From positions 1 to 53,131 of the forward strand of contig MEWP01000072.1 in the NCBI GenBank assembly GCA_001775395.1: DNA of 53,131 bases. Reading direction: 5' to 3'. This document shows positions 1 to 53,131 of this stretch, one piece after another. Each line of letters opens with the position of its first letter. The stretch's first letter is position 1. The notes beneath the pieces are model-generated. The model made no database searches, had not been told where the DNA came from, and saw nothing but the letters and a program-made list of their open reading frames with translations. The position numbers and the translations under genes were made by a program. Source of the DNA: a candidate division Zixibacteria bacterium RBG_16_53_22 (lineage in GTDB: Bacteria > Zixibacteria > MSB-5A5 > UBA10806).

Positions 1-20
1 TACTCCAGCTCCCCGTTCAT
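1..20 (-). CDS. Start of an unknown gene cut by the window edge
   Basis: An ATG at 20..18 on the minus strand overlaps the TGA of the upstream GT2 gene in an ATGA arrangement, the same coupling seen at other junctions of this cluster. Only about six codons (M N G E L E) are inside the window, so no function can be given. The overlap suggests it is the next gene of the glycosylation operon. It could also be a chance ATG. Confidence 0.4.
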
Positions 21-688
21 TTTTTTACCCTGTATTTTATCAGTGTCCAGACAGCTTCAAGGCCGTCCCAGGCGTTTATCTTCTTGCCTTCTGCCATGGT
101 TCGAGGAAAGTAACTTATCGGAACCTCCATTATCTTTATCTTCCGCCTGGCGATCTTGGCTGTCACCTCGGGGCAAAATTCGAATCTCGTACATGTCAAA
201 TTCAGCGACCTCAAGAGAGCCGTCTTTATCATCTTATAACACGTCGGCTCGTCGGTTATGGATATGCCGAAGAGCATATTGGCGACAACGGTCACAAGTT
301 TGCCTCCCCAGAAATACCGCCGATACGATATCTTATAGTCCTTGTGCAGAATTCGCGAACCGTATACAACGTCGACACCTTCATTCTCCATAACAGCGAG
401 CATGGTCACGAAATCGTTCGGATCGTATTCCAGATCAGCGTCCTGGATCACCGTGACCAAGCCTGTCGCAACCTTCAGCCCTTCCCTGATAGCGCTTCCC
501 TTACCGCCGTTCTCCTTATGAATTACTACTAGTCCATCGATTCCGTCAAGTATTTTAGACGTCGTGTCGGTCGAACCGTCATCGACTACAATGATTTCCT
601 TTTCGATCGGAACCGCCTTGACACGCGATACAATCTCTGCTATCGTGCTTTCCTCATTATAAACTGGAATTATCACGGATAGTTTCAT
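17..688 (-). CDS. Family 2 glycosyltransferase (dolichol-phosphate-mannose synthase-like)
   Basis: A 223-residue soluble GT-A glycosyltransferase. The N-terminus MKLSVIIPVYNEE is the classic GT2 start. The nucleotide-sugar DD pair lies at residues 36-37 (VVDDGSTD) and the DxD-like metal motif at 83-85 (QDADLEYDP). The length and absence of membrane segments match the polyprenyl-phosphate hexose synthase subgroup, which charges a lipid carrier at the inner face of the membrane; that substrate is an inference. Its ATG shares one base with the stop of the flippase-like gene (TGATG), so translation is probably coupled. With the neighbouring GT4, flippase-like and DUF2723 genes it forms a glycan-assembly set. 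The GT2 fold is very likely; donor and acceptor are unknown. Confidence 0.88.
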   Translation of the reverse strand: MKLSVIIPVYNEESTIAEIVSRVKAVPIEKEIIVVDDGSTDTTSKILDGIDGLVVIHKENGGKGSAIREGLKVATGLVTVIQDADLEYDPNDFVTMLAVMENEGVDVVYGSRILHKDYKISYRRYFWGGKLVTVVANMLFGISITDEPTCYKMIKTALLRSLNLTCTRFEFCPEVTAKIARRKIKIMEVPISYFPRTMAEGKKINAWDGLEAVWTLIKYRVKK

Positions 689-1797
689 CAGGTCCCGACT
701 GTTCTAAGCGAGAAATGCTCTCGCCTCAGATAATATAAACCCAACAGTGTCACGGGCAAATACTGGCAGAGCCAGAGGACTATTGAAAACGAAAGAGCCT
801 CGCCCTTGGATATGCCGAACAGCCCCATGGAATCAGCCATCGGCCCGATAGCGGCTATCGAACCACCCCCAAATACCGGGGCAGTCAAGGCGGCCGCTTT
901 GGCCTTAAGCCAGGTCATCTGGCTGCCCAGAAGATTCAATTCATTCAGCGTGGCGAATGCCCCGATCGTGGCAGCCTGGAAAACCCCTACGAATCCCGGG
1001 GCCGAGGGCAACATGACTCCGGCCGCAACAAACAAGAGCAGAATAAACGAGGCGGCAACGTTGGGGCGCAGACCAAATGCCATAAAGACGAAATAATTGG
1101 ATAAGGCCGTCACAATCCATATCACCGCCGACCACAGCGCGATCGACATCAAAGTCCCCGGATTCTTGATTACATTAAGGCCATTGGCGAATTTCGTGAT
1201 TATCGACTCGGCTGTTTCGGTCAGCCTGGCAGGAAGAAACGAAAACACCAGCACCGCAATTCTGGTCAGAAAGGCCGTCTTTTGTTTCAGAAGGACCAGC
1301 AACGCGATGATTGCGACATTAACCCCAAGTGTGATGTAGCCGAATTTCTTGACCGCCGGCGGAAACGGAATAAAGAGAATCACCAGCCAGAACATTGTCA
1401 GAAGCGACAAGCTGTCGAAAACCCTCTCCAGCACAATCGAGGCGAAAATCGAGGACCGGGATTGGCCGCTCTTGGCGCCCAGCGAGTAGGCCCTGACAAC
1501 CTCGCCGAGTCGCGCCGGCAAGAGGTTATTGGCCATGAAGCCTATCATCACCGATGGAAACAATTGGGTGGCCTTGAATGAATCTAACGGCCGAAGCAGG
1601 TAACGCCATCTTTCGGCCCTCATGATCAATGTCAATATCACGAACGCCATATTGGGCAAGATGAGAAGATAATTAGCGTGTTTGAGGGAATAGTAAATTT
1701 CGACAATGCGTACCCGCCGGAAAGCCAGGTAGACGAAAATCGCGCTTATCAGAATACCAAGGATGAAATTAAGCCGTCTTTTCACCGTTTGAAACAA
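688..1797 (-). CDS. Flippase-like integral membrane protein (LPG synthase TM / UPF0104 family)
   Basis: A protein of up to 369 residues made almost wholly of hydrophobic helices (about eight predicted). Family-type segments are visible: NLLPARLGEVVRAY near residue 95 and LPSAPGFVGVFQAA near residue 270. These resemble the lysylphosphatidylglycerol synthase membrane domain / UPF0104 family, often found beside glycosyltransferases and suspected of moving lipid-linked substrates; the exact role is unproven. The start is uncertain: a TTG at 1797 lies 29 bases inside the preceding GT4 gene, and a GTG at 1785 is an alternative four codons later. AAAGAGGA lies just upstream. The stop shares one base with the GT2 start. 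Confidence 0.8.
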   Translation of the reverse strand: MFQTVKRRLNFILGILISAIFVYLAFRRVRIVEIYYSLKHANYLLILPNMAFVILTLIMRAERWRYLLRPLDSFKATQLFPSVMIGFMANNLLPARLGEVVRAYSLGAKSGQSRSSIFASIVLERVFDSLSLLTMFWLVILFIPFPPAVKKFGYITLGVNVAIIALLVLLKQKTAFLTRIAVLVFSFLPARLTETAESIITKFANGLNVIKNPGTLMSIALWSAVIWIVTALSNYFVFMAFGLRPNVAASFILLLFVAAGVMLPSAPGFVGVFQAATIGAFATLNELNLLGSQMTWLKAKAAALTAPVFGGGSIAAIGPMADSMGLFGISKGEALSFSIVLWLCQYLPVTLLGLYYLRREHFSLRTVGT

Positions 1798-2893
1798 TCC
1801 TCTTTAATATATCCTCGGTCGCCCGGGCGGTCTTGTCCCATGAGAAGTTGGCGGCCCAGCGCAGTCCGCCCATCTCCAAAGCGCGTCGAAATTCGCAATC
1901 GGTAAGCATTTTTATGGCCATTTCGGCAAACTGTTCCACGTTTCCGAACTCGAACAGAAGCCCGGATTTCCCCTCCTCAACCGAATCTTTCAGGCCAGGG
2001 ACACGGGCGGCCAGCACCGCGGTTCCACAGGCGTTTGCCTCGATATTGGTCAGGCCCCAACCCTCCTTGAGCGAGGGATAAACCGAAACATGGGCGCGCC
2101 TGAGATATGAGATTTTTTCGGCTTGCGGGATGAAACCTTTAAACTCCACGGCATCATCCAGGCCGTTGGACGATGCCAATCGCTGGAGATCGGGCTGATG
2201 GTCCCCGGAGCCTATGACAACCAGGCGTGAATTGGGAATCGCAGCCCGGATTAGAGGCATGGCCTTTATGGTGGTTTCGATGTTTTTATATTTTTTCAGG
2301 CGGCCGACGTACACCAGGGTGGGAACATCGAATTTGGGGACGGCGGGGTCGAACCTATAAACATCCTTATCGATACCGCATTCAACCACATGAATATTCT
2401 CCTTGGGAATTCCGCGCTTCTCCACCTCATCCGCGGTCGATTTGGAAATTACCATGAAGCGATTATTCTTGTAAACGCTGGGTACCGGCTTTTCGGCCAG
2501 GTAGATATAGGTACCAAGCACGAAATTTATTTCCTGGAAGATCGTGTCGGCGAAAAGGTGCGGTATGACAACCAGGGTCGGCAAATTCTGGTACAGGGGC
2601 GAGAAGAAAGGAATCTTGTTGATGTCCTCGATTACGGTGTCATACCGATTGGCATTGACAAGTCGCCGCATGGCAAACGGCGCCACGAGGTTGAAATTGA
2701 ACCGCGAGCCGGAACGATAGATCATTATTCCCGAGGTATTATCGGTGCGCGTGCCGCCGGGGAAATTCGAACACAAGAGGTCTACCTGGTGGCCATATTG
2801 AACCAGCCGCTTGAGAATCTCCTCAAGGTGGACCTCCGCCCCGCCGGCCTGCGGATTCTTCAAATCCTGCCAGTTTAGCGCCAGTATTCTCAT
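1769..2893 (-). CDS. Family 4 glycosyltransferase
   Basis: A 374-residue GT-B glycosyltransferase. The N-terminal acceptor domain begins MRILALNWQDLKNPQAGGAE, with the glycine-rich loop of GT4 enzymes. The C-terminal nucleotide-sugar domain has VYVGRLKKYKN near residue 195 and the family EX7E segment (KEGWGLTNIEANACG) near residue 280. It transfers a sugar from an activated donor to a growing glycan or lipid carrier; specificity cannot be read. The ATG overlaps the stop of the DUF2723 gene (ATGA), and its own 3' end overlaps the flippase-like gene, so the three are probably co-translated. No signal peptide is visible. Confidence 0.9.
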   Translation of the reverse strand: MRILALNWQDLKNPQAGGAEVHLEEILKRLVQYGHQVDLLCSNFPGGTRTDNTSGIMIYRSGSRFNFNLVAPFAMRRLVNANRYDTVIEDINKIPFFSPLYQNLPTLVVIPHLFADTIFQEINFVLGTYIYLAEKPVPSVYKNNRFMVISKSTADEVEKRGIPKENIHVVECGIDKDVYRFDPAVPKFDVPTLVYVGRLKKYKNIETTIKAMPLIRAAIPNSRLVVIGSGDHQPDLQRLASSNGLDDAVEFKGFIPQAEKISYLRRAHVSVYPSLKEGWGLTNIEANACGTAVLAARVPGLKDSVEEGKSGLLFEFGNVEQFAEMAIKMLTDCEFRRALEMGGLRWAANFSWDKTARATEDILKRIVSNGEKTA

Positions 2894-5523
2894 TTCATCC
2901 CCGTGAGATTTTCGGGTGTCCGGGCCGTCTTGGCCAGCCGGTCGACCATATCGTCAACCCGTTGTAGAAGCGCCGGATTGCCGCTGTTTTTCGATCGAAA
3001 GGCCTCGATAGCCTCATTGGCCGAGGCGGTATCAGCCTTACCATAATGAATGATTAAGAGGTTATTCAAGGCAGAGAACGACCCCGGAAATCTATCCAGG
3101 GTAATGCGCAGAAACTCGGCGGCAGACCCGGGATCTTTCGACATCATTAAGTCCTGGGCGACAGCCAGGCTGGCCCTCTCGCCGTTGGCGGCATCCATTT
3201 CGGCCATTATCGGACCTATTTGATCGAATTTGCCGAGGCGGGAGTATAACTTGAAAAGGTAGGCGTATGCCTGCCACATGTACGACGGCGGGCGAAGATC
3301 AATCGCGGCCTCGGCCATTACCAGAGCGGAATCCGAATGCCCTTTCCTTTCGTAATCATCGACAACCTGAAAGATGGCCGCAACATAATTGGATATCAGA
3401 CGATAGTCGTTGTCATCCTTGAAAACCTCCGCGCCGCCGATTCCACGGAAATGCGATCGGTCGGTGAAAATCCTGAAGCCGACCTCCGCATTGACCCGGT
3501 CCCTGCCACTGGTCTCCACCACCCTGAGGACCATACCTTCCAATATCAGATGATCACCCAGTCCGAGTTTGTTTTCGTCAGCTACTGTCATGGCGAAATA
3601 TACCGGCGGATTCCATTGATTTTTCTGGGCGTTGGTGATAATATGCTTGACCATTTCATCCTGAACGCGCCAAATCCTGTCATATCCCTGGATTCGCACC
3701 GGCACCAGGTCCGCGATCTCCTTATCGGTCAGCGAGATTGGGACACCCATCTGGTCTTTCAACTGATGGACATACCAGGGTGTGTTCAGCAGGCTCAAAT
3801 TAACTACGCGCACATCCTTTCGGACCTTGTCGACTTCCTGAATGAACCAGAGCGGGAAAGTGTCGTTATCGCCGTTTGTGAATAATATGGCCCCCTTGTC
3901 GCACGACTGGAGCAAATTATAGGCATAATCCCAGGGGATATAATTATTACTGCGGTCGACACGATCATAAGTGGCAACAGCGGTGTGAATCGGCAGGAAA
4001 GTGGCAATCAGCATCGAGCCCGCCAAGATTGGCATCGAGAATCTTCGCAGGCCGGCCCGAGGATGGGAAGCGAGCCCGCTGGCCCACTCCAAGAACGCCG
4101 TCAGGCCAACACCTATCAGAATGCCGAATAGCATAAAACCGGGCGTATAAAAGTAGTCCCTGTCTCTGACCTCGGCGATGGGGGCGATCAGCTTATTATG
4201 CGCGCCATCGGAGAAATTCAAATAGAAAACCAGCCCGGCCGTGCAAAGAAGGGTCGCGAAAATGATAAAGGCCCCATCGGCTTTGGAGCGTCTGTAAGCC
4301 TCCATTATTCCGGCCAGGCCGAAAATAAGAATGTATACAATCCAAAGGCTGAATCCGAAACCGGCCCCGCTGCCGGCCGGCGACTTTTTCCCATCAATAA
4401 TAGTCAGCCTGGCATCGGGCGAGGAGAATTGCTCGGTCAGCAGGCCAAAGAGCCCGAAATTGGGGTTTGAAACGAATTGACTCTGCCAACTTCCGCGCCG
4501 GGTAAACATGCGGGTGACCATCGATTCCTGGCCATACTGCTTGCGCTCCAGAAATCCCTTGAAGCGGGCCCAGTCGGATGGGTCATTTTCATTGATGGCC
4601 GGTTTCTGGGCAGCGCGGATAGGAATATAAAGCTGGGTTGAATAGCCGATCGCGCCAGTGGCCATGATAGCAAGCGCCAGGCCCCAGATTCGCACCGTGG
4701 CCGACCGCGTCGCGCGGGCCGACAGGAACATCGCCGCCGATCCCAGGGTCGCCAGACCGATAATGACGAAGAACGATTCCAACTCCATGGCGCTGATATC
4801 GATACCCACGACTCCGAGGATCTGGGTTTGAATCGGCACGGCATAAAGCACAAAAAGACACAATATGATCCAAACCGGCCAGCGCGACAGGCCTCCCTTT
4901 ACATAATCGATATAAGCCATATAGAGCGCCACGGGGAAACAGACTATGAAAGTGGTCATGTGTATGCCCAACGAAAGCCAGAGAAGATAGGTTATCAGGA
5001 TCAACAGGCGATCGTTTCCGCGTTTGTCATAATTTTCGGCCCAGACCATAGCCAGGTAAATGACAATGAGCATGATAAGCATCGAGGGGCCGTAGACCTC
5101 GGCTTCGACGGCGTTGCTCCAAAAAGTATAGGAGAATCCCATGATCAACGAACCGGCCAGCGCCCCGAATCCGAGCCCGATCCTGGGGAGGCCGGTGGGC
5201 ATCTCGGATTTGCCATTGAGGGTCAATCGAAGAATCAGCCAATAGGCAACAAAAACGGCCGCCGCCGAGCTTAGAACAGAAATCAGATTCACGCGGACAG
5301 CAATATCTCCGGCGATTGGCAGAAGAGTAAATAACCGTCCCAGTATCACATAAAGCGGATTACCCGGCGGATGGGGCACCCCCATTATATAAGACGTTGC
5401 AATGAATTCGCCGCAATCCCAAAAAGAAACCGTGGGAGCCTTAGTCGCGTAGTATAACAGGAAGCTCACAATTGCAGCCGCTAACGACAAAAGAAGAAAA
5501 TACTTATCTTTATATAGCTTCAT
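2890..5523 (-). CDS. DUF2723-family membrane protein (O-mannosyltransferase-like) with C-terminal helical repeats
   Basis: About 877 residues. The N-terminus has the DUF2723 signature: WDCGEF at residues 35-40 and VPHPPGNP at 49-56, after a first transmembrane helix. A dozen or so hydrophobic helices follow to about residue 500, then a soluble region. The last 200 residues look like TPR-type helical repeats (MAEAAIDLRPPS...). DUF2723 proteins resemble polyprenyl-phosphate-sugar-dependent GT-C enzymes, so transfer of sugars to lipids or proteins on the periplasmic side is a reasonable inference. ATG at 5523 is chosen; a TTG two codons upstream (5529) is the only extension. No strong Shine-Dalgarno is seen. 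The stop overlaps the GT4 start. Confidence 0.85.
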   Translation of the reverse strand: MKLYKDKYFLLLSLAAAIVSFLLYYATKAPTVSFWDCGEFIATSYIMGVPHPPGNPLYVILGRLFTLLPIAGDIAVRVNLISVLSSAAAVFVAYWLILRLTLNGKSEMPTGLPRIGLGFGALAGSLIMGFSYTFWSNAVEAEVYGPSMLIMLIVIYLAMVWAENYDKRGNDRLLILITYLLWLSLGIHMTTFIVCFPVALYMAYIDYVKGGLSRWPVWIILCLFVLYAVPIQTQILGVVGIDISAMELESFFVIIGLATLGSAAMFLSARATRSATVRIWGLALAIMATGAIGYSTQLYIPIRAAQKPAINENDPSDWARFKGFLERKQYGQESMVTRMFTRRGSWQSQFVSNPNFGLFGLLTEQFSSPDARLTIIDGKKSPAGSGAGFGFSLWIVYILIFGLAGIMEAYRRSKADGAFIIFATLLCTAGLVFYLNFSDGAHNKLIAPIAEVRDRDYFYTPGFMLFGILIGVGLTAFLEWASGLASHPRAGLRRFSMPILAGSMLIATFLPIHTAVATYDRVDRSNNYIPWDYAYNLLQSCDKGAILFTNGDNDTFPLWFIQEVDKVRKDVRVVNLSLLNTPWYVHQLKDQMGVPISLTDKEIADLVPVRIQGYDRIWRVQDEMVKHIITNAQKNQWNPPVYFAMTVADENKLGLGDHLILEGMVLRVVETSGRDRVNAEVGFRIFTDRSHFRGIGGAEVFKDDNDYRLISNYVAAIFQVVDDYERKGHSDSALVMAEAAIDLRPPSYMWQAYAYLFKLYSRLGKFDQIGPIMAEMDAANGERASLAVAQDLMMSKDPGSAAEFLRITLDRFPGSFSALNNLLIIHYGKADTASANEAIEAFRSKNSGNPALLQRVDDMVDRLAKTARTPENLTGMK

Positions 5524-5577
5524 TGTCAATAATCAAGGCACTCGATACGGTCCGATATCCAATCCACCATTCGACAA

Positions 5578-6312
5578 TTATTTGAAACGCTTAATATCGT
5601 AAAACACGGTCGTCCCAATCCTGTTGAACACCGGAAGACGATCGAAGAAGTCGGACAAGGTGACATCCAGTTTGGAATTTCTGAAAAGCCTCAGCGGAGG
5701 CAGCCGGAATGATAGTATCGTCCATTTATGCCTGGCGAAATCGCCGGCGAATATTCGCTCCACGGCGCGGACATCGAGTTGAACCTCATCCGGCGTGAAA
5801 CATCCGATCAGCTTCTTGACGAATCCGGCGCCCATGATTTTCATCACCAAAAGGCGCAGGGTGTAATAAATGAAGTTGATGCTCATCCTGTGCGGCTCAC
5901 AAATGAAGATGCGCCCGTTTGGCCGGCAGACCCTGGCCGCCTCCAACAGCGATTTCACCTGGTCGGGCAAGTGATGCAAAATGCCAACGAAGATGATGAA
6001 ATCAATGGCCTTGTCCTTGAAAGGGAATACCTGGGCATCGACAATGGCCCGCGTGGAGGGCGGCTCATTCTTTTCGACAAGCGACTTGGTGATGTCGGTT
6101 ACGATCATCATGTTATCTTTATTGAAGCGGTGGGCATGTTCCGATATTCCGCATCCCAATTCCAGTATTACGGCATCCCTGAGATCCAGCGAGGCCATAT
6201 ATTTATCGACCTCGGCCTTCAAGCGGCGAGTATACGGCCGGGCCATGAGTTCGAGGTAGGCCTCGGTGTCGTCGAAAGCCTTTATTTCAGTCTGTAAACG
6301 AACGTCGCTCAT
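5578..6312 (-). CDS. Class I SAM-dependent methyltransferase
   Basis: A 244-residue enzyme of the Methyltransf_11 type. SAM-binding motif I is ILELGCGISE (residues 49-58). The acidic strand-2 region is VTDITKSLVEKNEP, and the late motif is FVGILHHLPD near residue 110, typical of small-molecule or lipid methyltransferases. It lies 77 bases after nusB and 54 bases before the DUF2723 gene, at the point where the riboflavin operon passes into the glycosylation genes. The substrate may be a lipid-linked sugar or quinone-like compound; nothing in the sequence decides this. Confidence 0.85.
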   Translation of the reverse strand: MSDVRLQTEIKAFDDTEAYLELMARPYTRRLKAEVDKYMASLDLRDAVILELGCGISEHAHRFNKDNMMIVTDITKSLVEKNEPPSTRAIVDAQVFPFKDKAIDFIIFVGILHHLPDQVKSLLEAARVCRPNGRIFICEPHRMSINFIYYTLRLLVMKIMGAGFVKKLIGCFTPDEVQLDVRAVERIFAGDFARHKWTILSFRLPPLRLFRNSKLDVTLSDFFDRLPVFNRIGTTVFYDIKRFK

Positions 6313-6389
6313 AATTTTAAAAGGCGCCTCGAGTTAGGAACGAATTCATAAATTTAATCATAATCGTACCGATGTCAACCCTAAATGGC

Positions 6390-6794
6390 TCACACTTCCT
6401 TGCTCAGGGCATCCAATACCCCGTTAACGAACCGCCCCGAATCGGCCGAACCATAGGCCTTGGCGAGCTCTATAGCCTCATCGATGGTAACTTTCTTGGG
6501 GATATCGGGGAAATAATTAAGCTCCGCCAGGCCGAGGCGCAGGATATTCTTGTCGATCAATGCCAGGCGTTGAAGATCCCAATTGTCGATGTGCTTCGAG
6601 ATTATACCATCGAGACCGCTAATATTCTCGGTTGTTTTCTTGAGAAGCGCCATTGCGAATTGGGCGCCGTCGTCGTCGAGCTCGTGGCGCTCCCTGGAAT
6701 AAGGAAATATGTCCTCGATAGTGACATCCCCCCTTATCTCGTAAGTATACAGGCATTCCAGGACAGCTTCCCTGGCCTTGCGGCGCTGACCCAT
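6390..6794 (-). CDS. nusB: Transcription antitermination protein NusB
   Basis: A 134-residue all-helical protein of normal NusB length. The N-terminus MGQRRKAREAVLECLYTYE is the RNA-binding helix typical of NusB, and the C-terminal segment TIDEAIELAKAYGSADSGRFVNGVLD matches the family's conserved end. With NusE it binds boxA RNA in rRNA antitermination complexes. It starts one base after the ribH stop, a ribH-nusB pairing common in bacteria, so expression should follow the FMN-controlled operon. Confidence 0.95.
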   Translation of the reverse strand: MGQRRKAREAVLECLYTYEIRGDVTIEDIFPYSRERHELDDDGAQFAMALLKKTTENISGLDGIISKHIDNWDLQRLALIDKNILRLGLAELNYFPDIPKKVTIDEAIELAKAYGSADSGRFVNGVLDALSKEV

Positions 6795-6795
6795 C

Positions 6796-7260
6796 CTATA
6801 TCTTCCCGTAGAGGTTGACCATCTCGATAGCGGTCAGGGCGGCTTGAAAGCCCTTGTTTCCCTGCTTGGTGCCGGCTCGCTCAATAGCTTGCTCCAGGGT
6901 GTCGGCCGTAATGACACCATAAATTGCAGGGTACGATTTTTCAATGCCGATGCGGGCAATTCCCTTGGCCGATTCCGACGCGATATAATCGAAATGCGGA
7001 GTCTGGCCACGGATGACCGCTCCCAAGCATATGACAGCGTCATATTTCTTGGGATCCGCGAGCTTGCCGGCCAGATACGGAACCTCGAAAGAACCCGGTA
7101 CCCAGACCACCGTGATGTCGTCCGATTTTGCCCCGTGACGGATCAGGCAGTCGATCGCGCCGTCTTTGAGCCTGGTGGTAATGAAGTCGTTGAACCTCGA
7201 TACGATGATTGCGAAGCGCTTGCCGGCGGCATTAAGCTCGCCGCCAATTTCGTGCACCAT
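6796..7260 (-). CDS. ribH: 6,7-dimethyl-8-ribityllumazine synthase
   Basis: A 154-residue enzyme that condenses 5-amino-6-ribitylaminouracil with 3,4-dihydroxy-2-butanone-4-phosphate, the penultimate step of riboflavin synthesis. Visible hallmarks: FNDFIT (23-28), the substrate-binding GSFEVP (56-61), GAVIRG (80-85), and catalytic His89 in TPHFDY. Length and motifs match icosahedral lumazine synthases. It follows ribBA by 10 bases and precedes nusB by one. Its product is the substrate of ribE in the same operon. Confidence 0.97.
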
Positions 7261-7270
7261 GATTCACCTC

Positions 7271-8503
7271 TCATTTTATTTTCTTTAATGAACCGTCGTC
7301 TAATATATCTATCAAATGACCCAGTTTATCGCGCTTGGTTTCCAGATAACGAGCGTTATGCTGGTTGGGTGGAATCTGGAGCGGCACCCGTCCCGTGACC
7401 TTGAGATTATACCCCTCCAGCCCGACAATCTTCTTGGGGTTGTTCGTAATTAGCCGGATCGTGGTCAGGCCGAGGTCCGCCAAAATCTGCGCCCCGATTC
7501 CATAGTCGCGCAGGTCGGCGGGGAAACCCAGTTCCACGTTGGCCTCGACCGTATCGCGCCCCTCGTCCTGAAGCTTGTAAGCCAGAATCTTGTTGGCCAG
7601 CCCGATTCCCCGTCCCTCCTGCCTCATATAGAGGACGACACCGAGCCGCTCGTTTTCGATCAACTCCATGGCCGCGGCCAATTGGTCTCCGCAATCGCAG
7701 CGGCACGAGCCAAAAACGTCGCCTGTAAGGCAGGACGAGTGAACTCGCACCATGACATCCCGCTTGCCGCTGACCTCGCCCTTTTCAATTGCCAGATGGT
7801 GATGATCGTCGACCGAGCTGCGATACAGGTGTAGTTTGAAATCGCCGTGGCGGGTCGGAAAATCGACCGAGACCACCCGCTCGACCAGCTTTTCGTTTAT
7901 GCGGCGATATTTGATAAGCTCCTCGACACTGACGATTGGCAAGTCATGGTCCTTGGCAAGTTGCAGAAGCTTCGAGCGGCGCGCCATGCTCCCGTCGTCG
8001 TCGAGAATTTCGCAAAGCACGCCATACGGTTCCAGCCCGGCCAGCCGGCAAAGATCGACCGTGGCCTCGGTGTGGCCGGCCCGTGTCAAGACCCCACCCG
8101 GCATGGCCTGGATCGGGAAGATGTGGCCCGGGCGCCCCAGGTCTTCCGGCTTGGTGGCTTGATCAGCCAGGGCCTTGATGGTGGCGGCGCGATCGTGGGC
8201 CGAGATGCCGGTGGTGGTGCCCTTGACAGCGTCGACCGAAACCGTGAAGCGCGTGCCGTGAAGAGCCGTATTGACCTGCACCATCGGGGCGAGCTCCAGC
8301 CGCTGAAGCCGTTCGAACGGCATCGGAACACATATCAACCCTCGCCCGTACTTGGTCAGGAAATTGACCTTCTCCGATGTTATAAACTGCGCGGCCATGA
8401 CCAGGTCCCCCTCATTTTCGCGACCCTCGTCATCGACCACGATTATCATATTGCCGGCCTTGATGGCTTCGATTGCCCGGTCGACTTTGGAAAATTCAGA
8501 CAT
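7271..8503 (-). CDS. ribBA: Bifunctional 3,4-dihydroxy-2-butanone-4-phosphate synthase / GTP cyclohydrolase II
   Basis: A 410-residue two-domain enzyme. The RibB half (about 1-200) has DDEGRENEGD (24-33) binding Mg and ribulose-5-phosphate. The RibA half (about 205-405) has zinc-binding Cys258, Cys269 and Cys271 (SSCLTGD...CRCDCGD) and QEGRGIGL. It feeds both branches of riboflavin synthesis. I start it at the ATG at 8503 (MSEFSKVD). The frame stays open upstream to 8596, but that extension is translated REP repeat, not protein. AAGGAG lies 14 bases before the ATG inside a duplicated copy of the ribE tail, a long spacing (see the repeat at 8507-8786). Confidence 0.96.
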   Translation of the reverse strand: MSEFSKVDRAIEAIKAGNMIIVVDDEGRENEGDLVMAAQFITSEKVNFLTKYGRGLICVPMPFERLQRLELAPMVQVNTALHGTRFTVSVDAVKGTTTGISAHDRAATIKALADQATKPEDLGRPGHIFPIQAMPGGVLTRAGHTEATVDLCRLAGLEPYGVLCEILDDDGSMARRSKLLQLAKDHDLPIVSVEELIKYRRINEKLVERVVSVDFPTRHGDFKLHLYRSSVDDHHHLAIEKGEVSGKRDVMVRVHSSCLTGDVFGSCRCDCGDQLAAAMELIENERLGVVLYMRQEGRGIGLANKILAYKLQDEGRDTVEANVELGFPADLRDYGIGAQILADLGLTTIRLITNNPKKIVGLEGYNLKVTGRVPLQIPPNQHNARYLETKRDKLGHLIDILDDGSLKKIK

Positions 8504-8506
8504 AAT

Positions 8507-8786
8507 CAGAATCCATGCTCCTTCAAGAACTCGATCGTTATACATGGTGGTGTCGGGTCGCCTGACCCGACACGAAAGGCTGTCGGCTGAGGCCACCTCA
8601 TTTGAGCCAAATGGCCGACAGCACCTCTGGTTTCAGAATCCATGCTCCTTCAAGAACTCGATCGTTATACATGGTGGTGTCGGGTCGCCTGACCCGACAC
8701 GAAAGGCTGTCGGCTGAGGCCACCTCATTTGAGCCAAATGGCCGACAGCACCTCTGGTTTCAGAATCCATGCTCCTTCAAGAACTC
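8507..8786. repeat. Two identical 127-bp tandem units with REP-like palindromes; third partial copy is the ribE tail
   Basis: Units 8507-8633 and 8634-8760 are identical base for base. The first 26 bases of each match the true 3' end of ribE (8761-8786), after which ribE diverges. So three copies of the ribE tail are separated by two copies of a 101-bp insert. Each insert holds a perfect palindrome with 10-bp arms (8550-8559 with 8564-8573, repeated 127 bp on) and a 9-bp inverted pair (8579-8587 with 8614-8622). The insert belongs to the palindrome family seen at 10690, 48166 and 52654. The original junction appears to have been TGA-TT-ATG. Confidence 0.95.
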
Positions 8787-9401
8787 AGTAGTTATCCTGT
8801 TCTCATGTTTATCATCCCGCGATATCAATTGATTTATGTATTTCGCGATAATGTCAAATTCCAGGTTGACTGTATCCCCCGCCTTGCGATACTTGAAAAT
8901 TGTGTTCTCAAGCGTGTGCGGTATCACCGCCACCTGGAATGATGACGGCTCCACTCTAACGATAGTCAGGCTGACACCGTCGACAGCAACAGAACCCTTC
9001 TCGATCAGAAATCTCTCATATTCGCGCGGATAGTCGAACGTGTAAAGAGTGCTGCCGTCCCGCGGCGTGATATTCGTGATTCGAGAGATGCAATCGACAT
9101 GCCCCTGGACAATGTGCCCATGCAGGAGATCGGCCGGGGAAAGCGGGGTTTCGAGATTGACCAGCGAGCCTCGCACAAGCTCGTCCAGATTGGTGCGCGA
9201 GAGCGTCTCGGCAATCGCCTCGACCCGAAAATAATCCGGGCCGCGAGAGACCACAGTCTGGCAGGCGCCGTTGATCGCAACCGAGGCGCCAATGTCGAGC
9301 CTGGGCGTGACCTTGTGGGCCTCAACCTCGATTTGCAGGTTCGTGCCCTGCCGGGTCAGGGATTTGATCTTCCCGATTTCGCTTATTATCCCCGTGAACA
9401 T
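8760..9401 (-). CDS. ribE: Riboflavin synthase, alpha chain
   Basis: A 213-residue enzyme with two lumazine-binding repeats, beginning MFTGIISEIGKI and, at about residue 95, the second-repeat region LLHGHIVQGHVD. It dismutates two lumazine molecules to riboflavin and the ribityl-pyrimidine. It starts one base after the ribD stop. Its last 26 bases are the sequence present twice more downstream in the REP-containing tandem repeat, yet the true gene end (FLKEHGF, TGA at 8760) is intact, so function should be unaffected. Confidence 0.96.
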   Translation of the reverse strand: MFTGIISEIGKIKSLTRQGTNLQIEVEAHKVTPRLDIGASVAINGACQTVVSRGPDYFRVEAIAETLSRTNLDELVRGSLVNLETPLSPADLLHGHIVQGHVDCISRITNITPRDGSTLYTFDYPREYERFLIEKGSVAVDGVSLTIVRVEPSSFQVAVIPHTLENTIFKYRKAGDTVNLEFDIIAKYINQLISRDDKHENRITTEFLKEHGF

Positions 9402-9402
9402 C

Positions 9403-10455
9403 CTATCTCCAGACCGGGTAACCGCTCATTATGCAATCCGGCCCCGATTTTGTAAACTCAACGCCATCCAGCCTGACAGCATTGTCCAATCTTCTTATAC
9501 CCAGGTCTCCAATGGCATCGATCCCTTTGCCAATTATCATCGGCGCGACACAGACCACGATCTTATCGGCCTGGCGTTGCTTGAGGAACGATGTCAGGAC
9601 CCCACCGCCACCCTCGACAAGCATATTCATGATACCCATGCGACCCAGTTTTATACGCAAATCGTTCAGGTTGAGTCCGGCGCTTCCCTTTCGTACGTTT
9701 ATAACTTCATAGCCGTTGCGGACGTTTATGGAAACTTTCCCAGAGGTGGCAATATAGGTCTGCGATTGCCCGTCGGTGAAGATGTCACGGCTTCTCGGAA
9801 ATCTGCCTGAGGCCGACAATACAATGCGAATCGGATTCTTGCCTTTGACCAGGCGGGTGGTGAGCTTGGGATTGTCCTTGCGAAGAGTGCCGCTGCCCAC
9901 CAGAACGGCGTCGCTTACAGCGCGCAGGCGATGCGAGAAAACCAGCGATTCCTGCGATGATATCCATTGCGAATGGCCGCTCGACGTGGCGATACGGCCA
10001 TCGAGGCTCTGCGCGAATTTCAGGGTCACAAAAGGCAGGCCGGTGGTGATATATTTAAAATATGGACGGTAGAACTCTCTGGAGTAATTTTTCATGACGC
10101 CATCTACGACCTCGATTCCAGCATCTCTGAGCTTGCCATAACCGCTTCCCGAAACCACCGGATTGGGATCGCACGTGGCGCTGACGACTTTGCTTACGCC
10201 GGCCGCAATAAGGGCATCGGCACAAGGCGGCGTTTTACCGAAATGGGAACAAGGCTCGAGCGTGACGACCAGCGTGGCCCCGCGAGCATGTTCGCCGGCC
10301 TTCTTGAGGGCCTCTATCTCAGCGTGCGGCAGGCCGGCTTTGCGATGGTATCCGGCGCCAACGATTTCACCATTCTTGATTAGAATAGCGCCGACCGGCG
10401 GATTGGGCGAGGTATATCCCAGCCCCTTTTCCGCCAGGCAAAAAGCCTTTGCCAT
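9403..10455 (-). CDS. ribD: Bifunctional riboflavin biosynthesis deaminase/reductase
   Basis: About 350 residues. The N-terminal zinc deaminase domain has HAE at 44-46 and the PCxxxxxxPPC motif (Pro68-Cys69 to Cys78). The C-terminal RibD reductase domain begins near residue 150 (RPYFKYITTGLPFVTLKFAQ) and contains LVEGGGGVLTSFL. It converts the pyrimidine product of GTP cyclohydrolase II to 5-amino-6-ribitylaminouracil-phosphate. I start at the ATG at 10455 (MAKAFCLAEKG), where family similarity begins, with GAAAGG just upstream. The frame is open to a GTG at 10578 that has a GGGGA ribosome site, but the 41 extra residues are Arg/Pro-rich and unlike the family. First gene behind the FMN riboswitch. 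Confidence 0.93.
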   Translation of the reverse strand: MAKAFCLAEKGLGYTSPNPPVGAILIKNGEIVGAGYHRKAGLPHAEIEALKKAGEHARGATLVVTLEPCSHFGKTPPCADALIAAGVSKVVSATCDPNPVVSGSGYGKLRDAGIEVVDGVMKNYSREFYRPYFKYITTGLPFVTLKFAQSLDGRIATSSGHSQWISSQESLVFSHRLRAVSDAVLVGSGTLRKDNPKLTTRLVKGKNPIRIVLSASGRFPRSRDIFTDGQSQTYIATSGKVSINVRNGYEVINVRKGSAGLNLNDLRIKLGRMGIMNMLVEGGGGVLTSFLKQRQADKIVVCVAPMIIGKGIDAIGDLGIRRLDNAVRLDGVEFTKSGPDCIMSGYPVWR

Positions 10456-10647
10456 CAGCCTTTCGAATGCGGATTGCGGATTGCGCGGACGGGTCCGACG
10501 GGGCCGGGAGGGTCCGTCTGGACGGATTTCGGAATTCCGCACTCGGTTTTCCGTATTTGTTAATCCCTCATTCTTCACTTATTATTCCCCGTTCCCCATT
10601 CCGGATTCCTCAGCATCAATCTTTATTTCTTCATATCGCATTCCGCA

Positions 10648-10672
10648 ATAAAAAAACCCCGTCCTTCGGGGT
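10648..10672 (-). terminator. Rho-independent terminator in the FMN riboswitch leader
   Basis: On the minus strand a CCCCG/CGGGG stem with an AAGGA loop is followed by an uninterrupted T tract. It lies downstream of the FMN aptamer and upstream of ribD, the position expected for transcriptional attenuation. About 60 bases, including a REP-like palindrome, separate it from the aptamer's closing stem. Confidence 0.85.
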
Positions 10673-10689
10673 AAATTGAAATCAGGAAA

Positions 10690-10713
10690 GTGCCAGGTCT
10701 GAAGGCCTGACAC
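10690..10713. repeat. REP-like palindrome between aptamer and terminator
   Basis: Arms CAGGTC and GGCCTG (one G-T pair) around a TGAA loop, flanked by GTGC/ACAC and followed by ACCACC. The same design appears at 8550, 8677, 48166 and 52654. It sits in the expression platform of the riboswitch. Confidence 0.75.
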
Positions 10714-10729
10714 CACCGTGTGGTTAGGG

Positions 10730-10896
10730 TTGTCTTCTCCCATCCGGACTGTTACCGTCGGCACCGGGATTTCACCGGTTCAAGTCGGACCCCGCACTCG
10801 TCCCGCATCCGCCTTTGGCGAAGCGGGGACTCGGCAGGGGTAAACGTCGCGGGCTGTCACCGCCGGTCGAGGATTTTCGCCTCACCCCGAAGACAA
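10730..10896 (-). promoter_or_regulatory. FMN riboswitch (RFN element)
   Basis: Reading the minus strand, the closing stem TTGTCTTC/GAAGACAA encloses the conserved RFN blocks: a GGGGTGAGGCGAAAATCC entry, GACCGGCGGT, AGCCCGCGA, then GGTGAAATCCCGGTGCCGAC and AGTCCGGATGGGAGAAGA. The order and spacing are those of the FMN aptamer. It starts at the predicted transcription start and controls ribD-ribE-ribBA-ribH. FMN binding should favour the terminator at 10648-10672. Confidence 0.96.
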
Positions 10897-10899
10897 TTC

Positions 10900-10928
10900 A
10901 TTATATGCAAAAGCGCTGCACAAGTCAA
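10900..10928 (-). promoter_or_regulatory. Sigma-70 promoter of the riboflavin operon
   Basis: The minus strand carries TTGACT (10928-10923), a 17-base spacer and TATAAT (10905-10900). The start would fall near 10893, at the first bases of the FMN aptamer, so the whole leader is riboswitch. Confidence 0.85.
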
Positions 10929-10957
10929 GAAATGTTATGGGGCATTAGGTATTCATG

Positions 10958-11040
10958 TTGAGGTAGGGGCACAGCCCATACGGGTCTAGGGCGACATGCC
11001 GTGCCCGCGAAGCCGTGGCGGATGGGGCCGTCCGCCCGGG
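10958..11040. repeat. GC-rich palindromic spacer, possibly a second dispersed-repeat type
   Basis: Between the ribD promoter and the next gene's terminator lie imperfect inverted segments (GGGGCACAGC, GCCGTGCCCG, CGGATGGGGCCGTCCGCC). No open frame fits. It looks like a decayed palindromic repeat different from the GTCAGGTC family. Confidence 0.35.
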
Positions 11041-11043
11041 GAA

Positions 11044-11071
11044 TAAAAAGGCCGCCCATGTGGACGGCCTT
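11044..11071 (-). terminator. Terminator of the metalloprotease gene
   Basis: On the minus strand an interrupted stem GGCCGTCC/GGGCGGCC with an ACAT loop is followed by TTTTTATT, about 23 bases after the stop codon at 11094. Confidence 0.85.
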
Positions 11072-11093
11072 CAGATTTATCGTGGTCGGTCAC

Positions 11094-14000
11094 TCAGCGT
11101 TTCGAAGCCGGCATTTCCGTTCCCGGTGGAGCGATTGCCGGGCCTGATGGCGGACAATCCTCGCACCATCCTAACGACGGCTGCAATTCCTTCAAGAAAG
11201 CCACGAAGAATGTGATGTCGATGCCATTATAGGCGCAATTGCCGTTGACATCGCCGGCCACATACAGCATGCCGTGAGGCGGACAATCGCATTGATCCGG
11301 CGGCGGCGCCCCGCCCTTAAGAAAGGTGACACTGAATGTAACGTCTATGCCGTTGGCCGCGCCATCGCCGTTGACATCGCCCGGCATATAGCGGCATCCG
11401 CCCATCATGGTGACAAACACCAATAGCGAATCGTGGTATTGGCCATCGTAGGCAATCACCTCGAATGAGGTGTCGCTTGAGCCGACCGGCGGCATCCCCA
11501 TAATGGCAGGGCCGGAAACGCTCATCCAGGCCGCGTAATGGGCAAAGCTGATTAGTGGCTCTGTGCCGTCGGGGTCGATGGCCGTGCCAAGATAAAAATA
11601 AGGAATGTCGATTTCGGCTGTGTCTTCTGATGCGGATGTTATGATCGGCGCATCATTGACCGCAATGACATCGACCGAAACCACCTGCGTATCCGAGAGC
11701 GCGCTATCTGATGCCACTATCGTGAATGACGTATCGACAAAACCTTCCAGCGGCGTGCCCGAGATGGTATCCCCTACAACAGCCATCCACGACGGCCGCT
11801 GCGGGAAAGATATGCTCGGCGTAGTGCCATCCGGGTCGGTCGCGGTGGCGACGTAACTGAACGGAATGTCCTCAGTGGCGGTAGCGTTGGGCGCCGATGT
11901 TATCTGCGGCGGGCTATTCGGCATCTGCACAACGACCGTTACAATCAAACTATCAGCAAGCAGACCGTCCGATGCAATTGTCATGAAGCTGGTGTCGGGC
12001 GCGCCTACAGGCGGTGTACCCGATAATGTATCGTTGTGCGGAACAAGCCACGAGGGGTAATTGGCGAAGGTGATCGTTATGGACGGTCCGTCTATGTCCA
12101 AAGCCGTGCCGACATATGCAAAAGGCTGGCCCCCAACGGCGGTGTCAGTTGCGGCTGATGTTATTACGGGCGCATCATTCACGGGCAGAACATCGACTGT
12201 TACAGCCACTGTGTCTGCCAGCGACCCATCGGACGCTATCACATTGAATGTCGCGTCGCCATCGCCATTCAGCGGAATCCCCGATATCACATTTCCCGCG
12301 GGCGCCAGCCAGGCCGGGTAATCGGCGAAACTAATCGTCGGCGTGGTGCCATCGGGGTCATTCGCGGTACCAGTGTAATTGAATTGCTGGTCCTCGACAG
12401 CCGTGGCGGTATCGACTGAAGTAACAAGCGGGGCATCATTTACAGGGATGACATCGACGGCCACGATCAGGGTATCGCTCAGGCCGCCATCGGAGGCGAT
12501 GATTCTGAACGTTGTATCGACGTAACCTTCAAGCGGCGTGCCCCTGACCGTATCCACTGTTGCGGTAAGCCAGGCGGGAAGCTGATCGATCGCAATCGAC
12601 GCGATGGCGCCCTCGGGATCATATGCCGCCGCGATATAAGTGAATGAAACGTCCTCGGTCGCGGTGACTGCCGCCGGCGATGTTATCACCGGCGGGTCGT
12701 CCACAGCCAATACAATGAGGGTGACGAGTTGTGAATCCGCAAGCGCGCCATCCGAGACGATGGCCAGAAACGATGTGTTCGCGGCGCCCTCAGGGGTGGT
12801 GCCTGAGATCGTCGCTCCGGACGGTATCAACCAGGCAGGAAATGCCGCAAAGCTGTAACTTAGGGTTGGATTATCGGGGTCAGTCGCCGTGGTGGTGTAG
12901 CTGAACGCCTGATGCTCCGATGCGGTATCCCGATCCGCGGAGGTGATCGCGGGCGGATCGTTCACGGCTGTCACCGTGACCGCCACCATTTGGGTGTCGG
13001 CCTTGTAGCCGTCGGATGCGATAATCCTGAATGACGTATTGCCGTCACCCTCGAGCGGTGTACCTCGGATAGTGTCTCCTAAGGCATTCATCCATCCGGG
13101 GTAATTGCTGAACGCAATCGCCGGCACGACGCCATCCGAATCCGCAGCGGCGGCGATGTATGAAAATGCGATATCCTCGGTGGCGCCGGCCGTTGCCGGG
13201 GATGTAATGACCGGCGGATGGTTGTAGCGCCCCAGGACAGGCGAAACATCGCTGGTGTCGTTGGGCGTAACTGCTATGCCGGTGATGGTTGTATCATTGT
13301 AATCGTTTTTTCGGAAGGTGACATTGTAGTTTGTTGCCGCCAGGCGGGAGGCATAGTATCCAGCGGAATTAGTATAAAGCGAATCAACCGCGAGGATAAG
13401 CGGCCCTCCCCTGCCCTCCGAGAGTTGTTTGATGCCTGTCGACATGACAAACATGGAATTATTAATGATGACAATGACGCTTTCGATCGGGACACTGCCC
13501 GAATCCCGCACCACCCCTGCAATCCATCCAGGAAGTTGCTGCATGACAACATTGACAGTAGTTGTATCACCCGGGGTGATATTTACTCCGGTTATCGTCG
13601 TATCGCGGTAATCGGGATTTGTATAGAATACGTTGAAAGCTCCGTCGGCAAGGCCGTTGATTCGATACAGACCGGCGGCGTCGGTGGTATCCTCCTTGCC
13701 GGAGCCAACCGCCACTACGCGGACGTTGGCTATCGGCAGTAATGGCCCGCGAGTGACAGTCCCCTTTACGGTTCCCGGCAGCCGTTGCATCAGGACATCG
13801 AGCGTCGTGGTGTCATTTGATGTCACCACGATCCCTGCCAGGGTCGTGTCACGGTGGTCGAAATGCGTGACCGTGACCCCATAGGTGTTCTGCGGGACGC
13901 TCATCGAGTACGAGCCGTTTGCGGCGGTTGTATCCCAGCCGTTGTCCCCTCCGGACGCGGCATGCACAAGAGCACTGGCGACAGGGCCGTTGATATCGGA

Positions 14001-16622
14001 GATGACACCTGCTATTATGCCGTTGCGAATAGTATCGCACTGAACGGTGGTTACTTTTATATCGTCTATATTCCAACCGCAGAATTGCCAGGAGCCGTCG
14101 GTCGTTCCCAGGCCAAAACGTATTCTGAAATTGGCATTGTTGTTGGCATAAGGCGAGACGTTATATCTTTGCTCGCTCCAGGCCGATTCATCAATTGTGG
14201 AATTAGCTGGATTTTGAAACAAGTTGGTCCATGTCGAACCGTTATAGGCCTGCAGGAAAGCATCATCATATATCCCCTGCTCGACACCGAGCCATCTCCA
14301 GAATGTGAGGCTGATATTATTCTGACCCGAGCAATTGATAATCGGCGATGTTACCCATTGCGTCGAGGTGATGCCGGCGCTGTAATCACCGCCGGTTCCG
14401 GCAGTATTATCATTACCCAGGACCCTATTATCGCCAGACGGACTATGATCCGTCGAGGGGTCCGGGCTTCCATGCGTATCATCGCCCGCGCCCCCGGTGG
14501 CGGCGCTCATGGCCCACTCCGCCGTACCGCCAAGTCCGGACCACCCCAGGTTGGTGGAGAAATCATCCTGATAGAGTACGGTTACGCCTGTGCCGCTGGT
14601 TGTCGTGTAGAAGCTCGAGGGAGCGTTTTCGGGGTCGTTGACGGTGATGGCGCCGGTCGTCTGGGCGCTGAAGTAGTAATTGATTTCGGTGCGGCAGATA
14701 ACCGCGGGAAAGACCGCATCGTAAACATTCGGCGAAATCTGCGTCATCGGAACCGTGACCCAGCCGGCACCAGCGTTATAATGCAGTTGCCCCGTATTGG
14801 GCTGGGGCGTCCCGGCAGCGCCTGTCACAACCACGCGACATGTGGTTCCCCCAAACGGATGCACAAATTCAGGGCGCCCATTGGGATATGAGAATACCAA
14901 CAGGTCGAGCGGGGGGCAATCCATGTTATGTTCGCCAAAACCGGTGCATATCTCGGAATGATGAGGTGTGCCATTGCCGATATTGCCGTCATCATCGTCA
15001 AGAGTCAGATAATCTATCGTAATGCTCAGGCCGATTGAGGTTCCGGTGTGAAGCAGCATGGCGTTGATAGCCAGATTGGCGATTATATTTCTATAAGTGG
15101 TCGGATTTGTCAGGAGCAGTTCATTTCGGGTCTCCCAAACACATCCCGAAAGCAGTTGACCACAATAATGGATTTCATCGCTGCAAGGGTACTGTATCGA
15201 ATTGACGGCATTGCGGAGAGCCTGGTTGCAGGGGCCGTAGAAGCCCCAGGCGGCGCCGGGATCGTCGGTAATCAACAGCCCCATGACATCGCCCATCCCC
15301 TCACCATACTGCCCCTGGCCGCTGCCGGCCATCTCAACCAGGTGATGCCCATATTCGTGATGCACGATGGTTGAGAAGGCTGTATTAGGATAGCCGCTGC
15401 CGGCGCTGCAAAAATTGATGGAAAAATCGAAATTATCATACCAGGCGTTGCCCGGACAATAGCCATCGGCCCTGTTGACATATACCGGGAAATCGACGTC
15501 GTTGTATATCCCCGGATATGTTGGATGAAATTTCAATGTATAATCGCGCACCAGATTGGAGTGGACATATGCATTGACCTCGGCGCGCGTATATTCCGTA
15601 TTGCCCGGATTATGCAGGAAATTGGCCGGCCCGGGGGGCGTCACACTTTGGCTCAAATAACTCTCATTACCGGCATTATTCCACACCTGGAACCACTGCC
15701 CGCGAACATATGAAAATACCGTAACGGGCGAGCTTCCGCCATTGGGGATGACGTAATGCCCTGCCGAATCGGCAAATGCCGTGTTACCGCCGTTGATATA
15801 TACCCTGGCCCACGGCATATCGGTCGAGATCTCACTGCCGCACTGCTCGGCCTTGAAGTTTTCCGTGGCGTAACCATCGACATTTCCGACCACGTCGACA
15901 TCTATGATCATGTTCTCCTTGTATAAAATCTCACCTGTCAGCGGCTCAACGATATATTTGAATTTGTCGAGATCGGGAGGGGCGGCCGAGGCCGTGAAGA
16001 GCACTCCCAGGGCCGGCTCGACCTTCAATTCATCGATCCCGGCCCAGATGATTTGACGAGGCTCCGAAAAATCGACATATTGGGGATTTCTGGCCGCAAA
16101 GGCCTGCTGTGCCGCTTGAGGACTGATGGCGGCCGTGGTTTGATCAACGTGGAAATCGCCGAGATCCCTCAAGGCAGAGGCCGCCAGCACCAGTGGATAC
16201 CCCGGCTCGTTGCGAACCAGCAATCGCAGGTCAGCCATGTAAACGGGAATACCCTCCCGGTATTGAGAATAATATACAAGGGTGAACTTGTAGCGCCCCT
16301 CCTCCTCGAGATACATTACCGGCAAGGTGTTGCCGTTCTGCACGACAGGGCTTACGGGTAAGAGCTCGGAAGGATCGACGCCGAATATCGGGGCATATTG
16401 CGCCGCGAATTGCTCAGCGGCCTCCTGCGGGCTGTTGCCCGAGCCGAACGATTGCCCATAGACACGTGTCAACCGGTCGGATTCATGATAGAGTCTGACA
16501 AAAGGATAACTTGACAAAAGTTGGTCGGTAGCGGCCTTTTTGGCCTGCAATGTCACCGCATAGCTTGCCGAATACAAAAGCAAGAGGGCCAGTACGAGAG
16601 CGGGAACGATGGCTTTCTTCAT
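11094..16622 (-). CDS. Exported HEYGH zinc metalloprotease with seven Ig/cadherin-like repeats and a dockerin-like C-terminus
   Basis: 1842 residues with a clear signal peptide (MKKAIVPALVLALLLLYSAS). An FTP/PepSY-like propeptide region follows. The gluzincin-type catalytic domain has HEYGHH at 422-427 and a likely third zinc ligand Glu441 in GEGMGD. Next come a beta-sandwich region, three carboxypeptidase-regulatory-like segments (GTVTRGPLLPIANVRVVAVG and similar), then seven tandem ~87-residue repeats, and a C-terminal tail with two Ca-loop motifs (GDVNGDGAANGIDVT, GDVNGNCAYNGIDIT), each followed by Cys-rich CDCPP/CEDCPP. It probably acts outside the cell or on its surface as a fungalysin-like protease. 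GGGGAG precedes the ATG. It has its own promoter and terminator and is monocistronic. Confidence 0.88.
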   Translation of the reverse strand: MKKAIVPALVLALLLLYSASYAVTLQAKKAATDQLLSSYPFVRLYHESDRLTRVYGQSFGSGNSPQEAAEQFAAQYAPIFGVDPSELLPVSPVVQNGNTLPVMYLEEEGRYKFTLVYYSQYREGIPVYMADLRLLVRNEPGYPLVLAASALRDLGDFHVDQTTAAISPQAAQQAFAARNPQYVDFSEPRQIIWAGIDELKVEPALGVLFTASAAPPDLDKFKYIVEPLTGEILYKENMIIDVDVVGNVDGYATENFKAEQCGSEISTDMPWARVYINGGNTAFADSAGHYVIPNGGSSPVTVFSYVRGQWFQVWNNAGNESYLSQSVTPPGPANFLHNPGNTEYTRAEVNAYVHSNLVRDYTLKFHPTYPGIYNDVDFPVYVNRADGYCPGNAWYDNFDFSINFCSAGSGYPNTAFSTIVHHEYGHHLVEMAGSGQGQYGEGMGDVMGLLITDDPGAAWGFYGPCNQALRNAVNSIQYPCSDEIHYCGQLLSGCVWETRNELLLTNPTTYRNIIANLAINAMLLHTGTSIGLSITIDYLTLDDDDGNIGNGTPHHSEICTGFGEHNMDCPPLDLLVFSYPNGRPEFVHPFGGTTCRVVVTGAAGTPQPNTGQLHYNAGAGWVTVPMTQISPNVYDAVFPAVICRTEINYYFSAQTTGAITVNDPENAPSSFYTTTSGTGVTVLYQDDFSTNLGWSGLGGTAEWAMSAATGGAGDDTHGSPDPSTDHSPSGDNRVLGNDNTAGTGGDYSAGITSTQWVTSPIINCSGQNNISLTFWRWLGVEQGIYDDAFLQAYNGSTWTNLFQNPANSTIDESAWSEQRYNVSPYANNNANFRIRFGLGTTDGSWQFCGWNIDDIKVTTVQCDTIRNGIIAGVISDINGPVASALVHAASGGDNGWDTTAANGSYSMSVPQNTYGVTVTHFDHRDTTLAGIVVTSNDTTTLDVLMQRLPGTVKGTVTRGPLLPIANVRVVAVGSGKEDTTDAAGLYRINGLADGAFNVFYTNPDYRDTTITGVNITPGDTTTVNVVMQQLPGWIAGVVRDSGSVPIESVIVIINNSMFVMSTGIKQLSEGRGGPLILAVDSLYTNSAGYYASRLAATNYNVTFRKNDYNDTTITGIAVTPNDTSDVSPVLGRYNHPPVITSPATAGATEDIAFSYIAAAADSDGVVPAIAFSNYPGWMNALGDTIRGTPLEGDGNTSFRIIASDGYKADTQMVAVTVTAVNDPPAITSADRDTASEHQAFSYTTTATDPDNPTLSYSFAAFPAWLIPSGATISGTTPEGAANTSFLAIVSDGALADSQLVTLIVLAVDDPPVITSPAAVTATEDVSFTYIAAAYDPEGAIASIAIDQLPAWLTATVDTVRGTPLEGYVDTTFRIIASDGGLSDTLIVAVDVIPVNDAPLVTSVDTATAVEDQQFNYTGTANDPDGTTPTISFADYPAWLAPAGNVISGIPLNGDGDATFNVIASDGSLADTVAVTVDVLPVNDAPVITSAATDTAVGGQPFAYVGTALDIDGPSITITFANYPSWLVPHNDTLSGTPPVGAPDTSFMTIASDGLLADSLIVTVVVQMPNSPPQITSAPNATATEDIPFSYVATATDPDGTTPSISFPQRPSWMAVVGDTISGTPLEGFVDTSFTIVASDSALSDTQVVSVDVIAVNDAPIITSASEDTAEIDIPYFYLGTAIDPDGTEPLISFAHYAAWMSVSGPAIMGMPPVGSSDTSFEVIAYDGQYHDSLLVFVTMMGGCRYMPGDVNGDGAANGIDVTFSVTFLKGGAPPPDQCDCPPHGMLYVAGDVNGNCAYNGIDITFFVAFLKELQPSLGWCEDCPPSGPAIAPPGTEMPASKR
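11404..13223 (-). repeat. Seven tandem Ig/cadherin-like protein repeats
   Basis: Each unit is about 260 bases (87 residues) with the pattern NDAPxITSxxxxTAxE..FxYxxxAxDPDG...SFxxYPxW...GDTISGTPLEG..DTSFxxIASDG..xDS..VxVxV. The units are diverged from one another and presumably form a rigid stalk between the protease region and the dockerin-like tail. Confidence 0.85.
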
Positions 16623-16857
16623 TGGTTCTCCCCGGCGTAAAGAGGCATTTGACGGTCTCGCAACGGAGCCCGAATACCCTGGATGGAATTATCTTCAAAC
16701 AGGTCATGTCATTCAAATACGCGACAGAAAGTCCCCGGCACCCTCCCCCAAAACTCCAAATATCACCTACAAAGGAGAACTTTCAACCGAGGACACGGCA
16801 GTAGATTTGGTCCTTTCGAAATCCATCACCCACGAAGCCAATTAAATCAGCAAAATA

Positions 16858-16886
16858 ATTATAAAGCAGGACTCAAAGTATGTCAA
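16858..16886 (-). promoter_or_regulatory. Consensus sigma-70 promoter of the metalloprotease gene
   Basis: Perfect TTGACA (16886-16881), 17-base spacer, perfect TATAAT (16863-16858) on the minus strand. The start would be near 16851, leaving an untranslated leader of about 228 bases. Confidence 0.85.
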
Positions 16887-16988
16887 GAGCGATATATATC
16901 GAATGATGCTTGTCATGCGATAAGACAGACCAGGGCAGAAATTAAGACGGTATAAATCGCTAATTGGGCTGAAATTGAATCGTGATTG

Positions 16989-17014
16989 TGGCGGAGGGCA
17001 AGGGATTCGAATCC
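16989..17014 (-). other. tRNA-Ser-like 3' end fragment (T-arm, acceptor strand and CCA)
   Basis: On the minus strand this reads GGATTCGAAT, CCCTTGCCCTCCG, then CCA. Compared with the tRNA-Ser gene at 18127-18210, 21 of 23 bases match (16991-17013 against 18126-18148). No matching 5' half or anticodon arm lies upstream, so it is not a working tRNA. It could be a decayed gene or an attachment-site remnant from integration at a tRNA-Ser. Confidence 0.7.
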
Positions 17015-17242
17015 TAACTCCCCTCTTGGCTCGCAACGAGTTGAGTGATGGTGACTCTAAAATAGCACCAAATTATGAATCATCCCAGGACCCTTTGAGC
17101 CAGAGTGTGACAGAATCAGCTCTTAACTCAAACCCTCTGCCCGTCCAAATTCATCTGAACCGAAACACGCTTGTTCTGTTGATTCTCAGGATTTCAGCTG
17201 CGTATTTTAAAGGCCTGTTTGTACAGGCATCGGGCATAAATG

Positions 17243-17695
17243 TTATTTCACCAGAGACCAATGAGCGTGTACCATGTGCCACTCACCATTGGTCAGCCGG
17301 TACACATCTGTTGCTTTCCACGGAGGGCCTGGCTCACCGCCGATGCTGGAATGGTAACGCAGCGTACAGATGGCAATATCACCGTAGACTTGCACCTTGG
17401 GATCTACTATCTGGTAAGTGTGTGGCGGGTACTTCCCGACAAGAGATGTGAGGTAGCTTCGCATTTCTTCGAGACCGTCGATTCTCGTTTGAGCAGCGAC
17501 GTCGTCAAAATATGTAACATCATCTGCGGAGATTTCGGAAAAACCGAGAGGATCTCCCGCAGCCCAACGATCGAGCCACTGGTGCTCCCTGGCAAGAATG
17601 GTCTGTTCGACATTCTTCTGTGACAGAGTGTCCTGTTTCACCTGGCACGAGGTGAAGATCGACAAAATAGAGAGGAGCAGAATGAAGTTTCTCAT
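17243..17695 (-). CDS. SnoaL/DUF4440-like small lipoprotein
   Basis: 150 residues. The start at ATG 17695 (MRNFILLLSILSIFTSCQ) gives a lipoprotein signal peptide with lipobox FTSC and has AAAGGA nine bases upstream; an earlier ATG at 17713 lacks a ribosome site. The mature part looks like the NTF2-like cone fold (EREHQ-type helix, DDVTYFDD, VYGDIAICTLRY, GEWHMVHAHWS). Such proteins bind or isomerise small molecules, but no active site can be named. It stands alone between a tRNA fragment and a tRNA gene. Confidence 0.75.
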   Translation of the reverse strand: MRNFILLLSILSIFTSCQVKQDTLSQKNVEQTILAREHQWLDRWAAGDPLGFSEISADDVTYFDDVAAQTRIDGLEEMRSYLTSLVGKYPPHTYQIVDPKVQVYGDIAICTLRYHSSIGGEPGPPWKATDVYRLTNGEWHMVHAHWSLVK

Positions 17696-18085
17696 TGTTT
17701 GTTTTCCTTTCATTTAAGTTGTGGCACTATGCATAGGTCAATTTTTATTTATAGTACTGTCAATGCCAGTACAATTATGATTTTACCTTACATATATCAC
17801 ATTGACAAATATTTGAAACCTTTTTCTGCTAATTCTGTCGTAGTAAATAACGTTCCGGCTAACCTGCCGCGCCAATGGCCTTTACGCGCAGCGCCACGCC
17901 TTCTTGGGATAACATTCCGCCTGGCACTACAACGGCGGCGCGACGCTCACTTCTCCAGCAATCAGCATCAGTCGGCCATCGAGAAACTGCCGTTTTAGGT
18001 GAGACCAAAATGGTTATAAGTTATGGATATTTAGCCAACTTTATGGATTTGTAATGAGGGCCATGACCCCTTTTGAAACAACAAT
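17696..18085. other. 390-base region without a supported gene
   Basis: AT-rich at both ends with a GC-rich patch at about 17865-17998 that differs from its flanks. The patch has an open frame ending QHQSAIEKLPF but no start signal. It may be a remnant of a mobile gene; the evidence is too weak to name one. Confidence 0.5.
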
Positions 18086-18114
18086 TCCCGCAAGTCTATC
18101 AACGGCTTGCGGGA
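18086..18114. terminator. Hairpin after tRNA-Ser
   Basis: Perfect 9-bp stem TCCCGCAAG/CTTGCGGGA with an 11-base loop, just downstream of the minus-strand tRNA. Its A/T-rich flanks suit a terminator, without a long T run. Confidence 0.55.
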
Positions 18115-18126
18115 TATATTTTACAG

Positions 18127-18210
18127 CGGAGGGCGAGGGATTCGAACCCCCATGGCCTTGCGGCCGGCAGATTTCAAGTCTGCTGCCTTACCAGTTAGGA
18201 CTAGCCCTCC
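18127..18210 (-). tRNA. tRNA-Ser (anticodon UGA)
   Basis: An 84-base class II tRNA. Acceptor GGAGGGC pairs with GCCCTCC and the discriminator is G. The anticodon stem GCAGA/TCTGC encloses CTTGAAA with anticodon TGA (18176-18174). A long variable arm (CGGCCGCAAGGCC) precedes a standard T-arm (GGTTCGAATCC). CCA is not encoded. Confidence 0.96.
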
Positions 18211-18246
18211 AGAAACCCTGAATCCCACAATCACTTGGGACGACTG

Positions 18247-18275
18247 ATATTACGTAATATCGGATAAATGGTCAA
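18247..18275 (-). promoter_or_regulatory. Promoter of tRNA-Ser
   Basis: Minus strand TTGACC (18275-18270), 17-base spacer, TAATAT (18252-18247). The predicted start near 18240 is about 30 bases before the mature tRNA. Confidence 0.75.
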
Positions 18276-18356
18276 GGAATTTGGCAAATTTAAAACAGCC
18301 GCAATCCGGATAATTCATGCCCCGCGGAAATTTCTGCCTGTCGGATCAGAACTGAT

Positions 18357-21300
18357 TTATTTGAGCATCATCATCTTTTTCGAGAAAGTCCTTTCACCCG
18401 CTATAAATCTGAAAAAATAAATGCCCGATGCGACAGATTTACCTTCTCCGGTTCGGCCATCCCATATCACCTCATGATACCCGGCATCCATCTGCTCGTT
18501 TTTCAGCGTTATCACCGTTCTGCCGAGAATGTCGTAAATCTTGAGATTTACATGCGATCGTGTCGGCAACCCGAATTTGATCTTGGTTAAGGGGTTGAAT
18601 GGGTTAGGAAAGTTCTGGTATAGCACATAATCCACGGGCAGACGCGTGTTGGGGTCGTACGCGCCACTCATGCCGAAGAACTGGCTGAGAATAATCTCGC
18701 AGTTGGTCCTCAATTCCTGATTATTATGTCGATATGGGCGACCCGCAAGGTAAACAAAATCACCGGTGCTCTGCGGATGACGCCAGATGCCGGCGGCCCA
18801 GTCACTGACGTTCTGGGGCCGATAAATAATAGTCGTGTATGCGGCATCGATATTGACATAATCGGTGAAAGAATGACTACCGATTCTGCTGATATTGGTC
18901 AGAGGATTATAGACCGCCGCCAGGCCGCTGGGATTTTGGCCAGGATTTAATTCAGTTATATGCGCGTAATCTCTAAGCGCCGGAAATAAGAAATCGGCGC
19001 CAAAGCGGCACAGCAAGAGCATATTCCCACCGGATTGGAGGAAAGTAATAATCCTTCCCTGGTTTGAGTCCCAGATTTCGAAATCGCCGCTGAAGCTATT
19101 TCCCACCCAAATGATCGTCTCGAAAGCATCAAAGAGGACCGCCGGAAAATCGCCCGACCCAAGCACAGTTTCGGGAAATGGGCGTCCGCCTGCCGGCGGC
19201 ACTACAAAGAGGTCCCAGAATTGATACGAGAAATAACCCGTGACCGACCGGTTTTCATAAAACTGCGTGATTTGGGTTCCATAAATGGCCCAGTCGACCC
19301 CATTGACGACGAGGATGCCGGTCCTCTGGGCGGCATGAGGATATGCAAATACCGTATCGGATGGGATGCTTTCAACGTTGAAAGTGCTGACAGAAACCAG
19401 ATAGTAATTATATCCCACGCTGTTAATGACATTGGCATCATTATAAGCCGAGTCAGTCCCCGGAATGGTGGCAATCAGCGCAAAATCGCCGATGGACATC
19501 GGCCGCCGAAAAACCTTGATGTTCTGCAGCGGTACCTCGGGGCGGTTGATCCAGGTCAGAGTAACCAGGTTGTCGCCGGAAACGGCATCAACCAGCTCCG
19601 GCGGGAAAGGCCGTCCACCAATTTCGGAGATCTCGCGGGAATAATCGCCTTCCTGGCCGGCGAAATCGACGCAGGTCAGTTTGTATCTGTAGGTTGTCCC
19701 GGGGTCGATATCGTTATCGAGATAAAAGGCCTGCGAGGGAGGAAGGGTCTCGAAAAGCTGGTACGGCTGGCTGTTCAATGCCCGGTAGATTCTTACAACG
19801 GTGACATCTTCCTCGTCGATGTTGTCCCATGCCAGATATAATTGGTCGGCGTTGATGGATGTAACCGTCGCCCGCCACGGAGGCGAGGGAGCGGGGTCGC
19901 TGTAATAAGGGCAGTTAAACTCATCACGTAGAATTTTAACAAGCGTGCTCCTGATATCAAGGTTGGGCATATTCTTGAGATCAAACCCTATAAGGCATGA
20001 TCGCGTTACTCCTCCCGGCCGATAAAAATGCGCTATAGGCTGCATATAACCGTAAGTTGGAGGACTGCCATCGATACTCAGTCCCTGGAGAAATATCGGT
20101 TGCGTATTAGGCCTGAGGCTGCAAACGAATGTGGCCTGGTCTATCTGATCCCCATTCTTGGCAACATCGATTTTCATCGAATCGGGAAACCCGGCTGCAG
20201 CGCCGATGGCCCAGGTAAACTCGGGCGAAATTTCCCAAGCATCGCAATTGCCAGTGGTAACTGAATCGATGCCAAACCAATCGAATTCAAAATCGCCGGC
20301 CTGGGGAGGCGCTGTATGCCAAACCCAACTGAGGATTTGAGATCCTATGGCGACAAGCAGGCCGCCGGAATTCATATATTGTCGAAGATTGCCGCCACCC
20401 ACATCGCCCACTTCATACCACCAGGTCCCGTCGCTATTGCCGAATTCGGCGTCAGAGGCAAAAACAACAGCCTGATAGTCATCCAGCGCAGTCGTAGGGA
20501 TCATACCGCTGTCGGCAATGACCCAGACGTCGTAATCGAAATTGTGAACGCCCCATCTTTCATAAATTCTGCGCATTTCCTCGTAAGGGATGTTATTCCC
20601 CCAGGGGTCATGCTCCTCGTAATCATCTACGAGTAGAACGCGGCCATTATAGTTGGGACCTGGCATCACCCGGACTTCCCCCGAATAGGGTGATTCGAAT
20701 GCGCCTTCAATGGTGGTGGCCACGTAATAATAAATCTGATAGTTGGTCACGCCATTGTCCGTAAATACGGTATCCGGCGCATTTATTTGCCCAACCTGTG
20801 AATATGGGCCGCCAGTGTTCTGGCTGCGGTAGATCCGATAGGCATTGGCGTTGGTCACCCTTCTCCATGTCAACCGGACATAGTTTGAGCCGGGAAGCAC
20901 CCTGACAATTGTCGGAGGTGGAGGCAGGGTGGAAACAGCCAGGGTATCCGAGGAAACGCTCTGGGCTCCACCGGAATCGACCGCCTGGATATAGAAATAG
21001 AACAGGTCTCGCATTGCGGGCTGATAGAGGTAGAAGGTGGTATCGATGAGAGCGCCGTTGATCATCGAGTAGGGGCCGTCAGGCGATGTCGCCGAGAAGA
21101 TGTTATAGCCAACCAGGTCGTCATCCAGAGAGGCTCCCCAGGTGAACCGGATGTCATATCCGATAGTATCGGCGTCAAAACTCGACGGCGGCGATGGCGG
21201 AAGATTGTAATAAACATAATTATTCTCGAACAGCAGGTGAGCATTGTTCATGACACTGCGAAGCCCCGATAAACCCTCGCCTATACCGAAAGCGATCACC

Positions 21301-22319
21301 ACGCGGATGGAGTCGTTGCCGGAAATCGCGAACGGGCCGAGTTTCTGCAGAAATCGATAATCGTGAGGCGATGGCGGCGGATCAAGCCATAAACCGTCCG
21401 ACATAAGCATCAGCCAATCCGCGTCGCCTCCCGGATCCGAGTTCCAGTCCCACCAGCCATGTCCCTTTTGGATTGACGGCGTCGTTTCGCCAACAACTGG
21501 GGGGCAATAAAGCAGGCGCGAACCGATGAAACCGGAGCTCTCTTTGGGAATGAGTCTCCCGCCGGTATCGTCGCCGGCCACCGTCGGGTTGTCGGCGTCA
21601 TACATGTAGGATATATATTCGCCGGAGACATCGTCGCGATAATAATCCACCATGTCGTCCCGGGAATAAGCCTGGGCGCCGGAGCCACCCTCAGCTACCG
21701 AAATGTCGCAGTCGGCATGGAGGGCGATATAGACGGGGGCCAGGGCGGTGTCGTTGAGGTTGGCGATCCAGAAATCGTAGATTATGAAATCATCGGCATC
21801 GTTTTCGGACCAGGCATACGTGGCCTCGCTGACACGCACGTTGATCCTATCGGCCGGGGGCACGAGCGGGGATTGGTCGGAGATATCGAAATATGTGTCG
21901 AAATCTGAAATGGCGCCGGGGCCGGTGTGGACAATTAGCGTGTCGGAAGTATCATTCGACAGATGAACCAACTTGTTCCGATGACCGATCCTGAGCGAGG
22001 CGTAATAAAGATAGCTGTTGTAAAGGTAAATCGCGGGGATCGTCCGAACCATGGAAGGCAACGTCTGGCTGTCATCTCCCATCATGATGGTCCAGTTATT
22101 GGTGCCGGTGGCCCGTTCAGTTGTCGAGTTGGTGATTCTGTTGTGGACTGTGCCCACTGCGCAGACGGCATCGAATTCAGTTTGAATGTCAAAAATGCTC
22201 ACGGGGATCGCCCCAACAACATCGAAGTTTCTGTCACCGCGATTAATGGCGCCATACGATGGAGCAATTCCGATGACTACTAAGGCAGCCAGAAACGAAG
22301 AGAATGTGAAACACCTCAT
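18357..22319 (-). CDS. Large exported protein with FnIII-like domains and C-terminal sorting tag
   Basis: 1320 residues with a signal peptide (MRCFTFSSFLAALVVIGIAP). The start at ATG 22319 is set by GGAGG six bases upstream; an in-frame GTG at 22331 is less likely. The N-terminal ~370 residues are beta-rich and unassigned. Fibronectin III-like modules follow (LPPSPPSSFDADTIGYDIRF, PPPPTIVRVLPGSNYVRLTW and others), alternating with two segments that resemble alpha/beta flavodoxin or GATase-like folds (NGRVLLVDDYEEHDPW, TGILVVNGVDWAIYG). The end LYQNFPNPFNPLTKIKFGL...KKMMMLK is the FlgD-like/Por-type secretion tag. Likely secreted or surface bound; no catalytic motif recognised. Monocistronic with its own promoter. 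Confidence 0.82.
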   Translation of the reverse strand: MRCFTFSSFLAALVVIGIAPSYGAINRGDRNFDVVGAIPVSIFDIQTEFDAVCAVGTVHNRITNSTTERATGTNNWTIMMGDDSQTLPSMVRTIPAIYLYNSYLYYASLRIGHRNKLVHLSNDTSDTLIVHTGPGAISDFDTYFDISDQSPLVPPADRINVRVSEATYAWSENDADDFIIYDFWIANLNDTALAPVYIALHADCDISVAEGGSGAQAYSRDDMVDYYRDDVSGEYISYMYDADNPTVAGDDTGGRLIPKESSGFIGSRLLYCPPVVGETTPSIQKGHGWWDWNSDPGGDADWLMLMSDGLWLDPPPSPHDYRFLQKLGPFAISGNDSIRVVIAFGIGEGLSGLRSVMNNAHLLFENNYVYYNLPPSPPSSFDADTIGYDIRFTWGASLDDDLVGYNIFSATSPDGPYSMINGALIDTTFYLYQPAMRDLFYFYIQAVDSGGAQSVSSDTLAVSTLPPPPTIVRVLPGSNYVRLTWRRVTNANAYRIYRSQNTGGPYSQVGQINAPDTVFTDNGVTNYQIYYYVATTIEGAFESPYSGEVRVMPGPNYNGRVLLVDDYEEHDPWGNNIPYEEMRRIYERWGVHNFDYDVWVIADSGMIPTTALDDYQAVVFASDAEFGNSDGTWWYEVGDVGGGNLRQYMNSGGLLVAIGSQILSWVWHTAPPQAGDFEFDWFGIDSVTTGNCDAWEISPEFTWAIGAAAGFPDSMKIDVAKNGDQIDQATFVCSLRPNTQPIFLQGLSIDGSPPTYGYMQPIAHFYRPGGVTRSCLIGFDLKNMPNLDIRSTLVKILRDEFNCPYYSDPAPSPPWRATVTSINADQLYLAWDNIDEEDVTVVRIYRALNSQPYQLFETLPPSQAFYLDNDIDPGTTYRYKLTCVDFAGQEGDYSREISEIGGRPFPPELVDAVSGDNLVTLTWINRPEVPLQNIKVFRRPMSIGDFALIATIPGTDSAYNDANVINSVGYNYYLVSVSTFNVESIPSDTVFAYPHAAQRTGILVVNGVDWAIYGTQITQFYENRSVTGYFSYQFWDLFVVPPAGGRPFPETVLGSGDFPAVLFDAFETIIWVGNSFSGDFEIWDSNQGRIITFLQSGGNMLLLCRFGADFLFPALRDYAHITELNPGQNPSGLAAVYNPLTNISRIGSHSFTDYVNIDAAYTTIIYRPQNVSDWAAGIWRHPQSTGDFVYLAGRPYRHNNQELRTNCEIILSQFFGMSGAYDPNTRLPVDYVLYQNFPNPFNPLTKIKFGLPTRSHVNLKIYDILGRTVITLKNEQMDAGYHEVIWDGRTGEGKSVASGIYFFRFIAGERTFSKKMMMLK

Positions 22320-22368
22320 ATAAGCCTCCACATCTCAAAAAGGGCAGGATAAAAGGTTTCGCTCTCTA

Positions 22369-22397
22369 TAATTACGGCCGAAAAATGGCGCTGTCAA
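22369..22397 (-). promoter_or_regulatory. Sigma-70 promoter of the FnIII-type exported protein
   Basis: Minus strand TTGACA (22397-22392), 17-base spacer, TAATTA (22374-22369); start near 22362 with a leader of about 43 bases. Confidence 0.75.
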
Positions 22398-22418
22398 GCC
22401 TTTTTTAAAAAACCAAAA

Positions 22419-22450
22419 CAAAAATCCCCCCGCAGAGCGCGAAGGGATCT
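22419..22450 (-). terminator. Terminator of the M14 carboxypeptidase gene
   Basis: On the minus strand ATCCC pairs with GGGAT across a GC-rich loop, followed by TTTTTGTTTT. It is 25 bases past the stop at 22474. Confidence 0.75.
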
Positions 22451-22473
22451 CTGGTAGTAGTATTTAATTCGGC

Positions 22474-24738
22474 TTATTTTAGATAAATCATCTTTCTGAC
22501 TAAGCTCTGACCGCCGACTCGCAGCCTGTAGAAATATATGCCGGCCGCCAATTCATCGCCATCGGCATCGCGACCGTCGAAACTTACCCGATGCGATCCG
22601 GATTCGAGAATTCCATTTATCAACGTTGATACTTTCGCGCCCGTGATACTGTAGACCGAAAGCTCAGCCTGCGAGCGCGACGGCAGGTTGAATTCGATAA
22701 CAGTCGCTGAATTGAACGGATTAGGATAATTCTGACCCAGGGCGAACCCGTCCGGCAGCGCCGCCTCATCGACCGCCACCTGGTAGAAGACACGGGCCAA
22801 ACGCCTGTTGGAGTAAATCGAGTACTGGTTTTGAGCGTCCCTGGCTCTGACCGCATAATAGTACAGCCCTTCGTTCCGTCCTGAGACAAGGTAGGAATCT
22901 TCCGTGATATCGCTGCTTAAGATATTTTCCTGCGCGAACGTCACGACCGGCGTCAGGTCGTCCACATAAAAGCCGTCCAGCAGAGTTCCACCGTCGGTGC
23001 TGTAACGCAACGCGATTATTACCGATTGGCCGACATAGTTCTCGAGCGGGAATTTGGCCAGCACCCAATTTGACGAATATCCGGTGATGCCGTTACCCTC
23101 GTTTCTTCCGTACGGGTCCGAGTTGGTGGTGATATTCCCCGGCAGGTTGATATATGTGGCGCCGCCATCGGTGGTAAGGCAAACATAGGCGTAATCGTAA
23201 CCGATCTCGATGCTGTACCAGGTCCAAAACCGCAGAGTATCTCCCTCTTGAACATCGATAGGACTGATCATGGTGGCTCTGCCGTTATAGTTGTTGGCGG
23301 TACCCGAATAGAGCGAGTAAGTCCCGCTGTGGCGGCGGTTGGTGCGCCTGACAAAACCGTTCAAGGTCCAGTTGGTTGTCCCGTTTTCAAAGCCGTCGCT
23401 GATGACCTGCAGGCCGGTCATTTCCTTCAGTTCGTAAGTCACGGCCGGATTGAGAGTATCGGAATGTTGCCAGCTAACCGTAAAAGTATCGGTGTAAACA
23501 TCGCTGATCGGGTTCAGAGCCGGCGCTGAGGGCGCTCCCGAGGAGTAAGGGTTATCGGCAATTCTGGAAAGATAAAGAAGGGATGGCAAAACGCCATTCC
23601 AGAGCTGTGGTATATCATTCGGACTCGGCCAGAACCCGTCCCACTGACCACCGATCTCCATGACAAAGCCGAATATCTTGGGCTTTTCGGCCTGTTCGCC
23701 ATATTGCCAGTCGTTGGAATCCCCGTTAGTGTTATAAAGCAGTTCCCAGGCCGTGCCGCGCGAATATCCATTGCCGGCGACCGCCGAATCCGCGATGGTC
23801 ATGAAGTATTGATGGTCATTGGTGTAACTGTCGACATACCCCCATGGGTATAGGAAGTAGTCGCCGTAAGTGTGAAAATTCATGATAATTTTAAATTGCC
23901 GCGAATTGATGAATTGACGCAACGTCTCCGTTTCCGGCTCCGAGAACGGCCCCACGCCGCGATAGGTCTCGTCCGATGGGTAGGGTGAGGAGCCATTGTC
24001 GTCGTATCCCCACATGTAGCCCCAGTTTCGATTCAGGTCGATGCCCTGGCCGTGACGATTCTTGCGCCACATGCCGCCGCCGTTGGGATTGATCTGACGA
24101 TTGTATTCATACCCGTCGGGATTGACAACCGGCACAAAATAAAACTCGCGGTTGTCGACCAAATATGTTACCAGCGAATCGGTACCGTAATTACTAAGAA
24201 GGTAAGACATGAATCGCAAAGTGGCTTCCAGCCCCATCGGCTCCCTGGCGTGGATCAGCGCATTGATGAACATCTCGGGTTCATCCTCGTCGATATCGAC
24301 GTTATCGGAAATCTTGACCATCCAAATCGCCCGTCCCTGATAGCTGTTGCCGATAGAGTCGCGGGCGGTAATCAGGTTTGGATAAACGGTGTGGAGCGAA
24401 TCCATGAACGATATAGCCTCGGCCAGAGTCGGGAATCCCCCCATTGTCGCGCTAAGCGGGAAACGGGATTGATAATAGGCCACCAGGTCGGCGTGCACGA
24501 TTTCGGGCTCGAGTCCGGCTTGCTCCAGGCGAAGATAATCGAAATCATCGGCGACAATCTCGGCGAACTCCTTGCCGGAAACGAACGGTACATCGAACCT
24601 GCCATCGCCGAGAAAATCCACTGCGCCCGGCTTGTCGAGGGCAACTCTCAGAAGCATCGGGCGTTCATGCGTGGCGGCCACCAGGACCGAACATGCAAAC
24701 AACACAATCGAACCGGTCAGAAACATCAATTTATTCAT
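22474..24738 (-). CDS. Exported M14 zinc carboxypeptidase with C-terminal sorting tag
   Basis: 754 residues. ATG 24738 is chosen because AAAGGAG stands five bases upstream and a signal peptide follows (MNKLMFLTGSIVLFACSVLV). The catalytic domain has zinc ligands His163 and Glu166 (IHAREP) and His289 (MNFHTYGD), the substrate region DLNRNW (234-239), and Glu361 in FVMEIGG as the likely catalytic acid/base. It resembles secreted carboxypeptidase T. After it come a jelly-roll-like region and the C-terminal tag GQNYPNPFNSATVIEFNLP...LVRKMIYLK. It probably trims peptides outside the cell, complementing the two large exported proteases nearby. Confidence 0.93.
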   Translation of the reverse strand: MNKLMFLTGSIVLFACSVLVAATHERPMLLRVALDKPGAVDFLGDGRFDVPFVSGKEFAEIVADDFDYLRLEQAGLEPEIVHADLVAYYQSRFPLSATMGGFPTLAEAISFMDSLHTVYPNLITARDSIGNSYQGRAIWMVKISDNVDIDEDEPEMFINALIHAREPMGLEATLRFMSYLLSNYGTDSLVTYLVDNREFYFVPVVNPDGYEYNRQINPNGGGMWRKNRHGQGIDLNRNWGYMWGYDDNGSSPYPSDETYRGVGPFSEPETETLRQFINSRQFKIIMNFHTYGDYFLYPWGYVDSYTNDHQYFMTIADSAVAGNGYSRGTAWELLYNTNGDSNDWQYGEQAEKPKIFGFVMEIGGQWDGFWPSPNDIPQLWNGVLPSLLYLSRIADNPYSSGAPSAPALNPISDVYTDTFTVSWQHSDTLNPAVTYELKEMTGLQVISDGFENGTTNWTLNGFVRRTNRRHSGTYSLYSGTANNYNGRATMISPIDVQEGDTLRFWTWYSIEIGYDYAYVCLTTDGGATYINLPGNITTNSDPYGRNEGNGITGYSSNWVLAKFPLENYVGQSVIIALRYSTDGGTLLDGFYVDDLTPVVTFAQENILSSDITEDSYLVSGRNEGLYYYAVRARDAQNQYSIYSNRRLARVFYQVAVDEAALPDGFALGQNYPNPFNSATVIEFNLPSRSQAELSVYSITGAKVSTLINGILESGSHRVSFDGRDADGDELAAGIYFYRLRVGGQSLVRKMIYLK

Positions 24739-24849
24739 CAAATCTCCTTTATTCCGCCTTGAGAACATTAAACTAACTCGTTGTGGTTCCAAAAAGTTAG
24801 ATCGGCTGATCAAATTCCATTCTAAAGAGCTTGTTTTGGACCTGAATTT

Positions 24850-24881
24850 AAAAGGAGCCTTCATTATCGAAGGCCCCTTTA
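24850..24881 (-). terminator. Terminator of the RNase H-like gene
   Basis: On the minus strand GGGGCCTTC and GAAGGCTCC form a stem across ATAAT, followed by TTTT. Confidence 0.75.
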
Positions 24882-24911
24882 TCAAATGAATATCTGTAAT
24901 GGGTTCGCCCG

Positions 24912-25289
24912 TCAGGCCAAGAGGCCATCCTGTGCGATGTTTTCGCTATCGGGTATCCAAGTCAAGGTGAACGGGATCTTATGTTTATAATCCACAGCCA
25001 TATTGAGATACGGTTCCAGATTTCTTGGCGGGTGAGCGCCGCGATTAACCTGATTTATTATGCTGGAATTGTTGCCGAAAACCTCGATCCTGCGGTTTTT
25101 GAAAAGATGAGGGTTCAATTCGATGAATTCCAGGAGGGCCAATAGGCTGGCATATTCGCACTCTTCTCGTCCGCCCTTAAACTGGGCCCTGAACGTGATT
25201 CCGACGTCGGGTATAGCAAAGCTGACCAGGCTGTTAAACCCTGTCGAACCTTCGCCGGCTCTGTTATGACCATAGAAGAAGCATTTCAT
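24912..25289 (-). CDS. Small RNase H-fold protein, probably degenerate
   Basis: 125 residues, start ATG 25289 with GGGGG upstream; a TTG at 25301 is less likely. The order of elements recalls the RNase HI / RVT_3 fold: EECEYASLLALLEFIE would carry the catalytic Glu, RRIEVFGNNSSIINQV the strand with the second Asp, and FTLTWIPDSENIAQDGLLA the final Asp helix. However, the first Asp is missing (CFFYGHN) and the second is Asn (FGNN), so nuclease activity is doubtful. It may bind nucleic acid. Assignment rests on pattern only. It sits alone between two exported protease genes. Confidence 0.65.
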   Translation of the reverse strand: MKCFFYGHNRAGEGSTGFNSLVSFAIPDVGITFRAQFKGGREECEYASLLALLEFIELNPHLFKNRRIEVFGNNSSIINQVNRGAHPPRNLEPYLNMAVDYKHKIPFTLTWIPDSENIAQDGLLA

Positions 25290-25621
25290 TTTGACCCCCA
25301 AGCGACCATTCTACAACATATTAAGCAAACGCCGTGCCATCATGCCACATTCTGATGATCGCATTTGCCCGCGATAGGGCCGATCGCCACCGCCTTATCC
25401 GCACAAGTAAGCCGATAAGAATACTCATCTTATTAAACTCCGCCGGTATCGCGCCTTGTGCCATAATTATACAGGCGCCAAGAAGATAAATTCCCCTGAG
25501 GCAAAACAATTTTCTTTCCATGCATTTTCATTCACAGCGGGTGAATCAATTTCCTTCATTCCTTAACTGGCGGCATTCGCGCGATCGGCAGTCGCTTTGA
25601 AAAAAATGGCGCCGAATGGCC
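25290..25621. other. 330-base spacer without a supported gene
   Basis: A 66-codon minus-strand frame (25521-25321) has a hydrophobic stretch but no ribosome site and no recognisable family, so it is not called. Confidence 0.55.
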
Positions 25622-25656
25622 AAAAGGAAAACCCCCCGCCTGTCCGGCGGGGGGTC
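25622..25656 (-). terminator. Strong terminator of the S8 protease gene
   Basis: Stem CCCCCCGCC/GGCGGGGGG with loop GGACA, then TTTTCCTTTT on the minus strand, about 30 bases after the stop at 25683. Confidence 0.93.
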
Positions 25657-25682
25657 TTCGAATCGAATGATGTCCGGAACGT

Positions 25683-28600
25683 CTACTTCAGCATTGTCAT
25701 CTTTCTGGTGAAAGTCTTGCCTCCAACCTTAAGGACATAGAAGTAAGTGCCCGACGATATCTGCTTGCCGGCATCGTCGGCGCCATCCCAGACAATCGCT
25801 CTGTAACCGGCCTCGAGCCTGGTATTGACCAGAGTTTTCACCTTCTGGCCCAGAACGTTGAAGACCTGCAGATTGACAAATGCCTCGATAGGCAGGTCAA
25901 ACTTGATCTCCGTGGTCGGATTGAACGGATTCGGGTAGTTCTGCGAAAGCGCAAACGCCTTCGGCAGATCAACCGTGTTGTCGTCGACGCCGACCGGCCC
26001 AACATGGAACGTGACCGGTATGGTGATCGGGGTCACCGGGCGATTGATATCGGAGCCGGTGAGGATCAATGAACCGGAATAATCGCCCATGTCGAGGTTG
26101 GTGGCATCGAATATGACCGAGACATTCTGGTTGCCTCCGGGAGCGATCGAGCCGCTCATCGGATTGGTGGACAGCCAGCTGGCCACGAATCGCACTGCCA
26201 GCCCGTCGTGGACATAGTCCTGATTATATGCCACCTGCAGACCGATTGAGCCGTCACTGTTCTGGATACCGACCGTGCCCTCGTTCGACGGACTGATCAT
26301 TGTCTGATAGTTGTAGGTTATCATCCCACTGGGACTCAGAACGATCTGGAACGTATATAATCCGCCGTTGAAAATGTGCGGCACGTTCAGGTACGATATC
26401 ACCAGCTCCGTGCTGGTTGAATAGTACCAGTATTCGCCGCCATCCGGGGGATAGAGGTCATCCCAGAATGGCGCCAGCAGGTCGGGCGGGGCGCCGGGGT
26501 CGGGAAGGCCGGTATTGGTCCAGGTGTTGTTGAAGCTGGTAAAGCTGACAAATCCGTTGGAACAGACGTTAAACGAATTGAAGAGAACGTCGTAGAACGG
26601 GAAATCGAATCCGATCGAGAACGGCCCTTGCACCTCATCGTCGCCGGTGATCGGGATCTGGACACCCTGGCCGGTGATATCGCGCCACTGATATGAGGGT
26701 CCGCCCGGTTCGTCGGAATCGATCCAGATATAACCGAAAGCATCCGGACCGCCGCGACCAAGCAGCATAGGCGGATAATTAGGCTCATCGACCGGCGAGG
26801 ATTTATCCTGCTCCTGATGGTCTGCATTAGTGCCGACAGCGTCAAAGGAGATATTGTTGATCACCCTCTGTGGCGCAGTCGTCCTGGCATCAGTATTGGG
26901 CACGATGTTGTAATCGAGCTGCAATCCGCCGGGATTGGAAATATTGAGGTTGGCGGTCGTGATTTGACCAACCGGGCCATTGACGTTGAAGAACAGCGGA
27001 TTGGCAACCATCCTGGCTCCCATGCGGGGGGTCGCAGAGATCTCGTTGGAACCGGGCGACTCCTCGATAGGCGGATTGTTGTATACGGCGGTGACCTTGT
27101 AGTAATAAGTGGTACCGTTCGTAACCGCAGAGTCGTTATAAGACGTGCTCAATCCCTGCTGGATGTAGGTTCTTATCCTGTGCGCCGTATCGATCGGGAC
27201 GTTAGGTGAAGTGCTTCGATAGATGGCATAACCCACCAGATCCTCGGTATCGAGCGGACGAATAACGTCGTCTCCACCGCCGAACTGCGCCGTGGGAACA
27301 TGAACCGCACCGGGACTTCCGGCCGAAACAGTCAGCCCCTTGATGGAAGGAGCCGATTCCAAAGCCAGGGCCACCCTGGTCGACGGCGCCTTCTCGCTAA
27401 GGGTTACTCTCATGCCGTTATCGATGATGATGGCGCGGATCATGTGGTCGCCCGCGTAGGCGTTCTGAAGCGACCAAGAACCACTCTGCCGCCACCACTG
27501 GTTAGGCTGAAAATCGGTGAAAGCATCCAGGCCTATACCCTCGCCGGGCGCCGGCGGGAAAGGAAGGTCGGAGGTGTTATTCATGGCCACCCAGAAATTC
27601 CCCGAGTTGACCACGACGTCCGGAATATCGGCGACTATCCATTGACCGAGCTCGGCGGTAGCCTCGAGATAGGTTACGGGATCGGTTTGGGGATACCCGC
27701 TGCCATCATCGAGAAACACCGAAATACCGACCGGCTGATGCTCGCCATCGGGCCACGGCCAGTAAGCGTCGCCCTCCGTCAGGACATGGATCATGACGGA
27801 ATCGACTGTCGTAGGATAGCTGCTCGGCTCAAACATCGTGGCCGACATGTTAATCATCGAGAAGAAGTAGTAGGCGTTGGCCAGCGTGCCGTCATCGTAA
27901 GATATGGTTGCCCGCGGCAACAACCCGGGCTGATTCCAATGGAGAGGAACATACCCCTCCTGGTCGGAGCTGCCCGCCAGGTTGAGCGGAGGCAGATTGC
28001 CGACCGGCACGTAAACCGTGTTCGAGCGATCCGACTCAAGCGGCGGTGCGCCGTTGTCGACGGCTGTCACGGCAAAGGCATATACTCCATCCTCGCCGGC
28101 AGGAATGGTCACAACCGCGGTGGAATCGGTAAAGCTCCCGACGAGCACGAAATCGCCGCCGGGCACGAGTTTCTTGTAAACTCTGAAGTTGGCCCAGTCG
28201 CCCATAGTATTGGTAAACGACCAGTCCAGTGTCACCAGGCGGCCGTTAGCGAGGCCGGTCAAGGCAAACGGAGTTGATGGCGGATGGTTGGCGGGGGTGC
28301 CGGCCGCCTCGTTGGAGGCGGGCGATTCGATTGAATCGGGCCAAACGGCGGTCAACTTGTAGTAGTAAGTGACACCGTTCTGGAGTCCGCCAAAATCCAA
28401 GTAGCTGGTTTGATCGCCAGGGATGCTGCCGTTTCTAAGATGGCCGGGATCGACCGGCACGTTCGGGGACGTGGCGCGGTACAGCTTGTAATGCACTGGC
28501 GGGAAACCCTCGGCGCCGGCGGATAGCTTGATCGCCAACTGGTCATGCATGTAATCAGCGTTGTAGACAACCTGCAGGCCGATCGTGCCATCGCCATTCT

Positions 28601-31600
28601 GAATGCCGATTGTGTTGTCGTTTATGAGTCCGACCATGGAATCGTAGTAGAAGAACATCGATCCGGTGCGCCTTAAGACCAACTGGAATGTATATGTGCC
28701 GCCGCCGGTAATGTGCACCACATTGTTGAACGATACAATCAGCTCGGTGCCGCTGGAACGATACCAGTACTCTCCACCCATCGGAGGATACAAGTCATCC
28801 CAGAACGGCGCGATCATATTGTATGGCGCATCGAAATAAGGAAGTGGCTGGTTCCAGTAATCTCCGTCCGTGCTGGTGAAGCTGATCCAGCCGTTGGAGC
28901 AGATATAGAACTGGCTGAATGTCTGGCCATAGTAATCGACATCGAAACCGATATCGAACGGGCCGAGATTCTGGTCATCGAATGACATCGGGACCTGTAC
29001 ACCATCGCCGGTGATATCGGTCCACTGATATGCGGGGCCGTCCGGTTCGTCCGAATCGACCCATTCATAACCAAAGGCATCCGGGCCGCCCCTGCCGAGT
29101 AACATCGGCGGGTTGCCGGGGCCGGATTCGCCCTTGTGGCTCATATCGAGTTTTCTGGGCGCATCCACGGCCGGCTTGCCCGTGATACTTGTGGATGAAA
29201 CGGGATCGGTCGAAATGTCGCCATTTCCGACAGCCCTCCAGGACCCGGGGAGATCCCAGCTAAGAGGCACGGCGAATTCCGCGCCGCTGACAGCGATCAG
29301 GCTGGTCGGCGGCAGATGGCCGACCGGCAGAAATATCTCCTCGGACGGACCGGATTCCATCGGTGGGGTGCCATCGTCAACCGCTGTCACCGTCACCTGG
29401 TAGACTCCATCCTCGCCGGCGGGGATGACGAACGAATAGACGGAATCAGGCGTCGATCCCACGAAGACCTGCTGACCGCTGGGCATCATCTGCTTGTAAA
29501 TATTGAAGTGGTCGCGGTCGCCCATGGCATCGTTATGCGACCAGGTAATGTTGATGGTCCGATCATTAACCGTGCCCTGGACATTGAACGGCTCCGTTGG
29601 CGGATGGTTGGCCGGCGTGCCTGAAGCCTCGTTCGAGGCCGGCGACTCGACTGAATCCGGCCATACGGCAGTCAGCTTGTAGTAATAGGTAACGCCGTTC
29701 TGGATACCGTTAGCATCCGTATACCTGGCCTCGCCGCCCGGAATGCTGCCGTTAATCAAATGGGCCGGATCGAGCGGCACATTAGGCGATGTCGACCTGT
29801 AGAGATTGAAGTGCACCGGCGGGATGCCCTCCGGGCCGCTTCCGATACGGATGGCCATTTCGTCGTGTAAATAGGGCGCGTTGTAAGCCATCTGCAGGCC
29901 GATCGTGCCGTCGCCGTTCTGAATTCCAACGGTCGCCTGATCGGTCGGAGTTCCCATGCTCATGTATTCAAAGTACATGGTGCCTGACGAGCGCAGGACA
30001 ATCTGGAAGGTATAAGGCCCTCCGCCCCCAATATGCGGCACATTAATGAACGATACCACCAACTCGCTGCCATCGGAATAATACCAATATTCACCGCCTG
30101 TGGGTGGATAGAGGTCATCCCAGAATGGCCCGATCATGTTGAGCGGCGCATTGAAATTAGGCAGGGGCTGGTTGAAATACGTTATATCGGTGCTGGTAAA
30201 GCTGATCCAGCCGTTGGAACAAACGTTGAACGTATTGTAAACGACGCCGTAGTAAGAGAAATCGAATCCGATGTCAAATGGACCGAGGTTCTGGTCGTCG
30301 TTCGACATCGGGATTTGAGTACCGGGCCCGGTGATATCGCGCCATTCGTAAGTCGGACCATCCGGCTCGTCGGAATCGACCCATTCGTACCCGAAAGCGT
30401 CCGGGCCGCCTCTGTCGAGAAGCATGGGCGGATTGCTTGGGCCGATTTCGCCCTTGTGCGAGAGATCGAGCGGCCTGGGGGTATTATCCACGGGGACCGA
30501 GACATCGCCGGCGCCGGCTCTCCAGGAACCGGGCAGCATCCAGCGCAAAGGCACCGAGAATTCATAACCGCTCACGGCAGCAAGGGATCCCGGCGGAAGA
30601 TGTCCAACCGCCACGTATACCGCCACGGACGGTTCCGATTCGAGCGGCGGGGCGCCGTCATCAACGGCGCTGACAGTGATCTTATAGACGCCGTCCTCGC
30701 CCATTGGAATGTCGAACGCCAGATTCTGATCGGTTGGCGAACCGACCAGCACCGTCGTACCGTGAGGCATCAGGCGCTTGTAAACATTGAAGTGGGCAAG
30801 GTCTCTGGCGGAATCGCCGAACGACCAGGTGGCAGTAATTGTCCGGTCGTTGACCGTTCCCTGGACATTGAATGGCGGATAAGGCGGGCGATTCACGGCC
30901 ATTCCGGTGTCCTGATTGGACGGACCAACCTCGACGAATTGATTGTTGCCAATGTCATACACTGCCGCACCCTGATAGTAATATGTGACGCCATTTACGA
31001 TGGAGTCCAGCACGCCGCCCCAATCATCATAGCTTGTGGTAACGATTAGGGTAGTGCCGTTGACCCTGTTTGCGGGATTGCCCCCGTTGTAAGGATCTAT
31101 GGTGATGCTTCTGTAAAGGTTATAACCGGCAAGCACCTCATCGTCCAACGGGAATGGATCATCAGCCGGTGTCATGTTGGGGTGGTATGCCATGCGATTG
31201 ACAATGCCGCCGCCATTTATACCGGCCACCGATGCAGCGGCCGTCCGCGAGAGATCGCTGTTGGCCGGGATATTGGCGCTGACCTCATAGGCGGGCGAGG
31301 AGTCATATTTCATCCACAAAGCGGCGCCTTCGCCAAACACCTTGGCGCGGATCATGTGATCGCCGGCATAATAATTCTCGAGCTGCCAGACACCGTTCAG
31401 GCGCATCCATTGATTGCCCGGATAATCTGAAACGGCATCGAGCCCGAATCCTTCTCCCGGGGCCGGCGGGAACGGTAGATCCTGGATGTTGTTTACGGCT
31501 ATCCAGAAATTGCCGGATGAGACCAGAATCTCCGGAATATCCGCCCTGACCCAATCGCCGAGCACGCCGGTGGCCTCGACATAAAACGCGGGATCGACTG

Positions 31601-34259
31601 CAGGCTGACCCGTGCCATCATCGAGGAAAACCGAGACTCCGATAGGCTGTGGCTGATCATCCGGCCACGGCCAATACGGGTCACCCTCGGTCAGGGTATG
31701 TATTATCGCCGAATCGATCAGCACCGGGTAGTTCGTCGGCACGAACATCGTGGCAGATAGATTCTGCGAAGAGAACCAATAGTAAGCATTTACCAGAAGG
31801 CCGTCGTCATACGACATTTCTACCGATTGGCTCTGGCCGGGAGCAAGCCAGGAGACTGGTATATGCCCGTCGAGACCCGAATGCGCGGTCAGATACTGCG
31901 GCGGCCCCTCGGTGCCTGTCAATTGCACGATATATGAATCGTCCCGGTCATCGAATATGAAATCGTATGAGCCGGTAAATTGGCAGTTGAACGTGATATT
32001 CGCTCCGCCGATACCCCCGGCGCCGTAGCTGGCCACCGTGGAGTGCATGACTCGGAAACGGAATGTATACGTCAGTCCCGAATCGAGCGGAGTGGCAGCG
32101 CCCCATTTGGTCGGCCTGTTGTCAAGCGGATGAGTCGTTAAATCCAGATTCAGGCCATTGTCGCCGAAAGCGGTGATCATCCAGTTGTTGTCGCTTCCCG
32201 ATGGATTGACGGCCAGCGTGGGAACAGTCGGCGGTGTGAGGTTCAAGATCTGGAAATCGGCGCCGCTTTGTAAACGCGCGGCCTCACCGCCGTAGTTTTC
32301 ACTGTAAATGGCCCATGAATATGTGTGAATAAGGTCGCGGGCCAGCAGAACCTGGCCGGTGAAGACGCCATCGTTTGCCGTTTGATCCGGCGCCTGCCCA
32401 TCATCTTTGATTTCGAGCAGAGGACCGGACCAGGTGCCATCCCAGAAGCCGTCGGAGTTCCAACTTCCCTTGAGGAAAAATGAACGGTAGGAGACATGGA
32501 CCGGATTGCCAAACGAAGCCCTTAGCAAAACGGGTACCTTCCCCTCGAGGGCATAGTTTTGGAATACCGTGTCGTTTTCGATTACCGTTATGGTATCGTA
32601 TATCGGCAGATGTGTCGGCGGGAATTCCACTTTCACGGTCCAGGCGGTATCGGCCGGCATAAAGATGTAATATTGACCGGTAGGTCTTGAGGAGGCATGC
32701 CAGGGACGGTTCATCACCGAAATTTGTGCGCCCTGGATCGGGTTGCCGGTGGCCTGGTCGGTGATAATGCCGCCGAGGGTTCCCCAGCCTTCAAGATACA
32801 TCAAGGCTCTTTGAACCGCCTCCACGGCATTAACAACACCCATACCGTAGTTGTTATCCTCGCCGGGGTCGCCGTCAGCCGGGGCCTCTTCAGCGGTTTC
32901 ATATATGATCTGCTTAACCTGCTCGGCAGTTAGATTTGGATTTGCCTGCCGAACCAGCGCCACCACCCCTGCCACGTGCGGGCAGGCCATGGAGGTGCCG
33001 CTCAGCGAACCGTAGGAGTTGCCCGGAAGCGACGACCTGACATTGACACCGGGAGCAGATACTTCCGGCTTAAATGTCGGGGTGCCATCCGGAGTGCAGG
33101 AAGATGGGCCGCGGCTGGAAAAATCGGCAATGGGCATATTGGCGTTATTGCCGTCCACAGCGCCCACCGCGAAGTTCATATAATCGGTGGTGGCGCGGTC
33201 GGCTGGACGGCGGAGGCCCTCGAAAGACTCGTTGCCGGCGGCAAATACAACCACGACACCCGCCGCCTCACAGCCGTCGAGAACGACCCAGAATGTCTCG
33301 TCGCAAGGTGGATATCCATGTCCGGTGGTCACACCCCATGAGTTGGAGCAGACATCGGGGACATCCCACACCGTGCCGGGATTTTCATCGGGGTCCGCGA
33401 TCCACTGGAATGACAGCAGGGCGTCGGCGACCGTGCGGGGAATTCCACCCCCTCGATCGATAGCGGCCGCGGCGATCCATTGGGCATCGATAGCAACACC
33501 AATAGTATCGTTAGTTTCATCCCGGCCGCAGATAGTGCCCATAGTATGAGTGCCATGGCCGTTCTGGTCATCCGGCAGGGGCCAGTGCGTATCGAAAGGA
33601 TCCAGCCAGGCCCATTCCGGGTGGCCGGCATAACGGGGATCGTTCCCGGCCCACCGCGTGCTGAGCGCCTCATGATCGCCGTCTACACCGGTGTCGATAT
33701 TGCTGACCAGTCTGCCTTCGCCGGTATAACCCATGGCCCAGGCATCGGTGGCGTGTATTCTTTGAAGGCCGATTTCATGCCCCGCAATGATGGGAATATC
33801 ATCGTCCTCTGAAACCGGTCTAATGGATTCGATTTCATAATCGGGGCTTATCCTGAGAACATCGGAGCGTGAGACAAGCTCGTCCAGGGCCTCGATTGTG
33901 CCCTTCACAACAATGACGTTGCCCAGCCAAAGAGTCTTGAATTCATCAACCTGGCCCGCAGCCATCATTTGATTGAGGCGGGCCACGATATCGGCCTGGG
34001 TGAGGGTTGCCTTATCCTGCAAGGCCCTCACCACCGTCTCATGCCAGGTTTGTCGATCGGCGCTGACGGCATACAATCCGTCCTGCAGGGCCCTCAAGTC
34101 AACCTGGTCTGCCATCGTAATGATAGCGTCGACATGCTCGGCATCCTCTATAGAGGCAAGATAGCTTGGAAAAGAGGGGCTATACTGGCCGGCAAAGGCG
34201 GTCGAACATATGGCCAAGGAGAGCGCAATAAAGGTTAACAACTTTCGAGTAGTTTGCAT
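25683..34259 (-). CDS. Giant exported subtilisin-like (S8) protease with repeated beta modules and sorting tag
   Basis: 2858 residues, signal peptide MQTTRKLLTFIALSLAICST, I9-like propeptide region to about residue 145. The catalytic domain has Asp189 (DTGVDGDH), His235 (NGHGTH), oxyanion Asn343 (AAGNES) and Ser423 (SGTSMACPH). Downstream are a carboxypeptidase-regulatory-like domain, two copies of a module with AGDHMIRA and WPWPDxxxQP, three copies of a module beginning PPMLLxRGGPDAFGY with PFWDDLYPP, interleaved FnIII-like segments, and the tag QNYPNPFNPTTEIKFDLP...FTRKMTMLK. It is likely secreted and surface attached, with adhesive repeats around a protease head. GGAG lies eight bases before the ATG. 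It has its own promoter and strong terminator. Confidence 0.93.
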   Translation of the reverse strand: MQTTRKLLTFIALSLAICSTAFAGQYSPSFPSYLASIEDAEHVDAIITMADQVDLRALQDGLYAVSADRQTWHETVVRALQDKATLTQADIVARLNQMMAAGQVDEFKTLWLGNVIVVKGTIEALDELVSRSDVLRISPDYEIESIRPVSEDDDIPIIAGHEIGLQRIHATDAWAMGYTGEGRLVSNIDTGVDGDHEALSTRWAGNDPRYAGHPEWAWLDPFDTHWPLPDDQNGHGTHTMGTICGRDETNDTIGVAIDAQWIAAAAIDRGGGIPRTVADALLSFQWIADPDENPGTVWDVPDVCSNSWGVTTGHGYPPCDETFWVVLDGCEAAGVVVVFAAGNESFEGLRRPADRATTDYMNFAVGAVDGNNANMPIADFSSRGPSSCTPDGTPTFKPEVSAPGVNVRSSLPGNSYGSLSGTSMACPHVAGVVALVRQANPNLTAEQVKQIIYETAEEAPADGDPGEDNNYGMGVVNAVEAVQRALMYLEGWGTLGGIITDQATGNPIQGAQISVMNRPWHASSRPTGQYYIFMPADTAWTVKVEFPPTHLPIYDTITVIENDTVFQNYALEGKVPVLLRASFGNPVHVSYRSFFLKGSWNSDGFWDGTWSGPLLEIKDDGQAPDQTANDGVFTGQVLLARDLIHTYSWAIYSENYGGEAARLQSGADFQILNLTPPTVPTLAVNPSGSDNNWMITAFGDNGLNLDLTTHPLDNRPTKWGAATPLDSGLTYTFRFRVMHSTVASYGAGGIGGANITFNCQFTGSYDFIFDDRDDSYIVQLTGTEGPPQYLTAHSGLDGHIPVSWLAPGQSQSVEMSYDDGLLVNAYYWFSSQNLSATMFVPTNYPVLIDSAIIHTLTEGDPYWPWPDDQPQPIGVSVFLDDGTGQPAVDPAFYVEATGVLGDWVRADIPEILVSSGNFWIAVNNIQDLPFPPAPGEGFGLDAVSDYPGNQWMRLNGVWQLENYYAGDHMIRAKVFGEGAALWMKYDSSPAYEVSANIPANSDLSRTAAASVAGINGGGIVNRMAYHPNMTPADDPFPLDDEVLAGYNLYRSITIDPYNGGNPANRVNGTTLIVTTSYDDWGGVLDSIVNGVTYYYQGAAVYDIGNNQFVEVGPSNQDTGMAVNRPPYPPFNVQGTVNDRTITATWSFGDSARDLAHFNVYKRLMPHGTTVLVGSPTDQNLAFDIPMGEDGVYKITVSAVDDGAPPLESEPSVAVYVAVGHLPPGSLAAVSGYEFSVPLRWMLPGSWRAGAGDVSVPVDNTPRPLDLSHKGEIGPSNPPMLLDRGGPDAFGYEWVDSDEPDGPTYEWRDITGPGTQIPMSNDDQNLGPFDIGFDFSYYGVVYNTFNVCSNGWISFTSTDITYFNQPLPNFNAPLNMIGPFWDDLYPPTGGEYWYYSDGSELVVSFINVPHIGGGGPYTFQIVLRSSGTMYFEYMSMGTPTDQATVGIQNGDGTIGLQMAYNAPYLHDEMAIRIGSGPEGIPPVHFNLYRSTSPNVPLDPAHLINGSIPGGEARYTDANGIQNGVTYYYKLTAVWPDSVESPASNEASGTPANHPPTEPFNVQGTVNDRTINITWSHNDAMGDRDHFNIYKQMMPSGQQVFVGSTPDSVYSFVIPAGEDGVYQVTVTAVDDGTPPMESGPSEEIFLPVGHLPPTSLIAVSGAEFAVPLSWDLPGSWRAVGNGDISTDPVSSTSITGKPAVDAPRKLDMSHKGESGPGNPPMLLGRGGPDAFGYEWVDSDEPDGPAYQWTDITGDGVQVPMSFDDQNLGPFDIGFDVDYYGQTFSQFYICSNGWISFTSTDGDYWNQPLPYFDAPYNMIAPFWDDLYPPMGGEYWYRSSGTELIVSFNNVVHITGGGTYTFQLVLRRTGSMFFYYDSMVGLINDNTIGIQNGDGTIGLQVVYNADYMHDQLAIKLSAGAEGFPPVHYKLYRATSPNVPVDPGHLRNGSIPGDQTSYLDFGGLQNGVTYYYKLTAVWPDSIESPASNEAAGTPANHPPSTPFALTGLANGRLVTLDWSFTNTMGDWANFRVYKKLVPGGDFVLVGSFTDSTAVVTIPAGEDGVYAFAVTAVDNGAPPLESDRSNTVYVPVGNLPPLNLAGSSDQEGYVPLHWNQPGLLPRATISYDDGTLANAYYFFSMINMSATMFEPSSYPTTVDSVMIHVLTEGDAYWPWPDGEHQPVGISVFLDDGSGYPQTDPVTYLEATAELGQWIVADIPDVVVNSGNFWVAMNNTSDLPFPPAPGEGIGLDAFTDFQPNQWWRQSGSWSLQNAYAGDHMIRAIIIDNGMRVTLSEKAPSTRVALALESAPSIKGLTVSAGSPGAVHVPTAQFGGGDDVIRPLDTEDLVGYAIYRSTSPNVPIDTAHRIRTYIQQGLSTSYNDSAVTNGTTYYYKVTAVYNNPPIEESPGSNEISATPRMGARMVANPLFFNVNGPVGQITTANLNISNPGGLQLDYNIVPNTDARTTAPQRVINNISFDAVGTNADHQEQDKSSPVDEPNYPPMLLGRGGPDAFGYIWIDSDEPGGPSYQWRDITGQGVQIPITGDDEVQGPFSIGFDFPFYDVLFNSFNVCSNGFVSFTSFNNTWTNTGLPDPGAPPDLLAPFWDDLYPPDGGEYWYYSTSTELVISYLNVPHIFNGGLYTFQIVLSPSGMITYNYQTMISPSNEGTVGIQNSDGSIGLQVAYNQDYVHDGLAVRFVASWLSTNPMSGSIAPGGNQNVSVIFDATNLDMGDYSGSLILTGSDINRPVTPITIPVTFHVGPVGVDDNTVDLPKAFALSQNYPNPFNPTTEIKFDLPIEAFVNLQVFNVLGQKVKTLVNTRLEAGYRAIVWDGADDAGKQISSGTYFYVLKVGGKTFTRKMTMLK

Positions 34260-34594
34260 AATTTAACTCCAATTTAGGGGTTAGAAATTAATGGCATTAC
34301 TCATTGGCGAAATTTCCTAAAGCTCGGCCTCCTTTACCTTAAAATATGCACGATTTATTTGGACTGCGAGTTTATTCAAGTATAGTCTCGCGAAGAATAG
34401 TGTCGAAAATTTTGTTGAAATCTTCAATCCTTCACCAGCTTTATATCAGCAATCATATATACCAATAGTATCGGCAAGTGTCAATAATTTTTATGCATAA
34501 AATACTGCACAATAAGCGATTTGGAAATAATTAGGAATTTCGATGTGGATTTGTAGCTCTATTAAGATATATCCGTCGAAAATGGATTATATTG
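34260..34594. other. 335-base AT-rich region: promoter and leader of the S8 protease gene
   Basis: It holds the promoter at 34456-34484 and a ~190-base untranslated leader. Within the leader a seven-codon frame (MSNAINF, starting near 34299) could be a leader peptide; this is speculative. No other gene is seen. Confidence 0.6.
34456..34484 (-). promoter_or_regulatory. Sigma-70 promoter of the S8 protease gene
   Basis: Minus strand TTGACA (34484-34479), 17-base spacer, TATATA (34461-34456). The start would be near 34449. Confidence 0.8.
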
Positions 34595-35746
34595 TCAAAC
34601 TCTCTCAAAGGGATCGATCAGCTTCTTATACTCGGCGGCCGCGAAACGATCGGTCATGCCGGCAATATAATCGGCCACAACCGTATGCTGGGGTTCCTCG
34701 TCCATCCTGGACTTGATATGCAGCGGCAAGACATCGATGTTGCGCATATAGGCGTCAAACAGCTTGTAAATTATGAGCTTCGCCTTCTCCGACATCCTGA
34801 CCATGCGGTGGTGACGGTACATGTTTCGATACAGGAATATCTTAAGCCGGCTGTTTTGTTCGGCGACCCGATCCGGGAAACGAACCATAAATGTGCCCTT
34901 GGATCTGATATCATCAACCGATTTCGGATTCTCAATGTCGATAATTTCCATGGATTGCTCGATAAGGTTTCTTACAAGGTGATCTATCAGGTACCGGACC
35001 ATCATATGGCGCCGCAGATGCTCGTCGATATCAGGATGCCTGACATCGATTTCGGCAAACTGCTCTTGCCATAAGTCTATTTCGCCCATTTGGTTTTCGC
35101 TTAACACGCCGCTTGCCAGCCCATCGTCGACATCATGGCAGTTATATGCGATCTCGTCGGCGACATTGACAATCTGGCATTCCAACGAGGGGTTGGGACT
35201 ATCGGCGAATTCATCGGGTATTGTCGGATTATCGTAATGGGAGTGATGCTTCAAAATGCCCTCGCGCAACTCGAATGTCAGGTTCAGTCCGGAGAAATCG
35301 GGGTATCTTTTCTCGAGAAGCTCGACCACTCGGATACATTGGCGATTGTGCTCGAATCCGCCCATATCCTTCAAAAGCTCATTAAGGGCTTCCTCGCCGG
35401 AATGGCCAAATGGCGTATGACCGAGGTCGTGGGCCAGGGCGATCGCTTCCGTGAGGTCCTCGTTAGCCCTCAGGCTTCTCGCGACCGAGCGGGCGATATT
35501 GGCCACCTCGAGCGTATGGGTCAATCGGGTGCGGTAGTGATCGCCCTCGTGGTTGACAAAAACCTGGGTCTTGTATTCAAGGCGGCGGAAAGCCGTGGAA
35601 TGCACGATGCGATCCCGGTCGCGCTGGAAATCGGTGCGATAGGGATGTTTCGGCTCAGGATAATGCCGCCCCCGGGTCTCTGACGATTTGGCGGCGTATG
35701 GAGCCAAACGCTCATTTTCCCATTTTTCAAGTTGCTCGCGGGACAT
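34595..35746 (-). CDS. dgt: Deoxyguanosinetriphosphate triphosphohydrolase-like protein
   Basis: 383 residues of the HD-domain dGTPase family. The N-terminus has the conserved RTDFQRDRDRIVHSTAFRRL; metal-binding histidines and aspartate are in HRTRLTHTLEV and ALAHDLGHTPFGHSGEE, and DEIAYNCHDVDDG supplies a further conserved segment. It hydrolyses dNTPs to deoxynucleosides and triphosphate, affecting nucleotide pools. The length fits the shorter type-2 dGTPases. It starts four bases after the barrel-like protein gene (stop at 35751) and is the last gene of the minus-strand set that begins at the sigma-54 activator. Confidence 0.94.
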   Translation of the reverse strand: MSREQLEKWENERLAPYAAKSSETRGRHYPEPKHPYRTDFQRDRDRIVHSTAFRRLEYKTQVFVNHEGDHYRTRLTHTLEVANIARSVARSLRANEDLTEAIALAHDLGHTPFGHSGEEALNELLKDMGGFEHNRQCIRVVELLEKRYPDFSGLNLTFELREGILKHHSHYDNPTIPDEFADSPNPSLECQIVNVADEIAYNCHDVDDGLASGVLSENQMGEIDLWQEQFAEIDVRHPDIDEHLRRHMMVRYLIDHLVRNLIEQSMEIIDIENPKSVDDIRSKGTFMVRFPDRVAEQNSRLKIFLYRNMYRHHRMVRMSEKAKLIIYKLFDAYMRNIDVLPLHIKSRMDEEPQHTVVADYIAGMTDRFAAAEYKKLIDPFERV

Positions 35747-35750
35747 GCCT

Positions 35751-36536
35751 CTATTTACCCATCGCTAATCCAAGCATGACGGTGTCGCTTAATTTATTCA
35801 CGGCTTTATAGTCGAACATCAATGTAAGCGATTTACAGGATAAATCAAGGCCCCATTCAAGCGTATTGGGATTATTCATGAATCCCAGCCGCAGCCGGAC
35901 ACCGGGGATGATTGCCGTCTCCTGGCCGAAAGTCCACCGTCCGCGGCCAAATTGGTCCCGGCGATACCCGGTTGAAAGCATGATATCCTCGGTTGCGAAA
36001 TAGCCGGCGCGGAAAGTCGGCGCGGAACGCTCGCCCCCGGAGATATCGTAAGGATTTCTGATGACCACCCCCTCCAGCCCGGCCTGGGCGATAAAATCGC
36101 CGCCGTCATACGACACGCGGAAATCGCAGGTTAGGCGCACAAAATCGTCATTGCCCCTAAAATCCTCCCGTTGGCGCGCGACCGATACCGAAGAATATAT
36201 TCCTTTATAAATATGAGAGGCAACGCCGGCCTCAATTGTTACATCATTATATATATCATCAAGTCGATATGACCTGAACGAACCATAAAGGCCCAGCCCC
36301 CGCCGGCCGTATCGGGCGGCCGCGAAATCCCACGACAGCGAGCCGATTCGATAGGGATTGGTGTGCAGGAACCCCGCCCCAAATCCCGGCCGGCAGAGTC
36401 GCGACGGCTCGAAGCTGAGGCCGTTAGTCGCCAGCGAGGGATAATTGAATCGCTCCATGACGGCATCGTCGAATCCGGAGGCGAAGGCCATATCGCAGGC
36501 CGCGATCAGAATCGATATAATGACTGCGCGTCTCAT
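35751..36536 (-). CDS. Exported beta-barrel-like protein (PorV/PorQ-like size)
   Basis: 261 residues. Signal peptide MRRAVIISILIAACDMAFAS, then alternating amphipathic strands rich in Gly, Tyr and Arg (GLGLYGSFRSYRLDD, IYSSVSVARQREDF, DIMLSTGYRRDQFGRGRW), as in outer-membrane barrels. Size and style recall PorV/PorQ-type proteins, but no diagnostic motif proves it. The start overlaps the stop of the lamin-tail gene (ATGA), so expression is coupled. Confidence 0.65.
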   Translation of the reverse strand: MRRAVIISILIAACDMAFASGFDDAVMERFNYPSLATNGLSFEPSRLCRPGFGAGFLHTNPYRIGSLSWDFAAARYGRRGLGLYGSFRSYRLDDIYNDVTIEAGVASHIYKGIYSSVSVARQREDFRGNDDFVRLTCDFRVSYDGGDFIAQAGLEGVVIRNPYDISGGERSAPTFRAGYFATEDIMLSTGYRRDQFGRGRWTFGQETAIIPGVRLRLGFMNNPNTLEWGLDLSCKSLTLMFDYKAVNKLSDTVMLGLAMGK

Positions 36537-37378
36537 GGGGCAATTACCACCGGGGTGGTTTTGGTTATATCGACAGAGCCGGAAATCGATGCGTGGATAA
36601 GATAAATCCCCGGCGCCAGCTTATTGAATTCGCGATCCCAGCCGTTCCAATAGATAACGTCGCTACTCCCAATCGGTGCATCGAGCAAGGTGACGACACG
36701 CCGGCCGGCATCATCGAAAATTTCGATAAGGCCCCGACCGCCGTCGGGGGATAATATCGTAATGCGAAACGTCTCCTGGCGCGATAAGTTGATGATCCTC
36801 GGACTGACAGTGAATTCAACAAGTCCGGTGATGGGCTCGACCGCCGGCGAATTCGGCCGACCCGGTGTCGACCCGGACGGATCGGTGCAATGATGCCAAT
36901 TCCCGCTCGGCGGCTCGCTATCGTCTCGTTCGAGTGAGATGCCGTCGGGAGTCGACTCCGACCACTCGTAATAATCCCGGTAAGAATCTCCGATTTTTAC
37001 GAGCGCCACCGACCCCGCGCTGTTCGATAGGCCAAAATCCATATCGATTGCCAGATAAAATTCCGACGGACCATCACCCCACAGGCCCGACGCATTTCCC
37101 CAGCGAGCTTCGAATGAGGGCTGCCCGCTATCGGCCACGAGTTGGCGGGCGATAACCATATGGGAATTGGCATTAAGGTAATATGGCGGCAGGTCGAGAG
37201 TATCCTCGCCGGCAATCATACGATATGCTCCCAGCCAGAGCGAGGTATTGCCGGCATTATATGTCTCGATCCATTCCAGCTCCACCGTATCACCCGGTTC
37301 GTTAGCGAACACCTCCGATAAGACCAATTCGGCGTTAGCCAACGATGGCAACAGTAAAATTATAAGCAATATTTTCAT
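36533..37378 (-). CDS. Exported lamin-tail-domain protein with a FlgD-like C-terminus
   Basis: 281 residues from ATG 37378 (signal peptide MKILLIILLLPSLANA). The domain at about 18-150 fits a lamin-tail (LTD) beta-sandwich: LVLSEVFANEPGDTVELEWIE, LWLGAYRMI, HMVIARQL, GISLERDD. The last 80 residues look like a FlgD/Ig tag (GLIEIFDDAGRRVVTLLDAPIG, LAPGIYLIHASI) but lack the usual PNPFNP entry. LTDs occur in exported nucleases and adhesins; no enzyme part is present here. The ATG overlaps the stop of the previous gene and its own stop overlaps the next start. Confidence 0.78.
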   Translation of the reverse strand: MKILLIILLLPSLANAELVLSEVFANEPGDTVELEWIETYNAGNTSLWLGAYRMIAGEDTLDLPPYYLNANSHMVIARQLVADSGQPSFEARWGNASGLWGDGPSEFYLAIDMDFGLSNSAGSVALVKIGDSYRDYYEWSESTPDGISLERDDSEPPSGNWHHCTDPSGSTPGRPNSPAVEPITGLVEFTVSPRIINLSRQETFRITILSPDGGRGLIEIFDDAGRRVVTLLDAPIGSSDVIYWNGWDREFNKLAPGIYLIHASISGSVDITKTTPVVIAP

Positions 37379-38892
37379 ATCGCGGCCTCCAGGACAAGGT
37401 AGAGCGGGCCGACATTGTCGTGATACGATTCCTGCCACCGATAAGTAACTTTAGCGCGCAGGCTGCCGGCCAGATTCACGATTTCCTCGATAAAATAATC
37501 CCAGTCACCATCGAAATACGACCGAATCCGGCCATTGAACAAAAATTTAATCTTCGACGGAACAGAGAAATAGATGTAACAAAATGACCGAGATTTCGCC
37601 ACCTCCCCGCGCTCATTCCAAAGCGAGGCCCGGGCATGGATATTGATTATCCCGTTAAGGTTTGAACCGATCTCAGTTATCACACGATCATTGGATAAGC
37701 CCGTTCGCCCTGACAGCCGGGCATCGAGCGCGATTCTATCCGTCAGCCGAAAGCGGGCGCTGACAAGATTTTCGAGCGCGACTTGATCGCGCGGCGAGCC
37801 TTTCCATATCTCGGTGGCCGCCCCGAGATCGAAGCGGCCGACAGCCAGCCCCTTTTCGGCAAATAGGCCGGTCTCCCCCGCCTGGGGCTGGCGAAACGCC
37901 TCGGTGAAATGAGGATCCTCGAACCTGTCATAATCTGGCCGGGCGACTCCTGAGGATTGGAGGTTGAGGTACGACCGATCGTAATGCCATATGGCCCAAT
38001 CAAAACCGCTGCGCCGCAGGCGCAAGGCCGCTCCCGGGCCGGCCTCGGCATAGGCGATCTCGACTCGGATTCCACGAACCGGGTCGGCGAAAAAAAGCGA
38101 CGTTGATCCCAATGCCCTGTTGTACCCGCCGGCACTCAGGAATATGCCGACGCCCGAGACGCCGATTGTAACATCTTCATAATTAGAGGTGACGGCGCCC
38201 CCGAAAAGCCTCTTTTTCAGGCCCGGGAACTTCTTGTTCGAGAAAATAACCGTGCTCCCGCAATAATCGAACTTTATGCCATTGTAATAGCTATTGTCGG
38301 GGAAAACGAAATTGTCGGGCTGTTTCATCGAATCAGACATGCCCGCAATCGGCCGGTAATCGAATCTGCCTATCGACAGCCCCAGGCCGATATCGGTATC
38401 GAAATTGCCAAGCGTTATCTGCGACCGGCCTTTCCGCAACTCTATCGAACGCCGTTCAATCTCCCAATCGTGCTTTCTCTTTCTGCCCTTGAGTTCAAAA
38501 GCCGCATCCTCCTTAGAGCCGGAAAAAAGGATGTAACCGTAATTGCTTTCGCCGGAGCGTATCTTCTGTCCGCCCCTGATGCGCACGGCGAAGGCATGTT
38601 GTTCCACTGTATCCGGCGCGGCGATGACTGGAATTCGCCCACCAGCCCCGCCCAGGAATTCGAGAACGGGACTGCCGAGGGCGGCCCTAAAAAAATCGAG
38701 GCTGTCCGTGACAGTCGCCCCCTCGGCCAGCTCGCGATAAATTTGATAGGTGTTATAATCGAAATATGATAGGCTGTATGACGCTTCCCAGTCGGATTCG
38801 GTTTGGATTTGGCCAAGCCACTGGGCCAGGCAGACTCTCGGTAATAGAAGAAACCCCGCAAGAATTCTGGAAGCGAGGGCAGCAGTCTTCAC
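37375..38892 (-). CDS. Predicted outer-membrane beta-barrel protein, family unknown
   Basis: 505 residues starting at GTG 38892, which overlaps the TGA of the activator gene. The signal peptide is MKTAALASRILAGFLLLPRV and cleavage probably follows LAQ. After an ~80-residue helical N-domain, the rest is many short amphipathic strands (GYILFSGSKEDAAFELKGR, SQITLGNFDTDIGLGLSIGR, AKVTYRWQES...) ending in the hydrophobic LYLVLEAAI, as barrels do. No family is recognised. Position between a sigma-54-type activator and a lamin-tail protein suggests one surface function. Confidence 0.65.
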   Translation of the reverse strand: MKTAALASRILAGFLLLPRVCLAQWLGQIQTESDWEASYSLSYFDYNTYQIYRELAEGATVTDSLDFFRAALGSPVLEFLGGAGGRIPVIAAPDTVEQHAFAVRIRGGQKIRSGESNYGYILFSGSKEDAAFELKGRKRKHDWEIERRSIELRKGRSQITLGNFDTDIGLGLSIGRFDYRPIAGMSDSMKQPDNFVFPDNSYYNGIKFDYCGSTVIFSNKKFPGLKKRLFGGAVTSNYEDVTIGVSGVGIFLSAGGYNRALGSTSLFFADPVRGIRVEIAYAEAGPGAALRLRRSGFDWAIWHYDRSYLNLQSSGVARPDYDRFEDPHFTEAFRQPQAGETGLFAEKGLAVGRFDLGAATEIWKGSPRDQVALENLVSARFRLTDRIALDARLSGRTGLSNDRVITEIGSNLNGIINIHARASLWNERGEVAKSRSFCYIYFSVPSKIKFLFNGRIRSYFDGDWDYFIEEIVNLAGSLRAKVTYRWQESYHDNVGPLYLVLEAAI

Positions 38893-40337
38893 TTCAATCC
38901 ATATTTCTCTAATTTTCTATAGAGGGTTCGCTCGCCGATACCAAGCATCCTGGCGGCCTTTTTGCGGTTGCCGTCGGCCTCGTCCAGGGCCCGCTCCACC
39001 AGGGCGCGTTCGACCTCCTCGAGATTGACCGAGCCGAACTGCTGGGCCAGGCCGGACTGCACCGGCTGGCCACCCCGAATCAACTCCACCTCATGCTCGA
39101 TCAACCGCCGCAGTGAAGACATCTCATTGGAAAGTGTCATGAGGGCCTGGAAAATGAGCTGGTGCTCGGCGGCCTCAGGAGTCCTATGAGTGACCACGGG
39201 CAGAAGGCTTGCCCGCGACGAATTATCAATCATATATTTCTCGAAATCAACGGCCCTGATTCGCCCCGATTGACTGGTCACGGCGAATGAATCGATGACG
39301 TTCTTGAGCTCCCGAACATTCCCCGGCCAATCGTATTTGTGGAAAAGACGGAGCGCGCCGGATTCTATATGAAGCTTGTCGGTTTTGAGCTCGGCCGCCC
39401 TCTGCTCCAGGAAGTGGAGCGCCAGGGGAGCGATGTCTGCTTTACGAGCGGAGAGCGCCGGCAGGTCGATCGAGACCACGCGCAGACGGTAAAAAAGGTC
39501 CTCCCGAAAGGCGCCGCGCTCCACCTGGACTGCCAGGTCTTTGTTGGTGGCGGCTACCAGACGGAAATCGGCCCTGATAAGAGCGTTACCGCCGACCCTG
39601 GCGAAGATCCGATGTTCGAGCACTCGCAACAGCTTGACCTGAATATCAAGAGGAATCTCCCCGATCTCGTCGAGGAAAATGGTCCCGCCAGAGGCCTGCT
39701 CGAAAACGCCGATTCGCCGTGAAGAGGCGCCGGTAAAAGCCCCCCTCTCGTGCCCGAATAGCTCCGATTCAACAATCCCCGGCGCCAGGGCGGCAACGTT
39801 GACTGCGATAAAAGGACTGCCGCTCTTGCCCGATTTGGCGTGCAGGGCGCGAGCGATCATCTCCTTGCCGGCGCCGGAGGGTCCGGTGATAAGCACGTTG
39901 ATATCGGATGCGGCAACCTGGATGACAATCCGGGCGGCGGAGGCCAGTTCCGCCGAGCGCCCAATCAGCCCGCACGAGGCGATCAGGCGTCGTTCCTCTC
40001 TTAATTCATCGAATGACCCGGCAATCCCCTCCGCGGGCGCGGGCCAGGTCAGCACCCTGTCGGCCGGGATTTCGGTTGCCGCCCGTCCCTGGGCCATGAT
40101 CCCGACCAAAGCGATCGAAGGAGTCTCGAAATAGACTCGTTCCATCGTCCTCGATGGCTGCGGGTCATGCCGGAGGTCAAATAGGATACCGTCGGGTCCA
40201 TGGGATCCTGCGGACCTGCTGCCGGTTATGGCGGCGGCCAGCCGGGCCTCGTCGGTGAAATGCTCGCCGGCCTTGTCGGAAAGACATCGGATTACATCGT
40301 CAGCGAAAGGCTGCTCATGTGAGAAAACATAGATCAT
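38889..40337 (-). CDS. Sigma-54-dependent transcriptional activator with a degenerate receiver domain
   Basis: 482 residues from ATG 40337. Residues 1-110 look like a response-regulator receiver: Asp54 stands where the phosphoacceptor should be (ILFDLRHD), but the N-terminal acidic pair is absent (MIYVFSHEQP) and the late Lys is not seen (VLTWPAP), so normal phosphorylation is unlikely. The AAA+ domain has Walker A GPSGAGKE (152-159), the sigma-54 loop GAFTGA (199-204) and Walker B FLDEIGE (221-227). The C-terminus is a Fis-type helix-turn-helix (RKKAARMLGIGERTLYRKLEKYGLK). Its stop overlaps the start of the outer-membrane protein gene, so it may control the genes it is coupled to. Confidence 0.9.
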   Translation of the reverse strand: MIYVFSHEQPFADDVIRCLSDKAGEHFTDEARLAAAITGSRSAGSHGPDGILFDLRHDPQPSRTMERVYFETPSIALVGIMAQGRAATEIPADRVLTWPAPAEGIAGSFDELREERRLIASCGLIGRSAELASAARIVIQVAASDINVLITGPSGAGKEMIARALHAKSGKSGSPFIAVNVAALAPGIVESELFGHERGAFTGASSRRIGVFEQASGGTIFLDEIGEIPLDIQVKLLRVLEHRIFARVGGNALIRADFRLVAATNKDLAVQVERGAFREDLFYRLRVVSIDLPALSARKADIAPLALHFLEQRAAELKTDKLHIESGALRLFHKYDWPGNVRELKNVIDSFAVTSQSGRIRAVDFEKYMIDNSSRASLLPVVTHRTPEAAEHQLIFQALMTLSNEMSSLRRLIEHEVELIRGGQPVQSGLAQQFGSVNLEEVERALVERALDEADGNRKKAARMLGIGERTLYRKLEKYGLK

Positions 40338-40509
40338 TTTTTTATTCTCTGGCCCTCGTTGAACCGTCGAGCGAGCTGTCGGGAGCAAGTCCGTCAGTAG
40401 TCCGCCAGTGGCCAGGCTTTCGACGGGCTTCCAACCTGCAAATCGGTTTCCCTACGGCCAGGGCCTCAATAGCCCTGATCGCTTTCCTTTTTCGCTACTG
40501 GCTATCTGG

Positions 40510-42690
40510 CTACTTTTTCCCCTTCTTGCGCTTTTCCTTTTTCCCGCGTTTTTCCTCGGTATCGTTTACCAGGATGAAATCCGATCGCTTATTCTCCAGG
40601 TCAACCTTGACCACAATGACCCGAATCCTGTCGCCCAGCTTGTATGTCCGTCCGGTGCGCCGGCCGATAGCCCGGTGCTTGCCCTCTTCATTCACGAAAT
40701 AGTCATCCTTAATAGTGGAAAACGACACGAAACCCTCGACCATGCTCCCCATCAACTCGACAAAGATTCCGGACCTGACCACGCCCGAGACAATGCCATC
40801 GTACACGCCTCCCACCCGTTCGGCGAGATATTCGAGCTGCTTGAGCCTGATTGAATCGCGCTCCGCCTCGTCGGCAACGATTTCGGTGGTCGTGCAGTGC
40901 AGGCCGATTGCCTTGAGGCCGGCGTGCAGCTTCTTGGCGATATCGCTGTTTAGCTTGTGATTCAGAAACAACTTCAGCGCCCTATGGACCAGCAGGTCGG
41001 GGTAACGCCTGATCGGCGATGTGAAATGCGTGTACAGCGGGAAAGCCAGGCCGAAATGCCCGATATTTTCCGGCTGATAGACTGCCTTAGCCATCGACCG
41101 CAAAAGGATCTTTTCGACAAAGGCCTCCTCGGGCTTGTCTTTAACCAGCTCCAGCACCCGCTGCAGCTTCTTGGGCGTTATCTCACCCTTCAAACTGATA
41201 TCGTATCCCATCTCGCGAAGCAGGGCGCCGAAATTCTCGATCTTTTCCTTATCGGGCCTGGCGTGGACCCGGTAGAGGATTGGCACCCCATGTGAACCCA
41301 GATAGGTGGCGGTATATTTATTAGCGACCAGCATGAACTCCTCGACGACCTGGTGCGACGGCATGCGGGCCTGGACGAAAATGTCAAGCACCTTTCCCTC
41401 GGAGTCGAGTTGAACAGTCGGTTCGGGCAGGTCGAAATCGAGGCTCCCTTTCTGCAAGCGCTCCTGCCGCAGGGCACCCGATATTTTGAGCATATTGTTG
41501 AGGATTTTCCCCCATTCGGCGCTGATCCGCCCCTTACCTTTGTCCAGACGGACCCGTTCCGGGCGGTCGAAATGATCCTGAACCTCCTCGTATGTCAGTG
41601 AGGCCCGGCTGCGGATGATCGTCTCGGCGAACCGCCAGTTTCGTATCCGGGCGCTCTCGTCGATATCACATATGAAGGAGACCGTCAGGCGGTCCTCATC
41701 ATCTACCAGGCTGCAGATATCGCCCGAGAGTTTAAGCGGAAGCATGGGAATAACGCGATCGACCAGGTAGACGGAGTTGCCGCGCATGCGGGCCTCGGTA
41801 TCGAGAGCGGCCGCCTCTTTCACGTAATGAGAAACATCAGCGATGTGGACACCCAGCCGGTAGAGCCCTTGTCCCAGCGGTTCCAGGCTTACGGCATCGT
41901 CATGGTCTTTGGCGTCATGAGGATCGATAGTGAAAACAATGAGGTCGCGCAGGTCGAGTCGTCGCGCGGTCTCGGATTTGGGGATACTCCTTCGTATCTT
42001 GGCCAATTCGGGTTTGACCTCAGGATCAAAATCCTTTGGGAAACCGTATCCCACGATCAGGGAGTCGATATCGATACCCGGCGTGCCGGCTTTGCCCAGG
42101 ATTTCCTCGATATGGCCGCGAGGCGGAAGATATGTCGCCTCCCAGGGATAGAGCCGGGCCGTAACCAGGAGATCTTTATCCAACACCAGGTTTCGGGGAT
42201 TGTCGACCTCGATATTCTCCGTCAAGCGGCGATCCTCGGGCACAATATAATATCCGTAGCGGCTCCGGGCCACTTTGCCGACTATCCGGCCCTTCTCGCG
42301 ATTGAGGACCTCGACTATTCTACCCTCACGGTTTTTTCCGGCGCGGGTATCCTTGATAGCGGCCCTGACCTCCTCGCCATGAATGGCGCCTCCCATGTCG
42401 CGGGGAGAGATAAATATCTCGCCGCTCTTATCGTGGGGCATGACAAATCCGTGGCCGGCTCGGCTGACAGCAAGTTTGCCCTGTACAAGATTCTTCTTGG
42501 GCTCGACCGCCACTCGACCGCCTCTCAGTCGCGCCAGCTGGCCCGACGACACGGCATCTTTGATCATCTTGCGAAAGATCGGATAGTCAGCGGTATCGAC
42601 ACTCATGATTCGGGATAGCTCGCGGATTTTTACCGGCCGCGAGCGTCCCTTGAGATTTTCTTTGATTGCGTCGAGTGTCAGTTTTGGCAT
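40510..42690 (-). CDS. rnr: Ribonuclease R
   Basis: 726 residues, typical RNase R architecture: N-terminal winged helix (LTLDAIKENL...), two cold-shock-like OB domains (VSRAGHGFVMPHDKSGEIFI), the RNB exonuclease domain with the acidic active site IDPHDAKDHDDAVSLE, then an S1 domain (GGVYDGIVSGVVRSGIFVEL) and a Lys-rich tail (KKEKRKKGKK). It is a processive 3'-5' exoribonuclease that degrades structured RNA. The shorter length relative to E. coli RNase R is normal outside gammaproteobacteria. Its promoter sits almost on the start codon. The activator gene starts 172 bases downstream. Confidence 0.95.
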   Translation of the reverse strand: MPKLTLDAIKENLKGRSRPVKIRELSRIMSVDTADYPIFRKMIKDAVSSGQLARLRGGRVAVEPKKNLVQGKLAVSRAGHGFVMPHDKSGEIFISPRDMGGAIHGEEVRAAIKDTRAGKNREGRIVEVLNREKGRIVGKVARSRYGYYIVPEDRRLTENIEVDNPRNLVLDKDLLVTARLYPWEATYLPPRGHIEEILGKAGTPGIDIDSLIVGYGFPKDFDPEVKPELAKIRRSIPKSETARRLDLRDLIVFTIDPHDAKDHDDAVSLEPLGQGLYRLGVHIADVSHYVKEAAALDTEARMRGNSVYLVDRVIPMLPLKLSGDICSLVDDEDRLTVSFICDIDESARIRNWRFAETIIRSRASLTYEEVQDHFDRPERVRLDKGKGRISAEWGKILNNMLKISGALRQERLQKGSLDFDLPEPTVQLDSEGKVLDIFVQARMPSHQVVEEFMLVANKYTATYLGSHGVPILYRVHARPDKEKIENFGALLREMGYDISLKGEITPKKLQRVLELVKDKPEEAFVEKILLRSMAKAVYQPENIGHFGLAFPLYTHFTSPIRRYPDLLVHRALKLFLNHKLNSDIAKKLHAGLKAIGLHCTTTEIVADEAERDSIRLKQLEYLAERVGGVYDGIVSGVVRSGIFVELMGSMVEGFVSFSTIKDDYFVNEEGKHRAIGRRTGRTYKLGDRIRVIVVKVDLENKRSDFILVNDTEEKRGKKEKRKKGKK

Positions 42691-42699
42691 TTCCGCCTA

Positions 42700-42729
42700 A
42701 TTATACAGATAAACCTCAAGATTTTTCAA
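42700..42729 (-). promoter_or_regulatory. Promoter of rnr, nearly leaderless
   Basis: Minus strand TTGAAA (42729-42724), 18-base spacer, TATAAT (42705-42700). The start would fall only three or four bases before the ATG at 42690. Confidence 0.5.
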
Positions 42730-42825
42730 ACAAAATCTGCCACTCTGGCAGCAACAATCGCCTGGCGCCGACCGCTGACCGGGAATTATTCTATTAAGGC
42801 CATGGCGATTTTTTGCAAAAATTAC

Positions 42826-42853
42826 TTGACTGCCGGATGTCATTGGGTAATTT
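42826..42853 (+). promoter_or_regulatory. Candidate promoter of the dockerin-tailed propeller protein
   Basis: TTGACT, 16-base spacer, TAATTT on the plus strand. If used, the leader is about 320 bases. A closer promoter may have been missed. Confidence 0.4.
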
Positions 42854-43181
42854 AGGATGGGTGATTCGCCTTTGGCGAAATATTAATATCGCTTCAGACA
42901 GATAGCTTCGTTTTGCTTGAAGATATTTCAGAAGTTGGGAGCGGCGGGTGCTTAGAAAATTAGAAATATCTATCGATTATGACTTTAAATGTTTGTCATT
43001 ATGATATGTTGACAGCATTCATGAAATAACAGCGGTTCGGATGAACAAACCAAGAGCTATTGGAAATCAGGACGAATCGGAGTTAACAAAGCTATTTTGG
43101 GGCCAACGCCCGGGGAGGTGAACAGCCTTTCAATCTTCCGAAATTTTACGGTTTTTCAAACTTTTTTAAAGGAGTGTGTAA

Positions 43182-45533
43182 ATGAAAAGAATTTTGCTAT
43201 TGGCGGTCATGGTAATGCTCCTGGCATTCGTGGTTGCATCCGCCGCAAATAACAAGATAATATCGTCCAAAAGCGGCACCAATGTCAGCACCATGGCCAC
43301 GATGAAAAACCACCTGCTGATTGTGGGCAATGAGGAAGCATTGGCCAATGTCCCCATCGCGCCCTACAATCCCAATCATATCACATTGTCGCCAGGCGAC
43401 ACCATAGGGTATTCGGCATTCGATTATCAAACCAACGGTTCCTCTGGAAACAGAGTTGTGGTAGATGGCTTAGGTGGAGTTCATTTTGCCTGGATGAGAT
43501 CGATTGGCGGCCTCGGGCCAAGAACGATTCAATACAACTATGTCGATCCCGGCGGTGGGCAGGGATGGCCGGCCACAGGTACACCGGCTTCTATCGGTGG
43601 ACATGTCAATGACGGTTATACCCAGATCGATATGACAACCGATAATTTGGCGGCCATAGCATACCATAACGGCAATGATCTAATCGAATCGCTTTATGTG
43701 GCCACTGAAGGTGCCACCGGCTTTGCCGGATTCCCCGACAGCACATTCAGATTGAAGATGCTTTTTGCGGGCGATGTTGACCCGTGCCTGTGGCCCTACT
43801 TTACAGTTGACCGCAGCAACCGCTATCATATGATCGCTTCAGAAGCCCTTCTTGCGGCGGGCGTGCAGACCGTGGGATATGCAAGGTCGACCAACGGAGG
43901 CGCCACCTGGATAGCTCCAGCGGTTGTCGATACGGTCATCACCATTTCCACAGTTGTGACTTCAAGCCCGGTATCTGATAAGGTGGCCATAGTTTACACT
44001 CATCCTTACGACACGACGAGCCAGTGGATTAATGATGTCTATTATGTTCTCTCGCAAAACGGCACGACCTGGGATTTCCGCAACGGCAAAGTCAATATCA
44101 CGAACTACGCTTCCACTCCCGAAACGCTGTGGGCCTATACCGACTGCGATGCCGTCTTCGATTTCAATGATAACCTGCACATCATCTGGAACGATCAGTT
44201 TGCATATCCGGAGGGCGGCGGCCTGACCTCGGTGGAATATAAGTCGACAATTCGTCACTGGGACCTGTCGTCGGGCACCATAACTCAAGTGATGAAATCC
44301 GATTCGACGTGGGTCTTAACAGGCTGCGACTTTGGCAACTGGAGTCACAGTCTCGCCAAGATGTCTATCGGTGCCGATAGCACGACGGGAGGCCTCTTTG
44401 TCACGTCCACCGGCTGGTACTTCTATGATTGCGCGGCCGACGGCTACGCCAACGGTGAGCAGTTCATGAGTTACTCGACCAACGGCGGCGCCAACTGGAC
44501 CCTCAGGGGTGACCTGACCAATTCGCATACCAACGGCTGTCTCGCCGGCGATTGCGACAGCGATCATTGGTCCTCGCTGGCCGAACGGGTCGACGATTGG
44601 CTGCATCTGTTCTATAGCAACGATCTTGACGCCGGCGGCATACCTCAGAGCGAGGGCGCCCTGACCACCAATCCTATGCTTTATCTTCACTACCCGAATC
44701 CGATCAGGAGCTCGGCCGTACCATCGGCCCCGGTACTGGTTTTCCCGTATGACGATTCCACGTACGCTTCGGCCTTCTTCGTCTTCGAGTGGAGCGAACC
44801 GGTTGGGGTTGCTCATTATGAGATCCAGGTAGCTACCGACGTCGGTTTCGCCAATATCGTCGAATCCAATTCCAATGTCGACCACAAGGAATATCTAAAT
44901 ATTAACGGCCTGCTGCCGGATGAGTACTTCTGGAGAGTCAGGTCGGTCGGATACTTTGGAACCTCCGCCTGGAGCTCGACATTCAATTTCATAGTCGCTT
45001 ACATTGGAATCCAGGGCCATGTCTATGAGCAGGATGGCACGACGCCGATTCAGGACGCTATCGTGGCGGCGATTAGCAACGACCCGGTCGACACCTCCGC
45101 GGCATCGACAAATGCCACCGGTTACTATGTGTTGCCTGTGCCCGGACCGAATACTTACGATATTATCGCAGGCAAGGATGGATACGCCGACACCACGGTT
45201 AACGACTACAACATCGCCAGCGGCGTTGCCATCGTCAACTTTACGTTGCACCCGCCGGCCGGCGGCTGTGATTATATCCCCGGCGATATAAACGACAGCG
45301 GCGCGCCCAACGGTATTGACGTTACCTATGGGGTGGCCTACCTGAAAGGCGGCAGCGCCCCCAGAGATTCGTGCAACTGCCCGCCCCTAATATTCCCGTT
45401 CTATGCGGCCATGGATGTCAACGGCACCTGCAGCACCAACGGTATCGACATAACTTATTATGTCGCTTACCTCAAGCAATTGCAGCCGGCCATACTGTAT
45501 TGCGATGATTGCCCACCGGCACGCAGACAATAG
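43182..45533 (+). CDS. Exported beta-propeller-like protein with dockerin-like C-terminus
   Basis: 783 residues. AAAGGAG seven bases upstream of ATG and a signal peptide (MKRILLLAVMVMLLAFVVAS). Residues ~60-520 contain BNR/sialidase-style repeats (YARSTNGGATWIAP, MSYSTNGGANWTLRGDL) suggesting a propeller. An FnIII-like domain follows (~525-610), then a carboxypeptidase-regulatory-like domain (GIQGHVYEQDGTTPIQDAIV). The tail has two Ca-loop motifs (GDINDSGAPNGIDVT, MDVNGTCSTNGIDIT) with CNCPP and CDDCPP. This tail is closely similar to that of the HEYGH metalloprotease, although the rest is unrelated. No catalytic residues could be assigned. Monocistronic with its own terminator. Confidence 0.85.
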   Translation: MKRILLLAVMVMLLAFVVASAANNKIISSKSGTNVSTMATMKNHLLIVGNEEALANVPIAPYNPNHITLSPGDTIGYSAFDYQTNGSSGNRVVVDGLGGVHFAWMRSIGGLGPRTIQYNYVDPGGGQGWPATGTPASIGGHVNDGYTQIDMTTDNLAAIAYHNGNDLIESLYVATEGATGFAGFPDSTFRLKMLFAGDVDPCLWPYFTVDRSNRYHMIASEALLAAGVQTVGYARSTNGGATWIAPAVVDTVITISTVVTSSPVSDKVAIVYTHPYDTTSQWINDVYYVLSQNGTTWDFRNGKVNITNYASTPETLWAYTDCDAVFDFNDNLHIIWNDQFAYPEGGGLTSVEYKSTIRHWDLSSGTITQVMKSDSTWVLTGCDFGNWSHSLAKMSIGADSTTGGLFVTSTGWYFYDCAADGYANGEQFMSYSTNGGANWTLRGDLTNSHTNGCLAGDCDSDHWSSLAERVDDWLHLFYSNDLDAGGIPQSEGALTTNPMLYLHYPNPIRSSAVPSAPVLVFPYDDSTYASAFFVFEWSEPVGVAHYEIQVATDVGFANIVESNSNVDHKEYLNINGLLPDEYFWRVRSVGYFGTSAWSSTFNFIVAYIGIQGHVYEQDGTTPIQDAIVAAISNDPVDTSAASTNATGYYVLPVPGPNTYDIIAGKDGYADTTVNDYNIASGVAIVNFTLHPPAGGCDYIPGDINDSGAPNGIDVTYGVAYLKGGSAPRDSCNCPPLIFPFYAAMDVNGTCSTNGIDITYYVAYLKQLQPAILYCDDCPPARRQ

Positions 45534-45555
45534 TAAAATCGGTCAATACGGACCA

Positions 45556-45587
45556 GAGCCCCGGTCAAATGCCGGGGCTTTTTTTTG
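45556..45587 (+). terminator. Terminator of the dockerin-tailed propeller gene
   Basis: AGCCCCGG/CCGGGGCT stem with a TCAAATG loop and eight T's. Confidence 0.93.
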
Positions 45588-45686
45588 GCGCGAAAATCGT
45601 TATCATCAGATATTTCCGAGGTCTTCGGATTCCAGCCTGATAACAGAACTGAAAGATTGGTTTACTCGCGTAGACTTTCCATCGAG

Positions 45687-45725
45687 GCAAAAAAAGGGGT
45701 CGAGACCACTATAGTCCCGACCCCG
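45687..45725 (-). terminator. Terminator of the sigma/anti-sigma/Spy operon
   Basis: On the minus strand GGGGTCG pairs with CGACCCC, followed by a run of seven or eight T's, 25 bases after the last gene. Confidence 0.88.
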
Positions 45726-45749
45726 CCATCAGTTGAATTCAAAGTGTCG

Positions 45750-46253
45750 TCAGTCGTGTTCCGGCGGCTGAGGAGGCTCAGGCGGCTCCGGCGCCATGCC
45801 GGGTCCCGTGCAAGGGCCGCGACCCATGAAATGACCCGGCCCGCCGCCCCGCTGATGGCGGCCGCGCGGGCCATCCTCCATGCGCATCTTGCTCCACTTG
45901 GCCAATTGCTCTTCGTTGAGCACTTTTCGCGAGGCTATCTTGTGCTCGAGCCTGGCGCGGTCAATGCCGGACTTGATATTGGAAATCCGATCCTGCTTGG
46001 CCAGGGCCGCCTTCTCATCGAGCCTCGCCTTCATCATCACCTCTTTGAGTTCCAGCCGGGCCAATTGCAGGTCGGCCTTCAATCGAATCATTTCCTTCTG
46101 GTGTTGAATCTTCAGATTCTGAAGCTGCTCGACCTGCTGATCGGTCAGGCCGAGCTTTTCAGCTACCGCGATCATCTTTCCCGGGTTGGCCGCGGCCACG
46201 GCCGCCAGCAACATAGACAACGACATTGCAATCAGCACTATTTTCTTCGACAT
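45750..46253 (-). CDS. Spy/CpxP-like periplasmic protein with a Gly/Pro-rich tail
   Basis: 167 residues. Signal peptide MSKKIVLIAMSLSMLLAAVA. Long amphipathic helices contain LTxxQ-like repeats (LGLTDQQVEQL, VLNEEQLAKWSKM), as in the CpxP/Spy family of periplasmic chaperone or metal-sensing proteins. The last 40 residues are Gly/His/Pro rich (RGRHQRGGGPGHFMGRG, EPPEPPQPPEHD), which might bind metals; that is an inference. Last gene of the sigma operon, 17 bases after the other Spy-like gene. Confidence 0.8.
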   Translation of the reverse strand: MSKKIVLIAMSLSMLLAAVAAANPGKMIAVAEKLGLTDQQVEQLQNLKIQHQKEMIRLKADLQLARLELKEVMMKARLDEKAALAKQDRISNIKSGIDRARLEHKIASRKVLNEEQLAKWSKMRMEDGPRGRHQRGGGPGHFMGRGPCTGPGMAPEPPEPPQPPEHD

Positions 46254-46270
46254 ATTATCCTCCTTCGAGA

Positions 46271-46780
46271 TTATTCTCCCATCCTCCGGCCGGGGTTTCC
46301 GCGGCGGATATCCCTGATGAATTCCTGGAGCCGTTGCCTGAAGCGCTCTTCGAAGACCATCAACTTGGCCTGTTGGCGCAGTGGCAGGACAGCACCGATT
46401 TCCTTCATGAATTTCCTGCGCTCCTCGATAATCTTGCCCGGTATCTCCTCCAATTGGCGAGTCGTCTCCGAGATTTCCTTGTCGGAAACCTCGGCGTTGT
46501 TCGACATCCTCTCCAGGGTGCTGACCAGCTCATTGCGCCTGGCATCGAGTTCCTCCAGGGCCTTCTGGTGCCTGTTGTAAATCGGGAAGAATTTCTCGGA
46601 TTGTTCCGGCGACAAACCGACTTCCTCGGTCAGCCTCCAGATCTTCATCGTCTGGATCTTCTCGCGTATCTGCTTCCTCATGGGGCCGCCCTCCTCGGGC
46701 AAAGGAGGCGGAGGCTGGGCCGCAACCGAGGCGGCCAGCGCCAACAATACCAGCAATATTCCAGGTTTCATGCTTCTCAT
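46271..46780 (-). CDS. Spy/CpxP-like periplasmic protein
   Basis: 169 residues with a signal peptide (MRSMKPGILLVLLALAASVA). Predicted to be helical and coiled, with LSPEQSEKFFPIYNRHQKAL and LPLRQQAKLMVFEERF in the LTxxQ style. It resembles its downstream neighbour only in general design, so the pair is probably an old duplication. It starts five bases after the anti-sigma gene and is likely a target of the sigma factor's operon for envelope stress. Confidence 0.78.
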   Translation of the reverse strand: MRSMKPGILLVLLALAASVAAQPPPPLPEEGGPMRKQIREKIQTMKIWRLTEEVGLSPEQSEKFFPIYNRHQKALEELDARRNELVSTLERMSNNAEVSDKEISETTRQLEEIPGKIIEERRKFMKEIGAVLPLRQQAKLMVFEERFRQRLQEFIRDIRRGNPGRRMGE

Positions 46781-46785
46781 GTTTT

Positions 46786-47394
46786 CTATCCTTTTCCAGT
46801 TGAGCCCATTCCGGGCAAATTGTCGATCTTGTCGGAAAGCGCCTTCATCTCACTTTGGGTGAGGCCGTGCAACAGATCCTCGATATCGCTTCCCTCTATG
46901 AGCTCCTGCGCAATGTATTCGACGTTCATGTCGCCTGCCATCTCAGTCAAGAACTCGTCCCCCAGGCCCTCGGAGCGGGCGATATCGTTAATAACCTCGG
47001 CGCTGGTTATGCTCGACGCCGTGTTGATCGCAGTTGTGGATGGCACATGATTGGCCAGCTTCGGAATCAGGCTAACCAGGATTATCGCGGCGGCGACTGC
47101 CACCGGCGCCCAGAGCCAGGCAGGCCGGCTCCATTTCAAGCCTATCACCTCGGGCCGCCTGCCCCGGGCGATTTCTGCTATTCTCTCGAATGTGATACCA
47201 TCCAGTTCGCCGGGGCGGACCCGGAAATCGGTCCGTTCGAGGATCGATTGCAATTTGATAAGCTCGGCCATGTGAGCGGCGCAGGCGGGACAATCGTCAA
47301 CGTGACACCTGACATCGATCGGCAGCTCCGCGCTCCCCTTCCGGAGCCTTGCATCGATTTCGATTCGCGCGTTTATACAGTTCATCATTGTCAT
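46786..47394 (-). CDS. Zinc-finger anti-sigma factor
   Basis: 202 residues. The N-terminal ZAS-type zinc motif is HxxxCxxC (CHVDDCPACAAHM, about 29-41). A single transmembrane helix (WLWAPVAVAAAIILVSLIP) lies near residue 100, and a periplasmic C-terminal domain follows. Such proteins hold a partner ECF sigma at the membrane until a signal releases it. The ATG overlaps the sigma gene's stop (ATGA), the usual pairing. Confidence 0.9.
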   Translation of the reverse strand: MTMMNCINARIEIDARLRKGSAELPIDVRCHVDDCPACAAHMAELIKLQSILERTDFRVRPGELDGITFERIAEIARGRRPEVIGLKWSRPAWLWAPVAVAAAIILVSLIPKLANHVPSTTAINTASSITSAEVINDIARSEGLGDEFLTEMAGDMNVEYIAQELIEGSDIEDLLHGLTQSEMKALSDKIDNLPGMGSTGKG

Positions 47395-47921
47395 TCCTTT
47401 ATATATCGGCTCAGGCCGGCGCGAAGTTTCATAATGGCTTGATGATAATTGGCCTTCACCGCCCCCTCGGTGATTCCCAGCATGGCGCCAATTTCGGCAT
47501 GCGGTTTTTCTTCATAATAATGAAGAATGAAGACCATTCGTTGTCGTGGCGGAAGGCCCTTGATAGCGGAATCGATCTGCCCGCCCAGCTCATTCGACAG
47601 CATTCCGTCGACCGGACTGCCACCGGCCATTAGCTCCGACGTATCCTCGATGGATGTCAGCGATGAGATTCGGTTTCGAGATTTATGATTGAGCGCCAGG
47701 TTAACCGCGATTCTGTAGAGCCAGGTATAGAGGCTGGAATCGCCACGGAATTGATTTCGCGAGCGATAGGCCTTGACAAACGCCTCCTGGGCGAGATCCT
47801 TGGCATCGTCCCTATTCCTGACAAAGCGCAGAATCACAAGAAAAATCCTTTCTCTATATTCCAAGACCGCTTGTTTAAAGGTCTCGTCATTAAGTATTTG
47901 GCCCGAAACCTCGTTACTCAT
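47391..47921 (-). CDS. ECF RNA polymerase sigma factor
   Basis: 176 residues from ATG 47921 (MSNEVSG). Region 2 contains DDAKDLAQEAFVKAYRS and WLYRIAVNLALNHKS; region 4 contains LPPRQRMVFILHYYEEKPHAEIGAMLG and the recognition helix TEGAVKANYHQA. GGAGG is only two bases before this ATG, which is tight; a TTG at 47981 without a ribosome site would add 20 unlikely residues. It heads an operon with its anti-sigma factor and two Spy-like proteins, so it probably responds to envelope stress. No self-promoter could be assigned with confidence. Confidence 0.9.
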   Translation of the reverse strand: MSNEVSGQILNDETFKQAVLEYRERIFLVILRFVRNRDDAKDLAQEAFVKAYRSRNQFRGDSSLYTWLYRIAVNLALNHKSRNRISSLTSIEDTSELMAGGSPVDGMLSNELGGQIDSAIKGLPPRQRMVFILHYYEEKPHAEIGAMLGITEGAVKANYHQAIMKLRAGLSRYIKE

Positions 47922-48377
47922 CGCCTCCAAAATATTAGACCCCGGAGCAGGGTCAAGGTTTAATAGATACCGGACAGCCAACTAATTGCATTCAAAGAGC
48001 TTAGACAACAAGTTCATATCTCCCCGCATCAGGCAGGGGGAAACAGGCGACCTGACCGCCATAGTTCGCGCGGCGTCAGGGACCCTTTCCTGACACCCGT
48101 ACGTCTGTTGATCGAAGATTCCCGTAGGTCAATACCCCCGCAGTCTTGACTTTATTCTTAGAAATGCGTCAGGTCTAAGGACCTGACGCCACCTGGTATG
48201 TTGCGTCGAGAGAAGCCACGCATGCTCGGCAGCAGGGGTAAGCCGCCCGACATCACGGTGAATCACAGAGTCGAAACCGCCCCGCATTAAGCAGGGGCAA
48301 GCAAGGGCTTCGACCTGCGACTGGCTCATTTTCTGACGCAGATAAGTTTAGTATTCGGGAATGACGGCTAATTATCG
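47922..48377. repeat. REP-rich spacer between the sigma operon and mreB
   Basis: A perfect palindrome GCGTCAGGTC-TAAG-GACCTGACGC lies at 48166-48189, followed by CACC. An imperfect relative lies at 48072-48097. Two copies of a CCCCGCAT(C/T)A(G/A)GCAGGGG motif lie near 48018 and 48281. No coding frame is supported. The palindromes match those in the riboflavin operon. Confidence 0.75.
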
Positions 48378-49454
48378 TCAGTCTCGACGGGATCTGGAAA
48401 GGACTTTCGAATATAGCGCCAGGTTCTCGAGGCATCGGCCGGCCCCGCGCACCACGCATGTCAAGGGATCATCGGCCACGATGATCGGCAGGTTTGTTTC
48501 CTGGCGCAAGCGTTTGTCGAGGCCGCGGAGCAACGCCCCGCCGCCGGTCATGATAATTCCGCGGTCCAGAATATCGGAGGCCAGTTCGGGCGGCGTCATT
48601 TCGAGCGCCTGACGAACGGCCTCGATGATGTTGGTGACCGGCTCGGAGATGGCCTCTCTAATCTGGGCCGAGGAAATCTTCATGGTCTTGGGCACGCCGG
48701 CCATGAGATCGCGCCCCTTGATCTCCATGGTATCCTCTTTCTCGAGGGGGTAGGCGGAACCGATCTTGCACTTAACTTCCTCGGCGGTTCTTTCGCCGAT
48801 CAGCAGGTTATAGTTCTTTTTCAGGTAAGTGACAATCGAATCGTCAAGCTCATCGCCGGCTATCCGGATGGAGGTGTTATTGACAATACCATTCAGGGCG
48901 ATTACCGCTATCTCGGAGGTGCCGCCCCCGATATCGATTATCATCGAGCCGGACGGCTGGTCGACCGGGAGGCCGACTCCTATAGCGGCGGCCATCGGCT
49001 CGGCGACCAGGAAAACCTCCCTGGCCCCGGCGTTCTCGGCGGAGTCGCGGACGGCGCGTTTCTCGACCTCGGTTATCCCCGACGGGACGGAGATGATGAT
49101 GCGGGGCTTCATGAGGTAGCGATGCTTGACCACGCGACGGATGAAATCGGCCAGCATCTTCTCGCTGACCTCGAAATCGGCTATGACACCATCTTTCAGA
49201 GGCCTGATGGCGGCGATCTCATAAGGCGTGCGGCCCAGCATCTCCTTGGCGGCGATACCGATGGCCAACACTCGGTTGGTGCGTTTGTCGACAGCGACTA
49301 CAGAGGGCTCATTTAAGACAATCCCTTGTCCTTTGACATACACCAATGTGTTTGCGGTCCCCAGATCGATGGCAATATCATTGGTGAGAAATCCCATCCA
49401 CGACATGTCTTCTGTTGAATTACCTTTCTTCTTTTCCTCTAATACAGCCTGCAT
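48378..49454 (-). CDS. mreB: Rod-shape-determining protein MreB
   Basis: 358 residues from ATG 49454; an internal ATG at 49406 ([11 protein letters not shown]) would give 342 residues and aligns better with usual MreB starts. Neither has a strong ribosome site. Actin-fold motifs: phosphate 1 [16 protein letters not shown], phosphate 2 [14 protein letters not shown], and adenosine [12 protein letters not shown]. It polymerises under the inner membrane and directs side-wall peptidoglycan synthesis. No mreC/mreD follows it; downstream is the REP-rich spacer, so it stands alone here. Confidence 0.96.
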
Positions 49455-49781
49455 TTATTTCCATCCGCCAATAATATTGTTTGAGACCGCAAATTACAAC
49501 CTATTTTTTTATTCGGCAGAAAATGGAATCGCTTAAGGGCTTTAGGAGGAAAATCGGGCGGGAAATGAATGCCAGGCCGAATTACGGGCCATGTTTCATC
49601 CTGTAACGATGACCCGCCGCGTCGGGGAACGGGAGCCGGTGAATATTGGCTGTATCGTAAACAGCCCTTTATGGACGGCGCGCCATTCGGCGCCTATTAT
49701 GATGGACCCGCAATATTAAGAATAGACACATTTCGTCGATAAAAGGGATAGCTGCTGCTGCCAGTTGGGTAAGGAGGATAG
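49455..49781. other. 327-base divergent region upstream of mreB
   Basis: It contains the mreB promoter and the leader of the plus-strand small gene (AAGGAGG before 49782). No other feature is evident. Confidence 0.6.
49471..49499 (-). promoter_or_regulatory. Promoter of mreB
   Basis: Minus strand TTGTAA (49499-49494), 17-base spacer, TATTAT (49476-49471); the start would be about 10 bases before ATG 49454. Confidence 0.65.
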
Positions 49782-50054
49782 ATGCTACTGTGGAGCTCGG
49801 TACTGCTGGGGCTCGGAATCCTGGCGACACTCGATTCCGTATTTAATTACGGTAATCTCTTTCGAACGATAAACTCCGTCATGTTCCTGCTCGTTTCCCT
49901 CGGTCTTTTGGTCAGAACCAAGACTCTGCGAAAACGCGCATACAAGGAAAAACTCGAACGCAACAATGATAATTTGAGAGAGCGCATGATGGAAATGAGA
50001 AATTCGGTCGAGGCCATCAGGAAAGGCGAGCCGATCGACGAGGTCTTCAGATAA
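49782..50054 (+). CDS. Small two-helix membrane protein with a charged coiled tail
   Basis: 90 residues, AAGGAGG four bases before the ATG. Two hydrophobic helices (WSSVLLGLGILATL, INSVMFLLVSLGLLV) flank a short loop, and the C-terminal half is charged and coiled-coil-like (LRERMMEMRNSVEAIRKGEP), probably cytoplasmic. No family is recognised. It is the only plus-strand gene between mreB and dnaB. Confidence 0.7.
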   Translation: MLLWSSVLLGLGILATLDSVFNYGNLFRTINSVMFLLVSLGLLVRTKTLRKRAYKEKLERNNDNLRERMMEMRNSVEAIRKGEPIDEVFR

Positions 50055-50140
50055 GATTACGCAAGCCGGCCATCCTTTGAGTAGACAATCATCAGCCCGC
50101 TATTCAAGATCTTAGAATTTTCAGTATAGGCATCGCGCCG

Positions 50141-50171
50141 GCAGGCGAGGTCGGGTTTCTCGCTCGCCTGC
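50141..50171. repeat. Perfect inverted repeat between converging genes
   Basis: GCAGGCGAG/CTCGCCTGC, 9-bp arms with a 13-base loop, between the small plus-strand gene and the end of dnaB. It lacks a T tract, so it may be a REP-like element rather than a terminator. Confidence 0.6.
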
Positions 50172-50190
50172 GACTCGCTCGGAACCAGAC

Positions 50191-52593
50191 CTACGGGGTC
50201 TCCCCCGGGTATGGCGAGCCGCGGAAAATATCGGTCAGCTCGAAACGGGCGTAATCCTTGACAAAATGCAGCGTGATAACGCCGGTCGGGCCGTTGCGCT
50301 GTTTACCGATTATGATCTCTGCTACCGGGCCAAGTGAACCGTCGTCGTCGCGTTCGCGATGAATGAACAAAACGACATCAGCGTCCTGCTCCAGCGCCCC
50401 GGATTCACGGAGATCCGACAGCTGCGGCCGAGCTTTGACGCCTCTTTGCTCGACCTGGCGCGACAGCTGCGAAAGCGCCACCACCGGCACCTTCAACTCC
50501 CTGGCCAGAGCCTTGAGTGATTGCGATATATATGTTATCTCCTGCTGACGGCTTTCGGGATTTTTCTGCCCTCTCACCAATTGAATGTAATCCAATAATA
50601 TCAGTCCGATATCATATTTGAGTTTCATGCGGCGGGCCTTGGCGCGTATCTCCATGACCGTCAGGGTGGCCGAATCATCGAGGAAAATGGGAGCCTCCGA
50701 GAGCGGGCCGACCGCGATCGAAAGGTTGGTCCACTGGTGGTCGGCGATTCGCCCGGTGCGCATCTGATGCGACGATATCCTGGCCCGGCTGCAGAGGAGC
50801 CTTTGCGCCAGCTGCTCCTTGGCCATTTCCAACGAAAAGATGATTACCGGGATACCGCGGTTGACCGCGACGTTTTCCGCGATATTCAGCGCAAATGCGG
50901 TATTGTGCGTTACGATATAGTCGTCCGTAACATATAGATGTGATGGGTGGCTGACGGCAATGCACTGCGTTTTCACGATACGGGTGGCAGTTATAGCTTT
51001 AATGTTCAGGCGGCGTTTCCGCTGGCGTGCATTCAATCTATCCTTCTTGTGCTTCACCAGTTGCAGGATGGTCGGATCAGGGAGCTGGATATTACAGACA
51101 TATGATGTCTGGCCACTACGCTTTCTGCGTTGATAACTATAGGAAGTAGACTTTGGGCAGAACGACGCCGTCCCGCCCAAGGACCGCGTAAGGTCGACTA
51201 CGTCTTTGGCCAATTGTGAGCTGCATGTAGCGAACCGTAACGAGCCGAATTTCTCCACCCATCCGTCGCTATCGAGCAGGCCGGCTAGCAATTGGGTGCG
51301 CGCTTCCCGTGACGCGCTCAAGTAGGCTGTCGGGATGAATTTCGTCTCCGCGGAATGACCCCACAAACCCATCTCGCGGAGCATAGCAGTAACCGGGTTG
51401 GCAGAGACTCCTTGGGTACCTTTTCGATGAGCGCCTTCGCGCTGAATAATGCGATAGTCGTAACCCCCCGCAGGGGTAACGCCCATTTCCACCCCCACGG
51501 CTTGCTCCATCCGAGGCAACATAGTGGGCTCGGCGGTGGAAAACCGCAGTGATGTGCCTGATAGCGACCCGTCCCCAAGCAGCACCCCCAGCAGCCATGG
51601 ATCGAGCGAAAGATGCTCGTCGGAGCCGAACTCCCCCACGAATGGCTCGATCCACAGCCGGTTGCGATAACGTTTCCTCAACAATAGCTCCATCAGTTGC
51701 GCGGTTGTAAGAATGCGGGGCTCGGTCCAACTACGGTAACGTATTCGCCAGAGGTGCTCGGCGCAGCACTCGGTGGCACGCCCGTCGGCGAAAATCATAC
51801 GGTAAACCTGGCGGGCACCCTGAGGATATATGCCGACTACCTGGGATCGCCGGCCGTCAACCGATGCCAGCTCATCCCCGACGCATAACAAGCCCATTTC
51901 TTTCCACCTGCCATCGCACATTAATACTTTGGCGTCCAGCGGCTGAGCCTTGCCCATCGAGGGCCGCCCGGCGATGATGATAAGATCCGATTTCTGGAAT
52001 CCGGCCGTCAGGCTGTCGAGATCGGGGTATCCGGTTGACAGGCCGGTGACATGCCCCTCGCGCTTGGCATACTCCTCGATCTGCTCGAAGGTTTGCGGCA
52101 GGATATTGCGCAGGGCCACGAAATCGCCCTTGAGCGAGTCCTCTTTGATAGCGAATATCTTGCGCTCGGCGTAGTCGAGAAGGTCATCGGCGTTGTTGCC
52201 GGGATCATAGCAGCGACTGATTATGTGGCTGCAGTCGTTTATCAGATGGTTCTTGACCGCGGCCTCGATAACGATGCGGGCATGGTCCTCGATATTATCG
52301 AAATTGACGACCGTGTCAGTCAGGTCCATGAGATATCTGCGCCCGCCGACTTCATCGAGCTGGCCGCGCTTGAAAAGCTCATCGGGGACAGTCAGCAGGT
52401 CGATGGCGTTGGAATCCTCGTAAACCTTTCGGATGGCCGCGAAGATCTTGCGATGCTTGGGAAGATAGAAATAATCATCCTTGAGCATCTCCATGCCGAC
52501 ATGCAGCGCCTCGGTGTTCTGAAGGATCGAACCGAGCACCGATTGCTCGGCCTCGATCGCCTGGGGCGGTATGCGCTCATTGGTTTCTGCCAT
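50191..52593 (-). CDS. dnaB: Replicative DNA helicase DnaB containing an intein
   Basis: An 800-residue precursor; removing the intein (216-564) leaves a 451-residue DnaB of normal size. The extein N-terminus has the DnaB start (PPQAIEAEQSVLGSIL). The Walker A sequence is split: RPSMGK ends the N-extein and TAFALNIA begins the C-extein. Later DnaB motifs are intact (ISLEM-type IFSLEMAKEQLAQRLL, LDYIQLVRG, VVALSQLSR, DLRESGALEQDADV). The hexameric helicase unwinds DNA at the fork; it cannot bind ATP until splicing joins Lys215 to Thr565. AAGGA precedes the ATG and a TATAAT box lies at 52620-52615. Confidence 0.97.
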   Translation of the reverse strand: MAETNERIPPQAIEAEQSVLGSILQNTEALHVGMEMLKDDYFYLPKHRKIFAAIRKVYEDSNAIDLLTVPDELFKRGQLDEVGGRRYLMDLTDTVVNFDNIEDHARIVIEAAVKNHLINDCSHIISRCYDPGNNADDLLDYAERKIFAIKEDSLKGDFVALRNILPQTFEQIEEYAKREGHVTGLSTGYPDLDSLTAGFQKSDLIIIAGRPSMGKAQPLDAKVLMCDGRWKEMGLLCVGDELASVDGRRSQVVGIYPQGARQVYRMIFADGRATECCAEHLWRIRYRSWTEPRILTTAQLMELLLRKRYRNRLWIEPFVGEFGSDEHLSLDPWLLGVLLGDGSLSGTSLRFSTAEPTMLPRMEQAVGVEMGVTPAGGYDYRIIQREGAHRKGTQGVSANPVTAMLREMGLWGHSAETKFIPTAYLSASREARTQLLAGLLDSDGWVEKFGSLRFATCSSQLAKDVVDLTRSLGGTASFCPKSTSYSYQRRKRSGQTSYVCNIQLPDPTILQLVKHKKDRLNARQRKRRLNIKAITATRIVKTQCIAVSHPSHLYVTDDYIVTHNTAFALNIAENVAVNRGIPVIIFSLEMAKEQLAQRLLCSRARISSHQMRTGRIADHQWTNLSIAVGPLSEAPIFLDDSATLTVMEIRAKARRMKLKYDIGLILLDYIQLVRGQKNPESRQQEITYISQSLKALARELKVPVVALSQLSRQVEQRGVKARPQLSDLRESGALEQDADVVLFIHRERDDDGSLGPVAEIIIGKQRNGPTGVITLHFVKDYARFELTDIFRGSPYPGETP
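50902..51948 (-). mobile_element. DnaB P-loop intein, class 3-like, with LAGLIDADG endonuclease motifs
   Basis: 349 residues in frame. The first residue is Ala216 rather than Cys or Ser, and the end is Thr562-His563-Asn564 followed by Thr565. Block B is ATECCAEHLWRI with Trp282, and block F is KTQCIAVSHPSHLYVTDDYI with Cys544. Trp282, Cys544 and Thr562 match the WCT triad that defines class 3 inteins, which lack an N-terminal nucleophile and branch on the block F Cys. Two dodecapeptide motifs (WLLGVLLGDGSL at 333-344, LLAGLLDSDGWV at 435-446) mark a homing endonuclease. Splicing is inferred, not shown. Confidence 0.93.
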
Positions 52594-52614
52594 ATATTAT
52601 TCCTTGCTTATGAC

Positions 52615-52620
52615 ATTATA
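52615..52620 (-). promoter_or_regulatory. Possible -10 box of dnaB
   Basis: A perfect TATAAT on the minus strand, about 22 bases before the dnaB ATG. No good -35 is found at the usual distance. Confidence 0.4.
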
Positions 52621-52653
52621 TGCCGCGTTATGCGCGCCATCAGATACCTGTAG

Positions 52654-52675
52654 GTCAGGTCGCCTGCGACCTGAC
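52654..52675. repeat. REP-like palindrome next to the RAYT gene
   Basis: Perfect arms GTCAGGTCGC/GCGACCTGAC with a 2-base centre, between dnaB and the transposase gene. This is the shortest-loop member of the family found at 8550, 10690 and 48166. Confidence 0.8.
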
Positions 52676-52717
52676 TCTTTTTATCTTCCATCCTTGATGA
52701 ACAAAAAATGGGGTTGA

Positions 52718-53131
52718 TTAGCTGCCAGCTCCTTCTCTGCCTATATTTCGCTCCGTCTGTGATATCAAATCAAAGAAAGCTACGTCTTCCTCGCGAGTCA
52801 GAGCTTGCTCTGACCGCGGATACCACGAAATAGGATTAATTCCCATAAAACCGTTTTTACTCCCCATATAATCATTAATACTGCTATACGGATACTTATC
52901 AGGTCTAGAAACCAAAAGGTGTCTTACTGGATTGAAATGAATATAATTTAGTCCAGCATATAACTGTTTATCGTCTTCAATAGGCAAATAGTCAAATCGC
53001 GGAATCCAGACTTGATGATCTTGCCTCTTGGTGCATCTATTTTCGACTGCACTTCGTCTAAATTGCCTGAGCCAAATACGATTTCTGCCAGCGGCCCAAT
53101 CCAAAATTCGGCGCGCGCTTAAACTCTTCCA
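52718..53131 (-). CDS. REP-associated tyrosine transposase (IS200-like Y1 family), cut by the window edge
   Basis: At least 137 residues, open to the right edge with no stop or clear start, so the N-terminal HUH region is outside. The family's C-terminal block NYIHFNPVRHLLVSRPDKYPYSS and the preceding VWIPRFDYLPI are clear. Such enzymes recognise REP hairpins and are usually single copy. The last ~45 residues are unlike the family and read through a palindrome at 52797-52814 (GTCAGAGC-TT-GCTCTGAC), which may have altered the end. Confidence 0.85.
   Translation of the reverse strand, partial: WKSLSARRILDWAAGRNRIWLRQFRRSAVENRCTKRQDHQVWIPRFDYLPIEDDKQLYAGLNYIHFNPVRHLLVSRPDKYPYSSINDYMGSKNGFMGINPISWYPRSEQALTREEDVAFFDLISQTERNIGREGAGS

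Follow-up and report, generated by a model that had tools for sequence, protein, structure and literature searches.

In this genome, the junction between ribE and ribBA most probably holds a lineage-specific array of two tandem REP dimers, of a REPIN/BIME-like kind, within a rib operon controlled by an FMN riboswitch (probability about 0.8). The array is a real rearrangement of a known type, and it is probably recent.

Structure of the ribE-ribBA junction

The window, the whole 53,131-nucleotide stretch of DNA that was analyzed, carries the operon on its minus strand in the order FMN riboswitch, ribD, ribE, insert, ribBA, ribH, nusB. The riboswitch lies 5' of ribD at the head of the operon (10728-10898, minus strand) and, at 95.9 bits, exceeds the gathering score of 66.2. 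Both genes bordering the insert, ribE (riboflavin synthase, 8760-9401, minus strand) and ribBA (bifunctional DHBP synthase/GTP cyclohydrolase II, 7271-8503, minus strand), are intact and score above the curated NCBIfam cut-offs, in agreement with an earlier note on this DNA that had described ribE as unbroken. The identities of these two genes come from NCBIfam; the names ribD, ribH and nusB were read from the sequences of those genes.

A repeat search of the window showed that a 127-nt unit at 8506-8632 is duplicated at 8633-8759 with 100% identity, and that the first 36 nt of the unit recur a third time at 8760-8795 with 92% identity. The exact stretch of this third tail is 27 nt (TCAGAATCCATGCTCCTTCAAGAACTC, 8760-8786, minus strand) and is the true, functional ribE 3' end, with homology continuing to 8795 with 3 differences. 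The repeat unit thus consists of a 27-nt ribE tail and a 100-nt insert. The tail copy adjoining ribBA (8506-8532, minus strand) matches 8760-8786 exactly, and the second copy lies at 8633-8659 (minus strand). The two inserts (8533-8632 and 8660-8759, given without strand) are the same, each a REP dimer with about 27 nt of linker and edge sequence. The earlier note's description of two identical inserts bounded by ribE-tail copies is confirmed, with a division of 27 + 100 nt instead of 26 + 101 and the same period. An exact 127-nt tandem copy is not attributable to chance, and no further exact long tandem copy was found in the 53-kb window.

The tail at 8506-8532 bears the stop codon TGA, the AAGGAG motif and the TGA-TT-ATG junction with ribBA, so the original short junction and its AAGGAG are indeed kept before ribBA, as the earlier note had proposed. 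AAGGAG stands 14 nt 5' of the ribBA ATG and, being inside the tail, is present in all three tails. The distance from the ribE stop to the ribBA ATG is now 256 nt; with both units taken out, only 2 nt would lie between them (TGA-TT-ATG).

An assembly artefact, named in the earlier note as an outcome that would overturn its reading, was also considered. In such a case there would be one real unit, and the exact 127-nt repeat would have been created by contig joining. The repeat length equals a common assembler k, since short-read assemblers commonly go up to a k-mer of 127, and the copy number is taken from a draft assembly of 169 contigs with N gaps. However, the window itself contains no N, and terminal overlaps among 85 contig ends were limited to five pairs of 19, 33, 48, 74 and 81 nt, none of them with the 127-nt signature. 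For an artefact, the real distance from tail to tail would also have to match k by coincidence; genuine unequal exchange yields this equality without a further assumption. A joining artefact is therefore unlikely. As a separate observation, another contig (C16, 45.8 kb) begins and ends with the same 81 nt and may be a circular replicon in the bin, either a plasmid or a phage.

The same junction was compared among relatives. ribE is present in 38 of 39, and ribBA lies directly downstream of it in 28 of the 29 loci read. In these 28, the ribE-ribBA gap is mostly below 70 nt (126 and 231 nt in the exceptions), compared with 256 nt here. None of the 29 relatives has the array, this REP dimer or a further tail copy at the end of ribE; the two flagged by a loose motif expression have junctions measuring just 28 and 11 nt. 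The absence of the array and of tail copies, together with the short gaps, indicates that the array arose in this lineage. The comparison suggested by the earlier note thus found neither a single nor a double unit elsewhere, among relatives that are distant: the ribE of the nearest, a member of the same genus, is only 59% identical, so the age of the array cannot be bounded from outside.

Palindrome families and RAYT-like genes

The folding z-score is about -4.7 for RNA and -5.0 for DNA. A known structural RNA was rejected because no Rfam match was obtained at the junction. Folding and a family motif search identified palindrome 1 at 8547-8573 (plus strand) as a GTGG-tagged REP with a 10-bp perfect stem, GTGGTGTCGGGTCGCCTGACCCGACAC; the motif search placed its second copy at 8674-8700 (plus strand). 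At 27 nt, it falls within the 20-40 bp range of REP palindromes and can form a stem-loop. The family pattern GTGGYGTCRGGTC has 49 matches in the 3.86-Mb genome and 0 for a reversed control pattern, which bears out the proposal that the insert is REP-type DNA. Matches also occur in relatives, with 15 in a genome of the same genus (G001) and 7, 10 and 1 in three genomes of the family (G003, G004 and G002, respectively).

Palindrome 1 ends in GTGG, a variant of the GTAG-type terminal tetranucleotide, although GTGG is constant by the design of the search pattern and the tag is thus supportive, not independent, evidence of the REP class. GTGG is already known from REPs of O. terrae and P. fluorescens, and most GTAG-20 elements of O. 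terrae have it in place of GTAG (PMC3733652). In many copies of the GTGG family, the stem is retained despite changes in its bases and in those of the loop (GTCAGGTC...GACCTGAC, GTCGGGTC...GACCCGAC); some copies contain long nested loops and have a total length of 54-63 nt. One further GTGG REP lies in the window at 48180-48192 (minus strand). On another contig (C7:6080-6329, L079), two near-identical 63-nt nested-loop GTGG REPs are 237 nt apart, with different flanks.

Palindrome 2 was located by folding and core search at 8579-8624 and, in its second copy, at 8706-8751 (both minus strand). It is branched in the fold model, with a 9-bp outer stem and inner hairpins. Its core, GGCCANNTGGCTCAAATGAGG, is present about 9 times in the genome, and the core pattern had no exact match in the contigs of other GTDB species. 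The outer arms differ among several copies yet still pair. In the insert dimer, GTGG is outside on one end; on the other, an outer GTGC is found at palindrome 2 in several copies, not in all. The REP and the palindrome 2 core are paired again on two other contigs (C22 and C71), and the dimer is therefore a recurring composite.

The genome contains 10 Y1_Tnp matches. One RAYT-like gene (contig C53, L073:1248-1824) scores 75.5 bits against the model for REP-associated tyrosine transposases, just below the cut-off of 80. Inverted palindromes tagged with GTAG, GTAGGTCGGGGGC...GCCCCCGAC, lie on either side of it, and one of these has a long nested loop. These GTAG palindromes occupy the inner positions, with GTGG REPs only farther out, and no RAYT closely flanked by a GTGG REP was found in the genome. 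On a different contig (C122, L077:1137 and 1472), an inverted GTAGGGACACGGCATGCCGTGTCC pair lies near a Y1_Tnp match and is possibly a second RAYT-type system.

Tandem clusters of REPINs that include flanking sequence occur in Pseudomonas fluorescens SBW25 (PMC3116915), and tandem reiteration of REP dimers together with flanking DNA has been described (PMC3733652). The present array resembles the SBW25 clusters in that near-identical REP doublets are tandemly repeated with flanking sequence. It differs in that the flank is a gene end with a stop codon and a Shine-Dalgarno (SD) sequence, that n dimers are accompanied by n+1 tails, and that the dimer joins two dissimilar palindromes. With GTAG-tagged REPs and their HH dimers (PMC3733652) and with E. 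coli BIME-1 and BIME-2, it shares a palindrome of 20-40 bp, a terminal tetranucleotide and tandem reiteration with flanking DNA; the outside tags of their dimers are matched at its GTGG end and, at the palindrome 2 end, by GTGC in some copies only. Unlike the GTAG REPs, the tag here is GTGG with a CGTCAGGTC/TGTCGGGTC stem, and unlike in both GTAG REPs and BIMEs, the second palindrome is branched and its core is without exact counterpart in other GTDB species contigs. Tandem REP dimers with flanking DNA are thus already described; the n+1 gene-end copies with stop and SD are a neat detail and no new system. The array leaves the understanding of REPs unchanged and is not a new kind of system, but it adds a GTGG REP family to a lineage represented here mostly by draft genomes, and the same genome carries RAYT-like genes.

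History of the array

The most economical route to three tails with two inserts leads from X-tail-Y through X-tail-REP-tail-Y to X-tail-REP-tail-REP-tail-Y. In the first step, a REP dimer would have entered the junction during repair or replication slippage, with about 27-36 nt of the ribE end copied in the process, and the copied tail would have let ribE keep its stop and ribBA its start region. Later, the dimer and one tail would have been doubled, a step for which slippage at the two direct tails, or unequal crossing-over between them, would suffice. An origin of the tail copies elsewhere in the genome was rejected, as no other convincing tail match was found.

The earlier note had taken the junction to show how REP units can enter an operon, a generalization that was not supported. 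Among 77 distinct GTGG REP copies from five related genomes, the ribE-ribBA one alone is flanked by a direct repeat of more than 14 nt. Target copying as a general REP mode was rejected on the basis of the 76 others, at which the long direct repeat that target site duplication would require is missing. IS200/IS605-type enzymes, RAYTs included, are not known to make larger target duplications (PMC2817692). Together, these two points favor a single repair or replication-slip event over the normal insertion mode.

A contribution of the RAYT-like genes to the doubling was also weighed. In this scenario, a RAYT-type HUH nuclease amplified the 127-nt unit as a circle or single-strand intermediate, which was reinserted as a tandem without slippage. 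The genome does have RAYT-like genes, and HUH enzymes act on single strands bounded by hairpins. The unit, however, takes in ordinary ribE sequence outside the palindromes, the other GTGG REPs are not in tandem with their flanks, and the RAYT-like genes lack close GTGG REP neighbors. Such an amplification is very improbable, and slippage or unequal exchange between the tails remains the preferred explanation.

Beyond 27 nt, the tail match runs to 36 nt with its three differences all within four bases (minus strand: GATC in the tail copies, TACT in the ribE-attached tail). If three differences were randomly scattered, the chance of finding them within four of 36 positions would be 0.014, and a single event may account for all three. 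The tail homology probably does extend to 36 nt, although the five matching bases past the mismatch may be chance, at about 1 in 1000 for that offset. The extended tail translates as ITIEFLKEHGF in the copies and ITTEFLKEHGF in ribE, and relatives have I, M or A at the variable residue (LTIDF, LTMDF, LTADF). This is suggestive only, but the tail copies may hold the older form, with the ribE-attached tail altered; ATAACGATCGAG in a ribE with an empty TGA-TT-ATG junction would mark the latter as the altered one.

The clustered tail differences, set against the perfect doubling, make the target copying look older, and the two steps probably differ in age. The proposed succession of insertion with target copying and a recent doubling thus fits the three tails and two inserts, but as two events probably separated in time. 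The junction offers a clear snapshot of REP array growth in an operon, with a probably older target copy bearing three changes and a perfect, recent doubling.

Possible effects on expression

Because of the 256-nt gap, loss of stop-start coupling is expected for ribBA: an untranslated, hairpin-rich spacer would replace the 2-nt stop-start junction and remove the translational coupling of ribBA to ribE. In the ribE-side palindrome 2, the 9-bp stem begins 10 nt past the stop codon of ribE. E. coli REPs less than 16 nt from a stop lower translation, as summarized in PMC12306157. The stem here is inside that range and, by analogy, might slow termination. No intrinsic terminator or new promoter was found in the insert. 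The present effect of the array is most likely modest, and a dedicated function is unnecessary to explain it.

A more active role would follow if the array varied in copy number between cells by tail exchange and so tuned ribBA, with ribH and nusB, relative to ribE. No tail-tail exchange would break either coding region, the doubling is recent since the copies are perfect, and the stem is close enough to the stop for an effect of the E. coli type (PMC12306157). In the fold model, however, the ribBA SD is mostly paired whether there are 0, 1 or 2 units, and unmasking or hiding of the SD by unit number was rejected for lack of a clear change. The layout is also seen in no other REP of the five genomes. 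Copy-number tuning is accordingly improbable. Just as doubtful is a broader model in which the ribE tails would form a self-restoring cassette, where REP dimers would expand and contract without harming ribE or ribBA and act as a copy-number expression switch in an essential operon.

At the ribBA side of the array, the REP edge (8501-8545, minus strand) gives an ATG in frame with ribBA (MYNDRVLEGAWILI-MSEF), from which a longer, SD-less ribBA could possibly be made.
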